Shown: positions 1 through 64,000 of the stretch, one piece after another | How positions within the stretch are numbered: the first letter of the stretch is position 1 | How the letters are laid out: each line of letters opens with the position of its first letter | DNA from: a bacterium | GTDB taxonomy: Bacteria; Planctomycetota; Planctomycetia; Isosphaerales; Isosphaeraceae | Reading direction: 5' to 3' | Length of the DNA stretch: 64,000 nt | Assembly (NCBI GenBank): GCA_016125085.1 | Contig: WGMM01000043.1 | Coordinates: 1-64,000, forward strand | Program-made: the position numbers and the translations under genes | The notes under the pieces: generated by a model | Seen by the model: the letters and a program-made list of their open reading frames with translations, nothing else | Told to the model about the DNA's origin: nothing | Databases searched by the model: none

Positions 1-1015
1 ACGCCGCCCGAAGGAATTCCCGTTGATGAAGAGACCAAGACGAGACTTGAAGCAAGACATTATGAACGGAACACTTGCGGCTTAACTTCGTGGCATTCAG
101 GCCTGACCCCTTTTCTTTCGAGGCCCGGCATGAATCATTCGTTTCCGAACCGACAAGCCAACAGTGAAGTTCAGGAAAGCCTCTCTCGGCCCAATTCCGT
201 CTCGGGCCTCTGGTGCAGGTACAAACTACCAGTTTCACGATATCCGTCAACGCCGATATGCCCTTGTTTCACTGTTCGCGCCCATAAAACAATGCAGCAC
301 AAAGAACTCCCCTCCTTTTCAAGGAGGGGTGGCCGAAGGCCGGGGTGGTTGATGCGCATCCCGGGTATCACCCTCGCATGCAGAACCCCCTCCCCGCTGC
401 GCGGGACTCCCCCTTGGCAGGGGGAGAGCTTATGTTTCTGCCACGCATTACCTTAAAACCGCGTAGCGCTAATGACTCCCCTCCTTTTGAAGGAGTGGTG
501 GCCGAAGGCCGGGGTGGTTTCTTCGCAAGCAGAGTTTCACCCTCGCACGCAGCAACCCCCTCCCCGCTGCGCGGTACTCCCCCTTGTCAGGGGGAGAGCT
601 TATGTTTCTGCCACGCATGACCTTAAGTCCGCGAAGCACACATGACTCCCCTCCTTTTCCAAGGAGGGGTGCCCGAAGGGCGGGGTGGTTGCTTCGCATG
701 CGGGCTTTCATCCACGAACGCAGCCGTACTCGCTGAGCAGGGATCGCTTATTCTGTCGACTCGCAACAGGATAGAATTAATCGTCTTTGCCTTCGAACAC
801 CCCGGCCCGGATGCCTGATCGGAATACCGCATCCTGTTCCAGGAATGACCTCCGGGGCCTTGATTCCGCTGTGTCTGCGAGTGTAGCTTGAATGGGCGGC
901 AGGTTGGCGAAGTGCCGCGATCGGAGAGAGTTCCGGCCGACATGGCCCGGCGGGTTCAATCGCTGCGAGCCCCGGGGTGTGGCCTTCGTACCTGTTTTGC
1001 GGAAAGGCGACCGGC
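1..1015. other. Long non-coding stretch with hairpin repeats
   Basis: No convincing gene is seen in the first kilobase. Open frames exist on both strands, but they run straight through palindromic repeats and have no family resemblance or ribosome-binding site. The stretch holds a hairpin repeat array at about 306-715 (listed separately). The rest, 716-1015, shows nothing recognisable. Confidence 0.6.
306..715. repeat. Tandem array of hairpin-rich intergenic repeats (2 full units plus 1 partial)
   Basis: Units start at 306, 475 and 645, a period of 169-170 bp. Each unit begins with an inverted repeat of CCCCTCCTT and AAGGAGGGG, followed by a small hairpin GGCC-GAA-GGCC and then the word GGGGTGGTT. 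The second half of units 1 and 2 carries CCCGC-TGC-GCGGG and CTCCCCCT-(4 nt)-AGGGGGAG hairpins, then a conserved stretch around ATGTTTCTGCCACGCAT. Unit 3 keeps only the first half. Its small hairpin is GCCC-GAA-GGGC, so both arms changed together and pairing was kept. This looks like a REP-like structured repeat rather than a CRISPR or a gene. Confidence 0.8.
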
Positions 1016-1444
1016 ATGAATCGGCGGATGTTCGCGATCCTTGGGGCCACGGTTTCGATCTGGCTGGCAGGCGCTTCGACGGTTCTGGCGCAGAAGGCGG
1101 AAGAAGCCGTCAAAGTCGCCGCCGACAAGGCGATCGATCACGTCGGCGAGACCGTCGTCATCGAATTCACCGTGCATTCCGGCAAAAAGGCCGATACGTC
1201 CGAGCGTTACTATCTCGACTCGGAAAAAGACTACAAGAGCGCGACGAACGTGGCCGTGGTCATTCCGTTCGAAGCCGCCGAGGCCTTCGAAAAGGCGGGC
1301 GTGAAGGACATTCTGGCCCACTTCCTGGAAAAGAAAGTGCGCGTGACGGGCAAAGTCACGCGCAGCTCGGACCAGACCCGTATCTTCGTCACCGACCCGA
1401 AAAAAATCGAGCTGATCACGGCCGAACCGGCCGCGGCGAAGTGA
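1016..1444 (+). CDS. Secreted OB-fold-like hypothetical protein (142 aa)
   Basis: This is a small exported protein. It begins with two arginines and a hydrophobic stretch ending in an Ala-rich site (ASTVLAQ, near residue 26), which looks like a signal peptide. The mature part is about 115 residues of alternating beta strands (ETVVIEFTVHSG, NVAVVIPF, KKVRVTGKVTRS, TRIFVTDPKKIELI). This resembles the OB-fold nucleic-acid-binding-like domain seen in secreted planctomycete proteins, where the strand pair VRVTGKV is typical. The ATG at 1016 lies behind a GGAAAGG-like stretch. An in-frame ATG at 977 would add 13 residues ahead of the signal peptide and is less likely. The lipoprotein gene follows 45 bp downstream in the same direction, so the two may be co-transcribed. 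The function is unknown. Confidence 0.7.
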   Translation: MNRRMFAILGATVSIWLAGASTVLAQKAEEAVKVAADKAIDHVGETVVIEFTVHSGKKADTSERYYLDSEKDYKSATNVAVVIPFEAAEAFEKAGVKDILAHFLEKKVRVTGKVTRSSDQTRIFVTDPKKIELITAEPAAAK

Positions 1445-1489
1445 AATTCCCGACAGTCTGACCGCTCACATGGAAAAGGACCGGACTCG

Positions 1490-2002
1490 ATGAATCGAAC
1501 GACTCGAACGAGCTTCGCGTGTCTGGCCATCCTGGTGCTCGTCGCGGGCGGTTGCGATGAGCCGAGGACACAGACGGCGGCCGAAAAAGCCACTGCGGCC
1601 AAGGCGAAGGCCGATGCCGCCGGGAAGACGAAACCGCGGGAAATCCTGGGCAAGACGACGACCGACATCCGCGACGCCAGCGCCGAGCTGGGCAAGGGCG
1701 GCGTGGTGGCGAACAATCAGGAAGTGGCGGCCAAGTCGGTCTTCGCCCCTTCCAAGCAGTACATCAGCGCGATCGACCGGGTCGCGGCCATGAACATTCA
1801 GCATGCCGTGGAACTTTATCGGGCCGAAACCGGCGAATATCCCAAGGATTACGACGAGTTCATGAAGAACGTGATCAAGAAGGGCCAGCCCGACGAGATC
1901 CGTCTGCCGCAGCTGCCGTTCTATCAGGAATATGGCTACGACGCCCCGGCGCACCAGCTGATCGTGATCGAATACCCCGACCGCAAGGCCGGGAAGCAGT
2001 GA
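1490..2002 (+). CDS. Putative lipoprotein with pseudopilin-like C-terminal segment (170 aa)
   Basis: The N-terminus is a lipoprotein signal: a hydrophobic core followed by the lipobox LVAGGC, with the lipidated cysteine at residue 22. A charged Ala/Lys-rich linker (about 25-65) follows. The region from about 100 (MNIQHAVELYRAETGEYP, then DYDEFM and YQEYGYDA) resembles the C-terminal part of type II secretion major pseudopilins of the GspG type, where a helix precedes a GxYP motif. There is no prepilin peptidase site, so it is not itself a pilin. An AAGGA ribosome-binding site lies upstream of the ATG. It is probably co-transcribed with the secreted protein before it. The precise role is not recognised. 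Confidence 0.75.
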   Translation: MNRTTRTSFACLAILVLVAGGCDEPRTQTAAEKATAAKAKADAAGKTKPREILGKTTTDIRDASAELGKGGVVANNQEVAAKSVFAPSKQYISAIDRVAAMNIQHAVELYRAETGEYPKDYDEFMKNVIKKGQPDEIRLPQLPFYQEYGYDAPAHQLIVIEYPDRKAGKQ

Positions 2003-2173
2003 CAGGCCCAGCGAAGTCGTCAAAGGCCGTGCAGTCCTGAAGGTCGCGACGGCACGGCTCGACGCCTTTTCCGAAACGTGGTAGCCTGTCGCCTCATCGG
2101 GGGCGCCTGCAATCGCGCCCCGTTCTCGTTTCGCAGTCGAATCTTCCGGACGGAAGTGCACAAGGACGGTGCC

Positions 2174-4198
2174 ATGCCAGAACCGATCGCCCAGGCCTCG
2201 CATACGGACGAAAAGGCCCAGAACCCGGCCACGGGCAGTTCGACGATCGGCTCCCCTGCTCCGTCGCTCGCATCGGTGAAGTGGATCGCCGGCACGAAGT
2301 TCGACGCTGGCGACCAATCCACGCCTTACGTCGTCGAATTCTGGGCGACCTGGGCGGGTGAGAATCTGGGCGAGCTGGACCGGCTCAGCCAGGCGTTCCC
2401 GGGTATCCGGTTCCTGAGCGTGGCCGTCGGCGATTTCGAAGATTCCGTTCGTGGTTATCTGGAGGCTCTGGGCCAGCCGGTTCGCCATGCGATCGGAGCG
2501 GAATCGCAAGCCGAAGGTAGTTCAGCGACAAACACCGGAAGCCCGCCCCGCCCAGGGCACGTCGCCCGCGAATGGCTGGAAGCCTTCGGCGAACGGGGCC
2601 TGCCGATCTCGTTTCTCGTCGACGCCGCCGGAATTGTGCGCTGGATCGGTCCGGCGCATGAGCTGGCACGTGTGATCCCCGGGTTTCTGACGGGCAAGCT
2701 GACGGCCGACCCGATGAGTCATCGCAGGCGGCAGATTCTCCAGACGCTTGAAATCGACCCCGGCGCGGCGGTGGACGAATCGCCCTTCGCTTCTCTGTTC
2801 GCACTTCGGCCGCCTGTTCCTGCAACAAGCCAGGTGGAATGGCTGCCACCGCCGGCAGCAAGCTCAGCACCCGCGATTACGCCGTGCCCGGCCGGAGCGA
2901 AGTCGGGCGGCTTCCTCGGCCGAGTTTTCGGACGATCGAAGACCGAAGCGGCTGTGTCCCCAACCGAACAGCCCAAACCGTTGGCGGACCGGTCCGGCCC
3001 GCCCCGGCCTGGTCATGCCGTGGCTCTCGTTCTGGCGGACGTGATCATGGACCGCTCGCTGGAGCCGGGCTGGAACGTGCTCAACGCACCCGAGCTGAAC
3101 GAGCTGCCGGCCGAGTTTCCGGATGTCGATTTCGCGGTGCTGATCCGCACGCAGGAACCGCTGAAGACCTTATTCGAAGGCGATTATGCCGATGCACTAT
3201 CGCGGTGGACGAACGAAATCGGCTGGCGGCTCGGGTCGGAGACCACCAGCCAGGAACCACAGGCATTCGGAAGCTCTTCTGGCCAGAGCATTTTCGAATT
3301 CTTCGCCGACCGGGTCCATTTGCTTTCAATGCCAGCGGCGGCCTTGATCGACCCGGCGGGGACGCTCGTCTGGGCCGGTTCGCCGCTGCGGCTGCCGCAG
3401 GCGCTGGAAGCCTGGAAGAACCAGTCGTTGACGCCACGTCACGCGAGCGCTGATCTCGTTTACTGGTACAGGCTTTTGTCATCGAATGCTGCCAATGAGC
3501 GGCTTGCCGGTGTCGCTGGCGTGCGGTCGTCGGCCGACACGAACTTGCAGGGTTTTCCGGCGGACGCGTTCGAAACGGAGCGCTGGGAAGAGATCATCGA
3601 AAGCCTGAAGGCCCAACTGCCCTGGCGTGGGCATCTCTGGAGCGTGTTCGAATTCGCACTGGCCACGCGCGAAGCGCGAAAGCCGGGCGATTCGCCAGAG
3701 CCGAAGCCGTCGATTCCGAATCTCTTTACGGAGCTGACCGAGCGATTCGCAGCGGAATTCGAATCGATGGATCTCGAGCGGTTCGCGGACTATGACTATG
3801 ACCCGCTGGACCCCTGGCGGCTGGCGCTGCTGACGGCTGTCGATTATCTGGGCCTGTTGCGTGAAGGGGTCGAGCCGCTCGAAGGGGCCGACCTGTTCGC
3901 GATCGAAACGCACCCGCTGACTCAGGCCGTGATCGATTCCGCCGAACGGCTGGACGCATGCCTGGCCGCCGTACCCGAGGCGACGATCTATCAGCCGTCA
4001 ATCCTGCCGGTTCTCAAACTTCGACTGGGCCACAAAACCGAAGCGAAAAAGGGCTTCGAAGCCGAAGAGACACGGTTCGAACGCTTCCTGGAAGCCGTGC
4101 GGGATGCGGGCGGTGCGGAAGCTGCCGAACGTGCTTTCGGACAGGATCCGGAGAAATACCGGTCGGTGATTCGGAACCTCAAGACCCTCTGCGGCTGA
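2174..4198 (+). CDS. Tandem thioredoxin-fold protein lacking redox cysteines (674 aa)
   Basis: The N-terminal domain (about 25-205) has the TlpA/thioredoxin pattern: a beta strand into FWATWAGEN at 56-64, a helix, and later FLVDAAGIVRWIG. In active TlpA proteins the corresponding motif is WATWCGPC; here both cysteines are replaced (A, N), so the classic disulfide chemistry is not possible. A Pro/Ala-rich linker (about 225-310) is followed by a second, more degenerate thioredoxin-like domain (about 320-440, ending ALIDPAGTLVWAG). The last 230 residues are helical and acidic, possibly TPR-like. The start at 2174 has AAGGA 8 bp upstream; the frame is open further upstream without a better site. 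No signal peptide is seen, so the protein is probably cytoplasmic. It may act as a protein-binding scaffold; this is inference. Confidence 0.75.
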   Translation: MPEPIAQASHTDEKAQNPATGSSTIGSPAPSLASVKWIAGTKFDAGDQSTPYVVEFWATWAGENLGELDRLSQAFPGIRFLSVAVGDFEDSVRGYLEALGQPVRHAIGAESQAEGSSATNTGSPPRPGHVAREWLEAFGERGLPISFLVDAAGIVRWIGPAHELARVIPGFLTGKLTADPMSHRRRQILQTLEIDPGAAVDESPFASLFALRPPVPATSQVEWLPPPAASSAPAITPCPAGAKSGGFLGRVFGRSKTEAAVSPTEQPKPLADRSGPPRPGHAVALVLADVIMDRSLEPGWNVLNAPELNELPAEFPDVDFAVLIRTQEPLKTLFEGDYADALSRWTNEIGWRLGSETTSQEPQAFGSSSGQSIFEFFADRVHLLSMPAAALIDPAGTLVWAGSPLRLPQALEAWKNQSLTPRHASADLVYWYRLLSSNAANERLAGVAGVRSSADTNLQGFPADAFETERWEEIIESLKAQLPWRGHLWSVFEFALATREARKPGDSPEPKPSIPNLFTELTERFAAEFESMDLERFADYDYDPLDPWRLALLTAVDYLGLLREGVEPLEGADLFAIETHPLTQAVIDSAERLDACLAAVPEATIYQPSILPVLKLRLGHKTEAKKGFEAEETRFERFLEAVRDAGGAEAAERAFGQDPEKYRSVIRNLKTLCG

Positions 4199-4245
4199 TC
4201 AGGCTGGTTCCGATTCAGTTCATCCGTTCGGATCGATCGGCCAAT

Positions 4246-6258
4246 TCAAAACTTCGGCACGAACCGGGCCCGTTCCTGATAGAGCGGGCTGCGGTAGATT
4301 TCGTCACGCTGGACCGAGAATCCCCGTTCCAGACACAGCCGGGAAAGGTCGGCCCAGGGTGAGTTCGGGTATTTTTCGATCACCTTTTCGAACTGGGCTT
4401 TTGCCACGGCATTGCGGGGATTATGAAATTCCGGCTTCGTCTGGTGCCTGCCGGAATGGCGGACATGCCAGAGGACGATCCGGTCCGTCGAAGGGGTCAT
4501 CGCGGGCACGGGCGGCTTGCCGGACCGAATGGACGCGATCCATCCATCCATCAAGGTGGCATATTCGACGAGTTTCACCTGCGAAGCGACGAGCTGGGCG
4601 AGCATGAGGTCGTAGTTCGCCTGCCAGCGTCGTTCGGGGTCCCGGTCCCGATCCTTTTCGAGGGCCCGAAGCTGTTTTTCCAGATCCGCGCAGACATTCG
4701 CCCGCTGCATGGCCTGGGTGCCCGATTCGATCAGGAGCGGCAGAAGTTCGTCGGGATTGACCGGGAATTCCTCGCGAAGGCTGAATTCGGACGTGATTCG
4801 AATGATCTCCGCCATTGTCGAACGCAGCCGGGAGGCATTTCGGCGGCTCAGGTAAGGGATTCGGCCTTCGTAATCGGGAGCGAGTTCCCGGATTTCGTTG
4901 AAGGAAAAGGCCTTTTCGATCTGCCGGACCCGTTCGTTTTCGATCGTGGGCAAAATGAAATATCGGCCGCCGGTCTCTTTGGTCAGACGGGCCAGGTCAT
5001 ACGGCGCGAAGCCCGAAGGCTGGTCCTCCCGGCGCGGGTGCAGGCCGTCCCACTGCAGGGCCTCGAAAGCGGCCGATTCGGGGCCGCGGCGGATCGTCAC
5101 CCAATAGACTTCACGGGTCTGGGAATCGACCCAGCGATACTGCAGCCGGTCCGTCCCGAACATTGCCTGGCGGCCGATCACGAACACAGGCACGCGCAGG
5201 CGTTTGCAGTCGGTCAGGACATTCTCGACGACGTCGAAGTCGTCGCCCGACTCGTCGGTCACGATTACGACCATCAATTGCTGCTCGGCGGAAGAAAGCG
5301 AGCCGAATTGCTGCAGCGTGCGGGAAACGGCACCGAAGGTGTTCTCCACACCGGTCGTGTCGACCCGAAGCTTGTTCACGGCCGAACTGATCGCCTTAAT
5401 GTCGGCTGTGGGAGGCTGCATCAGGTCGAACTGTTCACCGAAGCCGACGACGATGTGACGCAGCGGATCGACGGCTGCCCGCTCCTTGCGACGCGCGGCC
5501 CGTGATTTGGGATTGTCGTCGGCGATGTCCTTTTCGGCTTCGTTGGCCGCGCGTGACGGCGCGGTTTCGTTCATCCGCAGGCCAAGTTCGCCGACGATGC
5601 GGTCAAACTTCGTGACGATCGCCTGCTGGTCGTCACGCATCGATTCCGATTCGTCGAACAACCATGCGACCACGACACGCTGCCGGCCCAGCCGGACGAG
5701 AATTTCGCGAGACAGAAGGTCAAGCGCCTCGCCGATTTCCGAAGCCGGCTGCACGTCTCCCTTAAAACCTGTACGACCTTCCAGGACTTCCGAGGCCCGG
5801 GGCGTCACGAAGTCCATGGCCAGTTTGGGGATCGTGACTTCCACCGTCAAATCTTCGGGCCTGTTGAACTTGCCGGTTTCCGAAAGTACGGGCGTCGGTG
5901 AAGGAGCGTCCGTCGCTGACAGGTCGCCGGCGGCAGATGCCGCGGCGAAAGTTCGCGTGGGATCGTCCGAAGGGTCGGCCAGGATGTCGACCACCTGTTC
6001 CGGTGCGACCTTCGTGTCATAAGGGCTGGCATCGAACGAAGTCGATGCGACCGGTACGTTCATCGTGGCGAACGAAGCGAGTGTCAGCACACCCAGCATA
6101 ATTGTGTGCAGACCAAGACTTAAGGCCCATGCGGGAAATGACTTGAACCGAAGGGACCGAATCGGGCGCGGAGCAGCCCGCTGTACCTTGCCAGCCGTTT
6201 CGTATTCGGCTGAAGGCACCTTCTGCGCAGGTTCGGTCGGTCGGTTTTCTGGTTGCAT
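4246..6258 (-). CDS. VWA-domain membrane protein, paralogue 1 (670 aa)
   Basis: A short basic cytoplasmic N-terminus leads to one transmembrane helix (about 41-63). Then comes a low-complexity stretch and a von Willebrand factor A domain starting near 193. The metal-binding MIDAS motif DxSxS is intact (D202, S204, S206), and VVIVTDESGDD supplies the later acidic loop. The C-terminal 250 residues are helical and end in a TPR-like segment (FEKVIEKYPNSPWADL). The same architecture and many identical blocks (GVENTF versus GIENVF, RRGPESA versus RQGPESA, SPWADL versus TPWADL) occur in the gene at 19570-21504, so the two are paralogues. VWA domains typically bind protein partners through a metal ion. 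It converges with the gene at 2174, with 47 bp between stops. The partner and role are unknown. Confidence 0.85.
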   Translation of the reverse strand: MQPENRPTEPAQKVPSAEYETAGKVQRAAPRPIRSLRFKSFPAWALSLGLHTIMLGVLTLASFATMNVPVASTSFDASPYDTKVAPEQVVDILADPSDDPTRTFAAASAAGDLSATDAPSPTPVLSETGKFNRPEDLTVEVTIPKLAMDFVTPRASEVLEGRTGFKGDVQPASEIGEALDLLSREILVRLGRQRVVVAWLFDESESMRDDQQAIVTKFDRIVGELGLRMNETAPSRAANEAEKDIADDNPKSRAARRKERAAVDPLRHIVVGFGEQFDLMQPPTADIKAISSAVNKLRVDTTGVENTFGAVSRTLQQFGSLSSAEQQLMVVIVTDESGDDFDVVENVLTDCKRLRVPVFVIGRQAMFGTDRLQYRWVDSQTREVYWVTIRRGPESAAFEALQWDGLHPRREDQPSGFAPYDLARLTKETGGRYFILPTIENERVRQIEKAFSFNEIRELAPDYEGRIPYLSRRNASRLRSTMAEIIRITSEFSLREEFPVNPDELLPLLIESGTQAMQRANVCADLEKQLRALEKDRDRDPERRWQANYDLMLAQLVASQVKLVEYATLMDGWIASIRSGKPPVPAMTPSTDRIVLWHVRHSGRHQTKPEFHNPRNAVAKAQFEKVIEKYPNSPWADLSRLCLERGFSVQRDEIYRSPLYQERARFVPKF

Positions 6259-6379
6259 CAGGTCACTCGACGCCGGAATGCGCCCCTGCGGCGAAGAAAT
6301 TGCCTCAGCGAATCAATTCATTCTACAGCCAGTGTCCAGCGAGACAAATTCCTTACGAGTTTCGCCAGGCACTTGTGAC

Positions 6380-6865
6380 TCATCCGGCGCCGGATCGAAG
6401 CGTTTTCGGACGGCCATAGATTTCCGACACCGGCCCCGCTCGCTTCGAAACCTCGTCCCAGAAAGCACGCAATAGCTCCGCCGATCTGGACGGGTCACGC
6501 TGGGCTTCCTCAGTCAACTTGTCGATGCGGGCGGAAAGTTCCTGAATCTGATCGACGGAAAGCAGATTCGAGCCAGTCAGGGCAATGAGCATTGCCTCGG
6601 CATGGTCGACGGTGTCTTCCCATTCCCAGATTTCGACTCCTGGAGGTCGGGCATTGACCAGCGGACGAATCCGGGCGGCCGAAATCCGGCCTGCGGCGGC
6701 ACGCCCCTCATAGCCGGCCTTCCAGGCGCGAAAACCCAGATAAAGTGCTCCCCAGATCATCAGGATCAAAATGGTGAGACCGACGACGAACTTCCGCCCT
6801 GAACCGGTGAATGGCTGAGGCTCGGAATCGTGCGATTTCCCGGGATGGTCAGCGAGTTTCGACAT
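6380..6865 (-). CDS. Single-pass membrane protein of unknown function (161 aa)
   Basis: A hydrophilic N-terminus of about 28 residues precedes one strong transmembrane helix (FVVGLTILILMIWGALYLGF). A periplasmic, mostly helical domain rich in charged residues follows. No known family is recognised. The ATG at 6865 (MSKLADHP) was chosen; an in-frame ATG at 6907 would add 14 residues, and neither has a clear ribosome-binding site. It sits 121 bp upstream of the VWA gene on the same strand and may be co-transcribed with it. Confidence 0.65.
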   Translation of the reverse strand: MSKLADHPGKSHDSEPQPFTGSGRKFVVGLTILILMIWGALYLGFRAWKAGYEGRAAAGRISAARIRPLVNARPPGVEIWEWEDTVDHAEAMLIALTGSNLLSVDQIQELSARIDKLTEEAQRDPSRSAELLRAFWDEVSKRAGPVSEIYGRPKTLRSGAG

Positions 6866-7144
6866 GGACAGCCAGCTTTGTTCGGGATATCGCCATGTTC
6901 CGTTCATCGTGGATACGGCAAAGTGACCACTTGTGATCGGAATCGTACGAATGGCATTATATGTGAACGGAAAGTCGTTCGCCCGGTTTCGTCGAAACGG
7001 GCGGCTTGCTTTGGACCCGTACCGATCAGCTGGAAAGAGTCCTGCCGAATCGTACGGGATTCTGGATTAATCCGGACCGATACCGTTACGCAGAATCGCT
7101 TTGCGAAACGGCGGCCCTTCGCCCCCATTGTCGGAGTTATCTCG

Positions 7145-7951
7145 ATGATTCGTGATTTCGACTTACTCGAGTCGTTTTCTCATCGCGTTTTCGGCGCGAG
7201 GAAAATCCGATTCGCTCCTGTGGCGATCGCTTGCCTTCTTCTCACGTTCACGGTCATTCCTGCGGAATCTGCCCAGATCCTGATCGAGCCCATGACGACG
7301 GGCAGTTACGACTACGACTGGAACGGCAATGTCGTCAACCAGAGTTGGGGGTTCGATGAACTGGCGCCCATGCTTGTCGGGGCTCACCAGAAGGGCACTT
7401 TCACACGCAACTATCGAAGCTTCATGACGTTCGACACTTTTGGCACTCAATCGGCCATCCTGTCAGCGACGCTTGACGTGACGGTCGTTCGCCGCATGAC
7501 CGACACGATGACCAACCCGCAGTCGACACTCGAGATTATGCTCGGTCTGCCCAGGCAATTCACAGCGCAGCAAATCGCGGACCCACTGTTCACGGCCCAA
7601 CCGCCGAACGCCGCCAACGTTTATGCCGATCTGGCGACCAATGGGTTCACTTCGTTCGTGATTCCCTTCGGAGACGTCGTTCAACCGAACCAGAGTGGCG
7701 AAGTGAACATCACCATTCCGATGCCGCTGGGGTTCATTGCGGCCTTCAATCAGGCCCGAACTTCGACACGCTATCTGACCGTTTCGCTCTTCGGCGGTGA
7801 TTTCGGCATGTTCTCCGCGGAACTTTCGTCCCGGCCCCGATTGCTGGTCAACAATCTGACTCCGGTTCCGGAGCCGCTGGGTGCCACTTGCCTGGCGATC
7901 GGCCTGGTGATGGTCACCGTGCGGATAAAGTCCCGGACGCGCAGATCGTAA
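7145..7951 (+). CDS. PEP-CTERM sorting-domain protein (268 aa)
   Basis: This is an exported surface protein. The N-terminus has a basic stretch and then a hydrophobic signal segment (VAIACLLLTFTVIPAESAQ, about residues 25-43). The middle 200 residues are beta-rich with DNRLR-like repeats of polar residues (YDYDWNGNVVNQSW, SFMTFDTFGTQSAILSATLDVTV), as in secreted beta-sandwich proteins. The C-terminus is a textbook PEP-CTERM signal: VPEP, a hydrophobic helix of about 18 residues, then a basic tail (RIKSRTRRS). This signal is cleaved and sorted by exosortase in bacteria that make exopolysaccharide. The start at 7145 has a GGAG just upstream. The frame is open back to 6830, but that extension lacks a signal-like start and overlaps the opposite gene. 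Confidence 0.85.
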   Translation: MIRDFDLLESFSHRVFGARKIRFAPVAIACLLLTFTVIPAESAQILIEPMTTGSYDYDWNGNVVNQSWGFDELAPMLVGAHQKGTFTRNYRSFMTFDTFGTQSAILSATLDVTVVRRMTDTMTNPQSTLEIMLGLPRQFTAQQIADPLFTAQPPNAANVYADLATNGFTSFVIPFGDVVQPNQSGEVNITIPMPLGFIAAFNQARTSTRYLTVSLFGGDFGMFSAELSSRPRLLVNNLTPVPEPLGATCLAIGLVMVTVRIKSRTRRS

Positions 7952-7960
7952 AATCGAATC

Positions 7961-7991
7961 GACCGCGGCGTGATGGTCACTCGCCGCGGTC
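7961..7991 (+). terminator. Strong hairpin between convergent genes
   Basis: GACCGCGGCG (7961-7970) pairs perfectly with CGCCGCGGTC (7982-7991) across an 11-nt loop, 10 bp after the PEP-CTERM gene stop. It lies between this gene and the convergent Rrf2 gene. There is no T-run on either side, so if it terminates transcription it is not a classic intrinsic terminator. Confidence 0.5.
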
Positions 7992-8047
7992 CGGGAATTC
8001 GTTCGAGTCTTCGAATTTCGATCGAAAAACTGCCGGCCGAGAGACGC

Positions 8048-8560
8048 TCAGGACGATTCGGAGTCGAGTCCCATTTCGCGTGCGAGGGTTCGATTCAGTG
8101 CCCATGCACGGTTTTGATCGCCACAAGTTTCGGTAGGCGGAAAAGGGCAGAGCGGAATGCTTTTGGTCTCTTCCTTAAGCACATCCGAAAGTGTCGAGTT
8201 TCGGAAGGCGTTTTCGACCATCGCCAGCGCGGAATCCATCCTCGAATGCAGCGGACAGAGATTCGAGCCGTGCTCGGAAAGACCCAGCGGACAACTCCGG
8301 ATTCGCTGGATCGGCTCGACGGCGTTCACCACGTCCAGAATCGTCAGATCGTCGGGCTGTCGGGCCAGCGTGATACCGCCACCGAGCCCGCGCTGACTCT
8401 TCACCAGCCCGGCTCGACGCAAGCCGCTGAGGATTTTCGCCAGATAGGCACGAGGCACACGCGTGGCATCGGCGACTTCTTCGGTCGTACTTGCCTTCGG
8501 AGCCTGTTGCGCCAGATGGACGACAGCCCTGAGGGCATATTCGACAGTCTGAGTGAACAT
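8048..8560 (-). CDS. Rrf2-family transcriptional regulator (170 aa)
   Basis: The N-terminal 80 residues form the Rrf2 winged helix-turn-helix (MFTQTVEYALRAVVHLA, then VPRAYLAKIL and the wing SQRGLGGGITLARQ). Members bind DNA, many through an Fe-S cluster that senses NO, iron or redox state (NsrR, IscR, RsrR). Two cysteines lie in the sensor loop (C90 in RSCPLG and C102 in NLCPLH), each followed by PL, and two more occur in the C-terminal tail. The spacing differs from the C-x5-C-x5-C of NsrR and IscR, so the cluster type is uncertain. The start at 8560 follows a G-rich stretch; the frame continues to 8623 but the family starts here. It is divergent from two protoglobin genes, which suggests gas or nitrosative stress as the signal. 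Confidence 0.9.
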   Translation of the reverse strand: MFTQTVEYALRAVVHLAQQAPKASTTEEVADATRVPRAYLAKILSGLRRAGLVKSQRGLGGGITLARQPDDLTILDVVNAVEPIQRIRSCPLGLSEHGSNLCPLHSRMDSALAMVENAFRNSTLSDVLKEETKSIPLCPFPPTETCGDQNRAWALNRTLAREMGLDSESS

Positions 8561-8586
8561 TTCGATCGCCCCCCAAATGGATACGG

Positions 8587-8607
8587 ATTTGATAATTATA
8601 TCCAAAT
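8587..8607 (-). promoter_or_regulatory. Probable promoter -10 and AT-rich dyad upstream of the Rrf2 gene
   Basis: On the minus strand a perfect TATAAT (8595-8600) lies inside an imperfect AT-rich dyad with ends ATTTG and CAAAT. It is about 35 bp upstream of the Rrf2 start. No good -35 box is seen at 16-18 bp. Rrf2 proteins often bind AT-rich dyads at their own promoters, so autoregulation is plausible but unproven. Confidence 0.45.
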
Positions 8608-8849
8608 GTCGCCCAAATTTCATATATGGTTGTCCGAAAAATGATCCGGATGGGATACGAAATCGAGTTTAAATAACGATTTTCTCAAGGTTTAGAAGTC
8701 CCGATGCGCTTCGTTTCTTCCTCGTGTCCGTACAGCCCGTCCGACGTGGACTGCCTGCGACTTTGAGCCATGTGCCTGAAACACGAACGCACTGACCCTG
8801 CGAGAGGCGAAAATGCGGTATCCGTCGCCTGAGCCATCGCCTTGCTCGA

Positions 8850-8878
8850 TCGACTTTCGGAACGAAAATCACTATAAT
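8850..8878 (+). promoter_or_regulatory. Probable sigma70-type promoter for the protoglobin pair
   Basis: TCGACT (8850-8855, 4 of 6 matches to the -35 consensus) is separated by 17 bp from a perfect TATAAT (8873-8878). It points toward the protoglobin genes and would leave a leader of about 195 nt before the ATG at 9082. The rest of the 8561-9081 gap shows no gene. Confidence 0.5.
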
Positions 8879-9081
8879 CGGCCGCTGACAGGAGAGCGAA
8901 CGCCTGAACGAGAAATCTGTCTGGTAAGGTGTCCGGCGACGTTCCTCGTCCCTGACGATCCGGGCACATTCGTAACCGTTCGGAGTTAAGAGGCCACCTG
9001 GGCTTCGGACTCGTCGCATGGATTTTGCGGATCTGATCCCGCTCAAAATTCAAGCCGGTCCCATACGGGAAGAAAAGTTCG

Positions 9082-9660
9082 ATGTCGATCAAGATCGTTG
9101 ATGAAGCCGCACTCGAAATCGACGTGGAATATCGATTTCGATACGTCAGGGATTTTGTCGGACTGACATCGTCCGATGTCGAAGCGGTCCGAGAGAGTTC
9201 GCATCTTCTGCGAGAGAAAATGCCGCAGCTTGCTGACGCGCTTCTTACGAAACTTCTGGAAACCGATGAATCGATGCGATTCTTCGTGCCGACCGATGAG
9301 GCCAGAAATTCCCGGCGGTCCGCCAATTCGCAAAACCTGACACAGGATCATCCGCGAGTCCTCCAGATCCGGCAGAATGTCATTCAATTTCTCGACGAAC
9401 TGGTAAGCGGTCAATACGACGACCCGGCTTTCGCGTTCGCACTCGACAAGATCGGGGCGACTCATGCAAGGGCGGATCGAGCGGACGCGAAGGTGCCCAT
9501 GACGCAGATCAATGCCATGATGGGATTTCTGTCCGATCGCCTGATTGCGAAAGCCCGTTCTCTCGGCTTACCGCACGATCGCGAAATCGCCCTGATCACG
9601 GCGCTTCAGAAATTGATCTGGATCCAGATGAACATGATGGTGCGTCATTACGTTCGATGA
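9082..9660 (+). CDS. Protoglobin-domain protein 1 (192 aa)
   Basis: The whole protein fits the protoglobin / globin-coupled-sensor globin domain, of about 190 residues. The N-terminal part has the typical RFRYVRDFVGLTSSDVEAV stretch. The proximal haem ligand is most likely H128 in the motif KIGATHAR, matching the [VI]GxxH pattern, and a helix VPMTQINAMMGFL follows as in the family. There is no signalling domain after the globin, so it is a stand-alone gas-binding protein (O2, CO or NO) in the cytoplasm. A GGAAG stretch precedes the ATG. It is followed 109 bp later by a second, divergent copy, and it lies downstream of a divergent Rrf2 regulator. Confidence 0.85.
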   Translation: MSIKIVDEAALEIDVEYRFRYVRDFVGLTSSDVEAVRESSHLLREKMPQLADALLTKLLETDESMRFFVPTDEARNSRRSANSQNLTQDHPRVLQIRQNVIQFLDELVSGQYDDPAFAFALDKIGATHARADRADAKVPMTQINAMMGFLSDRLIAKARSLGLPHDREIALITALQKLIWIQMNMMVRHYVR

Positions 9661-9769
9661 TTTCCTCCGAGTCACGCCTGTCGTACCGGACCGCGAATGA
9701 TCACGAAATTTGACCTCTGCGTTCCGATGATTCCAGCTGATTCGCTTCGATGAATGGGATGGCAGGACC

Positions 9770-10378
9770 ATGGTGAGGGATTCGAGCGATCAGGAGCATC
9801 TCGAAAAGTTCCGTCAATTACGGAATTTTCTGGAGCTATCGGACTCCGAAATTCAGGCGGTCCATGAGATCAGCGAACGTCTCGAACCGGTGCTGAACCG
9901 TTTGATCGAAGATGTCTACGAACATCTGACCGAACAGGACTGTACGCTCCGCCATTTCGCACGTCCGCAGAACTCCTATACCGGGCCAGTTCCTAAGACG
10001 ATCGAAGAGATCACGCCCGACCACCCGCTCATGAAATTCCGCAAGCAGGCGACTCTGAGATACCTGATTTCACTGATCAGCCGCCCGCTCAACGAACCGT
10101 TCATCCAGTATTTGAACTGGGTCGGCATGATCCATCATGCAAAGGCTGGAGCGACTCGATTTACCGTGCCCGTGGTTCAGCTCGAAGCTTTGATGGGTTT
10201 CATCATGCCAAGACTGACTGCCGGCATCGGGGAACTGAAACTCTCGCGGCATCGGGAAGAGAAAGTCATGCGTGGCCTGCAGAAGCTGCTGTGGATCCAG
10301 AACGAATTCATCCTGATGCATTATCATGGCAGCATCCCCAGCGAGGATTCTGGCAAGGCGAGGCACGATCTCGGCTGA
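9770..10378 (+). CDS. Protoglobin-domain protein 2 (202 aa)
   Basis: This is a second stand-alone protoglobin. It has FRQLRNFLELSDSEIQAVHEI near the N-terminus, where family members carry the Z-helix and A-helix. The proximal histidine is H122 or H123 in WVGMIHHAK, again matching VGxxH. FTVPVVQLEALMGFIMPRL is the next helix, and KLLWIQNEFILMHYH closes the fold. It shares the same end (LQKLxWIQ) with the upstream gene, so the two arose by duplication and have diverged. AGGA lies 8 bp before the ATG. Two globins could bind different ligands or form a heterodimer; this is inference. Confidence 0.85.
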   Translation: MVRDSSDQEHLEKFRQLRNFLELSDSEIQAVHEISERLEPVLNRLIEDVYEHLTEQDCTLRHFARPQNSYTGPVPKTIEEITPDHPLMKFRKQATLRYLISLISRPLNEPFIQYLNWVGMIHHAKAGATRFTVPVVQLEALMGFIMPRLTAGIGELKLSRHREEKVMRGLQKLLWIQNEFILMHYHGSIPSEDSGKARHDLG

Positions 10379-10416
10379 TGGCGCTCAAGAAATCACCGCA
10401 ACCGAACGCGCCCGAT

Positions 10417-12441
10417 TCATTTATCGCCTGATTTCGAATCAGGTTCGGGTTCTTTCGGTTTGCTGGCGAACGTGATGCGATCCTCTTCAGGAGCATTCGC
10501 CGGCTTTTTCAAAGTGGCGAGTTTCTCCCGGTGGACGGCCCCAAGCTCCTTATCGTCGAGATACTCGTAAATCTGGGCCATGGTGTTATGAAGATTCCAT
10601 TCGTTCGGGAAAGTCGCGAGGCAGCGTTCGAGTAAAGTTTTCGCCTCATCCACACGACCGAGTCGTGCCAGAATCTGTCCTTTGGTTTCGATGAAATTGA
10701 GATTGTCAGGCGCTTCGGCGAGTGCCCTGTCGATCAGTTTCGAAGCCTCTTCATAGCGATAGGGCGGGAACTTGTAGTAAAGGGCAGCCAGGTTATTGAA
10801 GACGCCCGGATCATTCGTCGGGACGGCGATCAGGCGTTCGTAACATTCGATGGCCAGGGGCCATTGGCCGGCAGCATGAGCCGCCATAGCGGTTCTGGCG
10901 AGGATTTGAGGGTCGACAGTTGCGGCCCTGATTCGGGTCAAAACCCAATTTCTGGCTTTTTGCGAGGTCCGATCAGGAGTTGCGATCGCCAATCCGATCG
11001 CCATATCGATCAATTCCGGGTTATTCGGTTCGCGATCGAGGATGACGGTCAGCCGATTCCAGGCGGCGTCCGGGTTGAGGGGTACGCTGCGCACCTCGCG
11101 TACCAGCGTGAGGTTTTCGAATTCGCGTTTCCAGCGAGCTTTGCCTTCGGCATCGATTCTGGAGTTCGCTTCGAGCCATGCCAGAAACTCGTCATCTTTG
11201 CGAAGCAGACTCGAAAGCCGTGCCCTGGCGGCGATCTCCTGTTCGTCGATGAGCGGATTCTGGGCCATTCGCCCTTCGATTTGCTGCAACGCATCTTCGG
11301 CGTCCTTGACCAGTTGCGCGGTCGGATCGCCTGAATCGATGTTCCAGGACAACCAGAGAATATCGCATCGAGAGACGAGATCCGCGTTGCGAATCGGCAG
11401 GAGGATCGCCATGGCGGAAGCCAGATCGCCACGCACAGCAGCGGCATTGGCCAGAACTTTGCGGGCCCGAATTTCCTTTTCCTTCGAAAGTGGGCCGTTG
11501 AGCGATTCCGCGAACTTTTTGAGTGCGAGATCGGCCAGCTCCGAGGAACCTTCAAGCATGGTGACGAACCGTTCGGCGACATCGAAACGGTACTCGGCGA
11601 TGACCAGATCGCGCTGATCGGATTCACGCGCGATCAGCAGCCGCACGGCTTTCTGATAGTCTCCGTTCGCCACGAGCGTGTCGAAATAGGACAGCAGATC
11701 TCGGGAATCCGCCAGAGGCGATGAGATAATACGATCGCCTATCAGCGAGGCTTCTTTCGTACGATTGCCATGAACGGCATCGGTCCATGCATCCTGGTAA
11801 CGGGCGAACGAGGCAGCGGCATGCTCTTTCGACTGGATGATCGAAGGCATGGCCACGCCGAATCCGAAGAGAACGGCAGGCGACATGGCCGCGATCCAGT
11901 GCGGAACTCGATACCTGATCGCCTGTCGAACGTATTTCTTGATGAAGTAGATCGGACGCTGGCGATAGGGAATCCGGACGTCGGATGCGCTTTGATCCGT
12001 ACTCCCGACACCGAACGCCGATTTTTTCGCCCGTTCACGCCCTTTCGAGGCTTCGATTTTACGTGCTTCGCGTGCGAGCCGCTGCTGAAGCACCTGGGCC
12101 TTGCGAACCTTGAGATAACGTTTCAGGTAGTCGCCGATTCCTGTCAGTGGAACGGATAGAGGTGGCGACACCGGGGGCGAGGCCTGGTTCTGATCTTGCT
12201 TTACCGATTCGACTTTGTCGTGCGTTTTCGGCTGCTGGACAGGAAAAGGCGGTGGGACGATCGGGTCCGTTGAAGGTGCGGATTTCTCGAGTTCACGAAG
12301 CTCACGGGCACGCGCTTTGGCGGCGAGCTTCTTCGCGATCGCTTTTTCTTCACGCCTGATCGCCCGTTCGCGCTTTTTCCGGCGGATCCATCGACGGAAT
12401 CGTTCCGCGAGCGGTTTTTTGCGGGAATCCGACCGATCCAT
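10417..12441 (-). CDS. Membrane TPR protein, paralogue A (674 aa)
   Basis: The N-terminal 55 residues are a very basic, helical segment (RFRRWIRRKKRERAIRR) likely to form a coiled coil or bind acidic surfaces. A Pro-rich linker (about 56-100) and a second basic helix (about 105-140) follow. A transmembrane helix lies at about 182-203 and is followed by about 470 residues of helical TPR repeats, clearest near the C-terminus (NNLAALYYKFPPY, ETKGQILARLGRVDEA, NLHNTMAQIYEYLDD). The TPR part is probably outside the cytoplasmic membrane. It is the last of three tandem paralogues. The ATG at 12441 was chosen; one at 12498 would overlap the upstream gene by 26 bp and lacks a ribosome-binding site. 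Confidence 0.8.
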   Translation of the reverse strand: MDRSDSRKKPLAERFRRWIRRKKRERAIRREEKAIAKKLAAKARARELRELEKSAPSTDPIVPPPFPVQQPKTHDKVESVKQDQNQASPPVSPPLSVPLTGIGDYLKRYLKVRKAQVLQQRLAREARKIEASKGRERAKKSAFGVGSTDQSASDVRIPYRQRPIYFIKKYVRQAIRYRVPHWIAAMSPAVLFGFGVAMPSIIQSKEHAAASFARYQDAWTDAVHGNRTKEASLIGDRIISSPLADSRDLLSYFDTLVANGDYQKAVRLLIARESDQRDLVIAEYRFDVAERFVTMLEGSSELADLALKKFAESLNGPLSKEKEIRARKVLANAAAVRGDLASAMAILLPIRNADLVSRCDILWLSWNIDSGDPTAQLVKDAEDALQQIEGRMAQNPLIDEQEIAARARLSSLLRKDDEFLAWLEANSRIDAEGKARWKREFENLTLVREVRSVPLNPDAAWNRLTVILDREPNNPELIDMAIGLAIATPDRTSQKARNWVLTRIRAATVDPQILARTAMAAHAAGQWPLAIECYERLIAVPTNDPGVFNNLAALYYKFPPYRYEEASKLIDRALAEAPDNLNFIETKGQILARLGRVDEAKTLLERCLATFPNEWNLHNTMAQIYEYLDDKELGAVHREKLATLKKPANAPEEDRITFASKPKEPEPDSKSGDK

Positions 12442-12472
12442 AGAATCTGCCTGAACTTTCGTCACGTTTGCG

Positions 12473-14506
12473 TCAACGCCGGCCCCCCTGGGCGGCATTT
12501 TTCGGTGTGTCTTTTACGAAATCCGCCAGCACGGCGTATCGATCGGCATCCGTGGGTTTTGGGAGCGTACTGAGTATGTTCCGGTGTGCGGCGGCATTCC
12601 GGGTATCGCCCTGCCGTTCGTAGATCTGGGCGAGCGTGTTATGCAGGTTCCATTCTCTGGGCAACGCCGGTATCGTACTGACGAGAATTTCGCGTGCCTC
12701 GTCGAATTTGCCCATGCGTGCCAGAATCTGGCCTTTGGTTTCGAGGATCACGAGATTCCTCGGGGCGAGTTCCAGAGCTTTATCGACCAGGCGAAGCGAT
12801 TCTTCGAGGTCTCGAGGCGGGAACTTGTACAACAGCCCTGACAAATTATTCAGCGCGGATACGTCGTTGGGTTGTCGTTCGAGGACTTTCCGGTAAAACG
12901 CCCGGGAATCATCCCAGCGACCGTTCATGTGAGCCGCCATACTCCCCTGCCGCAGAAATTCGATATCGGCCGAATCGGACTGGAGACGCTCACGCACCCA
13001 GCGATCGAGCGGGCTCCCGGGCTTTCGTTCGTCGCGGGCCCAGATTCCCAGAGCCAGTCGAAGCCAGGCCTGGTTGTTCGGCTCCGATTCCAGAAGCGGC
13101 TGGAGGCGTGCCCAGAGAACTTCCGCCTTGACCGGCTTTTTCCGGCCTTCCGTCAATAACGAGAGTTTTTCCAGCTCGAGAGCGATCCCTTTTCGGTCTT
13201 CTACCGAGAGATTTTCGACTTTCCCCAGCCAGGAACGGGCTTCCTTTTCCCGGTCCAGAATCATGAGAAGACGCATCCGAGCCCGCAGGGCGGAAAGTTC
13301 GCCCAATGACTCGACCGGTCTGCCTGTGTCGATATTCACCAGCAGACCGGAAGCGGCGGATCGAATCTGGCCGAGTTCGTCGTCGCTCGCCCGATTGAAC
13401 TTGAGAAACAGCAGATCGGCGGCGATGAAGGGCGACCGGCTGGCAATCGGTTCGAGATACGCCTCGGCGGCATCGAAATTGCCCTGGATGATCGCGACGT
13501 TGGCTAACATCTGGCGGGCTTTTTCTTCGTCTTTCTCCGGCAACGGTCCGGCCGTGCTTTCCCTGAGTTTGCCGAAAGCGAGATTGCGCAGCCCGGGACG
13601 CCTGGAGAAATCGGGCAGCTTGAACAGCTGTTCGGCCAGTCGATATCGATATTTCGCGAGGTCTGCCGATCGCACCTGGGACTCGCGAGAAAGGAGAAAG
13701 CGAACGGCTTTTTCCTCGTTACCCGTCTTCATAAGGCAGTCGAAGTATCGAAAATCGTCGTCGACATTGAAGGGGCCGCTCTCCAGAAGCCGAGTGCCGC
13801 AAAGCTCTGCGGCTTTCCATGTCTCCGATTTCACCAGTTCCTGCCATTTCGCCGAATACTTCAGCCGTTGCGTCGCGGCACTGGCAGTCGTATTCGTCAC
13901 TGCCGGAATCACGGCCGTGAGCAGAAACACGATCGAAGGCACGATCGCAGCCAGCCACTGCGGAACACGGAGATAAATCAGTTCAGACCAGAGGGTGCTG
14001 ATGAGCCTTGAGAAAGAGAACTTGAGATTTTCGTCCTGATCCGCTGCACCGTGTCTCGTACCTCCGACGGCAAACTCGTCGTCCGGGCCGTCGAGACGTT
14101 TGGGGTTCGCGAATCCTTTTCTCAGCTCGCCTTCGATCGCCTTGCGTTCTTTTCGGATCTCCTGGCGCATCCTCGCTGCTTCACGCCACTGAGCGAACAG
14201 TCCTCCTTCTCCAGGGGGAGCGTCGAAACCGGTGGTTCGATCTTCAGGCAGGACGCGGACACGGGAGACGACGGTCTCATTGTCGGACTGGGTTTCGGCA
14301 CTGCCGTACGAACGGGCCGAAGGCTTCGGCATGTCGCGCGACTGGGCGGGCATTCCGTCTCGCGTCTGCTTTTCTTCCTTCTCGAATCGGCGCAGCTCAC
14401 GACGCTCCGCGGCCAGGATGCGGCGATGTTCGCGCCAGGCGCTCCATCGCTGCGTCAGAGCCTTGAGAAAACCTGATTCCTCCGGATTGTCCCACGAATC
14501 ATTCAT
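12473..14506 (-). CDS. Membrane TPR protein, paralogue B (677 aa)
   Basis: The layout is the same as in the neighbour downstream: an acidic-basic helical N-terminus (about 20-48), a linker, a second charged helix (about 106-130), a transmembrane helix (about 183-205), then TPR-type helices to the end. Diagnostic blocks shared with both neighbours are LNNLSGLLYKFPP, ETKGQILARMGKFDEA and EWNLHNTLAQIYE. A GGAG lies 12 bp before the ATG. The short gap to the next gene (31 bp) points to one operon. TPRs bind protein partners; no enzyme domain is visible. Confidence 0.85.
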   Translation of the reverse strand: MNDSWDNPEESGFLKALTQRWSAWREHRRILAAERRELRRFEKEEKQTRDGMPAQSRDMPKPSARSYGSAETQSDNETVVSRVRVLPEDRTTGFDAPPGEGGLFAQWREAARMRQEIRKERKAIEGELRKGFANPKRLDGPDDEFAVGGTRHGAADQDENLKFSFSRLISTLWSELIYLRVPQWLAAIVPSIVFLLTAVIPAVTNTTASAATQRLKYSAKWQELVKSETWKAAELCGTRLLESGPFNVDDDFRYFDCLMKTGNEEKAVRFLLSRESQVRSADLAKYRYRLAEQLFKLPDFSRRPGLRNLAFGKLRESTAGPLPEKDEEKARQMLANVAIIQGNFDAAEAYLEPIASRSPFIAADLLFLKFNRASDDELGQIRSAASGLLVNIDTGRPVESLGELSALRARMRLLMILDREKEARSWLGKVENLSVEDRKGIALELEKLSLLTEGRKKPVKAEVLWARLQPLLESEPNNQAWLRLALGIWARDERKPGSPLDRWVRERLQSDSADIEFLRQGSMAAHMNGRWDDSRAFYRKVLERQPNDVSALNNLSGLLYKFPPRDLEESLRLVDKALELAPRNLVILETKGQILARMGKFDEAREILVSTIPALPREWNLHNTLAQIYERQGDTRNAAAHRNILSTLPKPTDADRYAVLADFVKDTPKNAAQGGRR

Positions 14507-14608
14507 CAGCTTTCTCCGGAACTTCCTGCCGTTGAGCCATCATCCGTGTCATACGTACGAACCTGTTCCCACGCATTAGTTTAACATCGTTATGCAGTCT
14601 GACCATAC

Positions 14609-16198
14609 CTATTGCTTCAGTGCATTAAGTTTCTCGAAAGAACCGGCATCCGCCGGGCGGGGCAGCTTCGCGAGTAACTCGCGATGCGCTTTGGCCAGCG
14701 CGGTGTCACCCGACTTTTCGTAAATCTGAACAAGCGTGTTGTGGAGCCCCCATTCCTCGGGCAGCGGGCCCAGGCATTTTTCCAGAATCGTTCTGGCCTG
14801 GTCGATTCGCCCTGAGCGGGCCAGCAACTGGCCGATCGTTTCCTGAATCGCTGGCTGATCCGGAGCGAGCCTGTCGGCTTCCTGAGCCAGCCTCAGCCCT
14901 TCTTCCAGATTCTCCGGTTCGTGCTTGTAAATCAGAACGGCCAGGTTATTCATCGCGACGGCATCTTCCGGGAACCGCTTGAGGAAATTCCGGTAGAGTT
15001 TTCGCAACAGCCTGGAATCCTCGGCCGTTCGGCCGAAGACTTCGTACTGGCCGCTGAGCGCCACGAGGGCCTGACGAAGCAGGAAGTCGTTGGCCGAGTC
15101 GTCGTCGAGACGGGATTGAACCCACAATTTCGCAGGCTCGGTCCCGATCCGGACCGGACCGGCCCAGATCGATACGACGAAACTCAACCAGATGGGATCG
15201 TCGGGTTTGCGTTCGAGAACCCGTTCGAGCTTGGACCAGTCGGGCAGCGTTCCGTCCGCCGAGTTCTTCATCGACGAGACAAGCTGCATCTCCGCGAATT
15301 CCGAATCGATCGACTTCCGGGCCTCCGGTGCGAGCGTCTTCTGCAGTGCGAACCACTCCGCGGCTTCCGCCGAACGGCCCATGATGACCAGCAGGCGTAA
15401 CTTGGCAAGCACGTTATCAGGATTCGGAACTCGCTGGGCCCTCAAGTCCCGCTCCAGCCGGTCGAGGACGCGGTCAGTCGCATTCGCGTCAAACTCCAGA
15501 TTGCCCGACCAGGCCAGCCAGAGTGCTTCGGCACCCGCGACCGGGCTTTCCGTCATGATCGGTTCGAGGGTCTTGAAGGCGGCAGCCAGATCCCCTTTGC
15601 GAACTTCGATCAAGGCGATTTTCCGGCGGGCCAGGATGGCATATTCGCCGGAATCGAGTTCGATGGTACGGCGCAGGTGGCGTTCGGCATCGAGCAATTG
15701 CTTATCCGTCGCCGCGGGCTCGCTCAAGAGCATATTCGCCAGCCGGAAATGGTAAATGGGGTTGGACTTCGCATCCTTGCGCGTCATGGCGCTCAAAATC
15801 GCCATGGCTCGCGTACGATCGCCCTTCGCCACGAGATAATCGAGATAACGTTCGCGTGTGACCAGATCGGAACTGTCCGACTTCAACAGGCGAGTGAATA
15901 CGACTTCCGCTCTGGATTTCGAGTCGCTGGCCGGAAGCCCCGCCAATTCTTCATGATATTTCGCGTGGTTACGAGCGACCGTGGCTGCGGAGCGTTCCCG
16001 GAAGGCAGGAATCAATGTCAGTACGATCCCGACGATCGCAGGAACCGCGCCGAGAAGCGCCTTGCCCAGTTCCACGATCCGAGGCGGCCGAAAGGCCAGA
16101 GGAACTCCCAGAAATCGGAACTTGAAAACGACTTCGGATCTCTCGTTCGAAGAAGGCGTCGATAGAACAGGCCTGGAGGCGCGTTTTCTGCGTGGCAT
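14609..16198 (-). CDS. Membrane TPR protein, paralogue C (529 aa)
   Basis: This is the shortest of the three paralogues. The basic coiled-coil region is missing; the protein starts with a basic tail (MPRRKRASRP) and reaches its transmembrane helix at about 45-65. The TPR part covers the remaining 460 residues, with AMNNLAVLIYKHEPENLEEG, ETIGQLLARSGRIDQA and EEWGLHNTLVQIYEKSGD matching paralogues A and B. It is the first gene of the set, 102 bp upstream of paralogue B. The differing N-termini suggest the three paralogues face different cytoplasmic partners while sharing the same outer TPR surface; this is inference. Confidence 0.85.
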   Translation of the reverse strand: MPRRKRASRPVLSTPSSNERSEVVFKFRFLGVPLAFRPPRIVELGKALLGAVPAIVGIVLTLIPAFRERSAATVARNHAKYHEELAGLPASDSKSRAEVVFTRLLKSDSSDLVTRERYLDYLVAKGDRTRAMAILSAMTRKDAKSNPIYHFRLANMLLSEPAATDKQLLDAERHLRRTIELDSGEYAILARRKIALIEVRKGDLAAAFKTLEPIMTESPVAGAEALWLAWSGNLEFDANATDRVLDRLERDLRAQRVPNPDNVLAKLRLLVIMGRSAEAAEWFALQKTLAPEARKSIDSEFAEMQLVSSMKNSADGTLPDWSKLERVLERKPDDPIWLSFVVSIWAGPVRIGTEPAKLWVQSRLDDDSANDFLLRQALVALSGQYEVFGRTAEDSRLLRKLYRNFLKRFPEDAVAMNNLAVLIYKHEPENLEEGLRLAQEADRLAPDQPAIQETIGQLLARSGRIDQARTILEKCLGPLPEEWGLHNTLVQIYEKSGDTALAKAHRELLAKLPRPADAGSFEKLNALKQ

Positions 16199-16265
16199 AC
16201 AGTGCTCTCGAACGCGAACGATTTCGGACAGGCCTGTTACTTTCCTGACCGACGGATTTTGACAT

Positions 16266-16295
16266 AGTATAAATTCTCACGCCGGTATTCGCCAA
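16266..16295 (-). promoter_or_regulatory. Possible promoter of the TPR operon
   Basis: On the minus strand, TTGGCG (16290-16295) is followed after 18 bp by TATACT (16266-16271), giving 4 of 6 and 5 of 6 matches to sigma70 consensus. It lies about 70 bp upstream of paralogue C and would read through all three TPR genes. Confidence 0.45.
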
Positions 16296-16353
16296 GCTTT
16301 CCCATCTCCTGTGCTTTTCCGGCAACTTGCCCGCGTTCTCGAAATCGCCGTGC

Positions 16354-17970
16354 TCAGGCCCTGCTTATTTTCCGAAGAATCCAGCGCACGTCGCGCCTGC
16401 CTGCTTCCAGAATCGCATAACCCAGCACGTAAAAGCAGATAGACAAACTCACGTGCGTGATCAGCATCCAGGTTTTTTCGAGCCGGCCGGGTCCCTTCGC
16501 ATGGATGTCCCACACCTGACCGAACGCCAGGCTCGCGAGACAAAGCACGAAACCGCCCAGGAGTGCAGGCGCGAGCGACCTGCGGAAGAAGTCGGCCATG
16601 CGAAGATCGAGTACTCGAAAAGCATAGATTCCGGGAACGAGCAGATTCGAAAACAGGCTGGTGAGCACGGTGCCCCAGATCACTCCGGCGACACCCAGGC
16701 GCAGCGTCAGAACATAGCTCAGCGGGAGATTCACGATCGCACCGGCGATGGCGGCCAGAGCGATCGGACGCACGTCGCCCTGCCCCGTGGCGATCTGCAC
16801 CGGTACGGACAACACAAGCGGCAGGCAGGCGACAAGAAACAGACGCATCAGCGGGGCGTATTGGGCTTTTTCAGGCCCCACCCAGACTTCGAGAAACGGA
16901 GCGGCGTAAATCCAGGCCGCGAGGCCGACGGGGAACAGCAGCCCGAAGTGAAACCGGACACCGTCGTACTTGATCCGGTCCAGGTTCGCCGCATCCCGCG
17001 CGGCGATGAGCGTGGCCGCTGCCGGCATGACGAAATAGGCCAGTGTCCAGCCGGTCTGCCGTAACTGCATAAATGGTTTCGAAACGACGAGATAGATCGA
17101 ATTCGCGGGGCCGGGATCAGCCATGACGAAGCCGAGCACGGTCGTGTCGAGCTTGTCTGCGATCACGACCGAAAGCTGGATGAGGAAAACCCAGAGGCTC
17201 ATGGGAATCATCCCGGCGAATTCATGCCAGCTCGCGCCGCGAAAGCCGGGGAACATGCCGAATTCCCGGATCGAGATCCAGATCGCCGGGCCGAGAATCA
17301 GACAGATCTGAAGGATCGACTGGAGCCATACGACCCACAAAAGAGACAAACCCGCCTGGATTCCGGCCAGGAGGATCAGAAACCGGCCAATGACCGTGAC
17401 CACTTCGAGCCGCGGGATAACTTCATACCTGTGAGCAGCCTGCAGGATGGCCGAAACGACCGTGCTCAAGCCCCAGCACGGTGCCGTCAGTGCCTGAAGC
17501 CAGAGCAGGTTGATGATCAGGCGCTGATCCGCCGGGGAGAAATCCGTATACGGAACGGTGCCGTATGCGACTGCCAGAAGCAGTGCGGCCTGCACGACGG
17601 TCACGCATCCGTAAAAGATCATGCCGCAGGCCAGGCTTCGGCGGACGGCCGCGCGATCATCGCGCGCCCAGGCGGTCACGACGCTGCGCTGGAGGGCGGA
17701 ACTCATGCCGAATTCCAGCAGCATCTGGAAAAATCCGAAGCCCCAGGCGAATCCGTAGGCACCGAACTGGGCATCGCCGTATGTCCGGATCATCAGCGGG
17801 ACTGACCAGAAGGCGCATACGGCCGCGATCGGCGTCTTGAGGGCCAGCCAGAAGCTGCCCGACAGGACTCGCGACAACATCCGCGAACCTGACCCGCTGC
17901 CAGTCGTCTCGCCGGATGGATCGGGCCGATCCGCTGCTTCGTGCCGGACTTCGACGTCTTGACGTTCCAT
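16354..17970 (-). CDS. Wzx-like polysaccharide flippase (MOP superfamily, 538 aa)
   Basis: This is a multi-pass membrane protein with about 14 hydrophobic helices in the pattern of O-antigen or exopolysaccharide flippases. The first is LSGSFWLALKTPIAAVCAFWSVPLM, followed by the typical YGDAQFGAYGFAWGFGFFQMLLEFGMSSALQR block. It probably moves lipid-linked oligosaccharides across the inner membrane. The ATG at 17970 gives a 30-residue hydrophilic lead; an in-frame ATG at 17880 right before the first helix, behind an AGG, is a good alternative. No glycosyltransferases are next to it in this window. It shares a strand with the TPR genes downstream (155-bp gap). Confidence 0.85.
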   Translation of the reverse strand: MERQDVEVRHEAADRPDPSGETTGSGSGSRMLSRVLSGSFWLALKTPIAAVCAFWSVPLMIRTYGDAQFGAYGFAWGFGFFQMLLEFGMSSALQRSVVTAWARDDRAAVRRSLACGMIFYGCVTVVQAALLLAVAYGTVPYTDFSPADQRLIINLLWLQALTAPCWGLSTVVSAILQAAHRYEVIPRLEVVTVIGRFLILLAGIQAGLSLLWVVWLQSILQICLILGPAIWISIREFGMFPGFRGASWHEFAGMIPMSLWVFLIQLSVVIADKLDTTVLGFVMADPGPANSIYLVVSKPFMQLRQTGWTLAYFVMPAAATLIAARDAANLDRIKYDGVRFHFGLLFPVGLAAWIYAAPFLEVWVGPEKAQYAPLMRLFLVACLPLVLSVPVQIATGQGDVRPIALAAIAGAIVNLPLSYVLTLRLGVAGVIWGTVLTSLFSNLLVPGIYAFRVLDLRMADFFRRSLAPALLGGFVLCLASLAFGQVWDIHAKGPGRLEKTWMLITHVSLSICFYVLGYAILEAGRRDVRWILRKISRA

Positions 17971-18121
17971 CGGATGTGTGGTCCGGGCCTCATGCCTCGA
18001 CCGAACGATTCCGCGGCCCTGACGAAGCTCGATCGTTCAGGAACCGCAGTCCGGTCGCTTCCGTATTGTGCGACTGAGGCATTCTACAAGCTTCGCGCCG
18101 GAATTCACAAGGACGGATCGC

Positions 18122-18883
18122 TCAATCGACGTCGTCCAGATCTATCTGCCGCTGCGACCGGTGCCGCAGAATCACGCCTTCCTTCAGATAAACGACTTCT
18201 ACGGCAATCTCCAGTGCGTGTTCGGCCACTCGCTTGAAATTGCGGACGATATTGATGACCCGCAGGGCCGAGTCGAAATTGTCGATGTTCTCCCGAATCG
18301 CCTGTTTCATCTGCTTGCGGACGGTGTTGCGAAGCCGCTCGATGGCCGCGTAGCGCGGGCCCTGCAGCAATGCCCGTGCGGCGGCCGCATCGTGTCGGGC
18401 CAGGGCGTCCATACTGTCCGAAAGGAGAGCCAGGCAGCCCATGGCGAGTTCTTCGAACTCAGGCCCCAGCGGCGGCCGGTTGATCGAGTCGTTCCACTTG
18501 CGGGCCCGAACCGCGATGTGGCTGGCCAGGTCGGAGAGCCGCTCCAGCATGCTGTTGAGCTTCAGAACCGCGGCGACTCGGCGAAGGTCGCTGGCGACCG
18601 GCTGATGCAGGGCCAGTATCGTCAGGCATTTTTCTTCGATACGCACTTCCCAGCGGTCCACCAGGCGTTCGTCGTCGATCACGTTATTCGTCAGGTCGGT
18701 ACGCTGATGCACCATGATGTCGACGGAATGCCGAAGCGCGTTCTCGACGACTGCCGACATGCGCAGCAATTCCGTCCAGAGCCGCTCCAGATCCCTCAGA
18801 AACAGCTGCCCGACAGTCGACTGACGGGGGCCCGGATCATTCCCGAAATTTTTGTCGTACGACATTTCCGGCGGCGTTGACAT
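18122..18883 (-). CDS. PhoU-family phosphate regulator (253 aa)
   Basis: This protein is all-helical with two PhoU repeats. The first is LRDLERLWTELLRMSAVVENALRHSVDI and the second includes FEELAMGCLALLSDSMDAL. The family signatures DDERLVDRWEVRIEEKCL and QPVASDLRRVAAVLK are present; in PhoU proteins the acidic E/DxxxD clusters bind metal. PhoU links the Pst phosphate transporter to the PhoR sensor and represses the Pho regulon when phosphate is plentiful. No pst, phoR or phoB gene is adjacent. The start at 18883 has a distant AAGGA; another ATG at 18865 is possible. An alkaline phosphatase occurs 38 kb away in the window. Confidence 0.9.
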   Translation of the reverse strand: MSTPPEMSYDKNFGNDPGPRQSTVGQLFLRDLERLWTELLRMSAVVENALRHSVDIMVHQRTDLTNNVIDDERLVDRWEVRIEEKCLTILALHQPVASDLRRVAAVLKLNSMLERLSDLASHIAVRARKWNDSINRPPLGPEFEELAMGCLALLSDSMDALARHDAAAARALLQGPRYAAIERLRNTVRKQMKQAIRENIDNFDSALRVINIVRNFKRVAEHALEIAVEVVYLKEGVILRHRSQRQIDLDDVD

Positions 18884-19569
18884 AAGGCGCAACCGATTCC
18901 TTGGCAAGATGCGGACGAGTGATTCGTGGTGCGTGAGACTTTCGATGCGAAGCGATGTCGAACAGCCCGGCCACGTCATTTCAGGTCGGAATGATCGAAA
19001 CAGCGGCCCCGTAGGCCGAAACGCATGGCGTCATTGGCCAGTCAGCCGCATTCGCTTCGAGGTCTCCCGAACCGTCGCTGACCTCCTGCGCGACAGGATA
19101 CGAAACATGCCCGGCTGAAATTCGCCTGAAACGAACGCGCTGCCGGCAATCTCCGATCCTCTTGCCATCCATTATTATCGGTAGACAGAATCGACAGCAA
19201 GCCGACTCTTGTCTCTCGCCACGAATTTCATGATGCCGACATGTCGCCAGCATCAGGTCGAAGCGCGGTCGATTTCCCGAAATTCCAGTGTCTTTCGCAG
19301 CGGCTGCCTGAACAGGCAGGCAACGCCTGACCCGAATTCGATGCCAGAACTTCGAAGGATCTTCATACGGCCAGATGTGCGAATTCCTCGACAATCACAG
19401 GCGATCGATATTGTCCGAATCCGGATTCGCTTATAATTGCAGACGGGACGCAGCGCGTCGAGGAACGCGAAATCGTCTCCCGGAAGTGTCCGGTAATGGC
19501 CTCAATTGCGTACGAGTTTGAGTGGTGCGCCGAACCGCTCGTTCCCCCATGGAATCCACCAGGTCGATC
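18884..19569. other. Divergent intergenic region between phoU and the second VWA gene
   Basis: These 686 bp between divergent genes hold no supported gene. The only signal seen is a promoter-like pair with a palindrome at 19411-19437, listed separately. Confidence 0.5.
19411..19437 (+). promoter_or_regulatory. Possible promoter with a 14-bp palindrome in the spacer
   Basis: TTGTCC (19411-19416) and a perfect TATAAT (19432-19437) are separated by 15 bp, shorter than usual. The spacer region carries the perfect palindrome CGAATCCGGATTCG (19416-19429). It points toward the VWA gene at 19570. The palindrome could be an operator that compensates for the short spacer. Confidence 0.35.
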
Positions 19570-21504
19570 ATGTCCGGAATTCCGACGGAAAACCGGTTTC
19601 TGAGATGGTCACGCCAGATGCTGGAGCGTGTGGCCTCAGGCTGGCTGGGCCGTCGTTTCGGCATTGACCGGGTCAATCCCGGCCAGGGCCCCGCATGGCT
19701 CTTGAGCCTCGCCCTGCACGGTGTGCTGGTGATCGCGCTGGTTCTCGTCAATTTCGCCGCGACACGACAGCGTGAAATCTTGAATTTCGTTTCGATCACC
19801 GACGTCGATACCGACCTTCCTGAAATGGAACGGCTGAACCTGGAGAATCTGGGCAACTCGCCCGATCCGACCGAGTCGGAAGCTCTGCCCGGCTCAGTGG
19901 CGATGCGGCTCTCTTCGGCCATCGTCGATTCGCCCCAGCTCGATCGCCTCGAAGACATCGCCGTCAACGACATCACCCAGCCTTCGTCCATGATCTTGCC
20001 CGAATCGGTACGCATCGATTCGTTCGTGTCGATTCGCGGCGCAGGCCCGGAAGTCGTCGGTGGGGTGGAAGGAGCCGTGGACCGCCTGGCTATCGAAATC
20101 CATAACCGGCTGAAGGACGGCCCGACACTCGTCGTCTGGCTCGCGGACGCCTCGGGGAGCCTGAATTCGGAACGGGAAAAACTGGCCAGCCATATCCGTA
20201 ACATTTACGGCCATATCGACAAGCTCGATACGGAACGCAAGTCAGCGGATGGGGCACTGATGGCGGCCGTCATCGGATTCGGCGAACGGCTCGAACCGAT
20301 GTCGGACAAGCCGCTAACCGATCCAGCCGCGATCGCCGATGCGATCCAGCGCGTAAAGGTCGACAAGACCGGAATCGAGAATGTCTTTCAGGCCGTGATC
20401 GCGGCCAGTCGAAAATATGCCGGGTTCCAGCTCGAAAAATCGCCGTGCCAGGTGATGATCGTAATTCTCACGGACGAAGTCGGCGACGATGACGGCTATC
20501 TGGAAGACGCGATCGCCGTCACCCGCCGCAACGCCACGCCCGTTTTCGTCCTTGGCTCCCCGGCCCTGTTCGGTCAGACGATCGGATACATGGACTATCG
20601 GGACCCGGAAACCGGTGAAGTCCAATACGGCCTGCAAGTGCGGCAGGGACCGGAAAGCGCCCGGCTGGAACAGATCCAGATTCCGTTCTGGTACCCCCAG
20701 CAGAACCCCGGCCAGCCGATGTCGTCCGGCTTCGGCCCATTCGCACTGAGCCGGCTGGCGGCTCAATCCGGCGGGATTTTCTTCATCAGCCGCGATCTGG
20801 AAGGATGGCGGCAGTTCCGGGGCGAACACCTGCGCGAATACCGACCCGATCTCGTGAGCCTGGCCGAATACGACCGGCTGATGGATAAGTCGCCGATCCG
20901 CCGGGCACTCGTACGTGCCTCGTCCGAAACCGCCCGGACCGTCCGCGAATCGCCCGGCCTCTTCTTCCCGCCCGTGGAAGACGCCAATTTCGATCTGGTC
21001 ATGAGCGATCAGCAGGCCCGCGCGGCCCAGTGGGGCTATGTGGTGGACAAAGCCATGATCCCAATCGCCGAAGCTGCCGCCGCACGGGACCGCGAACCTT
21101 CGCGCCGCTGGCGGGCTCACTTCGACTTGATGAAAGGCCGCCTGCTCGCCCTGAAAGTCCGCAGCCTGGAATACAACGCCATTTGCGCCCAGCTCCGCCG
21201 CGACAAGCCCAAATTCGCCCGCCCGCAATCGAACGCCTGGCGGCTGGAACCATCGGACGAAATCGTCACCAGCGACAAGGCCAGGGCCCTGGCTGTGGAG
21301 GCGACCGAGATCCTCAAAAAGATCGTGACCGAATATCCGCAGACTCCCTGGGCCGACCTGGCTGCACGTGAACTGGCCGCCCCGTTCGGGTTTCGATGGG
21401 TCGAACATTATATCCCGCCCGCTCGCCCCGGCCCGCCCGGCAACGGCAACGAGGCACCGCCGCCACGGCCTGCCCGACCGCCGAGGCCGGTCATCAAGCT
21501 GTGA
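19570..21504 (+). CDS. VWA-domain membrane protein, paralogue 2 (644 aa)
   Basis: A basic N-terminus leads to one transmembrane helix (about 41-62, PAWLLSLALHGVLVIALVLV). A linker of about 120 residues precedes a VWA domain with an intact MIDAS (D193, S195, S197 in LADASGS). VMIVILTDEVGDDDG supplies the acidic loop. The C-terminus ends in a TPR-like segment (KKIVTEYPQTPWADLAAREL) and a Pro/Arg-rich tail (PPARPGPPG and PPRPARPPRPVIKL). It is a clear paralogue of the gene at 4246-6258, aligned from membrane helix to C-terminus. The ATG at 19570 has AGG 6-9 bp upstream and gives a lead matching the paralogue; ATGs at 19549 and 19522 are alternatives. It converges with the giant beta-helix gene (22 bp between stops). 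Confidence 0.85.
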   Translation: MSGIPTENRFLRWSRQMLERVASGWLGRRFGIDRVNPGQGPAWLLSLALHGVLVIALVLVNFAATRQREILNFVSITDVDTDLPEMERLNLENLGNSPDPTESEALPGSVAMRLSSAIVDSPQLDRLEDIAVNDITQPSSMILPESVRIDSFVSIRGAGPEVVGGVEGAVDRLAIEIHNRLKDGPTLVVWLADASGSLNSEREKLASHIRNIYGHIDKLDTERKSADGALMAAVIGFGERLEPMSDKPLTDPAAIADAIQRVKVDKTGIENVFQAVIAASRKYAGFQLEKSPCQVMIVILTDEVGDDDGYLEDAIAVTRRNATPVFVLGSPALFGQTIGYMDYRDPETGEVQYGLQVRQGPESARLEQIQIPFWYPQQNPGQPMSSGFGPFALSRLAAQSGGIFFISRDLEGWRQFRGEHLREYRPDLVSLAEYDRLMDKSPIRRALVRASSETARTVRESPGLFFPPVEDANFDLVMSDQQARAAQWGYVVDKAMIPIAEAAAARDREPSRRWRAHFDLMKGRLLALKVRSLEYNAICAQLRRDKPKFARPQSNAWRLEPSDEIVTSDKARALAVEATEILKKIVTEYPQTPWADLAARELAAPFGFRWVEHYIPPARPGPPGNGNEAPPPRPARPPRPVIKL

Positions 21505-21526
21505 TAGCTGGGTGACTCGATCGACC

Positions 21527-24500
21527 TCAGAATTCGTACGCGCCCAGATCGACGGCAAGGCCCCGGATTCGCGGCCGGCCCGTGCCACGCTGATCGGTCG
21601 TGATCGAGAACGGCACGAAAGAATCGTCGCCAGCGTCGATCGCCGCGCTGCCGGCCAGGAGGGCGTATGTCCAGGTCGGCCCTCCGTTGTCCTGGAGCGT
21701 GCCCAGCAGCGGATCCGCGACGATCGTGCCGGTCAGCCCCGTGCCGCTACCGTCGCGAACCAGATTTTTCGATCCTGAAAAAATCCCTCGAAGGTCGCCG
21801 CCGGAAAGGCTGTTAGCGACAATCGAGTTTCTCAGATTCACCGTGCCAGGTGAACCGATGTAAATCCCGCCGCCTTCGTTCGCTGAATTGAAGGCGATCG
21901 TATTGTTGAGGATCGTCGCCGTACCGATGTTGTAGATCGCTCCGCCGACCCACACAGCCCGGTTTTCGCCATACGTCGAATTCGTGGAAGTGAGCGTGCC
22001 CCGGTTGGCGATCGCACCGCCACTCTGGGCGGAGTTACCGACAAAAGTCGAAGCAAGGATCGTGATATTGCCTGCTTCGCTACTGATCCCCCCGCCCTCA
22101 TAAGCTGAGGAATTGTTCCTGAACGTGCTCGTGGAGACGGCAAAGTCACCGGCTCCCGTATTGAAAACCGCACCGCCGGAGTAAGACGTGGAAGAGTTGT
22201 TCTGGAATGTCGAGCCGGTGACGGTCGCTTTGGCTCTATTGAAAATTCCACCGCCGGTCAGACCCGTATTGCCGCTGAACGTGATATCCTCAGCCGTCAA
22301 TTGACCCGGGCCTGAGTTGAAGATTCCGCCCCCTTCAATTGCCCGGTTGCTTGTGATTTGACTGGAACGGATCGTCAGATTGCCTTCGTTGAAAAGTGCG
22401 CCGCCTGCCCAGGCCGTCACGACATTGCCTGAAAGGGTCGAGCCGGTGATGGTCATGGTTCCCCGATTGTCGAGCCCGCCCGCGACATTCGAAGCCCGGT
22501 TGCCGGAGATGGTTCCGCCGGTGATGGTCGTCGTTCCGGCGTTGTAGATCGCCCCGCCGGTATTTTGGGCATAGTTGCCCGAGACGACCCCGCCTGAAAT
22601 GTTGAGGGTAGCGTTCGCCTCGTTCGATCCGCCGCCGCCGCTCCATAACGAGGCTTGATTGTCGCGAACGGTCGTGCCTGTGAGGGAAAGCACGCCGAAA
22701 TTGGCGAACCCGCCACCGCCAGGCGCGGAGTTGCCGGAGATCAAGCCGCCGGTCACGCTGAGCGTGGCACTCGCACCGTTGAAGATTCCGCCGCCAGTCC
22801 AGGCTGAAGTCGGCAGGACGTTGTTCGTGACGTTCGTATCGACGAGCGTCGCCGAACCTTCGTTGATGATTCCGGCTCCGTATCCCGTGGCCTGGTTGTC
22901 GACGATCGTGACCTGCGTCAGGGTGACTGTCCCGAAGTTGTAGACACCGCCACCACATGGACCAGTCGCGCCTGTCATCTGCGTATTGCGGACATTGGCT
23001 TTGCCACCCGTATAGTTCAGCAAGGCACCGCCACCGCCGATCGCGTACCCAAGGCTGAACTGGCTGTCGGAGAGTTCGAGCGTGCCTTCATTGAAGACCC
23101 CGGCACCGGCCCAGCCGTTCGCCCTGTTGCCCGTGAACGACGCGCCATTGACGAAGGTCGTCCCGGAAGCCGCGATACCTCCCCCGATCGGCGCGGCATT
23201 TTCGACGAAACTGGTGGCTTGAACGCTGAGCGTCGAACCCCAGTCGCTCCGGATGGCACCGCCGCCCCAACCCCAGGCGGTGTTGTTCGAAAAATTGCTG
23301 CTCAGGACAGACAGAGTTCCGGCACTATAGATCGCTCCGCCGGAGTGCGCGGAATTGCCGCTGAAGGCCGTGCCGCTGACGGTTATTCTGCCGTTCGCCA
23401 GGTTTTCGAGTGCTCCGCCGATCCAGCCCGTGGCCTGGTTGTTCTGAAAGGTCGATCGGGCGAGCGTGAGTTCGGCCCGATTGCCGATCGCTCCGCCTTC
23501 GTTCGCCTTATTGCCGACGAACTGGCTGTCCGTGATCGTCGCGACGCTGCGATTGTCGAGAACGCCGCCGAAATATTGGGCGCTGTTGGACCGGAACAGA
23601 ACGTTCGTGACCGCGAGCGTGCTCTCGTTGGAGATCGCACCGCCGGAACTGGAGGCATTACCTTCGAAGGTGCTTCCCTGGATCGACAGATTTCCCGCTT
23701 GCCAGTTCATCACGGCACCACCGTCGGGTGCGCTATTGCCCGTGAAAGTCACACGGTTGACGGTCAGGGTGCCTGCGTTGAAGATGGCTCCGCCGGCCCA
23801 GTCGGAGGCGTGGTTGCCGATGAAAGTCGAGTCGGAGATCGTCGTAGGACCGGCGACCGAAATGGCACCGCCGTGGATTTGCGACTTGTTGTTTTCGAAT
23901 ACGGAGCCGCGAACCTCCAGATTCGCTCCGGAATCGCTATTGATCGCACCGCCGATCGAAATGACGGACGAATTACCGATGAAGCGCGAGCCAGTGACGG
24001 TCGCCTTGCCTCGGTTCGCGATGGCACCGCCTGCGTAAACGGTGTCGTTATTCGTGAACAGGGTGCCATCGACTTCGATTTCGCCCACGTTCCTGATTGC
24101 ACCGCCGTGCAAACTTGCGTGATTCTCAGAGAACGATCCGCCGGTGATCCTGGCCATGCCGTAATTCAGGATCGCGCCGCCGAGAACCGCGGAATTGCCC
24201 GCAAAGACAGACACGTCGATCGTCGAGACTGCTGAGTCCTCCAGGAGCACGCCACCGCCCCTATTCAGGGAAACGTTGTTCGTAAACGTGCTCGCGACGA
24301 TATTCACGATGCCCCTGCCGTAAATTCCTCCACCGTATTGTTTGGCCTGATTCGACGTGATGGTGCAGGTGTCGATGACGAGCGTGCCGTCGCTCAGAAT
24401 CGCACCCCCGGCCGAAGCCACCACGCTGGCGGACTCATCCGCTGAGCCACCCTTCAGCGTCAGCCGGTCGAAGCGGGAATTCGCCCCGGCGTCGATCCGG

Positions 24501-27500
24501 AACAGTCGGAACGCCGGCAGGTTCGCCGTCGTGTCGCGGGCGATCGTCACGCCCGACGACCCGCCGGAAACGTTCACCTGCGACGTGATCACCACTTCGC
24601 CGGCGGTCAGCCACACGCCCGTCAGGCCTGCGGCGAACGTCACCGTGTGCGGGCCTGTCAGCGAATTGGCGTAAGTCACGGCTTCGCGAAGGGATGTCCA
24701 GCCGTCGGTCGGATTGACCAGGTCATCGGCCGTCGTCACGACAAGGCTCGGGGCTTCGACGAACTCGAACGAGCCAAGATCGACCGTTCCGCCCATGATC
24801 CGGGCGAATCCAGCCCCACGCTGGTCATACGCCAACGAGTTGCCCTGAGAATCGACGGCCAGGGCGTTCGAACCGGCATTGACCGCCGGGCTGTTCACGG
24901 GCAGGGCGTATGTCCAGGTCGGCCCTCCGTTGTCCTGAAGCGTGCCCAGCAGCGGATCCGCGACGATCGTACCGGTCAGCCCCGTGCCGCTGCCGTCGCG
25001 AACCAGATTTTTCGATCCTGAAAAAATCCCTCGAAGGTCGCCGCCGGACAGGCTGTTCGCGACGATCGAGTTTCTCAGGTTCACCGTGCCGGGCGATTCG
25101 TTGAAGATCCCCCCGCCATTGCTGGCAGAGTTGAAGGCGATCGTGTTCTGGAGGATCGTCGCCCTGCCGTTGTTATAAATCGCACCGCCAAGGTTCCCGG
25201 CCCGGTTTTCTCCATATGTCGAATTCGTGGAATTGAAAGTGCCCGTATTGAGGATCGCACCGCCGCTGTTCGATGCCGAATTGGCGATGAAGGAACTGGC
25301 TTCGACCGTCAGCACGCCAGCGGTCGTGTTGAAGACGGCTCCGCCATCGTACGCCGTGCGGTTGTCGCGCACAGTGCTCGACCGAATCGTCAGATTACCT
25401 TCGTTGAACAGAGCGCCGCCTGCCCAGCCCGTAACGACGTTGCCGGTCAGTGTCGAGCCGGACACGGTCATCGACCCCGCGTTGTAGACCGCGCCGCCGA
25501 CATCCCGGCCCGTGTTCCGGCTCAGGTCGCTGCCGGTCACGGTCGCCGTACCGAAGTTCGCGATCGCCCCGCCACCGCTGTTCGGCGCGGAGTTGTTCGT
25601 GAGCGTGCTGCCGGTGACCGTCAAAGTGCCGCCGTTGAGAATCCCGCCGCCGACCCAGCCAGTCGTCCGGTTGCCGTCGAGCGTGCTGTTGGTCAGCGTG
25701 AAATTCCCGGCATTCTGAACGCCAGCAGCATACGAGCCGAGGTTGTTCGCCAGCCGAATGCCGGTGGCGACGACAATCGTCTGGCTACCCAGGTACATGC
25801 CTCCGCCGTCCTGAACGGATGAATTGCTCGAAATTAAAGTGCCGGTGAACGTTGCGTTACCCGTATGGACAAAGATACCGCCGCCGTAAGTCGCCTGATT
25901 TCCGAAAAATGAGCCGCCGGTCACCGTCAGAATTCCACTGTTGATGAGCATGCCCCCGCCGGTGCCGCTGGCCGTGTTGTTCGCAACTGACCCACCGATG
26001 AGCGTGAGCATTCCGCTGCTGTTCGCTTCGCTGAATATGCCGCCTCCGCTGCCGCTGGCCGTGTTGCTCACGATCGTGGTGTCGATGATCGTCGTCTTGC
26101 CACCTGATAAGTTCGACAAACCGCCACCGGTATTTGCCCGATTCTCGCGGATCGTACTCGACTCGATCGTCAGGTTTCCTTCGTTGAATAAAGCGCCGCC
26201 GGCCCAGCCCGTGACCACGTTACCGGTCAGTGTCGTTCCGGTGACTTTCATTGTGCCGGTGCTGTAAATCGCACCGCCGACATCTCTGGCAATGTTTTGT
26301 CTCAGGTCGCAGTCGGTCACCTCCGCCGTGCCGGAGTTCGCGATCGCTCCGCCACCTCCGTTCATCGCGGTGTTGTTCGCCAAGCTGCTCCCGCTCAATT
26401 TCAGCGTGCCGGAATTGGCGATCCCGCCGCCCACCCAACTCGTCGCCCTGTTACCCTGCAACGTACTGTCGGACAGCGTGAGCAACCCGTCATTCTGCAC
26501 ACCGCCGGAAAACAATCCCTGGTTGTCGATCAGCCGAACTCCTGTGACATCGGACGACGCCTGGATTCCCACATACAGACCACCCCCGTTCTGGCTTGCT
26601 AAGTTTCCCGAAATCAAGGCACCCGAAATCGACGCTTTACCCGTGTAAACGAAAATTCCGGCGCCGTAGCTGGCCTGATTGACGGAGCAAGTCCCGCCGA
26701 TGAGCGTCAGCATTCCGCTACCGCTTGTGGTGCTGAAGATGCCCCCGCCGCTGACGATCGCCGTGTTGCTTACGATCGTGGTGTCGATGACCATGGCCTT
26801 GCCGCCCGCGAAGTTCATCAAGCCGCCGCCGGTATTGCCCCTGTTTTCACGGATTGTACTCGACTCGATCGTCAGGTCGCCTTCGTTGAAAAGTGCGCCG
26901 CCGGACCAGCCTGCAGCCATGTTGCCGATCAGCGATACCTCGGCGATCGTCATCGTTCCATGGTTGAAAATCGCGCCTCCGACAGATTTGGCCGAGTTCC
27001 CGCGCAGCTCGCTGTCGGTTACGCTCGCAGTGCCGAAGTTCGCGATCGCACCGCCGGATCCGGTCGTCGTGACATTGTTCAGAAAGTTCGTGGCCGTCAA
27101 TTGCACGGTGGCGATGTTCCAAAGCGCTCCGCCGTCCGCGGCTTTGTTGCCGATGAAGGACGAATCACGGAAGGTCGAAAACAGTCCGGCGTTCGTCGCA
27201 TGCACGGCGCCGCCTGTCTGAGCGGCTGAATTTTCGGAAAATGTCAGACCGGTACCTGTAATCTTGCCTTCGCTGTAAATCGCTCCGCCGTTGGCCGTCG
27301 TCGAATTATTCTCGAACACGAGATTCGAAAGGATCAGCATGGAATTGCCGTTGGCGATCGCGCCGCCGCCTTTGCCCGCTGCGGAATTGCCAGTGAACCG
27401 TGTGCCGTCGATCGTCGAAATGCCGAAGTTCGTCAACCCGCCGCCCTGGCCCAGCGAGACGTTGTCCCGAATCTGACCGCCGCGAATGTCGTATGTTCCA

Positions 27501-29455
27501 GACCCGCCATTACGTAGACCGCCACCGCCGAACCACCCCTGAGCCGTGTTTGCGATGACTTCTGTGTCGATGATCGTCGTTTTGCCGTAATTGGAAATGC
27601 CGCCACCCTCGACGGCCTTGTTCCCGGTGATGAGACTGCCTGTGATCGTCGTGATCGCAGCACTCCAGACGAAGACGCCGCCGCCCATGTACTCGGCCAC
27701 GTTGTCCGATATCGAGCTGTCGACGATATTCAGACTGCCCCTGCTCAAAATTCCGCCGCCGTGCTGTTTTGCCTGATTCGACGTGATCGTGCTCGTGTCG
27801 ATGACGAGCGTGCCGTCGCTCAGGATCGCACCGCCTGCCGAAGCCAACACACTGGCCGTCTCATCCGCCGAACCGCCCGTCAACGTCAGCCGGTCGAAGC
27901 GGGACACCGCGCCGGCATCGACCCGAAACAGGCGGAATGCGGGCAGGTTCGCCGTCGTGTCGCGAGCGATCGTCACGCCTGACGAACCGCCGGAGATGTT
28001 CACCTGCGCGGAAATTACGATTTCGCCGGTCGTCAGCCAGACACCCGTCAGACCCGCGATGAACGTCACCGTGTGCGGCCCGGTCAGTGAATTGGCGTAA
28101 GTCACGGCTTCGCGAAGGGATGTCCAGCCGTCGGTCGGGTCGACTACGTCCAGGGCCGTCGTGACGATCAGGCTCGGCGTTTCGCCGAATTCGACGGCTC
28201 CGATGTCGACCGTTCCCCCCAGAATCCGGGCGAAACCCGCTCCACGCTGGTCGTACGTCAGCGGATTACCCTGAGCATCGACAGCAAGGGCATTCGAACC
28301 GGCGTTGATCGCCGGACTGCCGAAAAGAAGAGACTGCGTTTTCGTGGGGCCGCCGTTGTCGGCCAGAGGGCCCAGCTTCGGATCGGCCACGATGGTGGCC
28401 GTCAGCCCCGTGCCGCTGCCATCTTCGATCAGGTTGTTCGAACCTGAAAACCTGCCGTTCAGGTCAGCGCCGGAGAGACTGTCGGCCACGATCGTGCCGA
28501 TGAGCGTCGCCTGGGACCGATTGTCGATCCCGCCGCCGGTCGAGGCCGCATTTCCGGCGATCGTCGAAAATGCAACGGACAGGTCGCCCTGATTACGAAT
28601 GGCTCCGCCCAATTGAATCGCGGAATTCGCGCTGAAGGTCGTCTGGATCGCCGTGACGGTGCCCAGGTTGCCGATTGCACCTCCGAACCGGGCGGAATTC
28701 GAATCGAGCGTGCTCGAATCGAGCGATACCTCGCCCTGGTTGCGCACATAGACCCCCCCGCCCCAGTTAGCCGAGTTGCCCGTGAATGTGCCGAATGCGA
28801 TTTTCGACCGCCCTGCTTCGAAAATGGCACCGCCCTGATTGCCCGCGAGGTTGGCGGAAAAGACGCTGGTATCGATGGAAAGCGAACCGTAATCGGCGAT
28901 GGCACCGCCGGAATTTCCGGCCTGGTTCGCTTCGAAGACGGATGCGATGACATTCAGTTGGCCGCTCTGGTTGTAAACGGCACCGCCGTCGACTCGCGAC
29001 ACGTTGTTCCGAAGAGTGCTCGAAACCAGTGTGAGCGTGCCTTGATTTCGAATCGCTCCGCCCTGATTTTCGAACCCGTTGACGAGCGTCAGCCGGTTCA
29101 GGGTCACCGCCGCGCCCGGCGAGATATCGAATAGTCGAAACTGCGGCGTTTTCGCACCGGAACTTCTTGAGATCTCGACGTCGGCCGAACCACCGATCGT
29201 AATCTCATTCGTCACCTGAAGCTGGCCGGAGGTGAGGATCACACGATGCACATCCGCCGCGAACGTGATTTCATCCGCCACGGCGGTCGCATTCGCCTGG
29301 GCGATCGCCTGTCGAAGAGTTCCAGGGCCGCTATCCGCCTCACTCGTCACCAGAAATGTCGCCAGCGGCAATCTCTGCTCCAGCGTCTCGCAGAGAAGCC
29401 TGAACGCTGTACGACGAACCTTTTTGGCCGAAGGGGAAGAGCGAATTACTGGCAT
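21527..29455 (-). CDS. Giant right-handed beta-helix surface protein (2642 aa)
   Basis: The N-terminus has a basic start and the motif LCETLEQRLPLA, matching the LExRxL element found at the start of large secreted planctomycete proteins. After it comes TLRQAIAQANA, then hundreds of short strand repeats of the type GGAIxNxGTLTVxxSTFxxN, which predict a right-handed parallel beta-helix. Three module ends carry the choice-of-anchor-Q-like pattern (DNGGPTxTxxL, SPAxNAGSNALAVD, YDQRGAGFAR, VDLGAxEF) at about 352-425, 1490-1565 and 2570-2642. Two internal modules restart with DGWTSLREAVTYANSLTG near 440 and 1580. It is probably secreted and involved in adhesion or surface structure. An AGGAA site precedes the ATG. 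The DNA repeats inside are nearly identical over a few hundred bases, so assembly here should be checked. Confidence 0.85.
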   Translation of the reverse strand: MPVIRSSPSAKKVRRTAFRLLCETLEQRLPLATFLVTSEADSGPGTLRQAIAQANATAVADEITFAADVHRVILTSGQLQVTNEITIGGSADVEISRSSGAKTPQFRLFDISPGAAVTLNRLTLVNGFENQGGAIRNQGTLTLVSSTLRNNVSRVDGGAVYNQSGQLNVIASVFEANQAGNSGGAIADYGSLSIDTSVFSANLAGNQGGAIFEAGRSKIAFGTFTGNSANWGGGVYVRNQGEVSLDSSTLDSNSARFGGAIGNLGTVTAIQTTFSANSAIQLGGAIRNQGDLSVAFSTIAGNAASTGGGIDNRSQATLIGTIVADSLSGADLNGRFSGSNNLIEDGSGTGLTATIVADPKLGPLADNGGPTKTQSLLFGSPAINAGSNALAVDAQGNPLTYDQRGAGFARILGGTVDIGAVEFGETPSLIVTTALDVVDPTDGWTSLREAVTYANSLTGPHTVTFIAGLTGVWLTTGEIVISAQVNISGGSSGVTIARDTTANLPAFRLFRVDAGAVSRFDRLTLTGGSADETASVLASAGGAILSDGTLVIDTSTITSNQAKQHGGGILSRGSLNIVDSSISDNVAEYMGGGVFVWSAAITTITGSLITGNKAVEGGGISNYGKTTIIDTEVIANTAQGWFGGGGLRNGGSGTYDIRGGQIRDNVSLGQGGGLTNFGISTIDGTRFTGNSAAGKGGGAIANGNSMLILSNLVFENNSTTANGGAIYSEGKITGTGLTFSENSAAQTGGAVHATNAGLFSTFRDSSFIGNKAADGGALWNIATVQLTATNFLNNVTTTGSGGAIANFGTASVTDSELRGNSAKSVGGAIFNHGTMTIAEVSLIGNMAAGWSGGALFNEGDLTIESSTIRENRGNTGGGLMNFAGGKAMVIDTTIVSNTAIVSGGGIFSTTSGSGMLTLIGGTCSVNQASYGAGIFVYTGKASISGALISGNLASQNGGGLYVGIQASSDVTGVRLIDNQGLFSGGVQNDGLLTLSDSTLQGNRATSWVGGGIANSGTLKLSGSSLANNTAMNGGGGAIANSGTAEVTDCDLRQNIARDVGGAIYSTGTMKVTGTTLTGNVVTGWAGGALFNEGNLTIESSTIRENRANTGGGLSNLSGGKTTIIDTTIVSNTASGSGGGIFSEANSSGMLTLIGGSVANNTASGTGGGMLINSGILTVTGGSFFGNQATYGGGIFVHTGNATFTGTLISSNSSVQDGGGMYLGSQTIVVATGIRLANNLGSYAAGVQNAGNFTLTNSTLDGNRTTGWVGGGILNGGTLTVTGSTLTNNSAPNSGGGAIANFGTATVTGSDLSRNTGRDVGGAVYNAGSMTVSGSTLTGNVVTGWAGGALFNEGNLTIRSSTVRDNRTAYDGGAVFNTTAGVLTVEASSFIANSASNSGGAILNTGTFNSTNSTYGENRAGNLGGAIYNNGRATILQNTIAFNSASNGGGIFNESPGTVNLRNSIVANSLSGGDLRGIFSGSKNLVRDGSGTGLTGTIVADPLLGTLQDNGGPTWTYALPVNSPAVNAGSNALAVDSQGNSLAYDQRGAGFARIMGGTVDLGSFEFVEAPSLVVTTADDLVNPTDGWTSLREAVTYANSLTGPHTVTFAAGLTGVWLTAGEVVITSQVNVSGGSSGVTIARDTTANLPAFRLFRIDAGANSRFDRLTLKGGSADESASVVASAGGAILSDGTLVIDTCTITSNQAKQYGGGIYGRGIVNIVASTFTNNVSLNRGGGVLLEDSAVSTIDVSVFAGNSAVLGGAILNYGMARITGGSFSENHASLHGGAIRNVGEIEVDGTLFTNNDTVYAGGAIANRGKATVTGSRFIGNSSVISIGGAINSDSGANLEVRGSVFENNKSQIHGGAISVAGPTTISDSTFIGNHASDWAGGAIFNAGTLTVNRVTFTGNSAPDGGAVMNWQAGNLSIQGSTFEGNASSSGGAISNESTLAVTNVLFRSNSAQYFGGVLDNRSVATITDSQFVGNKANEGGAIGNRAELTLARSTFQNNQATGWIGGALENLANGRITVSGTAFSGNSAHSGGAIYSAGTLSVLSSNFSNNTAWGWGGGAIRSDWGSTLSVQATSFVENAAPIGGGIAASGTTFVNGASFTGNRANGWAGAGVFNEGTLELSDSQFSLGYAIGGGGALLNYTGGKANVRNTQMTGATGPCGGGVYNFGTVTLTQVTIVDNQATGYGAGIINEGSATLVDTNVTNNVLPTSAWTGGGIFNGASATLSVTGGLISGNSAPGGGGFANFGVLSLTGTTVRDNQASLWSGGGGSNEANATLNISGGVVSGNYAQNTGGAIYNAGTTTITGGTISGNRASNVAGGLDNRGTMTITGSTLSGNVVTAWAGGALFNEGNLTIRSSQITSNRAIEGGGIFNSGPGQLTAEDITFSGNTGLTGGGIFNRAKATVTGSTFQNNSSTSYSGGAVFNTGAGDFAVSTSTFRNNSSAYEGGGISSEAGNITILASTFVGNSAQSGGAIANRGTLTSTNSTYGENRAVWVGGAIYNIGTATILNNTIAFNSANEGGGIYIGSPGTVNLRNSIVANSLSGGDLRGIFSGSKNLVRDGSGTGLTGTIVADPLLGTLQDNGGPTWTYALLAGSAAIDAGDDSFVPFSITTDQRGTGRPRIRGLAVDLGAYEF
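21660..21855. repeat. Long near-identical repeat, copy 1 (within beta-helix gene)
   Basis: This stretch matches 24902-25098 with only a handful of differences in about 190 bp (about 96 percent by eye). It encodes the end of a module (IVADPLLGTLQDNGGPTWTYA and what precedes it). It is evidence for recent duplication or gene conversion between modules. Confidence 0.85.
24351..24724. repeat. Module-start repeat, copy 1 (within beta-helix gene)
   Basis: This region encodes the module start (SLREAVTYANSLTG through TSNQAKQ) and is closely similar to 27771-28146, at protein level nearly identical (DTTANLPAFRLFR, GGAILSDGTLVIDT). Confidence 0.8.
24902..25098. repeat. Long near-identical repeat, copy 2 (within beta-helix gene)
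   Basis: This is the partner of 21660-21855. It sits at the end of the middle module. Confidence 0.85.
27771..28146. repeat. Module-start repeat, copy 2 (within beta-helix gene)
   Basis: This is the partner of 24351-24724, at the start of the middle module. Confidence 0.8.
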
Positions 29456-30023
29456 GATTGCGAGTTCCTGGTTGCGAATTCAGGGGCGAAACAGCGCGTC
29501 CGGCCGCACATGGATGTGCCGTGTAAGTCGGATCATGAGTATGTACGTGAATCAGAACATCAGATAATTGCAGAAGTTAGCGCAAACATACAAGAATGTT
29601 TCGTAAAATCTCCCGCACCGGCACGATTCGAAAAGTCAGGGAAGTCATCCGGCAACTGAATCGATCGACTGCGAATTTCGAATCGACTGGTCTTCGGGGT
29701 GGCCTCGATCGAATTCACCGGAATTTTTCCTGAAACTGACCTTGCGGGTTTTTCGGATTCGGGGCATATTCCGCTCAAACTGCGATGCGAATCGCATGCG
29801 TCGAACGAACTTTCGAACTTCCGGGACACGTTCCCGAGCGGTTTTCGAGGGGTTTCGACGCAACCGACGACGCAAGATCGAATGTCAGGAAGGGAATCCG
29901 GACATCTTGCGGCGGAAAGACATTCTGGCGGTACGACGTCAGCGACGATCCACGGAGTCGAAACGATCCCGTACGCTTCGTCCGCGATACGTCGATATGA
30001 ACTTCCCGAAAAAGGGTGGCGAA
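29456..30023. other. Divergent intergenic region
   Basis: The gap separates the beta-helix gene from the Pro-rich gene. The downstream frame stays open back to 29742, but that part encodes only an Arg-rich peptide with no signal or ribosome-binding site, so it is treated as non-coding. No clear promoter was identified. Confidence 0.45.
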
Positions 30024-33000
30024 ATGTCGGCAATCGGTCGAAACAAGTGGAATGGGTATCCTCTCGCGGCTCTTTCGAGCGGATCGGCAAGGAGGCGTAG
30101 CTTGCGTAACCGTAACTGGACATGGCCGGCCGTTTTGGCTGCAGCGGGCCTCGCGGCCTCTTCGGCCGGAATCGATGCACAAACCGATCGCGAAAACGGT
30201 TCGGAGAACTCGGCAGTCCCGAACGCCAGTCCCGCCCGAGAATTGCAGGATTCGGGGCCGCCCGAACCTCCGCGTGCTCCACAATCGCCCGCCGGAGCCG
30301 CCGAAGAACCCGCGAAGGTGCTGAGCACGACCGAAGCCGTGATGCTTCGCAGCCGCAGCGCACGCACTCTGCTGCGAAACGGCACCGACTACATCAAATA
30401 TCAGCAGTTCGAAAAAGCCCTGGCCTACCTCCGGGAAGCCGAACGGCGGCAGAAAGAGCTGAACGCGACCGAGAAGACCGCGCTGCGGCAGGCTATCGAC
30501 ACGGCCCAGCAAGGTCTGCGTACGCCATCGCTTCAGACAGGCTACGCACGAACCAGGCGGCCTCAGGCTGGATCGATCGCCATCGCTTCACGCACGGCAG
30601 CCGCTTCGAAATCCGACCCCGCCGTCGCCCGAACCCAGGCCCCGGCCGAAGTCGCCGAGGCTCCTGCTCAGGCTCAAGCCGACGATCGCATGGTACCCGG
30701 GCAGCTGAGGCAGGCCGACCCCGACAAGCTGGCACCCCTTTCGCCTGAAATACTCGCGAAAGAATTGCCCAGTGCCGCTGACCTGGCCCAGTCCGATTCC
30801 GCACGCTCCGCCCTGAAGGAATATCAGGCTGCGGGCAGCGGATCGACCCAGCCACGCAAGCCGATCGAATTGCCCAGGCCGCTGAACGAAAAGATCGAAG
30901 CCCTCGAGGAGTCGGCAAGCCAGTATCAGGCAAGCGAGAGTCGTCCGGACCCCTCTCCCGCATCGATCGCCGCCAGCCTCGCGGCCATGCGTCGCGATGG
31001 TACCCCGGAACCGCTGCCAGGCAGCCCGGCTCAAGCGAATCTGACCGAAGAACCGCGACCCGTGGCACTGAGCGACGCCCCTGCTCCGCTGCCGGTCGAG
31101 GATACGCCGAAGGAAGATCAATCCGAACCTGCCCCGGCCGTACCGGCGCGAACCGAAGTATCTTTGGCCGAACCCGCTCCTGCGCCGGTCGTTGAGACCC
31201 CCGAACTGCCGCCTCTGGAACCGGCTTCGACCGAACCGCCTGCCGATCGCGAACCCAGACGGGAGTCCGCTTCGGATCCGATGCCGAGCCTCTCCGCGCC
31301 GGAAGCTGCGGTAGAGCGTTCGCCCGAACCGGTAGTTCCTTCCGGTGCTCCCGACCGTTCCGCACCGGCCGAAATGCCGCCGCTGCCTGTAGAGCCTGCC
31401 GAATCGCCATCGGCCAGTGAGACACCGGAACCCGCCGCCGAGTTCGTACCTCAAACTCCAGAGCCGTCTCCGGCTATGCCTGATCTGCCAGCGGAGCCCG
31501 TCGTCACGAAGGTCGAAAAACCCGTCGAACCGGCTGCCGCGGAAGCCCCCGGAGCCACGCAACCGGGTATCGATCCGCTGACCGTACCTGCCGATTCTAC
31601 ACCGGCCGAAATGCCCCTGGCGAACATGCCCGCGGAACGCGACCCGAACCTTTCGAAAGTTCAGGATCTCGTCTCGCCCGCTTCGAAGACGCCTGAGGCT
31701 TTGACGGCACCTATCAAGCATGATGTCGCCGAAGAAACAGCCCGGCCAGATGCGGCGGTCGAAACCACGGCGACTCCAGCCGAACCTCGTGATCTGCCGC
31801 CGCTGTCCTCTGGTGCCGGTGCCAGGTCTCTGAATGATTCCCTGCCGCCTCTGCCGGTTCAGCCGATTGCGGAAGCCGCCGACGAATCGAGCGATCTGCC
31901 ACCCCTGCCCGATCGTCCGACAATCAGCTCACCTGCTGACAACGGCGGTCTGCCACCTTTGCCGACCGGCGGCACGGCGACTCAACCGGCGACGCCCCAG
32001 CCCGTCGATCTGGCCCAGCCTGTGACGGAAGAACCGACCAAGGCCGAGCTGCCGCCTTTGCCGACGGCTGCCGCCGAACCTGCTGCGATGCCACCCTTGC
32101 CGACGGCCTCGACAGTAGAATCCCCGGCCAGCACCGAAGCCATGCCGCCGCTGCCCGGCGCCGCGGAAGCTCCGAAGGCCGCTGAACCGGCCACGAATTC
32201 CGATTCGCTGCCGAAGCTGCCGGATACTCCGCCAGCACCCACGGCAGTCGCGGAAGATTCGCTCCCGAAATTGCCTGAGGCTCCCATTCGTACCGCCCAG
32301 GCAAACCCCGCCGATGCACGTGCGATTTCGGGCTCGAGCGATTCGCTGCCGCCTCTTCCGGCCGAAGAAATCGCCGGTGGCACCGCTGCCGTGCCTGCGA
32401 CGACCGAAACAGCCAGGGCAGAACGGCCTGCGTTCTCTCGGCGGCTGCTGTCAGGCCTCAGCGATAACAAGCGACGTGAAATCGAAGAACTCGCCCGGAT
32501 TCAGCTGGAACGCTCAGGCGGTGCCACGCCCGGCCTGTCGCCACTGGATTCCCCTGCCCGAGAGGCTGGCGATTCGCCCCGGGTACCGCTGCCGGCCGGG
32601 AACACGTCCATGTTCGGTGCGACCGACGACCCGCTTGTTCGTCTGGAACTGCCCCGCGCCCCCAGCCCGGCCGAAGCCCGGCCGATTCGGGCGATCCTGC
32701 TGCCAGAGCAGTTCGATACGCTCAAGCAGCGTGAATTCGAGCCGAGGCGCAAGATGTGGGCCTCAGCCGCGACCGCCCACTACCCGCTCTACTTCCAGGA
32801 CCCGAGCCTGGAACGCTACGGCATCTCGGTCGAACAGCGCATGGGCCGTGCCGGCCGCAAGCTGACCTATCCGATCGACGATCCGAAGGAAAGCAAGCTG
32901 CGGAACCAGATCGCCACGCCGTTCTTCTCCAGCGGCCTGTTCGCTCTGCAGATCGCCACATGGCCATTCCGGGCCATCGCCGATCCGCCGTGGGAATCCA

Positions 33001-33104
33001 CCTATGACCTGGGCTATTACCGGCCCGGCGACCTCGTTCCCGAGGACACCGTCGTGATCCCCTGGAAAGGTGTCGGCCCGCTGTTCCGCGGCAACGGGTA
33101 TTGA
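30024..33104 (+). CDS. Exported Pro/Ala/Glu-rich protein with LPPLP repeats (1026 aa)
   Basis: A basic lead (RRRSLRNRN) and a hydrophobic stretch (WPAVLAAAGLAASSAGIDAQ) near residue 35-55 look like a signal peptide. A short helical segment follows (about 110-165, YIKYQQFEKALAYLREAERRQ, TPR-like). The central 600 residues are low-complexity, rich in P, A, E and S. They contain many copies of LPPLP or its variants (DLPPLP, ELPPLP, AMPPLP, SLPKLP). The last 150 residues form a compact conserved-looking domain (ATAHYPLYFQDPSLERYG, PFFSSGLFALQIATWPFRAIADPP) that I recall from planctomycete hypothetical proteins. The ATG at 30024 follows AAAGGGTGG. It is probably an extended envelope protein; the function is unknown. 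A strong terminator follows. Confidence 0.8.
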   Translation: MSAIGRNKWNGYPLAALSSGSARRRSLRNRNWTWPAVLAAAGLAASSAGIDAQTDRENGSENSAVPNASPARELQDSGPPEPPRAPQSPAGAAEEPAKVLSTTEAVMLRSRSARTLLRNGTDYIKYQQFEKALAYLREAERRQKELNATEKTALRQAIDTAQQGLRTPSLQTGYARTRRPQAGSIAIASRTAAASKSDPAVARTQAPAEVAEAPAQAQADDRMVPGQLRQADPDKLAPLSPEILAKELPSAADLAQSDSARSALKEYQAAGSGSTQPRKPIELPRPLNEKIEALEESASQYQASESRPDPSPASIAASLAAMRRDGTPEPLPGSPAQANLTEEPRPVALSDAPAPLPVEDTPKEDQSEPAPAVPARTEVSLAEPAPAPVVETPELPPLEPASTEPPADREPRRESASDPMPSLSAPEAAVERSPEPVVPSGAPDRSAPAEMPPLPVEPAESPSASETPEPAAEFVPQTPEPSPAMPDLPAEPVVTKVEKPVEPAAAEAPGATQPGIDPLTVPADSTPAEMPLANMPAERDPNLSKVQDLVSPASKTPEALTAPIKHDVAEETARPDAAVETTATPAEPRDLPPLSSGAGARSLNDSLPPLPVQPIAEAADESSDLPPLPDRPTISSPADNGGLPPLPTGGTATQPATPQPVDLAQPVTEEPTKAELPPLPTAAAEPAAMPPLPTASTVESPASTEAMPPLPGAAEAPKAAEPATNSDSLPKLPDTPPAPTAVAEDSLPKLPEAPIRTAQANPADARAISGSSDSLPPLPAEEIAGGTAAVPATTETARAERPAFSRRLLSGLSDNKRREIEELARIQLERSGGATPGLSPLDSPAREAGDSPRVPLPAGNTSMFGATDDPLVRLELPRAPSPAEARPIRAILLPEQFDTLKQREFEPRRKMWASAATAHYPLYFQDPSLERYGISVEQRMGRAGRKLTYPIDDPKESKLRNQIATPFFSSGLFALQIATWPFRAIADPPWESTYDLGYYRPGDLVPEDTVVIPWKGVGPLFRGNGY

Positions 33105-33149
33105 TCGCGGATTTCGCGAAACCAGAAAGTCGCGAATCGCATTGCCTCG

Positions 33150-33185
33150 GGCCCCCGGCAAATCCGCCGGGGGCTTTTTCTTTTG
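33150..33185 (+). terminator. Intrinsic terminator after the Pro-rich gene
   Basis: GCCCCCGG (33151-33158) pairs with CCGGGGGC (33167-33174) across a short loop, followed at once by TTTTTCTTTT. It is the clearest rho-independent terminator in the window. Confidence 0.9.
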
Positions 33186-33383
33186 ACTCGTTTGCGATCG
33201 ACCAGATCGTGGTTCGCCTTTCGAGTCCGGCAATCTGCACGCTGAATCGTCGAGGCCGTTCGATTCGCTGCTCGTCTCTTTTTGCATTCGCAGGAGGTTT
33301 CGATTAAAAAACACATTGCGATCGCAAGACCAAAGAACCTTGCCGCAGAAGCGGTGCAATTACGCAACGCCCGGAGAAGACAC

Positions 33384-34775
33384 ATGATACGCTGCTCGAT
33401 CCTCATGGTTCTGACTGTCGGTCTGATCGGTCTCGATCGCGAAGCTCAGGGCAGGCAGCCGAACGTGGTGGTGATCGTTGCCGACGATCTGGGCTATGCC
33501 GACCTGGGTTTTCAGGGGGGGCGTGATATCCCCACGCCCCGGATCGACGCCTTGGCCGCAAGCGGCGTGCGCTGTACCAATGGCTATGTGACCGGCCCCT
33601 ACTGCAGCCCGACTCGCGCCGCTCTACTTACTGGCCGCTACCAGCAGCGGTTCGGGCATGAGTTCAACCCAGGCGAGGCCGGCGGCGTATCAGGCTTGCC
33701 CGTGTCGCAGACAACGCTCGCCGACCGGCTGAAAAAAGCTGGATATGCCACTGGCCTGGTCGGCAAATGGCACCTGGGCTCGAAGCCGCAATTCCATCCG
33801 CAGAAGCGCGGATTCGACGAATTCTTCGGCTTCCTCGGTGGCCAGCACACTTACTTCGCCGAACGGACGGAATCGATCCTCCGGGGCACCGAAGTCGTTC
33901 ATGAGAAAGAGTATCTGACCGACGCCATCGCCCGTGAATCGGTCGAGTTCATCGAACGGCACAAGGCGAATCCGTTCTTCCTGGCCGTCACCTTCAACGC
34001 CGTGCACACGCCTATGGACGCCACCGACGCCCGCATGGCCCGCTTCGCCGATATCGCAAACCCCATGCGCCGCAAATACGCCGCCATGCTCGCTGCCATG
34101 GACGAAGCCGTCGGCCGCGTGCTCGACGCGCTAAAATCCCGGGGCCTGGAACAGGATACGCTCGTCGTCTTCTTCAGCGACAATGGCGGGCCAACGATGC
34201 CGGGGACGACCGTCAACGCCTCGAACAACGCCCCATTGCGTGGATCGAAACGGACGACGCTTGAAGGCGGCATTCGCGTACCTTTCATCTTGAGCTGGAA
34301 GGGAACCCTCTCCGCAGGGAAGACTTACGATCATCCAGTCATCCAGCTCGACATCGCCCCCACCGTGCTCGCGGCAGCCGGAGTCGCGACTCCCGCGGAT
34401 GGTTCGCTGGAAGGCGTCGACTTGCTGCCTTATCTCACGGGAAAGAAAGCCGATGCACCACACGAAGCCCTGTTCTGGCGACTGGGCTCGCAGATGGCCG
34501 TTCGCCAGGGGAACTGGAAGCTCGTCCGATACGACGCAGCCATCGACACGCCTGGCGAAACCTCACGCGGAATGGCAGCCAAAGTCACACCTGCAAGGCT
34601 TTACGACCTTTCGAACGATCTCGGCGAAACCGATGACCTGGCCACCCGGAATCCGGAAAAGGTCAAGGAACTGATGGCCGTCTGGGACGACTGGAACGCC
34701 AAAAACATCGCCCCGGCCTGGGGAGCCGCAGGTGGCGGAGGCACAACCAAAGCCGCGGCGAAAAAGAAACGATAA
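33384..34775 (+). CDS. Secreted sulfatase (463 aa)
   Basis: This is an arylsulfatase-family hydrolase that removes sulfate esters from organic compounds such as polysaccharides. A signal peptide spans about 1-24. VVVIVADDLGYADLGFQG holds the metal-binding aspartates (D34, D35). The signature CSPTR is at 74-78; its cysteine is converted to formylglycine, the catalytic residue. GKWHLG (the K and H of the active site) and FSDNGG with its metal-binding D-N pair follow. The length fits the family. The ATG at 33384 has GGAG 9 bp upstream; the longer open frame to 33282 lacks this. Export is expected, since planctomycetes use many secreted sulfatases. No carbohydrate genes lie next to it, so the substrate is unknown. 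Confidence 0.93.
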   Translation: MIRCSILMVLTVGLIGLDREAQGRQPNVVVIVADDLGYADLGFQGGRDIPTPRIDALAASGVRCTNGYVTGPYCSPTRAALLTGRYQQRFGHEFNPGEAGGVSGLPVSQTTLADRLKKAGYATGLVGKWHLGSKPQFHPQKRGFDEFFGFLGGQHTYFAERTESILRGTEVVHEKEYLTDAIARESVEFIERHKANPFFLAVTFNAVHTPMDATDARMARFADIANPMRRKYAAMLAAMDEAVGRVLDALKSRGLEQDTLVVFFSDNGGPTMPGTTVNASNNAPLRGSKRTTLEGGIRVPFILSWKGTLSAGKTYDHPVIQLDIAPTVLAAAGVATPADGSLEGVDLLPYLTGKKADAPHEALFWRLGSQMAVRQGNWKLVRYDAAIDTPGETSRGMAAKVTPARLYDLSNDLGETDDLATRNPEKVKELMAVWDDWNAKNIAPAWGAAGGGGTTKAAAKKKR

Positions 34776-34841
34776 AGCTCTTCTGAAGCAGGATTTGAGT
34801 GTGGTTCGATCAACGCAGGCCGGATCGAACCGCCGTCGAAT

Positions 34842-35603
34842 TCACTGCACTTCGAACGGCTTGAGCATCGATCGCGGCACGCCGATATCGACAATTTCGA
34901 CCACGCCCGTCAGTGCATTCGCCCCAGGTGCCGCGAAGCCCAGCTTGGGCGCGACGAAGCTGGCCGTGATCGTCGCCCGCACGGCCACGCCCAGCGCGGT
35001 GCCGGTATCGGCATCCATGCCCGATGGCAAATCAAGTGCCAGAACGGGTTTGCCACTGCGGTCGATCGCCTCTACCCAGAGCGTGGCCGGTTCGCCGGGT
35101 GCCAGCGGCCGGGAAAGACCGGTGCCGAAGATGCCGTCGACGATCCAGTCGGCCCCGGACAGAATCGAGTCGGCCTCTGCCGGATCGACACCGCTCGCCT
35201 GATCGGTTGCCGCGGCCGCCAGAATCCGGTACTGGGCCGGGGCATCGCCACGCAGCTCTTCCGGGTGGACGGTCCAGATGACCTTCACGCGCGCCAGACC
35301 CATGGCCTCAAGATGCCGGGCCAGCACGGCGCCGTCGCCGCCGTTATTGCCCGCACCGCAGATGATGACGACTTGCGGAAGATCCAGTGGAATATGGGCT
35401 TCTGACTTCCCTGGACCGATTGCCCGGGCCAGCGTTTCGGCAGCGCCCCGGCCGGCGTTTTCCATCAGGACCATTGTGGGCAGCCCGAGGGTTTCGGCCG
35501 CGTAACGGTCGATCTCCCGAAACTCGGCCCTGGACATCGGCCGGAGCCTGACCCGTGACTTTACCGGTGAATCGGATCGTGTCGGACGGACATCGGATTC
35601 CAT
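34842..35603 (-). CDS. NAD(P)H-hydrate epimerase, single-domain (253 aa)
   Basis: This protein matches the YjeF N-terminal (epimerase) domain, which interconverts R- and S-forms of damaged NAD(P)HX so that a dehydratase can repair them. The family's opening MSRAEFREIDRYAAETLGLPTMVLMENAG is present (residues about 24-52). VVIICGAGNNGGDGAVLAR is the nucleotide-binding loop, DWIVDGIFGTGLSRP follows, and LALDLPSGMDADTG completes the site. The NAD(P)HX dehydratase domain that is often fused is absent, and no separate gene for it is nearby. The ATG at 35603 has GGAG 11 bp before it. It converges with the sulfatase gene. Confidence 0.92.
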   Translation of the reverse strand: MESDVRPTRSDSPVKSRVRLRPMSRAEFREIDRYAAETLGLPTMVLMENAGRGAAETLARAIGPGKSEAHIPLDLPQVVIICGAGNNGGDGAVLARHLEAMGLARVKVIWTVHPEELRGDAPAQYRILAAAATDQASGVDPAEADSILSGADWIVDGIFGTGLSRPLAPGEPATLWVEAIDRSGKPVLALDLPSGMDADTGTALGVAVRATITASFVAPKLGFAAPGANALTGVVEIVDIGVPRSMLKPFEVQ

Positions 35604-35716
35604 GGAACAAGCTCCGCTTCGGCGATGCACGAGACACGGATATTATCCCTGGATTTCCGTGGCCCCGCGAGAGAATTCCATGTACTGCCCGGCTCATGCT
35701 TCAGCAACGAACGGAG

Positions 35717-35742
35717 ACATGTTATCCCCAGGGATAACATGT
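35717..35742. promoter_or_regulatory. Perfect 12-bp inverted repeat (operator-like)
   Basis: ACATGTTATCCC (35717-35728) and GGGATAACATGT (35731-35742) are perfect inverted copies separated by CA. The site lies between the divergent nnrE gene and the FmdB-type gene, about 115 bp from each. It contains TTATCCCCA, one base from the E. coli DnaA box TTATCCACA. It could be an operator for a dimeric regulator or a DnaA-related site. Confidence 0.6.
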
Positions 35743-35858
35743 TTCGGAGTCAGGCGTGATTCGCCTGCCCGACTTGGAACGGACAATGCGAATCGCTATA
35801 TTGGCCTCATCGTCGGGGGCCGGAATTCGGCCCGGCGAACGCATCATGGAGATTTGCG

Positions 35859-36095
35859 ATGCCCCTTTTCGAATACGTCTGCGAAGATTGCCGGAACGAA
35901 TTCGAGGCGCTGGTCCGCAGCGACCGCGAACAGGTCATTTGCCCGAAATGCCGCGGCAATCAGCTGGCCAAGCGGTTCTCGGTGCCGGCCTCAGCCCAGG
36001 TACGCGGCGGTTCCGGGTCAAGCGCCCCTTCGCCCCTGCCCACAATGGGCTGCGGCGGGCCGGCCTGTCAGCAGGGCCTGTGCGGCGGCGGCTGA
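35859..36095 (+). CDS. FmdB-family zinc-ribbon protein (78 aa)
   Basis: This small protein begins with the family hallmark MPLFEYVCEDCRNEFE. Two CxxC knuckles (C8, C11 and C28, C31) would bind one zinc ion. The tail is Gly/Ser/Cys-rich (MGCGGPACQQGLCGGG). Members of this family are widespread in bacteria; the group was named after a regulator of formamidase genes, but most have no proven role. A GGAG lies 10 bp upstream of the ATG. Confidence 0.88.
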   Translation: MPLFEYVCEDCRNEFEALVRSDREQVICPKCRGNQLAKRFSVPASAQVRGGSGSSAPSPLPTMGCGGPACQQGLCGGG

Positions 36096-36413
36096 TCGCC
36101 GAGCTCTCGTAACATTCGACTTTTCCAGCGCCCACAGGCCCACTCCGGCCTGCCGGGGTTGCTTGTCTCGTTCCGATTCGTCAAACTTTACCGGTTCTGA
36201 CGATTATACGCCAACTGCCGTGAGAAACGGTCGTACCGCGGGTCAACCGGTCTGGAACTGGACAGGCTTTCGAACGATGCTCTTGTTCGCGATTGTTGCG
36301 CCGTGTTGCGCTTCGTTTCGAGAACCTGACAGCAGTCTCACGAGACGACTGAGCCTGACGCCTCTCGAATACCGTTCCCGGCTTCGACCCATGGACAAGA
36401 ACAGGAACCGCGG
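36096..36413. other. Upstream region of dnaA
   Basis: These 318 bp contain no gene that can be supported. There is no cluster of TTATCCACA-type boxes and no clear AT-rich unwinding stretch, so an origin is not evident here. Confidence 0.4.
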
Positions 36414-38033
36414 ATGAATTCACAGGCGAAACGCCAAAGGGAAGCCGCACGACCGCGAATCCCCGATACGGGAATCTCCCCGATTACGGGCGTTTCTTCC
36501 CCGAGTACGGATCTGGCCGGATTTCGCCGGACACTGCTTGCCAGAATCGGTGAAGGACCGATGTCGGTCTGGTTCGGCGACGGTGTCCGTTTCGAACCGA
36601 ACGAGGATTCCTCGGATCTGAGGGTCATCGTTCCGACCAACTTCTTTCGCGAACGCATCGAAGCCCGGTTTCGCGGTGATCTGGAAGCCGCGATCGAAGA
36701 AGTGACCGCACGCCCCTGGAAAGTGCGGATCGTCCGTCAGGACGAAATCGATTCCGAAGCCGGGCCAGCTGAAGATCCTGCGAAACCTGCACCGGCAGCT
36801 GCATCCAGGCGGCCGGAACCAGCCACCTCGAAACGTACGCCCGACGTCAAGCGACAAACGATTGCGTTCGAGAATCCGACACGGCTGACGATCGACGAGC
36901 CGGAAGAATCGCCAGCGGCCCAGGGTCAACAATGGCCAGCGGCGGCAAGGCCGGCCCAGCCCGCGCATGTTCCGGGCCTGAACGCTCCTGTCGCACTCAA
37001 GGCGACGCGGCGGCTGGACAATTACCTCGTCGGCACTTCGAACCGGCTGGCCTATACGGCGGCCGCGGAGATGGTCCAATCACGTGGCGGATCGTTCAAT
37101 CCGCTGATCCTTCACGGCGGCGTGGGCCTGGGCAAAACGCACCTGCTCGACGGCATCGCCCATGCCATGAGGTCTCATCCTGCCGGCGGGCGGGTGATCC
37201 ACGTTACGGCCGAGGCTTTTACCAATGCCTTTCTCGACGCCATGCGAACCGGCCATCTGGCGACGTTCCGCAACCGGTTTCGAAGTGCCGGGGCGCTGAT
37301 CGTCGACGATGTCCAGTTCATCGCTTCGAAACGGGCCACCCAGACCGAATTCCTGCACACGTTCGACGCTCTTGTCGACGCCGAGATCCCGATCATCCTG
37401 AGCTGCGACCAGCATCCGAAACGGATCCACCGGCTGACCGAGGAGCTGGCCACCCGGTTCATGGCCGGGATGGTCGTTCGCCTGGAAACGCCCGACCCGG
37501 AACTGAGGCGGCTGATCCTGCGATCCAAGGCCGCCGCCAGGGGCATTCTGCTGCCGGAGTCGGTGGTGGACCTTGTCTGCGAGCAGATGCGAAACAGCGT
37601 CCGCGAGCTGGAGGGTGCCCTGAACAGCCTGATCGCACATTCGGTGCTGAGCGGCCGGCGGATCGACACGGAACTGGCCCGGAACGTGCTGCGCGAAGGC
37701 ATCCGCCTGACTGCCCGCACGGTGACTCTGGCCGAAATCGACGCCGCAACGTGTCAGGCCCTTTCGATCCGGTCTGAGGATCTCCGTTCGAACAGCCTGG
37801 CGGCAGCGGTTTCGACACCGCGAACGCTGGCCATGTACCTGGCCCGGCGGCACACGGCGGCAAGTTATTCGGAAATTGCCCAGCACTTCGGCCTGAAGAA
37901 CCATTCGTCGGTCATCGCAGCCGAAAAACGGGTGAAGCAGTGGCTGGAGGGCAAGTCGCGCAAGCGGACACTGGGCGTGTTCGAAGACGTCACGGAAATG
38001 CTCTCGGCGATCCGGGTTTCACTGGGCGTGTGA
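36414..38033 (+). CDS. Chromosomal replication initiator protein DnaA (539 aa)
   Basis: Domain I is at about 30-110 (FRRTLLARIGEGPMSVWFG), followed by a long Pro/Ala-rich linker (about 115-205). The AAA+ domain begins with LDNYLVGTSNRLAYTAA. Walker A is GGVGLGKT at 235-242 and Walker B is LIVDDVQF near 294. The C-terminal DNA-binding domain has the signature FGLKNHSSVIAAEKRV near 490-505, which contacts DnaA boxes. DnaA opens the replication origin. The length exceeds the usual 450 or so because of the linker. The dnaN and recF neighbours of many bacteria are absent; the gene stands alone between an FmdB-like gene and a convergent TlpA gene. Confidence 0.95.
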   Translation: MNSQAKRQREAARPRIPDTGISPITGVSSPSTDLAGFRRTLLARIGEGPMSVWFGDGVRFEPNEDSSDLRVIVPTNFFRERIEARFRGDLEAAIEEVTARPWKVRIVRQDEIDSEAGPAEDPAKPAPAAASRRPEPATSKRTPDVKRQTIAFENPTRLTIDEPEESPAAQGQQWPAAARPAQPAHVPGLNAPVALKATRRLDNYLVGTSNRLAYTAAAEMVQSRGGSFNPLILHGGVGLGKTHLLDGIAHAMRSHPAGGRVIHVTAEAFTNAFLDAMRTGHLATFRNRFRSAGALIVDDVQFIASKRATQTEFLHTFDALVDAEIPIILSCDQHPKRIHRLTEELATRFMAGMVVRLETPDPELRRLILRSKAAARGILLPESVVDLVCEQMRNSVRELEGALNSLIAHSVLSGRRIDTELARNVLREGIRLTARTVTLAEIDAATCQALSIRSEDLRSNSLAAAVSTPRTLAMYLARRHTAASYSEIAQHFGLKNHSSVIAAEKRVKQWLEGKSRKRTLGVFEDVTEMLSAIRVSLGV

Positions 38034-38256
38034 ATTTCAGGTCACGACGGCGCCATCCTCTTTCCATATGGACGGGTTGACGCAAATGTCATTTACCGGG
38101 AAAAATACCCCTTTGTTTCGATTTCGGCTCAGATAACGAAAAACCGCTTGAATTTCGAAGCCGTCGCCGTCGCGAGATGCCCAAAGCGGTCGATAGCGGC
38201 CGCGAATCGGACATCCCGGACGGATCATTCGACGGGATTCGGCATATCCCCGTCGG

Positions 38257-39636
38257 TCAGCGGCTCTGGGGCGGCTCGGTGGCGGCGGGCTTCGACGTGA
38301 GCGCCTTGTCGATCCTGGCCGACAGTTTCTTTTCCAGTTCGGGGCTGAAACCGATTTCCGAGCCGAGGACTTTGCCTTCAGCGTCGATCACGATCAGGGT
38401 CGGAATGCCGGAAACGCCGTATTCCTGGGCGAGATCGTCACCCTGCAGCAATTGCATATAGGTGAACTTCTCTTTTTTCGTGTATTTCACGGCTTCGTCG
38501 GGATCCTGTTCCATGCAGTTCACGCCGATGATCGAAACCGGCTTGTCGGCATATTTTTCGTGAAGCTTCTGCAGCGATGGCATCGCCAGTTTGCATGGGC
38601 CGCACCAGGTGGCCCAGAAGTCGAGGACGACGATTCGGCCCTTGAGGCTTTCCAGCGTCACTTCCTTGCCTTCCGGAGTTTTCAGGCTGAAGGCGATCGC
38701 GGGCTTGCCGACTTCGGCATTCAGCCTGGGCATTTCGCGGTTCGGCGTTTCGCGGGAAGGATATCCCATCGCCGCCCGGGTGCCTTTTTCCACCGAGTAG
38801 CCTTCAGGCGTTTTCGTCACCATATCGACAGGTTTCAGGCCGGAATTGACCTTGAGCCCCGTGAAGGCCACGACCATCGTCTCTTCGACGTCGGCTTTGG
38901 GCGTCTTGTTGTCGCCACCCTTTTCGCCCTGTGCAGCCAGCAATGCACCAGGGATTTTGATCGTCAGTTCGATTTTGCGCGGCAACATGTCAGGTGCGAT
39001 ATAGCGCATGGTCTTCACTACGATCGTACCGGCGACAGGAGCGAGACCCTTGGGCAGCTCGAGTTCCTGAACCTGTTTCAGGGTCCGGCATCGAAGGCCG
39101 TCGATTTCGGATTCGCCTTCCAGTTTCGAATAGATCAACTTAGCGCCGGGTGCGACGGGCATCCACAAACCTGGCGGGAAGAATCCCATGATGTCCATCG
39201 GCGGTGGTGTCTTCTGCTCAAGCTCGAGACTCACGACCTTTTTCCCGGCGTGGTCGATCTTCCAGAGCGTTTTCCCGTCCGATGACCATTCCGTCTTTTT
39301 CTCGCCATTTTTGCCGAGCACGGAGACACGATACACTTCCGGGAAAATGATCGCCGAGAACGCATCCGCCTGTTTGGGCTGAGCCGGGGCCGGCTGGATA
39401 ACTGCCATGACGGCCTTCTTCTCGCCCTGCTTTTCCTGAACCGTCATTTCGAACGAGAGATCCTTCGCGCTGCGGAACGCGACTTCCGATTCGGCCGCGA
39501 TTTTTTCCGCGGCGGGGTCGACGTTCACGGAAGCCTTCACGGGAGCGCCTGCCCCAGGCTTCGTCGCTTCCTGAGCCAGAGATATGGCCGGCATGCCCAG
39601 AATGGCAAGCGCGCATAGTTTTCCGGAATAACTCAT
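38257..39636 (-). CDS. Secreted TlpA-type thioredoxin with an N-terminal lipoprotein-carrier-like domain (459 aa)
   Basis: A signal peptide (MSYSGKLCALAILGMPAISLAQ, cut into two parts here as MSYSGKLCAL and AILGMPAISLAQ) starts the protein. Residues about 40-290 form a beta-rich domain with VLGKNGEKKTEWSSDGKTLW, similar to the LolA-like/DUF2092-type folds. The C-terminal 145 residues are a TlpA/ResA-type thioredoxin with FWATWCGPC (cysteines near 344 and 347) and the cis-proline loop GVSGIPTLIVID. It probably acts as a periplasmic thiol-disulfide reductase. The start at 39636 has AGGA upstream; the frame extends 43 residues further without signal character. Confidence 0.88.
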   Translation of the reverse strand: MSYSGKLCALAILGMPAISLAQEATKPGAGAPVKASVNVDPAAEKIAAESEVAFRSAKDLSFEMTVQEKQGEKKAVMAVIQPAPAQPKQADAFSAIIFPEVYRVSVLGKNGEKKTEWSSDGKTLWKIDHAGKKVVSLELEQKTPPPMDIMGFFPPGLWMPVAPGAKLIYSKLEGESEIDGLRCRTLKQVQELELPKGLAPVAGTIVVKTMRYIAPDMLPRKIELTIKIPGALLAAQGEKGGDNKTPKADVEETMVVAFTGLKVNSGLKPVDMVTKTPEGYSVEKGTRAAMGYPSRETPNREMPRLNAEVGKPAIAFSLKTPEGKEVTLESLKGRIVVLDFWATWCGPCKLAMPSLQKLHEKYADKPVSIIGVNCMEQDPDEAVKYTKKEKFTYMQLLQGDDLAQEYGVSGIPTLIVIDAEGKVLGSEIGFSPELEKKLSARIDKALTSKPAATEPPQSR

Positions 39637-39904
39637 CCTGTATCGTCCTCGAAGACTGGCGATGTCGAAGCGGCCGGAGAAGACGCCCTTCACAGGCAGA
39701 TTCGGACAGAAATACGTGAACCTGCCACATTGTATCAGGCAGGGCACGCTTCCGTATTCGTTCACTCAATTCCAGAAATTTCGCGAATACGACCGCAGAT
39801 CCGAATTTTTCCGAGGACGAATACGGATCGAACGGATGGATTCCGCAATTCTCGCCCGGCAGAAGAGTGTCCGAACAAATCATAGCCCGCTCGCAGATCG
39901 CGAT

Positions 39905-41167
39905 TCAGGGCTTCGATTGCGGGCTCACCGAATCAGCAGGTACTTTAAGACGAGTCGTTCGAACGCCGTAACTGATCAGCCAGGGCGGAATCCGGCGAAA
40001 TAGCGGCCAGCGCAGGAAAAATGGCGGCCGGAACGGTCTGGAAGAATCCAGGCCTCGATTGACGAGCATCTTCTGCATGGCAGCCTGGATGTTCTGCATC
40101 ACCTTCGTCGGCCATTCTCGCTCTTTCTGGACCGCGGCCAGCGCTTTCAGAGGCACCGGGCCATTTTTGAGAGGTTCGACGAGGGCATTCGCGGCGGCGA
40201 CAGCGTCCTGCACAGCGTAATTGATACCGACTCCGCCGATGGGCGACATGGCATGCGCGGCGTCGCCGATCAGCAGCAGCCCGTCGCGATACCACTCGGA
40301 CACACGGTTGGATTCGACTTTGAGAAGTGCGACGTCTTTCCAGTCATGCAGCAGGTGAACGCGATCGGCCAGTGCCGGCTCGACCTGAACCAGGCTTTCG
40401 CGGAACGCTTCGATACCCTCTTCACGCAGATGATTGAAATTGCCCTTGGGGAAAATGTAACCGATCTGCCACTGATGACCCCGATTGAGGAAGATCAGAA
40501 TGCGCCCTGCGGCGGCCCGGCCCATGATCCCCCTGGCTTCGTCATCATGCCTTGGGAGGCGGAACCAGAGCACGTCGATACCATCGGTGAGCTTGACCGG
40601 CTCGATGCCCGCACTGCGGCGGACGCGGGATGAGCGGCCATCGGCACCGACGGTCAGAGTGGCACGGACTTCGTGCATGCGGCCGTCCTTCTTGTAACGG
40701 ACGCCGACCACGCGATCGTTTTCGAATATCAATTCCTGCACATTGGCCTGCATGATCAGGGTGAAACAGGGCCATCGCTGGGCCTCTTTCGCCAGAAAGT
40801 CGAGCAGGATCGCCTGCGACATCATCATGACGTACGGAAAGCGTGATTTGAGATGAGCGAACGAAATGCTGTTCTTACCCTCGTTCTGCCCGGGAAGCGT
40901 GAAAGTGGAAACGATATCGTGCGGCAGCTTCAGCACCTCTTCGGCCAGTCCCAGACGTTCGAAAAGCTCCATCGTAGGGGGATGCACCGTGTCGCCGCGG
41001 AAGTCGCGGTCGAAATCATGGGCGGCTTCGAGCAGCAGGGTGGGGATACCGTTGCGGGCAAGGATCAGCGAAAGGATCACGCCAGCGGGCCCGCCACCGA
41101 CGATGCAGCAGGTCGTTCGAAGCGGCGGTTCTTCGTCCGTGAGTCGTTCGTGCATCTGTTCGCTCAT
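39905..41167 (-). CDS. FAD-dependent monooxygenase (420 aa)
   Basis: This belongs to the aromatic-hydroxylase-like flavoprotein group (PHBH/UbiH type). CCIVGGGPAGVILSLILARNG is the FAD-binding GxGxxG segment, split here as CCIVGGGPAG and VILSLILARNG. RADTVHPPT-like RGDTVHPPTMELFERLG follows. VGADGRSSRVRRSAG is the DG motif, and GDAAHAMSPIGGVGINYAVQ is the second FAD-ribityl motif. Such enzymes add one oxygen atom to aromatic or polyketide substrates using NAD(P)H. The last 60 residues lack a known domain. The substrate cannot be told; there is no pathway context. Confidence 0.9.
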   Translation of the reverse strand: MSEQMHERLTDEEPPLRTTCCIVGGGPAGVILSLILARNGIPTLLLEAAHDFDRDFRGDTVHPPTMELFERLGLAEEVLKLPHDIVSTFTLPGQNEGKNSISFAHLKSRFPYVMMMSQAILLDFLAKEAQRWPCFTLIMQANVQELIFENDRVVGVRYKKDGRMHEVRATLTVGADGRSSRVRRSAGIEPVKLTDGIDVLWFRLPRHDDEARGIMGRAAAGRILIFLNRGHQWQIGYIFPKGNFNHLREEGIEAFRESLVQVEPALADRVHLLHDWKDVALLKVESNRVSEWYRDGLLLIGDAAHAMSPIGGVGINYAVQDAVAAANALVEPLKNGPVPLKALAAVQKEREWPTKVMQNIQAAMQKMLVNRGLDSSRPFRPPFFLRWPLFRRIPPWLISYGVRTTRLKVPADSVSPQSKP

Positions 41168-41643
41168 ATCCTGGAGCCTTTCGAATCGATGGATATCGCA
41201 TGGAGTATCGCCGAGGAGTTCGGCCTGAATCCAGCGGAAAATCGATCCATGGTTATCGCTCCTGATCGATTCGCGGTCCGCTATTTCGAAATGAATCGTC
41301 AGGCATGATTCTGGTTCGTCAAATGGTGACGATCCGGAGAAGTGACATTCGGTCGATCATTGCATCTTGATTCGTATTCGATTGGCGGAATCGATGTCGA
41401 CCGCGATGAGCGGGCAATCGCTGAATTCGACGCGCCTGCATGCTTTTTCCGATTCCGGAAACCATTCCGGGTCGGATAGGGTGGGCAGATAGGCAAGAAA
41501 ATTCTTCGAGAGGGCGACAATCGGATCGATCCGGGCGCATTTCGGTTTGACGAAAATCGGGAAATAGGTTCGAATTGGGCCCTGCACCGATCGAGGCAAG
41601 ATCGGTGCCGACAAGACCCAGCCACGGAGAAGCCCCGAATCTC
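41168..41643. other. Intergenic region with one doubtful small frame
   Basis: This 476-bp gap between divergent genes contains only one candidate, a minus-strand frame at 41357-41614 (see separate entry). No promoter was identified. Confidence 0.4.
41357..41614 (-). CDS. Doubtful small protein (85 aa)
   Basis: A minus-strand frame with a protein-like mix of hydrophobic and charged residues (PIRTYFPIFVKPKCARIDPI, FLAYLPTLSDPEWFPESEK). No family is recognised and no clear ribosome-binding site is seen. It may be chance. Confidence 0.25.
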   Translation of the reverse strand: MSAPILPRSVQGPIRTYFPIFVKPKCARIDPIVALSKNFLAYLPTLSDPEWFPESEKACRRVEFSDCPLIAVDIDSANRIRIKMQ

Positions 41644-41946
41644 ATGCTCGCTCACAACGTCTATTTCACGCTCAAGGACCGTTCCCAGGCGAAGATCGAT
41701 TCTCTCGTCAAAGCCTGCAACGACTATCTGACCGGACACCCTGGCCTGAAGTTCTTCTTCGCCGGGGTGCTCGAACCTGAACTCGCCAGACCCGTGAACG
41801 ACAGGGGTTTCGACGTCGCACTGGTGCTCGTGTTCGAAGACCGGGCCGCGCATGACGTCTATCAGACCGCACCCCGCCATGACCAGTTCATCGCCGAGCA
41901 GAAAGACAACTGGGAACAGGTCCGCGTGTTCGACGCCATTTGCTGA
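41644..41946 (+). CDS. Dabb (stress-responsive A/B barrel) domain protein (100 aa)
   Basis: The whole 100 residues fit the Dabb family: the opening MLAHNVYFTLKDRSQAKIDSL, a mid strand FFAGVLEP, the strand FDVALVLVFEDRAAHDVYQ and the conserved tail H-x-x-F (HDQFIAE). These proteins form small dimeric alpha/beta barrels; some are enzymes, many are unknown. A GGAG lies about 13 bp before the ATG. A terminator hairpin follows. Confidence 0.85.
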   Translation: MLAHNVYFTLKDRSQAKIDSLVKACNDYLTGHPGLKFFFAGVLEPELARPVNDRGFDVALVLVFEDRAAHDVYQTAPRHDQFIAEQKDNWEQVRVFDAIC

Positions 41947-42387
41947 GATCACCGATCGTTCGCAGCCCGATGCAGCATATATCCCTGAGCGTGTCGAAGC
42001 GATGTGCTTTCCCGCTCAGGGCATTTTCGTTTTTGTGGATCGAATGTCAGCCTCGCCCCAATCGCGAAGCTTCTCAGAATCGTCGAGCCTTCGAAATCAG
42101 AGGATCCGCAACCGCCTGTCAATTCCTGGCTTAAGCAATATTACGCAGGTCTGTCACTTGTTCCGTCCGGGCCTGATTGGTATCTTGGGGAGGTTTCGCT
42201 CCGGGCCGGCCATGGGTTCTTTCGAACAGTACCGGACCGGCTTCGGCTTGCTGGATGGCGGACGGGATTCCGCCGGATCATAGCGACTGCCGGACCAGGA
42301 TTGACCGGTTACCGCAGGGCGAAACGCGGCAGCGGGACGCATCGCGCTTGTCCGGGACATATCGCAGAGACTTCGAGACCTACAAAA
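41947..42387. other. Leader region of carB
   Basis: This 441-bp stretch before the CarB gene holds a terminator (41983-42034) and no supported gene. The CarB frame stays open back to 42004, but the family start is at 42388. Confidence 0.5.
41983..42034 (+). terminator. Probable terminator after the Dabb gene
   Basis: CCCTGAGCG (41983-41991) pairs perfectly with CGCTCAGGG (42013-42021), followed by CATTTTCGTTTTT. The loop is long (21 nt). Confidence 0.65.
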
Positions 42388-45618
<3,231 letters not shown>

Positions 45619-45658
45619 GTTGGCGATCAGAATCGTTCGAATACGGGGAAGCATCGAG

Positions 45659-46966
<1,308 letters not shown>

Positions 46967-47022
46967 CTTTTGACGAGAAGCGACAAAGTCGTTTCAATTC
47001 GAACACAAGCTCTCGAAATACG

Positions 47023-47052
47023 AATCTCGTGGACCAAGGTCCGCGAGATTTT
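47023..47052 (+). terminator. Intrinsic terminator after UDP-glucose dehydrogenase
   Basis: AATCTCG-T-GGACC (47023-47035) pairs with GGTCC-G-CGAGATT (47038-47050), with one T-G wobble, and then runs into T-rich sequence. It lies 57 bp after the stop codon. Confidence 0.85.
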
Positions 47053-47139
47053 CGCTTATTTCTTTGCGTTACCGTAAGCATATGCTACTGCCATGCCCGG
47101 ATTGGGCTCGTGTGTCTTCCCCCACTGGCGGAATCCAGG

Positions 47140-47703
47140 TCAACTTGCATTTCGCCACAATGCCGCCGCCAGCGATCCGAATAGCACTGCCTCGCCCACG
47201 CGCTGGGCCGCTCCTCGAATTCTTGCTGCATTCGGCACCGTCAGAATCACCGCAACGATTCCGACCACGGCCGCAGCGGTCGTAAACATCGGCACAGTTT
47301 CGCCCATCCTGGCCAGGGCCAGCGCGCCGCCGACATATTGAATCCCCCCGGCCAGATTGTGCATCCCCTGCGAAAACGATCCCTGCATCGGCGAGCCCAC
47401 ATCGCACGGAAATGCCACCGATCCCAGGTAACCCGCCGCCAGTGCCGCGGCAAGTGCGGCCATCTCCGGCGAACGGTCAAAAGAGAGAATCGCCACGGCC
47501 GCCAGACCGATTCCCACCGGCAGAAAAAGCCCGAACGCCACGATTCGCGCATCGCTGGCCCCCCGCTCGCCAAGCTCGCTGATCGTGTGCCGCACGTGGC
47601 TGTAACCCGGCTTACGGCGGCCGAACGCGACGATCCCGCAAGTCAACCAGGTTGCGATGACGAAAACGAGCGTGACTGCGAACACAAAGCCACTTCCCTT
47701 CAC
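47140..47703 (-). CDS. DUF998 membrane protein (187 aa)
   Basis: This protein has about six transmembrane helices. The DUF998 features are the conserved YSHVRHTISELGERG just after the first helix and the loop MQGSFSQGMHNLAGGIQYVGG. The function of the family is unknown. It is a stand-alone gene that converges with UDP-glucose dehydrogenase. Confidence 0.85.
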   Translation of the reverse strand: MKGSGFVFAVTLVFVIATWLTCGIVAFGRRKPGYSHVRHTISELGERGASDARIVAFGLFLPVGIGLAAVAILSFDRSPEMAALAAALAAGYLGSVAFPCDVGSPMQGSFSQGMHNLAGGIQYVGGALALARMGETVPMFTTAAAVVGIVAVILTVPNAARIRGAAQRVGEAVLFGSLAAALWRNAS

Positions 47704-47808
47704 TTCAGCCTGATTCGAAATCGACAGGGCACCCGATCGATCAATATCGTATCATTCCGGAAGTGATCGATCGCGATGCCCTCGTTCGCATTCAAGCTTA
47801 TCGTCATT

Positions 47809-50800
47809 TCAATTTCCCGCCTGCCTCGCTTTCAGAAACGCTTCGGCTTCCTTCAGCTCTTCGTCAGAGACGACGACGTCCAAGTCCGTCGTTTCGCCTG
47901 ATTTCGCTTCGACCGACACGGTTTTCAACACATACTTCGAACCCTTCTCCGTTTTACCCATCACGCAAAGTTCGACCGGCATCGGCGGCAGTCGATCGAG
48001 AAGAAAAGTACCGTCTTCCTGCGGATACCAAGATTCGCTCGGCACGAAACTGAGCTTCCAGCTCTCCCGATGGCCCCAGGAAAAGCGGAAATTGCCGTCG
48101 GGGTTGCCGTTGCGCATGACCCGCAACCGTACCTTGCCCCATGGCCCCAGACGTACGCCGCCACCGGGCAGCTTCGCGAAATCGGCCGCTTCCATCTGGG
48201 TAAAGCCGACCTGGTTCGAAAACACCAGCTTGCCGGCTGCATTTCGTGCCTTGAAACGAAACCGCCCCTGATCGTCCGTAAACGGCGGATTCTGAGTGTC
48301 GAATTTCCAGTCGAACGTGGTTTCGCCTACTTTCGCCGTTTCGCCGGGTACACGATTGCGGTAAAATGCAACTCGGGCAGGGTTGCCGTCCGGGTCGAGC
48401 ACTTGGCCTTCGATCGTCAGCGTCTTCTCGGGTGGCAGCTTTTTCAACCGAACGTCGTGACGAACCGGCGAATCACCCTTCTTGATGCGTTCAGCCGATA
48501 CATACGGCTCATATCCCGGTGCGACTACCACGAGATACGGGTCGATTTCGCTGAGTTGTCTCGGCCCCTTGGGTGTCATGATAGAATCGAGTTCGAACAC
48601 GCTACCAGGCCTTTCGTCTGCGACGATCTCCAGCCGGTCATCTTTCGCGCCGGACAGCAGCCATGCCGACATCGGCTCGACGGGCACGCCCGTGTCGGCA
48701 TCGATGACCTGACCATAGACTCGAAAGCCGGGCCGCATCGCGCCATACGTTTTACGGTCGACAATCTTGCCCGAATCGTCTTTCAGCCGTTCTTCCCAGC
48801 CGAACATGGTCTGGTTGACTTCGAACTTCAAAGTACCGCCGGCGGGAACGTTCAAGTCGTGGTCCGAATACTGGGTCTGGTCATTGGCCGAAGCCGGATT
48901 TGGAAATGCGAACCGATAAGGCCCCGGCATGGCGCGTTCGATCACGAACATACCAGGGTGATTTGTGCGAATACTGGTCGGCATCGGATTACCGAACCGG
49001 TTCTTGCCGATGTCGAAATTCGGCTGAGAAACAAGTCTCGCCCCCGCCATCGGCCGTTCGTCCAGCAGCAGCGTGCCTTCGATCCGGCCCCAGGGTTCCA
49101 GTTTCAATTCCGTTTCGCCTTCTGCCATTTCGACGAGCTTCGTCGACCTCAGCACGCCTGAGTCGTGTGTCACGCACCAGCCGAATTTCTCGGCCCAGAC
49201 GGGCAGACGGAATCGGCCTTCGGCATCCGTGCGGATCGGCTCCCGCTCCGAATTCTTCCATTGCCCGCGCACGATTGCCCTGTGCTCGATCGCCTCAATG
49301 CGGCCATTCCGCGTGAGCCGGGGCAGATATCGATCATTCCGGTCATCGGTCGTCGTGAAGAAACCCACGTCCGCCCCGGCGGCGGGTGATCCGTCAGGCT
49401 TGAGGACTTTGCCGGTGATGAATTTGCCCGAAGGAGCCGGAAATTCGGGTTTGGGCGGAGCGGCAGGTTTCGAATCCTCAGCGGTTATCGCTGGTTTCGA
49501 ATCGGTCGCACGCGGTTTCGAAGCCGCTTTCGGATCCCGGGGTTTCTCAGGTTCGGCCGGTTTCGCTCCGATGGTCAACTTCGTCGTCTGGCCGGCCACC
49601 GTTTCGAATGAGACAGGGCCCACGGGCGGATCGAGCTGGGAATAACTCGTCGAACTGTGGTCGATCTGTTTGTGAATCATCAGGCTGAGCGAATGCTTGC
49701 CGGGCAGCACATTTTCGATAGCGAAGGTGCCGTCGGGCCGGATTCCGGCAGCCGGCGGATTCATGAAAGGCGACCAGGCGAGACTCCGGTAATTCACCTG
49801 GCCCCGAACGTCGCCCTCGGCAGGTAATTTCATTTCGACCTTGCCTTCGACTCGGGCCCAGGGACCGAGACGGATCACGCCCTGAGTTTGGGCCAGCTCA
49901 TCGCCCGTAACGACCGCACAACCGGTGGAATCAAGCACGGTCAATTGATCGATCGCTTCGCGGCTCGAAATGCGGAAACGGCCCTCTTCGTCGGCCTGAA
50001 CCGGAGAGGGTCCATCGATATCGCCCGAACCCGGTTGCGTAAGCACCTGCCAGCGCACGCTGGACTGACCGGCTTTCGAAACCGGCGTTTTCAGCGAGAA
50101 TGCAATATCGGCCCTTTTGGCGGCAGTGCCATCGGCCCGCAAAATCTGGCCCCTCGTCTCCTTCGGCTCTCCCAACATAGCAGGTTTCAGGGCGACATCC
50201 ATGCGAACCGGGCCGTCGCCACGGGGAATCGGCCGGGGCGATACGAACGGTTCGTATCCGGGTGCGAAGACAATCAGATAGGGGTCGATTTTTTGCGTTT
50301 CCTGCACGCTGCGATTCGAAACCGCGTGATAGGCCGTGAACGTCCCATCGTGCGGACCGACCCACTGAACCCAGATCGTCGGATCATCGCCTGGCTGGCC
50401 CGTGATGAACAGGGCTCGCGTCTTCGTCAAGGGCTTGCCCGTGGCGGCGTCAGTCGCCCGGCCGTACACCAGAAATTCTTTTCCGAATTCGCCGGAACCT
50501 GACTTTGCGACTTCCTTGCCAGCTGCGTCAGAGACGAGCTGATGATGGCCGAATTCGGTGACCGAGGTATCGACATTCAGCGAAGCACCCGCCGGCACTT
50601 CGAAAGGTTCAGCGAGAAATTGCCATAAGCTTTTCATATCCTTGTGCGGAAATGCAAGCCGCATCATGCCAGGGATGACTCGCTCGATTTCGAACCGGCC
50701 CCGGTCGTCGGTCAGCACATTGTTCCTGATCGGAATCAGCATTTCGTTGTTGATGCCCGGCCCGGAATACCACACTCGCACGTTGGCCTGGGGCTTGCCA

Positions 50801-53800
50801 TCACGCAGGAAGACGCCCTGGACGCGACCATAAGGCCCGAGCCGGATCGTCATTGGTTCGGCGGCTGTCATATGCCGGGCTTCTGGCGAGCGGAACACGC
50901 CCGACTCGTGCGTGACGATCCAGCCGATTTTGACGGCATCAGCCGGAATACGGAATTTGCCTTCAGTGTCGGTGCGGACGAGTTCGATTTTCGCCGGTGG
51001 GGATTCGAGGGAGCCGCGAGTCATGCTCGTCAGCCGTCCGTTCTCGAATTGCGGCTCGTAACGGGGCCAGCTGCCGTCCTTCGGCGTGTAAAACGCAACA
51101 GCAGCACCTGCCGCCGGTGTGCCGTCGGGCTTGAGCACGCGGCCTTCGATCGATTTCGAATCGGCCGGATCGATCCGTTTCAGCGCGAAATTCAGCGACA
51201 GGTGCGGATCGTCGACTTTCATCAGGTCCGTAGTGATCGGCTCATAACCGGGTGCTTCGATCCGCAGGCGAAATTCATGGACGGAGCCATCCCGTGAATG
51301 AAACGGCGATGCGGGGAAACGAAACCGGCCCTCGACATGGCGGCCATGAATGGAAAGGCTTCGCTCTCCATCCGCGAGACGTTCCCGATAAATGAGTTGG
51401 TAGTCTGCAACGGGCTGACCTGTAGCGGCGTCGGTCACGCGGCCTTCGACGACGCTCTGATTTTTGAGAACGACATCGAGATTCGAAGTTCGAACTGTGT
51501 CGATTTTGGCCTCGTAACCCAAATAGCCGGTTTTCGAGAAAATCAGCGAGACAAAATCGGCCGGAAGGTCGGCGATTTCGAATCGGCCGTCGGCGTCGGT
51601 TCGCCGAATCGCATCCGGGGCCCTCAGCCAGCGTGGCAGTGTCGTGTCGTCGACTCGCACATCGGCCAAGGGCTTGCCTTCGGCGTCAGTCACTCGGCCG
51701 GTGACCGGTCGACCGGGTATGAGTTGAAATGTCGCCACGCGGTCCTGATCCTGCACGTCGATCGACTTGATGCACCAGCCCTGACCCGGCTTGTGCACGG
51801 CGATTTTCACCGGAGCCTGAACCGTGCCCAGGTTGCCGATGCGGAATTCGCCCTTCGCATCGGTCAATTGCGAGGCTTCTCCGAACTCGACGGGCCATTC
51901 GTCGCTGCGCACCTCGGCCCCGGCAACAGGCTTGCCGTCAAGGTCAATTACCCTGCCGGTAAGCGTCTGCCCCCGTTTCAGCTGAATTTGATGCGTGGCG
52001 GATTTGAGAGTTTCGAAAGGCGGTTCGACACGGCCGCGCGGGTCGGCCTCCGTTCCAGCCCAGTCGATGGCGAATTCGGGATGCAACGCCGCGACGTCAA
52101 TCTGCGTGGCCTTCGGATCGACCTGAGACGTCTTCCAGCGACCGTCGGCACCGGTGCGGACGAGTTCGCAGCGATACGATCTTGTGCCGTTTTCATTCGG
52201 TTTCGCCTGAAACGTCACCAGCACCCGGGCATCTTTCACAGGCTCTCCCTTGTCGTGCACCAGGCCGCCAATGGGCATCCCGGGAGTGAGCTTCGCGACG
52301 AAGGGAGAAACTGGCGGAAAGTCAGGATCCTCGATCGAAGATCGTCGAAGCCGTAACGGCACATGGATATCGCTCGAGATGCGAATCGAAATGAAATCGT
52401 CTTTTCCAGGTTCGAACGGAATCAGTGCCTTGCCGTTCGCGTCTGTGGTGATCTTGCCGTCCTTGCGGTCGGTCTGAAAATGGACCACGGCGCCGGCGAC
52501 AGGGTGCCCTGTTTCTGCATCGATCGCCTGAAATTCGAAGGGGCGCTTCGCATTCTGATCATTCGTCGAGGCTTCTGCAATCGATGCGGACGAAACTTCG
52601 GCGGCGACGAAACGGGGCGAAATGGGCAGCAAAACGAAAGCCACCAGGAACGGTGAAGCACACCAGAGCCAGCGAGGGATTATGGGTTTCGAATTCTCTT
52701 GCTCCGTCATGTTTTCGATCCTCCTGCGAATGGCCGGGTAACGGGGATTAATGCCGAGTACGAGCGGGCTGTCAGGCGCGTGAACAGGCTGCCGATCGGC
52801 CCAGACGAGAATTTTCAAAAACGTTTCCGCACATTTCCGGGGCGGCAGGCCGGTGACATTTCCGGCAAAGTCGTCGCATGCCAGTTCACGAAAGTTCGCC
52901 GTGGCGCGCCGGGCCAGCCACAAGGCAGGATGGAAGAAACCGGCCAGGCCGACGGCCCTTTCGAAAGCGACAGACCAGAGATCGCGACGTTTCAGGTGGG
53001 CAAGTTCGTGGGCAATGGCCCAGCGCATTTCAGCTTCGTCGAAGTCGGTTTCGAAACCCGCGGGAATTAAAAGCTTCGGGCGAATCAGGCCGAAGACGGC
53101 AGGCGAGTGGACGGTGGTCGTCGTGACGACACGCGGGCAACGACGCAGGCCGATTTCTGACGCAACATCCATCACGATTGCCGATAGCCCGGGAGATGAT
53201 CGCAGGCCGGTTCGTTTCAGGCGGAAATCCATGACCAAGCTGGCAATGAGGAATCGAACCGCAAGAATCGAGCAGATTCCGAACCAGGCGCCAAAGAGAA
53301 TTACGGAAGGGCTGGGCCATTCGAACCCGGGACGGGAAATCGACTCGACCTGAAGCGCTTCGGAAGTCTCTGCAGGTTGGGAACCAGCGGTTTCGAAATG
53401 TTCGGATCCAGCAGGCAGAGTTGCGAATTCCGTAACGAGTTCGGAATCGACCGGCGGAATGGACGGTTCCGGAAGGGCGATCGGAGCGGAAATGATATGC
53501 TCGTCAGGTGGCGCGTCGGTTCGGGTGATTTCCGTGACCGGTGGAGAGATGAACGGCAGCGGAATTTCCATCGGCATTTCGAAGGCGAGCAGGCAGCACA
53601 TGAAGATGGCCGCGAAGCGGGCCGGTACGAGAAGAAATAGCCCGTGGGCGAATGCGTGGCTGACATGTCGGCGCATCACAAGCCAGAACAAGCTGATGAC
53701 GGCCAGAACGACGAGGGATTGCAACGTGGCCCTGGCAAGAATTTCGAACCAGAAGCCGACGGCCGTTTCGAAGGCCGTCTTCGAAATCGGTATCGTAGCG

Positions 53801-53814
53801 GGCATGGCGAACAT
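47809..53814 (-). CDS. BlaR1/MecR1-like membrane metalloprotease with a giant modular ectodomain (2001 aa)
   Basis: The first 400 residues are an M56 peptidase. Transmembrane helices lie at about 23-47, 54-78, 170-195 and 382-400. The zinc motif HELAH is at 269-273, and FRELACDD (E310) supplies the third ligand. In BlaR1 this domain cleaves the BlaI repressor after the outer sensor binds a ligand. Here the sensor is not penicillin-binding. Residues about 410-2000 contain some 15 beta-sandwich modules of the carboxypeptidase-regulatory-like type, with the motif GRVxDxxGxPxxGAxV followed by DxxGxFxI. A block of about 550 residues (about 886-1430) is repeated at about 1463-1995. The gene starts 17 bp after the BlaI-like gene, with GGAGGG upstream. 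The ligand is unknown. Confidence 0.9.
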   Translation of the reverse strand: MFAMPATIPISKTAFETAVGFWFEILARATLQSLVVLAVISLFWLVMRRHVSHAFAHGLFLLVPARFAAIFMCCLLAFEMPMEIPLPFISPPVTEITRTDAPPDEHIISAPIALPEPSIPPVDSELVTEFATLPAGSEHFETAGSQPAETSEALQVESISRPGFEWPSPSVILFGAWFGICSILAVRFLIASLVMDFRLKRTGLRSSPGLSAIVMDVASEIGLRRCPRVVTTTTVHSPAVFGLIRPKLLIPAGFETDFDEAEMRWAIAHELAHLKRRDLWSVAFERAVGLAGFFHPALWLARRATANFRELACDDFAGNVTGLPPRKCAETFLKILVWADRQPVHAPDSPLVLGINPRYPAIRRRIENMTEQENSKPIIPRWLWCASPFLVAFVLLPISPRFVAAEVSSASIAEASTNDQNAKRPFEFQAIDAETGHPVAGAVVHFQTDRKDGKITTDANGKALIPFEPGKDDFISIRISSDIHVPLRLRRSSIEDPDFPPVSPFVAKLTPGMPIGGLVHDKGEPVKDARVLVTFQAKPNENGTRSYRCELVRTGADGRWKTSQVDPKATQIDVAALHPEFAIDWAGTEADPRGRVEPPFETLKSATHQIQLKRGQTLTGRVIDLDGKPVAGAEVRSDEWPVEFGEASQLTDAKGEFRIGNLGTVQAPVKIAVHKPGQGWCIKSIDVQDQDRVATFQLIPGRPVTGRVTDAEGKPLADVRVDDTTLPRWLRAPDAIRRTDADGRFEIADLPADFVSLIFSKTGYLGYEAKIDTVRTSNLDVVLKNQSVVEGRVTDAATGQPVADYQLIYRERLADGERSLSIHGRHVEGRFRFPASPFHSRDGSVHEFRLRIEAPGYEPITTDLMKVDDPHLSLNFALKRIDPADSKSIEGRVLKPDGTPAAGAAVAFYTPKDGSWPRYEPQFENGRLTSMTRGSLESPPAKIELVRTDTEGKFRIPADAVKIGWIVTHESGVFRSPEARHMTAAEPMTIRLGPYGRVQGVFLRDGKPQANVRVWYSGPGINNEMLIPIRNNVLTDDRGRFEIERVIPGMMRLAFPHKDMKSLWQFLAEPFEVPAGASLNVDTSVTEFGHHQLVSDAAGKEVAKSGSGEFGKEFLVYGRATDAATGKPLTKTRALFITGQPGDDPTIWVQWVGPHDGTFTAYHAVSNRSVQETQKIDPYLIVFAPGYEPFVSPRPIPRGDGPVRMDVALKPAMLGEPKETRGQILRADGTAAKRADIAFSLKTPVSKAGQSSVRWQVLTQPGSGDIDGPSPVQADEEGRFRISSREAIDQLTVLDSTGCAVVTGDELAQTQGVIRLGPWARVEGKVEMKLPAEGDVRGQVNYRSLAWSPFMNPPAAGIRPDGTFAIENVLPGKHSLSLMIHKQIDHSSTSYSQLDPPVGPVSFETVAGQTTKLTIGAKPAEPEKPRDPKAASKPRATDSKPAITAEDSKPAAPPKPEFPAPSGKFITGKVLKPDGSPAAGADVGFFTTTDDRNDRYLPRLTRNGRIEAIEHRAIVRGQWKNSEREPIRTDAEGRFRLPVWAEKFGWCVTHDSGVLRSTKLVEMAEGETELKLEPWGRIEGTLLLDERPMAGARLVSQPNFDIGKNRFGNPMPTSIRTNHPGMFVIERAMPGPYRFAFPNPASANDQTQYSDHDLNVPAGGTLKFEVNQTMFGWEERLKDDSGKIVDRKTYGAMRPGFRVYGQVIDADTGVPVEPMSAWLLSGAKDDRLEIVADERPGSVFELDSIMTPKGPRQLSEIDPYLVVVAPGYEPYVSAERIKKGDSPVRHDVRLKKLPPEKTLTIEGQVLDPDGNPARVAFYRNRVPGETAKVGETTFDWKFDTQNPPFTDDQGRFRFKARNAAGKLVFSNQVGFTQMEAADFAKLPGGGVRLGPWGKVRLRVMRNGNPDGNFRFSWGHRESWKLSFVPSESWYPQEDGTFLLDRLPPMPVELCVMGKTEKGSKYVLKTVSVEAKSGETTDLDVVVSDEELKEAEAFLKARQAGN

Positions 53815-53831
53815 GGCGGAGCCCTCCGGGT

Positions 53832-54266
53832 TCAGGCGTTTTTCGGGTCTTTTTCGTCTTCCGGGCGGTCGGCCGTACGGCGGTCGATGAGGTCGCGCAG
53901 GCGTGCCAGTTCGTCGTCGGTGAGCCGGGTGCGTTCGAGCATGTGGGAAATCACCAGGCCCGAGGTGCCTTCCAGCAGGTTTTCGATCAGGCTGTCGGCG
54001 GCGGCCAGCAGCGATTTCACGGCAGATCCGGCCGGTTCGTAGAGATAGGCATTGCCCACCTGCCGTACGCTCAGGTGGCCTTTGTCGACCAGGCGTTTGA
54101 GGATGGACTTGGTCGTCGTCGGGGCCCAGCCTTCAGTGCGGGCCGTTTCGGTGTAGACATCACGCGCGGCACAGCCGCGATACCGATGCCGCCAGACGAC
54201 CTTCATCACCTTCCACTCGGCAGGCGTAAGCAGAGTCTCATCACGCGAATTGCGGGAGTCGGTCAT
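53832..54266 (-). CDS. BlaI/MecI/CopY-family repressor (144 aa)
   Basis: The N-terminal 80 residues form the penicillinase-repressor winged helix (LLTPAEWKVMKVVW, then APTTTKSILKRLVDKGHLSVRQ). The C-terminal part (about 85-125) is the dimerisation helix region in which BlaR1-type proteases cut. Such repressors bind TACTACA-like dyads and block their own operon. The gene overlaps no other but is 17 bp before the M56 protease gene, so both are one operon. A promoter and operator lie just upstream (54301-54336). This family is common in planctomycetes and rarely linked there to beta-lactam resistance. Confidence 0.92.
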   Translation of the reverse strand: MTDSRNSRDETLLTPAEWKVMKVVWRHRYRGCAARDVYTETARTEGWAPTTTKSILKRLVDKGHLSVRQVGNAYLYEPAGSAVKSLLAAADSLIENLLEGTSGLVISHMLERTRLTDDELARLRDLIDRRTADRPEDEKDPKNA

Positions 54267-54300
54267 CAGTCAACCCTCAATGACGGTATCGAAATCTATT

Positions 54301-54336
54301 GACTACAAAAATAGTCGTTCGTTTTTACTTTGTCAA
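54301..54336 (-). promoter_or_regulatory. Promoter and BlaI-type operator of the repressor-protease operon
   Basis: On the minus strand TTGACA (plus 54331-54336) and TATTTT (plus 54308-54313) are separated by exactly 17 bp. The -10 box lies inside the dyad GACTACAAAAATAGTC (54301-54316). That dyad differs at two central bases from the BlaI/MecI operator pattern GACTACANNTGTAGTC. Binding of the repressor there would block the promoter. It is 35 bp upstream of the BlaI start. Confidence 0.8.
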
Positions 54337-54543
54337 CGTTCGCGGCGGAATTCGTCGCGAGGAATCCGATATTCGCACGATATCTATGGAATTGCAGGGA
54401 GTTATGTCTGGAGCAGATTCGGGCCGCAGTGGTTCGTCGGCGAATCGGCTTCGTCTTGGTCGGGCCTGGCCTGAGGCAAAAGTAGAAATCGCTGGCGACG
54501 TTCGATCAGGTGTTCGACGAATAGATCGGAAATTCTGCCCTGA

Positions 54544-55974
54544 TCAGCTTTTCGATTCGCTCTCCCGAGCTTTCGCTTTCGTGCTTTCCGGTTCGAGCAG
54601 GTTCTGGCCTTCTTCGGGAACGCGAGCGCGAAGGGTCTGTTCTTCGATGGAATCGGCGTCGCTGGAGAGTGATCCTTCGGACGGCGAGACGACAGGCTCA
54701 GGGGCAGGCACTGGTGATGGTTGGGCGAGAGGGAGGGAAGATTCGGCTGGTGTCGCGGGCCTCCCCGGTTCCGGGGCTTCGATTTCGCCCGCGAAGCGGA
54801 TTCCCTTGTCGCGAAAGGCGCTGCGTGTCAGACGGATCACGGAGGATCGGACTTTCGGCCAGCTGTGTTCGATACAGTCGACCCAGAAATACGATCGCAA
54901 ACGGATGCCGATTTCGTCGATGTCGTTGACGAGAACGAGAGGCTCCGGGTCTTCGAGCACAGCGGGGTGATCTCGCAGAACCCGCATGGCGACCTCCTGG
55001 GCATCGGAGATGCGCGTTCCGAAATCCAGGGCGAGCGTGAAGTCCATACGCTGAAGGGGGTTGCTGGTGAAATTCCGGATGACGTTCTTGAAGACGATGG
55101 CGTTGGGAATCTGCAGGTGGTTGCCTTCGGTGGTCATCAGGATGGTCGTGCGTGCGGTGAGGCCCTGTACGTAACCGGAGCGATCGGCGACGGCGATGTA
55201 ATCACCGATGCGGAAGGGCTTGTTGATGCTCAGATAAATGCTGGCGAGGAAATTTTCGGTGATTTCACGAAATGCGATACCGACGGCCAGACCCGCCACA
55301 CCCGTGCTGCCCAGAACGGTGACGGCAAGCCGCGACAGCCCGGAAACCTTGAGAACGAGGTAGATGCCGATGAAAAAGACCAGAAAACCGATTGAGCGCG
55401 AAGCGACGTCGCGAAGCAGTTCGCTGCTGATGGACTGCTCGAAGAATCGGGCACTGAGCTTGCGAGCGAGTCTTGCGGAAATCCATGCCGCTGGGATCAT
55501 GAAGATCGAAAACAGCAAAAACGGCAGCCCCAGGACAACCGACCGGCCCATCTCTCGCAACTGTTCGACGATTCCCGACAGGTCGAATATCGGCGGCTGG
55601 TCCACCTGGATGCGATTGACGACCGCCACGACATCCTGGGTGTTCATGGCAAGGTCGGAGGCCCACGACTTGTAGGCCTCAGTCCGGGTGAAACCCGTGA
55701 TGAATACGACGCCCTCTTCGACGGCCACCAGCGGGGCACGGAACCAGGTGGTGGCTTCGAGAATGTCCGTCAGCCGGCGTTCGATCTCGTCGTCTCGAAC
55801 CGTGGGCTTGACAGCGACTTTCTCGGCCGGTTTCGGTTCGGCTTCGCTGGGGACTTCGGCCGGTTTCGGATTTTCCGCGGGCGGAGTGGCCGAATCCTGG
55901 GCACCACAATACGCCGAACCTGCCTGGCTCAGCAGGCTGAAAAGACATGCGGTGACGAATACCGGATATTTCAT
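54544..55974 (-). CDS. MscS-family mechanosensitive channel with N-terminal BON-like domain (476 aa)
   Basis: A signal peptide (about 1-25) is followed by a Pro/Glu-rich linker and a BON-like domain (about 61-125, EGVVFITGFTRTEAYKSWASDLAMNTQDV). Then come three transmembrane helices, the last being the pore helix typical of MscS (VLGSTGVAGLAVGIAF). The beta domain follows (NKPFRIGDYIAVADRSGYVQ, and NHLQIPNAIVFKNVIRNF). The last 90 residues are Pro/Ser/Glu-rich and not conserved. MscS channels release solutes at membrane tension. The BON domain, thought to bind membranes or envelope components, is an added module seen in some bacteria. Confidence 0.9.
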   Translation of the reverse strand: MKYPVFVTACLFSLLSQAGSAYCGAQDSATPPAENPKPAEVPSEAEPKPAEKVAVKPTVRDDEIERRLTDILEATTWFRAPLVAVEEGVVFITGFTRTEAYKSWASDLAMNTQDVVAVVNRIQVDQPPIFDLSGIVEQLREMGRSVVLGLPFLLFSIFMIPAAWISARLARKLSARFFEQSISSELLRDVASRSIGFLVFFIGIYLVLKVSGLSRLAVTVLGSTGVAGLAVGIAFREITENFLASIYLSINKPFRIGDYIAVADRSGYVQGLTARTTILMTTEGNHLQIPNAIVFKNVIRNFTSNPLQRMDFTLALDFGTRISDAQEVAMRVLRDHPAVLEDPEPLVLVNDIDEIGIRLRSYFWVDCIEHSWPKVRSSVIRLTRSAFRDKGIRFAGEIEAPEPGRPATPAESSLPLAQPSPVPAPEPVVSPSEGSLSSDADSIEEQTLRARVPEEGQNLLEPESTKAKARESESKS

Positions 55975-56184
55975 CAGGTCAGGCGATCTCTCGTTCGAAG
56001 CTTCGGATGAGGGATTCGGAACGAACCGCCACAGCGAGAATTCGAATTCGCTTTGACGTGCCGTTTGGGGTCATCGGGCCGCGGTCGCCGAATCGGCAGA
56101 GATCGGGCAACATTGAAGCAATCGTGCGAGAGAAGGCGGAATGCCGGCTTTCGAAATCGAGGCCGGCGATTCCGCGCGATTCGA

Positions 56185-57984
56185 TCAGCGATTTTCGCGT
56201 GGATCGACCGCACCGGCGGCTTTGCCGGCGATGGCGTTCAGGTCGTCGATCACCAGCGTGTGGCCGTGGTCGGCGGTGACGATCATGGCCGATTCGTCCC
56301 AGTTCGAGTTTTTCTCGACCCAGTCGATGATGGCCTGAATGGCGGCCTCGCCGGAATAGAGGGCGCCGATGGCGTTGTCCAGGTTGTTGTCGTGCAGGGC
56401 GAAGTCGACATCGCCGGCCTCGACGAACAGGGCGAAGGGGCGGCCTTTTTCGCGGGTGAGCACTTTCAGGGCGGCTCGGGTCATGTCCGAAAGGGTCGGG
56501 TTTTCGGTCAGGTCGGCCGGGGTGTAGGTCTGGGTGCCGCGAATGCCGGGCGAGGGTTTGTAGTCGCCGTCAGCCGTACGATAGGGGAGATTTCCGTACT
56601 GCGTGCCGAAGACGCCGAACAGGCGATGCCCGCCCGCGGCGGCTTTTTCGGCCGCTTCAGCGAGAATTTCGCTGCCTGGCTTGCCGGCGGTGCGTTCGAC
56701 GACGACATATTTGCCGCCTTCGGCGATACTCACGGCTTTTTTGTCCGCGTTGGCAAGATAAGTCGTGCCGTCCGCCGAATTCACGCCCTGCTCTTTGACG
56801 TGTTCGAACCTTTTTTCTTCCTTGATCGCGCCGGCGCCAAGAACGACATCCAGCCCTGGCAGGTGTTCGGCCCCGGTGACTTCCTCGACGATATCGCGAA
56901 GGCCCAGCATCTCGCGGGCGATGTCCTGATAGTCGTCGCGATAGACGTTGCGGGCATAAGTCCCAGCAGGCGAGGCATGGTCAAATGGCACGCTGGTAGC
57001 CGTACCCAGTGCCCAGCCCTGTTTCTGCAGGTCGTGCCAAAGAGTCTTCACAGGCTTGCCGTCGGGGCCGACGTTCAGGCCGTTGTTGAATGACTTGATA
57101 CCGTTGAAGGCCGATGCCGCCGAGGTGCTCGAATCGGTATAGGCATGCAGGGCCCGGCCCGTAGCGGCCATGGCGGATTTATCGGCAGCATTGCCCGATT
57201 GGCCTTTGAGGTAGGACATGGCGGCCGAACCGAATGGGCCGAACGACCACGGATTCGGGCCGGCGATCGCCGCGTCGTAACCGCCACGAAGCACATCGGG
57301 GGCGAATTCGATGGTCTGTTTGTCGACGTTCGTCGTTTTCGGCGAATTGTGGCTCGGGCTGGTCACATAATAACCGAATTGAGCCGTGCCGTTGGCCGGA
57401 TAGTCCTGAAAGATCAGGCCGCTGCCTTTGCCGGTGGTGTAGATGGCGCCGGTTTTGGCGGCGGCGGCGGCCTGAGTGGTTTCGTAGTCGAGACCATCGA
57501 ACCAGACGACGAAGAGATTCTTCACGCCCCGGGCCACAGCGTCCTTCTGGATCCGGTAAAGGTCGGTCTGGTCGAAATATTCGGCCTCGGGGTTATGGGT
57601 GTTGGGGGCATCGTAGCCATAAAGGGCCTTGATCTTCGCCGGGTCGCGATAAAGCGAATTGGGACCGGCATAATCGGCCAGGCGGACTTTCTTTCCGAAA
57701 GCGTACACAGGGATGAGCCGGTTCGAGTGCGACGTATGATTGCTGTAAACGTCACCCCGACCTTGCGAACCGAAGTGCCAGGTGCGGCGTTTCTTCTCGG
57801 TTTTGGCCGCGATCGCTTCTTTTTGAAGATTGGCGATTGTGTCCATGCGATCGGCCGAATTGACCTGTCCCAGGCCAGCGAAAACGCCGAAAGCGACACC
57901 CAGAGCGACCATGCCTCGGGGCGCGAAGGCCTTCAAGGCCTGGCGCAATTCGGAACGTTGCGAATGGGACCGCTGCGATAGCAT
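56185..57984 (-). CDS. Alkaline phosphatase (599 aa)
   Basis: This belongs to the alkaline phosphatase family (PhoA-like), a metalloenzyme that removes phosphate from many substrates outside the cytoplasm. The start at 57984 gives a basic lead and a signal-like helix (about 25-42, MVALGVAFGVFAGLGQVNSAD). The nucleophile lies in YTDSSTSAAS. The metal-site aspartate and histidine are in FVEAGDVDFALHDNN and VTADHGH. Mid-chain regions are longer than in E. coli PhoA (about 450 residues). A GGAG lies about 14 bp upstream. PhoU occurs in the window at 18122, but no linked Pho box was seen. Confidence 0.9.
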   Translation of the reverse strand: MLSQRSHSQRSELRQALKAFAPRGMVALGVAFGVFAGLGQVNSADRMDTIANLQKEAIAAKTEKKRRTWHFGSQGRGDVYSNHTSHSNRLIPVYAFGKKVRLADYAGPNSLYRDPAKIKALYGYDAPNTHNPEAEYFDQTDLYRIQKDAVARGVKNLFVVWFDGLDYETTQAAAAAKTGAIYTTGKGSGLIFQDYPANGTAQFGYYVTSPSHNSPKTTNVDKQTIEFAPDVLRGGYDAAIAGPNPWSFGPFGSAAMSYLKGQSGNAADKSAMAATGRALHAYTDSSTSAASAFNGIKSFNNGLNVGPDGKPVKTLWHDLQKQGWALGTATSVPFDHASPAGTYARNVYRDDYQDIAREMLGLRDIVEEVTGAEHLPGLDVVLGAGAIKEEKRFEHVKEQGVNSADGTTYLANADKKAVSIAEGGKYVVVERTAGKPGSEILAEAAEKAAAGGHRLFGVFGTQYGNLPYRTADGDYKPSPGIRGTQTYTPADLTENPTLSDMTRAALKVLTREKGRPFALFVEAGDVDFALHDNNLDNAIGALYSGEAAIQAIIDWVEKNSNWDESAMIVTADHGHTLVIDDLNAIAGKAAGAVDPRENR

Positions 57985-58454
57985 CACGAAACTCGCTCCA
58001 GACCTTCGAACTTGCGAAACGCCGGGCCGGTGTGCACGCACCGGGCCGATCAAGGCTTATCATTCTGCCCGGATCGAATGGCCGGATTCAACAGGAATCA
58101 GGGAAACGGCGACGCCTGGTCTCAGGCGTTCGAGGATCGACATCTTCATGAAGCTCGTCGCTCCGGCTCACCCAGGCGAACGATCGATCGTCAATTTCAC
58201 GCCGGCAGGCCATTACCGGGCGAACGGTTCAGGTCCGAAGAATCGGACCGACCCGCAGGATCCGGATCGCCACCGATGGCCAAGCTCGATCGACAGCCAT
58301 TTTCGTTGCGGAGGAAGTGTGCAATTGGTAATCTCATCCGAACCGGCTGCCCTTGCCGGCACCTGATCCTGGCGATCGGCCTCCGGCTGGCCGCCCGAAT
58401 ACCTCCTCCCGACGAAATCCGGCAAGCTTCCGCGACGGAAGGACAATCCCTGCG
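57985..58454. other. Divergent intergenic region
   Basis: This 470-bp gap lies between the phosphatase and the MFS transporter. A GC-rich inverted repeat (about 58019-58048) near the phosphatase start could form a leader hairpin, but no clear promoter is seen. Confidence 0.4.
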
Positions 58455-59822
58455 ATGAACGTACAAGCGCACAGCTACGACGCGGCTCTTAACTCGGCAC
58501 GGCGCAAGGCTTATCTGCACCTGATCCCGCTGCTGTTCCTGTGCTACGTCGTCGCGTACATCGACCGGGTCAACGTCGGGTTCGCCAAGCTCCGCATGCA
58601 GGAAGACACCCGACTGATCGGCTTCGACGAAGGCGTGTTCGGCTTCGGCATGGGCATTTTCTTCTTCGGCTATCTGCTGCTGGAAATCCCCGGCACTCTG
58701 ATCGTCGAACGGTGGTCGGCCCGGAAGTGGATCTGCCGCATCATGATCACCTGGGGCGTCATCGCGGCGCTCACGGCGTTCGTCACCAAGCCCTGGCAGT
58801 TCTACACGATGCGCTTCCTGCTTGGCCTGGGCGAGGCCGGCTTTTACCCGGGTGTCATCGTCTATCTGACTCACTGGTTCCCGAAGTCGGACCGGACCCG
58901 TGCCCTGGCCTGGTTCTTCATCGGCACACCGATCGCCCAGATGATCGGCCCGCCCATTTCCGAACGCTTGATGCGTATCGGCGTCAACGGCAATCCGGCG
59001 ATCCTGGGCCTGTCGAGCTGGCAATGGGTCTTCGTGTTCTGGGGTTTGCCGGCCATCATTCTGGGGATCGTGGTTCTCGTCTGGCTGACCGACCGTCCGC
59101 GCGACGCCAAATGGCTCTCGCTGGAAGAACGCGAGGCCCTGGAACTGGCCCTGGAACGTGAGCGACGCGAACAGCTGGACGCACATGGCCACATGACCGT
59201 TGCCCAGGCTCTTTCGAACCCGCGCGTGCTCGTGCTGGCGGCGGCTTACTTCTTCGTCGTCACGGGCAATTACGGGGTCGAGCTGTATATGGCTTCGATC
59301 CTGGAAAACTGGTACCACATCGACATGAAGAAGGTCGCCTGGCTGATCGTCATTCCGCCCATCGGCTCGCTTATTGGCCAGATTTTCGTCGGTTGGAACT
59401 CGGACCGAACCGGCGAACGGCGCTATCACGCCGTCATTCCGATCGTCGCCGGGGCGATCGCCCTGTTCCTCACTCCGGCCAGCCAGGGCAACATGGCCCT
59501 GACGGTGCTGCTCTTCACCGTGGCCATGACCGGCCTGAAGGCTTATCTGCCTGCCTTCTGGGCCTTGCCGAACCAGTTCCTCACCGCCGCGGCGGCCGCA
59601 GCATCCATCGGCATGATCAATTCCTTCGGCAATCTCGGCGGATGGATCGGTCCCTGGGTGATCGGTGCCGTGAAGAAGTCCACGGGCAATTTCAATTACG
59701 GCCTCTGGTTCCTGGCCAGTTCGATGATCATCTCGGCGATCATCATTCACCGCATCGGCGGCGCCGCTCAGGCGAAACCTCGCAAGGGCGAGTCTCACGG
59801 CGAAGTGGCCGTCGAGGGCTGA
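58455..59822 (+). CDS. MFS transporter, anion-cation symporter type (455 aa)
   Basis: Twelve transmembrane helices are visible. The region YIDRVNVGFAKLRM in the first loop is the hallmark of the ACS family (organic-acid:cation symporters such as phthalate, tartrate or glucarate transporters). FYPGVIVYLTHWF and LLEIPGTLIVERW are further family blocks. The ATG at 58455 has AAGGA 14 bp upstream. No catabolic genes lie next to it, so the substrate is not evident. Confidence 0.88.
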   Translation: MNVQAHSYDAALNSARRKAYLHLIPLLFLCYVVAYIDRVNVGFAKLRMQEDTRLIGFDEGVFGFGMGIFFFGYLLLEIPGTLIVERWSARKWICRIMITWGVIAALTAFVTKPWQFYTMRFLLGLGEAGFYPGVIVYLTHWFPKSDRTRALAWFFIGTPIAQMIGPPISERLMRIGVNGNPAILGLSSWQWVFVFWGLPAIILGIVVLVWLTDRPRDAKWLSLEEREALELALERERREQLDAHGHMTVAQALSNPRVLVLAAAYFFVVTGNYGVELYMASILENWYHIDMKKVAWLIVIPPIGSLIGQIFVGWNSDRTGERRYHAVIPIVAGAIALFLTPASQGNMALTVLLFTVAMTGLKAYLPAFWALPNQFLTAAAAAASIGMINSFGNLGGWIGPWVIGAVKKSTGNFNYGLWFLASSMIISAIIIHRIGGAAQAKPRKGESHGEVAVEG

Positions 59823-59861
59823 AGAAGCGATCGATCGACAGGACATTGCGATCAATCATGA

Positions 59862-59896
59862 CTCGGTAGCAAGTTCGTGCTTTGAGCCATACCGAG
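59862..59896. terminator. Weak hairpin after the MFS gene
   Basis: CTCGGTA (59862-59868) pairs perfectly with TACCGAG (59890-59896), with a small inner hairpin AGCA/TGCT. No T-run follows, so a terminator role is doubtful. Confidence 0.25.
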
Positions 59897-60008
59897 CACT
59901 CCTTCCATTTTCGATCGTCTTGCGGCAATTGGCACCTGATGCCGACAATGGCCACGGCGGGATTGCCCGCGGCGGTCCCCGATCGATACGAACTGACTGA
60001 GGCGTTTC

Positions 60009-61079
60009 ATGAGCGACAGCGAGCAGGATGAGGATCCGACTCGGGAAGAGGACTTTTTCCCCGATGATGAAGCCCTGGCCCAGGACGACGCGGCGGACGA
60101 ACTTGCCGAAATCGCTGCGGGCTCCGAAGCCGAAGCACCGGCCGAGCACCCCAACCCGCGGCAGACGCTCAGCTATCTGCGAAGCCTGTTCGAAAAGCAC
60201 GGCCTGGCCCCGCGCCGCCAGCTCGGCCAGAATTTCCTCATCGACCTGAACCTGCACGACGTCATCGTAAAGGAAGCTGGCCTGACCGATCGCGACGTCG
60301 TCCTGGAAGTCGGCACGGGCACGGGTGCACTCACGGCCCGCATGGCCGAACAGGCCGGTGCCGTGATCGCCGTCGAGCTGGATCCGGCCATGGGCCGCCT
60401 CACGGCCGAAGCCGTCGCGGGCCGCACCAATGTGCGTCAGCTGCGCCAGGACGTGCTCAAGAACAAAAACCGCATCGCGCCCGAGGTGATTCTGGCGATC
60501 CGCGAAGAACTCGCCGCCCGGCCCGATGCCCGGCTGAAGCTCATCGCGAACCTGCCCTACGCCATCGCCACGCCGCTGGTTTCGAACCTGCTGCTGGACG
60601 AATCCATCTGCCCGAAGCTGTTCGTGATCATGGTGCAGTGGGAGATGGCCGAACGGCTGGTGGCCGAGCCGATGAGTTCGGCATACGGCTCGCTGTCGGT
60701 GATGGTCACAGCCCTGGCCGACGTGGAGATTCTCCGCCGCCTGCCGCCCGCCGTCTTCTGGCCCCGGCCGAAGGTCGATAGCGCCATCGTGCGCATCGTG
60801 CCGAACCCGGAAAAGCGTGCGGCCATCGCCGACCTGCCCTGGTTCGCTCACCTCGTCCGGCGGATTTTCCTGCACCGGCGCAAGAATCTGAGGGTCGTCC
60901 TCCATGCCCTCTATCACGATCACCGAAGCTGGACAAAGCCCGTGGTGGACGAAATCCTCACCGCCCTGGACCTGCCGACGGATATTCGAGCCGAAGCCCT
61001 GAACGTCGAAGAACTCCATGACCTGGCCACGGCGATGTTCGCAAAATTGAAGGAATTGGGCATCGAGCCGATGCCGTAA
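60009..61079 (+). CDS. 16S rRNA dimethyladenosine transferase RsmA/KsgA (356 aa)
   Basis: This enzyme methylates two adjacent adenosines near the 3' end of 16S rRNA with S-adenosylmethionine. The family motifs are RRQLGQNFLIDLNL (about 69-83), VLEVGTGTGALT (SAM-binding, about 98-109), and NLPYAIATP (catalytic NLPY, about 180). The usual length is about 270-290. Here an acidic tail of about 45 residues (DEDPTREEDFFPDDEALAQ and more) is added at the N-terminus. Confidence 0.95.
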   Translation: MSDSEQDEDPTREEDFFPDDEALAQDDAADELAEIAAGSEAEAPAEHPNPRQTLSYLRSLFEKHGLAPRRQLGQNFLIDLNLHDVIVKEAGLTDRDVVLEVGTGTGALTARMAEQAGAVIAVELDPAMGRLTAEAVAGRTNVRQLRQDVLKNKNRIAPEVILAIREELAARPDARLKLIANLPYAIATPLVSNLLLDESICPKLFVIMVQWEMAERLVAEPMSSAYGSLSVMVTALADVEILRRLPPAVFWPRPKVDSAIVRIVPNPEKRAAIADLPWFAHLVRRIFLHRRKNLRVVLHALYHDHRSWTKPVVDEILTALDLPTDIRAEALNVEELHDLATAMFAKLKELGIEPMP

Positions 61080-61300
61080 TCCTGGTAGAGACTTACCGCC
61101 GCCGTCGATTTCCGTTCATGGGCGAGATTCTGCCCGTCCCCCGACTATTCGATCGCCAGGACATCGGCATACAATAAGGAATGAAGTACGAGCGAATCCA
61201 TTTCGGATCGACCATTCGCCGCTCCGGGCTGATGCGAGCCGGAGAGCGACCCTGAAATTTCCGCCATGAATCGATCCGCCAGGACGCGAAAAGGATAAGC

Positions 61301-62227
61301 ATGCGAACCGATCCCGTCCGGACAAACTCGGCCCGACATATGCTGATGTGCTTCGCGGCCATGTTACCCTGCGTCGTTGCCGGAAACCTGGATGCGATCG
61401 AGGCCGAAGCTGCGAAAACGCAGGTGGGCATGTCGTTCGAAGTGCCCTATTTTCTCACACAGACGAATCACTTCGTCGTCCGGGCGTTGATTAATGGCCA
61501 GGGGCCATTTCACCTGGTAGTCGACACCGGTGCCCCCGGGCTGTTCCTCTCTAAAGAGGCCGCCAAAAAGGCCGGCGTGAAGCCCTCGGAAAAGGCCTAT
61601 TACAGCGTCATGGACGAAATTCGCCTGGAAGGCGGCCCCCGGCTCGAGAAGCTCAAGATCCGCGTCGAGGACCCATTTCAGCTTGTCGGAATGAACGCCC
61701 TGGGCCTGCCGGGAATGAAGCTGGACGGGCTGATGGGCTTTTCGGTGCTCGCCCGCTACCGGATCACGCTCGACCCGACCCACCACCGTATGATCTGGAC
61801 CCGCCTGGACTTCGACCCCGTCGGCGTGGTCGACGACAAGCCTGCCATTCGCCGCGAAGACATCCCCGTGCAGCTTCAGGCGATGGAAATGCTCGGCCCG
61901 GCCATGAAATTCGCATCGCTGTTCGTCGGCAAGCAGCCTGAAACCCGCCGCCTGCCGCAGGGCTTCGCCGGTTTCGGCGTCAAGACCGAAGGCGATGGCG
62001 ACGCCCGCAAGCTGCTTGTCGATACCGTCTGGCCCGAATCGCCAGCCGCGGTGGCGAAACTCGAACCGGGTGACGTGATCGCGAAGTGCGAGGGCAAAGA
62101 AGTGCATGACGCTGCCGAGCTGAGCGAGATTCTGGCGAAGAAGGCCCCGGGGCAGAAGGTTCGGCTCGAAATTCGCCGTAAGGAAGCCGAACGGACCGTC
62201 GAAATCGAGCTTCAGGAGCGATTCTGA
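61301..62227 (+). CDS. Retropepsin-like aspartyl protease with PDZ domain, paralogue 1 (308 aa)
   Basis: A signal segment (about 10-30) leads to a beta-rich retropepsin-like fold with the catalytic motif DTG (75-77, LVVDTGAPG). The flap region and DGLMGFSVLARYRITLD follow. The C-terminus (about 225-305) is a PDZ domain (VWPESPAAVAKLEPGDVIAKCEG). The fold normally works as a homodimer or two-lobed protein; this one has one DTG, as in single-lobe bacterial retropepsins. AAAAGGA is upstream of the ATG. The next gene starts 1 bp after the stop. Confidence 0.85.
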   Translation: MRTDPVRTNSARHMLMCFAAMLPCVVAGNLDAIEAEAAKTQVGMSFEVPYFLTQTNHFVVRALINGQGPFHLVVDTGAPGLFLSKEAAKKAGVKPSEKAYYSVMDEIRLEGGPRLEKLKIRVEDPFQLVGMNALGLPGMKLDGLMGFSVLARYRITLDPTHHRMIWTRLDFDPVGVVDDKPAIRREDIPVQLQAMEMLGPAMKFASLFVGKQPETRRLPQGFAGFGVKTEGDGDARKLLVDTVWPESPAAVAKLEPGDVIAKCEGKEVHDAAELSEILAKKAPGQKVRLEIRRKEAERTVEIELQERF

Positions 62228-62228
62228 G

Positions 62229-63170
62229 ATGACACCGTCGAAAATTGCCCACTGGATCTCGGCCCGGCCCCAGCGTCGTTTGGCTTCGTTCATCGCTGGC
62301 ATTTCCGCTATATGCGGGTTCACCGCGGCTCAGGAGCCCGGGCCGAAACCGGCGGCCGCCCTGAATTCGCAAACCCGGGGCAAACTCGTCGCCCGGCCGC
62401 TCGAAGAGCTTGGCCCCGGCTTCCCGTTCGAAATGACCGGTTCGGACCACTTTTACGTCGAGGTGAAACTCAACGGCAAAGGCCCTTACCGGCTGATCTT
62501 CGACCTGGGTGCCCCGGTGACGCTGCTTTCGGTCAAATCGGCCCGTGAGTCGGAATCCCTCAACCGCGACGGCAAGAAAAGCCGGGGCATGACGGGCGTG
62601 GAGGGGATGGTCAAACAGATGCAGTTCGGCGATTCGGTCGCCCACGACATCCCGGTCATGGTCTTCGACCACCCGGCTATCACCACGATGAGCAAGGTTC
62701 TGGGCAAGAGGTTCGACGGCATCCTGGGCTATACCTTCTTCGCCCGCTACCGCACCACGATCGACTATCAGAAGAAGCGGCTATGGTTCGAACCCGTGCG
62801 TGAGAAGACCGATGACATCGGAGCTGCGTTGTCGGAACGCATGATGAACCCGATGGCCAAGGGGCCGACGAAAGTCGTGATCGCCCGGAATTCGGCCATC
62901 GGCGTCCGTGTCGAGACCGATAAAGCCACCGCAGACAAGCCTGGCCCGCCGATCTGTCGCGTCGTCGAAGTGTCGGCGAATTCGCCCGCACAGGCCGCAG
63001 GGTTGAAAGCTGGCGACGTGATCGTGTCTCTGGGTTCTTATTGGCTTTTTTCGCCTGCTGACCTGGCCGCGGCCTTGTCTTCGATCGACCCTGGGCAGGA
63101 ACTCAAGGCCATCGTCGACCGCGACGGACAGACGATCGAAATGGTCGTGCGTCCGCAGCCTGTATTCTGA
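62229..63170 (+). CDS. Retropepsin-like protein with PDZ domain, paralogue 2, degenerate active site (313 aa)
   Basis: The layout is the same as the preceding gene. The signal segment (about 18-35) is followed by the retropepsin-like fold, where the motif reads DLG (92-94, IFDLGAPVTLLS) instead of DTG. In aspartic proteases the Thr of DTG makes a structural hydrogen bond, so the loss of it suggests reduced or no activity. DGILGYTFFARYRTTIDY matches the paralogue's fold. A PDZ domain closes the protein (VVEVSANSPAQAAGLKAGDVIVSLG). It is in an operon with paralogue 1; the two may form a heterodimer, with one site active. Confidence 0.82.
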   Translation: MTPSKIAHWISARPQRRLASFIAGISAICGFTAAQEPGPKPAAALNSQTRGKLVARPLEELGPGFPFEMTGSDHFYVEVKLNGKGPYRLIFDLGAPVTLLSVKSARESESLNRDGKKSRGMTGVEGMVKQMQFGDSVAHDIPVMVFDHPAITTMSKVLGKRFDGILGYTFFARYRTTIDYQKKRLWFEPVREKTDDIGAALSERMMNPMAKGPTKVVIARNSAIGVRVETDKATADKPGPPICRVVEVSANSPAQAAGLKAGDVIVSLGSYWLFSPADLAAALSSIDPGQELKAIVDRDGQTIEMVVRPQPVF

Positions 63171-63217
63171 TTTCAAGCGGCGGATTCGATCGAACCGTAT
63201 CGAGGAGGCCCCTGATC

Positions 63218-63862
63218 ATGGCATTCGCGGAACTCCATTTCGGCGAGAACCCCTGGCCCGTGATCTTTGGCCTGGGGCTGGCCGCCGTCGTCTTTCTCGG
63301 CCTGTTCTTCATGAACCAGAACGGCCGGCACCTGATGCGGGCCCTTGGCCTGGTCGGAATCGGGCTGATCCTGCTCGGCATCGATTACACCTGGACCACC
63401 GACCGGGAAAAGATCGCGGGCACCATCACGGCCATGGTGCAGGCCGTGAAGCGTAACGACGAAGCCGATCTGCGTAAACACTTGACGTCCTCAGCCGTTT
63501 ACGTTCAGAACGGGCTTCCCGGCGGGGTCGGGTTCGAATCGCCCCTGGGCCGAACGCTGCTGAAGCAGGCCCTGGACCAGATGAAGTTCGACTTCCTGGG
63601 CGTGCGCGACCTGCAAATCTCGGCCGGCAAGAAGACGCGCAAGGGCAAGGCCGACTTCACCGTCATGGCAACGGGCACCTGGATGCCCCCGATGGGTGGT
63701 TCGGCCATCAACTTTCCGCCGACGCCGACGAGCTGGTCGTTAGGCCTGAGCAAGCAGGAGGACGGCCGCTGGCTGGTCGACAGGATCACGCCCACACGGC
63801 TTCCCGGCGATATCGACAGCCGGGCGAACATGCCGGGCCTGATTCCCGGGCGATCGTTCTGA
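63218..63862 (+). CDS. Membrane-anchored NTF2-like protein (214 aa)
   Basis: Two transmembrane helices (about 14-31 and 40-56) are followed by a soluble domain starting TITAMVQAVKRNDEADLRKHL, which resembles NTF2-like folds (SnoaL type) with an initial helix pair and then beta strands (KGKADFTVMATGTW, SWSLGLSKQEDGRWLVDRI). The function is unknown. GAGGAGG lies about 10 bp before the ATG. It is 47 bp after the retropepsin pair, so it may be in the same operon. The remaining 138 bp of the window show nothing. Confidence 0.8.
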   Translation: MAFAELHFGENPWPVIFGLGLAAVVFLGLFFMNQNGRHLMRALGLVGIGLILLGIDYTWTTDREKIAGTITAMVQAVKRNDEADLRKHLTSSAVYVQNGLPGGVGFESPLGRTLLKQALDQMKFDFLGVRDLQISAGKKTRKGKADFTVMATGTWMPPMGGSAINFPPTPTSWSLGLSKQEDGRWLVDRITPTRLPGDIDSRANMPGLIPGRSF

Positions 63863-64000
63863 AATCGACGAAGCTATGCGGCATTAAGAAATCCACAATT
63901 CGACCCGGACCGAACAGGTTGCGGCCGTAGCGGTTCGTTCCGGCATTACGTTATCCTCAGGATGTCGCACACGCGGCGGATTTCGCATTCCTGATCGATC

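Follow-up and report, generated by a model that had tools for sequence, protein, structure and literature searches.

Here an Rrf2-family regulator lies divergent from two tandem stand-alone protoglobins, and this arrangement raises the question of what such a regulator responds to and whether the three genes form a single unit of control. The stretch analysed (hereafter the window) comprises 64,000 nucleotides of a planctomycete genome. A preceding reading made from the letters alone (the sequence-only reading) had placed these three genes here and proposed that they make up a compact gas or nitrosative-stress module. The gene arrangement is confirmed by Pfam matches, as follows.

8048–8560, minus strand: Rrf2-family regulator, 170 aa from the ATG at 8560 (PF02082)
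9082–9660, plus strand: protoglobin 1 (P0002), 192 aa (PF11563, 94.8 bits, cut-off 25)
9770–10378, plus strand: protoglobin 2 (P0003), 202 aa (PF11563, 89.0 bits, cut-off 25)

The regulator and its conserved residues

The regulator belongs to the Rrf2 superfamily, scoring 108.5 bits against PF02082 (cut-off 30) and 117.7 bits against TIGR00738 (cut-off 73.3). The longest open reading frame starts at 8623, and the ATG at 8560 (MFTQ...) is preferred as the likely start because homologues align from the Met of MFTQ. Numbering from this ATG gives C90 and C102, in agreement with the sequence-only reading. In an alignment of 38 sequences C90, H97, C102 and H105 are invariant and E7 and C138 are conserved in at least 90%, while the position six residues beyond C90 is not a cysteine and is followed at +7 by the invariant H97; C138, H97 and H105 went unmentioned in the earlier reading. 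The cluster ligands of ScNsrR are C93, C99 and C105 together with Asp8 of the other subunit, and those of IscR are C92, C98, C104 and H107 (PMC5411485), so that C90 and C102 match the outer pair and H105 matches IscR H107.

Compared with NsrR of Escherichia coli, Salmonella and Streptomyces coelicolor, the regulator shares the Rrf2 fold, the distance of 12 residues between the first and last ligand cysteines, an acidic residue (E7) which by eye appears to sit at the place of ScNsrR Asp8 and, as predicted here, control of an NO-handling globin. It differs in having no middle cysteine (a conserved histidine stands one residue beyond its place), in the additional conserved histidine and C138, in failing to reach the NCBIfam NsrR equivalog cut-off (59.4 bits versus 182) and in having a protoglobin in place of flavohaemoglobin. 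We regard the regulator as NsrR-like in its predicted function and not as a member of NsrR; the claim of a cysteine spacing unlike that of NsrR holds. The NCBIfam IscR equivalog cut-off is likewise not reached (51.7 bits versus 207.55). Among solved structures the best profile match is RsrR (3e-19, 32% identity), and by fold the nearest are RsrR, CymR and IscR, with NsrR somewhat lower. The helix-1 ligands of RsrR are Glu8 and His12; E7 of the regulator aligns with Glu8 and R11 with His12.

A divergent pair and its operator across Planctomycetota

Close relatives of the regulator (E up to 1e-20) were found in 87 of 392 genomes of the phylum and the protoglobin domain in at least 138. The two genes are adjacent in at least 20 genomes including that of the window, as counted by reading the match tables, and one genome counted apart from these (G359) has an Hcp gene between Rrf2 and protoglobin. 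After removal of duplicates the divergent Rrf2–protoglobin pair occurs at 69 distinct loci, the window included, which is far above chance. When named genomes were scanned, with the best 80 of 395 loci taken and hence a bias to close relatives, 47 loci had a divergent protoglobin; Blastopirellula marina DSM 3645, where the pair is accompanied by both operators (see below), strain Pan216 and a Gimesia bin are represented there. In the flanks examined of the other 33 there was no globin and in many of them no operator either. Several relatives of the regulator adjoin unrelated genes and no operator is found there. Within the same family, relatives of P0003 are present in 16 of 45 genomes, and in 8 of these 16 there is one globin, divergent from an Rrf2 gene 61–70% identical to the window regulator.

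Every other linked locus examined has a single adjacent globin (at L197 one globin in two pieces). The conserved phylum-wide unit is an Rrf2 gene divergent from one protoglobin. Surveyed across planctomycetes, the proposed three-gene set is therefore upheld as far as the linkage of Rrf2 to one globin is concerned and fails for the tandem pair; as a conserved unit the three-gene module was rejected, with one adjacent globin elsewhere and none in two genomes of the same genus (G034 and G035). At one locus (L049:6259-6880, genome G012) the protoglobin gene consists of two neighbouring fragments; the gene may be broken or the assembly may be at fault. One linked pair (L175) lies on a 3-kb low-coverage contig titled Armatimonadetes; in the tree its globin is placed with those of planctomycetes, and the contig may be contamination.

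The intergenic regions of the linked loci have in common a 22-bp inverted repeat, AAttGGAY-N6-RTCCaaTT (putative operator type AATTGGAC-N6-GTCCAATT), a GGA-N8-TCC pattern that differs from that of NsrR sites as generally known. It scores 13 bits or more at 65 of the 69 loci, and 48 of the 69 carry a second copy, 38–51 bp (mostly 42–48 bp) from the first. The scoring matrix was made from regulator–protoglobin intergenic regions only, with the exception of one regulator–Hcp region (L126), and away from the regulator the background was 11 sites of at least 13 bits in 881 kb. The first copy overlaps the −35 box of the globin promoter (TTGACA exactly in 45 of 71 loci, TTGA in 64 of 71) and a TAnnnT box follows 16–18 bp past the −35 box in 65 of 71, all these promoter counts preceding the removal of six duplicate loci. 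The second copy lies about where transcription is expected to start. Such a layout of paired sites would suit a repressor that blocks RNA polymerase. For RsrR of Streptomyces venezuelae a divergent target gene adjoining the regulator and paired intergenic sites are likewise described (PMC5015018), although the RsrR site has an 11-3-11 form, whereas the planctomycete one, by the definition used here, spans 22 bp and has no central gap.

When an operator model made from sequence only was run on 24 whole genomes, it gave matches in 20 at E up to 2, the strongest being mostly Rrf2–protoglobin intergenic regions. The window genome gave no match at E up to 2, and a pattern search of it with a loose consensus yielded 33 hits versus 32 in the control, so that the operator alone is unusable for listing the regulon.

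The tandem globins and control in the window genome

Both globins are single-domain proteins with no second domain in the Pfam search, and at 31–32% identity they are, as previously stated, different genes. The proximal histidine is kept in all 83 rows of the protoglobin alignment (H128 in P0002, H122 in P0003; aligned with AfGcHK His99) and both proteins are likely to bind haem. The column aligned with the distal AfGcHK Tyr45 is tyrosine in 82 of the 83 rows (Tyr50 in P0003), the sole exception being P0002, which differs from AfGcHK-type globins in having Leu55 at this place. In AfGcHK, Tyr45 is important in O2 recognition (PMC8697598). The ligand preference of P0002 may differ from that of P0003.

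In a tree of the 83 rows, whose bootstrap had yet to converge, P0003 pairs as sister with the protoglobin of contig C19 of the window genome (100/100), and these two group with the protoglobin of contig C59 and that of G036, a genome of the same genus (100/99). The branch to P0002 is extremely long (about six changes per column), which makes its placement unsure. The tandem globins are fast-evolving, long-branch paralogues. Altogether five protoglobin genes and three Rrf2 genes are present in the window genome, and among four genomes of the genus the P0002 and P0003 types are found in this genome only. The window regulator is orthologous (75–80% identical) to single close copies in G034, G035 and G036; beside it there is no globin in G034 (L151) or G035 (L150), the globin side being assembled in these two only, as the G036 contig starts inside the regulator. 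From these comparisons the tandem globins look like recent, untypical additions beside the regulator. The contigs L150 and L151 are titled Candidatus Kuenenia and match G035 and G034, respectively; the titles look wrong. Downstream of the globins (10417–16198, minus strand) lie three genes in a row, encoding proteins of 693, 677 and 529 aa, which BLAST clusters together and which form a local expansion.

Two features were noted in or beside the 521-bp gap between the regulator and globin 1.

8586–8607, minus strand: weak operator-like inverted repeat, 12.5 bits, overlapping the TATAAT (8600–8595, minus strand) of the presumed rrf2 promoter
8850–8878, plus strand: candidate sigma-70-like promoter for the two globins, TCGACT - 17 bp - TATAAT, a consensus match only and read by eye

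The repeat at 8586–8607 is the best in the 64-kb window (the next, at 30114, scores 12.4 bits), where no operator reaches 13 bits, and it is 475 bp from globin 1. It is accepted as a probable operator of the regulator only because G034 and G035 retain the half-site TTGGATATARTTATC there, with variation in its first base. There is no operator beside the candidate promoter at 8850–8878, and beyond the weak regulator-side site none is recognisable near the tandem globins. Since the tandem globins belong, within the genus, to this genome alone, evolve fast and have no other recognisable operator nearby, the compact three-gene module is not supported in the window.

Better sites lie on other contigs: an operator of 20.1 bits upstream of an Hcp–protoglobin operon (contig C7, L031:9599-11551), one of 16.9 bits before a cytochrome gene and one of 13.7 bits before the C59 protoglobin, which suggests that the window regulator probably acts mostly in trans, its credible targets being elsewhere in the genome. 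We picture a regulator that would retain apparent autoregulation while acting mainly on these three, the tandem globins being lineage-specific extra copies for which control by the adjoining regulator is unproven. A related explanation, confined to the window and compatible with the main one, is that the original linked globin has moved (to C59) and that the present two landed by chance and are under other control. That the regulator's orthologues in G034 and G035 have no globin next to them, the grouping of P0003 with the C19, C59 and G036 protoglobins and the absence of a canonical operator before globin 1 all agree with such a relic, but a divergent position by this regulator is the rule elsewhere in the phylum, and the globins may have been retained or re-acquired under its control; we regard the relic explanation as having an even chance of being correct.

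Predicted targets and the nature of the signal

Operators were sought within 350 bp upstream of three sets of genes and were present at 5 of 7 Hcp genes, 2 of 4 genes for quinol-type NO reductase and 18 of 30 genes of a mono-haem cytochrome c family. Taken together 25 of these 41 upstream regions carry a site, versus a mean of 0.16 (maximum 6) with 300 column-permuted matrices. It was operator matches that first drew attention to the cytochrome family, and about 10 of its 18 operator-bearing genes, as read from the match tables, had already been listed in this way; these sites are not independent because they led to the family, leaving roughly 8 that are. Hcp and NorB-type NO reductase are families of NO enzymes. 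The Hcp of G359 scores 608.2 bits against TIGR01703 (cut-off 360.8) and the homologue in the window genome is 79% identical. A second protoglobin stands next to the Hcp gene in G343, G092 and the window genome. The Hcp-linked globins, including the C7 copy of the window genome, form one clade of the 83-row tree (100/99). The NO reductase protein combines a NorB cytochrome-c-like domain with a COX1 domain and is therefore of the quinol type. NO reductase was absent from 24 of 28 genomes, that of the window included (E 1e-50), and Hcp from 21 of 28 (E 1e-40), so that the NO detoxification genes are patchy.

The cytochrome family, present in 26 of the 28 planctomycete genomes searched, consists of proteins of about 440–480 aa in which a CxxCH motif is invariant and most of which have a hydrophobic stretch at the N terminus; examples are L274:4257-5621 (P0004) and, in the window genome, L318:1501-2745. 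It had no match in Pfam, NCBIfam or PDB and none by Foldseek under E 0.001. The structural model is confident (pLDDT 88), and in VIA-align a 450-aa member gave Z values of 2.3 and 2.1 to cytochrome c'-beta and P460, which are weak and tied with unrelated rows. The fold was not called new. The family offers a new target for NO biochemistry.

Strong operators also precede Tll0287-like haem proteins in G351 and G424, while in G040 a Tll0287-like gene lies between regulator and globin with a site of just 11.6 bits. According to a preprint, Tll0287 domains bind c-type haem, a signalling form binds NO and a stand-alone Tll0287-like protein binds it weakly (PMC12889525). Matches in single genomes with no clear recurrence (ceramidase-like, GDSL lipase, pyruvate:ferredoxin oxidoreductase, FMN oxidoreductase, DUF1553 and ECF sigma genes) were set aside, and a 20.3-bit site near a P-type ATPase in the window genome (L283) was left out of the target count because it had been picked for its site.

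In other bacteria hcp and NO reductase are under the control of NsrR. Since the operator precedes a set of NO-detoxification genes (Hcp and NO reductase, and haem proteins besides), the idea of nitrosative stress is supported by inference, and this part of the original proposal stands for the Rrf2–protoglobin pair as a member of a regulon of that type. We consider it probable that the regulator is a planctomycete-wide Rrf2 repressor working like NsrR, with an NO-detoxification regulon. With its cluster in place the regulator would occupy 22-bp inverted repeats that cover the −35 box and start site of its target promoters, and by damaging or displacing that cluster NO would release the target genes: the single-domain protoglobin, Hcp, the secreted mono-haem cytochrome c family, Tll0287-like haem proteins and, in some genomes, the quinol-type NO reductase. 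The divergent linkage, the operator with its placement and its recurrence before these genes, and the conservation of the Cys and His residues are what the computation shows; the Fe–S cluster, NO as the signal and repression as the sign of control are what we infer in this scheme. An operator common to protoglobin, Hcp and NO reductase suggests for single-domain protoglobins a direct part in NO defence that can be put to the test. The protoglobin (Pgb) of Methanosarcina acetivorans is likewise a PF11563 single-domain protein, whose proximal histidine both window globins share; unlike it, the bacterial single-domain protoglobins described here fall in a predicted regulon with Hcp. A 2013 abstract describes the biological role of the Methanosarcina protein as ‘still unknown’ (PMC3680402).

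It is unlikely, in our estimation, that the regulator is instead a redox or oxygen sensor like RsrR, with mixed Cys/His/Glu cluster ligands and with haem targets that serve O2 or electron handling and not NO. RsrR is its closest solved structure by both profile and fold, its conserved E7 lines up with Glu8 of RsrR, and c-type haem proteins account for several of the targets; on the other hand the operator is carried by genes for Hcp and NorB-type NO reductase, which are NO enzymes. Unlike RsrR, the planctomycete regulator has a conserved C102-P-L-H105. The genes governed by RsrR are related to NAD(P)H and glutamine and are not NO genes (PMC5015018). An IscR-like sensor of Fe–S status with incidental control of haem and Fe–S proteins is very improbable, for although C102-x-x-H105 repeats the step from Cys104 to His107 of IscR (PMC5411485) and the protein is of the Rrf2 superfamily, its score is far below the IscR cut-off, the scan of neighbours and of genes with an operator revealed no isc or suf gene, and what recurs among the targets is globin, Hcp, NO reductase and cytochrome. 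It also differs from IscR in the absent middle cysteine and in having, among the genes scanned, targets other than those of Fe–S biogenesis.

Within the NsrR-like explanation a more specific reading may be put forward tentatively, namely that Planctomycetota have their own class of NO-sensing Rrf2 repressor, with a Cys2His-type site, a GGA-N8-TCC operator, protoglobin replacing flavohaemoglobin and new secreted mono-haem cytochromes as the most recurrent distant target. The site would be formed, with the same reservation, by C90 and C102 together with H97, H105 or both, to which the partner subunit would perhaps add its E7; this would make the regulator a natural case of a (predicted) Rrf2 cluster site with no middle cysteine and with conserved histidines nearby. 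In the window this reading would leave one duplicated globin without the O2-stabilising tyrosine, which may be a dedicated NO or nitrite globin.

What is described here amounts to a predicted NO regulon for Planctomycetota. In the literature searched, outside which lay most subscription journals and preprints, we found no description of such a regulon, no work treating Rrf2 together with protoglobin and none on protoglobin with hybrid cluster protein and nitric oxide. The one match for Rrf2 with planctomycetes and nitric oxide concerns Magnetospirillum, and of those for NsrR and planctomycetes none is on a planctomycete NsrR to judge by title. On contig C44 of the window genome (L034:7374-9038) there is a second Rrf2 gene of the group, 52% identical and with the motif one residue shorter, which is followed by two Tll0287-like haem proteins.

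Follow-up and report, generated by a model that had tools for sequence, protein, structure and literature searches.

Gene Organization and Family Membership

BlaR1 and MecR1 are the textbook receptors that signal by cleavage of a repressor, a mode of signaling known almost solely for beta-lactams. A locus in the 64,000-nucleotide stretch of planctomycete DNA analyzed here (the window) raises the question of what such a receptor may perceive, and which genes it controls, when its extracytoplasmic part is a long chain of repeats. The locus consists of two genes on the minus strand, with blaI in first position and a gap of 17 nt, containing a GGAGG motif, between the two:

53832..54266, minus strand: blaI, BlaI/MecI-type repressor of 144 aa (open reading frame, PF03965, MecI/BlaI structures, alignment)
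47809..53814, minus strand: M56 (BlaR1-type) receptor-protease of 2001 aa (open reading frame, PF05569, BlaR1 structure 8exp, ortholog L056)

The original prediction had described these adjoining genes as a BlaI/BlaR1-type repressor-protease pair, and the profile searches agree. The Penicillinase_R profile (PF03965) matched BlaI residues 13–128 with 93 bits (cut-off 22.6), and comparison with solved MecI/BlaI structures aligned both the winged helix and the dimerization part (E = 2e-10). The HMM search proposed at the time for the 2001-aa protein returned a strong Peptidase_M56 match (PF05569; residues 27–315, 101 bits, curated cut-off 31) and CarboxypepD_reg with 164 bits, and the BlaR1 cryo-EM chain 8exp aligned to residues 155–371 (E = 2e-5). 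The NCBIfam BlaR1 equivalog NF000326 reached 54 bits against a cut-off of 400, which shows that the M56 protein falls outside BlaR1 proper.

No beta-lactamase or penicillin-binding protein (PBP) gene adjoins the operon. The next gene upstream of blaI (54544–55974, also minus strand) encodes an MscS-type channel that has a BON domain at its N-terminus; it was rejected as an operon member because the intervening 277 nt contain a promoter and the gene is absent upstream of the orthologous and paralogous operons. Downstream, a DUF998 gene (47140–47703) follows the M56 gene after 105 nt with no terminator-like site in between, and co-transcription is possible. It was discarded as an output gene and placed outside the conserved unit, since it is missing from the 189 nt past the M56 stop of the ortholog and other genes come after M56 in relatives. 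Elsewhere in the window, a 2642-aa open reading frame (21527–29455, minus strand) carries repeats of Chlamydia polymorphic membrane proteins (PF02415, 79 bits) and probably encodes a large surface protein.

Membrane and Protease Part

52588..53814, minus strand: N-terminal membrane and protease part, residues 1–409 (hydropathy, motifs, BlaR1 signature of PMC9834060)

The residues named in the original prediction are present, with HELAH at positions 269–273 and E310 opening the motif ELACD. HELAH and E310xxxD314 form a zinc signature spaced as in the gluzincin signature of Staphylococcus aureus BlaR1 (H201EXXH/E242XXXD; PMC9834060), and R365 corresponds in the alignment to Arg294 in the active site of BlaR1. 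Hydropathy revealed four hydrophobic stretches (residues 18–53, 53–90, 166–200, and 377–409). Basic residues follow the first and third, and the loop after the second is acidic, a charge pattern that fits the Nout/Cout topology of BlaR1; judged from this topology, the HEXXH/EXXXD site would face the cytosol. Directly past the fourth stretch (TM4) lies the sequence FVAA/E (405/406), which reads FIAA/T in the ortholog, and an A-x-A-type site is found here in same-clade relatives as well. BlaR1 sheds its sensor via a signal-peptidase site at the equivalent place (PMC9834060), of which FVAA/E is possibly the counterpart, weak as this evidence is because the stretch is rich in alanine.

Modular Ectodomain

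51154..52539, minus strand: ectodomain modules 1–5, residues 426–887 (module alignment, PF13620 in each)
49564..51153, minus strand: block A, modules 6–10, residues 888–1417 (34% identity to block B, AlphaFold, Foldseek)
49426..49563, minus strand: Pro-rich linker between the blocks, residues 1418–1463 (sequence, 57% identity to the ortholog)
47812..49425, minus strand: block B, modules 11–15 and C-terminal tail, residues 1464–2001 (duplicate of block A)

Leaving the linker aside, the ectodomain of approximately 1,600 residues is composed of 15 repeat units of about 85–121 aa each. Five modules are followed by a five-module block in duplicate, modules 6–10 and 11–15 sharing 34% identity over 516 aligned residues. 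The score of CarboxypepD_reg (PF13620) is the total of five significant stretches. The assignment of about 15 carboxypeptidase-regulatory-like modules in the original prediction thus held for the number of repeat units, but when these were tested singly similarity to PF13620 was detected in 9 of the 15 (modules 1–7, 11, and 14), of which modules 3 and 4 were the only ones above the Pfam cut-off by themselves. Profile comparison joined modules 9/14 and 7/12 to the family, and 8/13 and 10/15 weakly; the membership of six units rests on internal homology or periodicity.

A profile built from all modules matched the beta-domains of NOMO2 and of intradiol dioxygenase in the PDB. The AlphaFold model of modules 6–10 was moderate (pLDDT 67, pTM 0.44) and that of modules 3–5 poor (pLDDT 37). 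Foldseek searches with the former retrieved pilins and surface proteins of the tandem Ig/CnaB type; the global superposition was poor, as is expected when a jointed chain is modeled with moderate confidence. The repeats are Ig/transthyretin-like. Profile searches of the 2001-aa protein against Pfam and NCBIfam found no PBP, transpeptidase, or beta-lactamase family, and no penicillin-binding fold occurred among the structure and profile matches of the ectodomain. No family match to the C-terminal penicillin-binding sensor with S-x-x-K that marks BlaR1 and MecR1 was obtained, and a penicillin-binding ectodomain was rejected on this ground, as had been foreseen from the motifs.

A full-length ortholog with 69% identity is encoded on contig QWOQ01000012.1 of a Planctomycetota metagenome-assembled genome (MAG; L056), next to a BlaI that is 88% identical to that of the window. 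Identity peaks in modules 3 (87%) and 11 (89%), compared with 70% for the protease part and 29% for the TM2–TM3 loop. The existence of this ortholog and a dN/dS of about 0.15–0.29 throughout mark the reading frame as a functional gene. With a dN of 0.14–0.24 against 0.27 for the TM/protease part, the ectodomain is under purifying selection and, by this sequence measure, no less conserved than the protease, which suggests that it is constrained as a specific receptor, unlike a variable surface adhesin. A search of 392 genomes of the phylum for the second block (E ≤ 1e-25) recovered the own genome only, so that with the MAG two genomes are known to hold the double-block form.

Promoter, Predicted Operator, and Repressor

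54308..54336, minus strand: sigma70-type promoter TTGACA-17-TATTTT (single promoter-like site, ortholog with the same spacing)
54301..54316, minus strand: predicted BlaI operator GACTATTTTTGTAGTC, overlapping the -10 (conserved in L056, L038, and L039; genome scans)

The promoter is the sole promoter-like site on the minus strand in 7.8 kb (46900–54700), a count not above that of shuffled sequences. BlaI is predicted to bind the palindrome at 54301–54316 over the -10, which is partial in the window (5 of 8 pairs). In the ortholog the palindrome GACTACTCTAGTAGTC lies 15 nt from TTGAC, as in the window, between flanks that have largely diverged, and the same arrangement precedes a paralogous operon in the own genome (C58) and an operon of the same genus in genome G002.

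The extent of the regulon was assessed by sequence-pattern scans. In the own genome (6.09 Mb, 93.5% complete), GACTA-N6-TAGTC occurs at two sites, each upstream of a BlaI/M56 operon; since a reversed control pattern gave four sites, the specificity lies in position and not in count. A relaxed promoter-operator pattern, scanned in three genomes, found only the operons of the window, the ortholog, the paralogue, and G002, and across 199 genomes of the phylum the exact pattern was confined to the two BlaI/M56 operons of the own genome. Additional GACTA-N6-TAGTC sites in G002 (C35) and G003 (C6), where no BlaI/M56 gene was seen, were set aside; the latter is probably due to chance because it lies inside a 611-aa open reading frame. 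From these scans, which could have missed weaker operators, the targets of the repressor seem to be limited to two operons, the one that encodes its sensor and a sister operon.

The recognition helix of the window BlaI is WAPTTTKSILKRL. BlaI proteins with the helix WAP(T/S)T(T/C)K pair with GACTAT or GGCGAT...TAGTC sites, a BlaI of the own genome with the helix ARNTVQT pairs with a classical TACANNTGTA site, and those with the helix HDSTVRT have neither operator type; helix and operator covary across the compared sequences. The known cleavage site Asn101-Phe102 aligns with His108-Met109, the predicted cleavage position of the window BlaI, where Met109 stands in place of an almost invariant Phe.

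Related Loci and Apparent Ectodomain Exchange

M56 genes occur in 42 of 45 genomes of the same family, with up to 22 per genome. At 29 of 30 M56 loci read, a BlaI gene (in one case a fragment at a contig end) immediately preceded M56, which was present either singly or as two genes in tandem. The remaining locus, L051, has no BlaI neighbor, and its C-terminus resembles those of two redoxin-tailed relatives, M56 receptors with carboxypeptidase-regulatory-like modules and a terminal AhpC-TSA/thioredoxin-like domain (L042:3925–7995 and L043:4953–8981). Tandem M56 genes were found in L037 and L055; in the former (L037:5464–9725; own genome, C58), one BlaI gene precedes two M56 genes without recognized ectodomain families. 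Only two matches to the M56 domain, both weak, were obtained from a plasmid collection.

Carboxypeptidase-regulatory-like modules on M56 proteins beside BlaI are common in the family. The design seen in the window is therefore not a singleton, and the system represents a large version, with a duplicated block, of an architecture that is widespread and has been little described. Its open frame of 2107 codons is the longest among the matches listed, followed by one of 1896. BlaI/M56 pairs with WD40 beta-propellers (PF00400, 450–548 bits) are present at L052:4221–8195, L053:5035–9246, and L054:3580–7947, where the recognition helix type and the promoter-operator layout are those of the window. 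In the same genus (G002), L039:5470–9861 combines M56 with Poly_export, SLBB, and carboxypeptidase-regulatory-like domains next to a BlaI that is 76% identical to that of the window and has a recognition helix of the same type, and compared with the window receptor it represents, at the sequence level, an exchange of ectodomains within the genus. The varied ectodomains beside the same helix type make the protease/repressor pair look like a chassis with exchangeable sensors.

BlaI with M56 is known as a kind of system, and the literature search retrieved no paper on M56, BlaI, and planctomycetes, nor on peptidase M56 with carboxypeptidase-regulatory-like domains; no description of such a receptor in planctomycetes was found there. 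Beyond the original prediction, the present analysis adds the promoter and operator, the restriction of the operator signature to BlaI/M56 operons, the second copy of a block of five modules, and the common occurrence of such fusions in the family.

Proposed Mechanism and Alternative Explanations

We read the locus, with good confidence, as an antirepressor circuit of the BlaR1/BlaI type whose sensor responds to something other than beta-lactams; this confidence extends to the circuit and not to its ligand. BlaI, presumably as a dimer, would occupy the palindrome over its own -10 and repress the bicistronic blaI-M56 operon; this autorepression is suggested by the position and conservation of the operator and by the covariation of helix and operator. 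The BlaR1 topology, hydropathy, and charge pattern point to an M56 protein with four membrane helices, a cytosolic zinc protease, and the 1,600-residue Ig/transthyretin-like chain outside. By analogy with BlaR1, binding of a ligand to the ectodomain, or its straining or cutting, would lift the autoinhibition of the protease, which could then cleave BlaI near His108-Met109, de-repress the operon, and yield more receptor. The outcome would be a self-amplifying receptor for an extracytoplasmic ligand, possibly coupled in its output to the paralogue operon via the shared operator type. As sites of this type were found only at these two operons, the detectable transcriptional output would be the receptors themselves. 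Against this circuit stand the different ectodomain of the same-genus relative with the 76%-identical BlaI, the Met109 at the cleavage position, and the poor or moderate AlphaFold models.

The receptor probably senses something other than penicillins, because the Ig-like chain replaces the penicillin-binding sensor and the repressor seems limited to two operons. Perception of beta-lactams or peptidoglycan fragments as in BlaR1/MecR1, through an unrecognized binding module, is suggested by the shared protease and repressor families, but is very improbable considering the Ig/transthyretin-like repeats, the missing PBP, transpeptidase, and beta-lactamase families, and the operator signature, which occurs at no further locus of the own genome and therefore marks no beta-lactamase gene. 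Homology pointed to no particular ligand, and the cell-surface polymers, peptides, or mechanical state put forward in the original prediction would be no more than candidates. The likeliest stimulus is a polymer outside the cytoplasm or a component of the envelope, a weak inference and a tentative one at best; the SLBB/Poly_export domains of L039 are the only, weak hint towards a polysaccharide. A further possibility, which we regard as quite improbable, is that the ectodomain is not a sensor but the product: signal peptidase would cut behind TM4 (FVAA/E, 405/406) and release a long protein of the surface or matrix, with BlaI/M56 merely keeping its own supply constant. The sites found control BlaI/M56 operons only, the fold matches are pilins and surface proteins, and the A-x-A-type site recurs in the window, the ortholog, and same-clade relatives at the place of the known BlaR1 shedding (PMC9834060); the motif, however, sits in an Ala-rich stretch, the BlaR1 precedent concerns an ectodomain that is a sensor, and the 87–89% identity of modules 3 and 11 exceeds what would be expected of a filler adhesin.

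BlaI might also regulate more widely, through degenerate operators that escaped the scans and lie at genes for the envelope or for polysaccharides. Real targets may deviate from an operator that is palindromic in only 5 of 8 pairs, and relatives use a GGCGAT half-site; yet the relaxed promoter-operator patterns revealed nothing further in three genomes and single-operon BlaI regulons are documented (PMC8457756), so that we consider this unlikely. Somewhat doubtful, too, is the more far-reaching proposal that BlaI/M56 forms a plug-in sensory chassis of the Planctomycetota, whose shared protease and repressor receive unrelated repeat ectodomains in exchange for one another (tandem Ig-like modules, WD40 propellers, SLBB/Poly_export, redoxin-tailed chains), and that in the lineage of the window the giant receptor is the only transcriptional output of the circuit, which would make it a surface protein that reports on itself. 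If a large family indeed combines the same protease and repressor with other ectodomains, it would constitute a general class of transmembrane signaling, which the compact case described here, with one operator, two genes, and an ortholog of 69% identity, makes testable.

Comparison with Known Systems

With BlaR1/BlaI and MecR1/MecI of S. aureus and Bacillus licheniformis the antirepressor circuit proposed for the window shares the M56 gluzincin with HEXXH/EXXXD and four helices, the adjacent BlaI repressor, and the extracytoplasmic C-terminal sensor. It differs in that the 1,600-residue tandem-repeat ectodomain takes the place of the penicillin-binding sensor, in the Met for Phe at the BlaI cleavage position, and in the absence of an adjacent beta-lactamase or PBP gene, with NF000326 at 54 bits versus 400. 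In EMSA, BlaI_1845 of Clostridium thermocellum bound GACTAT, and its reported regulon is its own operon alone (PMC8457756); the half-site and the blaR1-type gene in the operon are as in the window, whereas two additional genes and four half-sites are present there, compared with the two genes and one palindrome found here. The M56-CarboxypepD_reg proteins beside BlaI (L038, L042, L043, L050, and others) agree in gene order and module kind but are shorter (about 900–1,900 residues), have no detectable second five-module block, and in many cases go with another recognition helix and operator. Conversely, the M56-WD40 proteins (L052, L053, and L054) share the recognition helix type and promoter-operator layout of the window but carry WD40 propellers instead of Ig-like modules.
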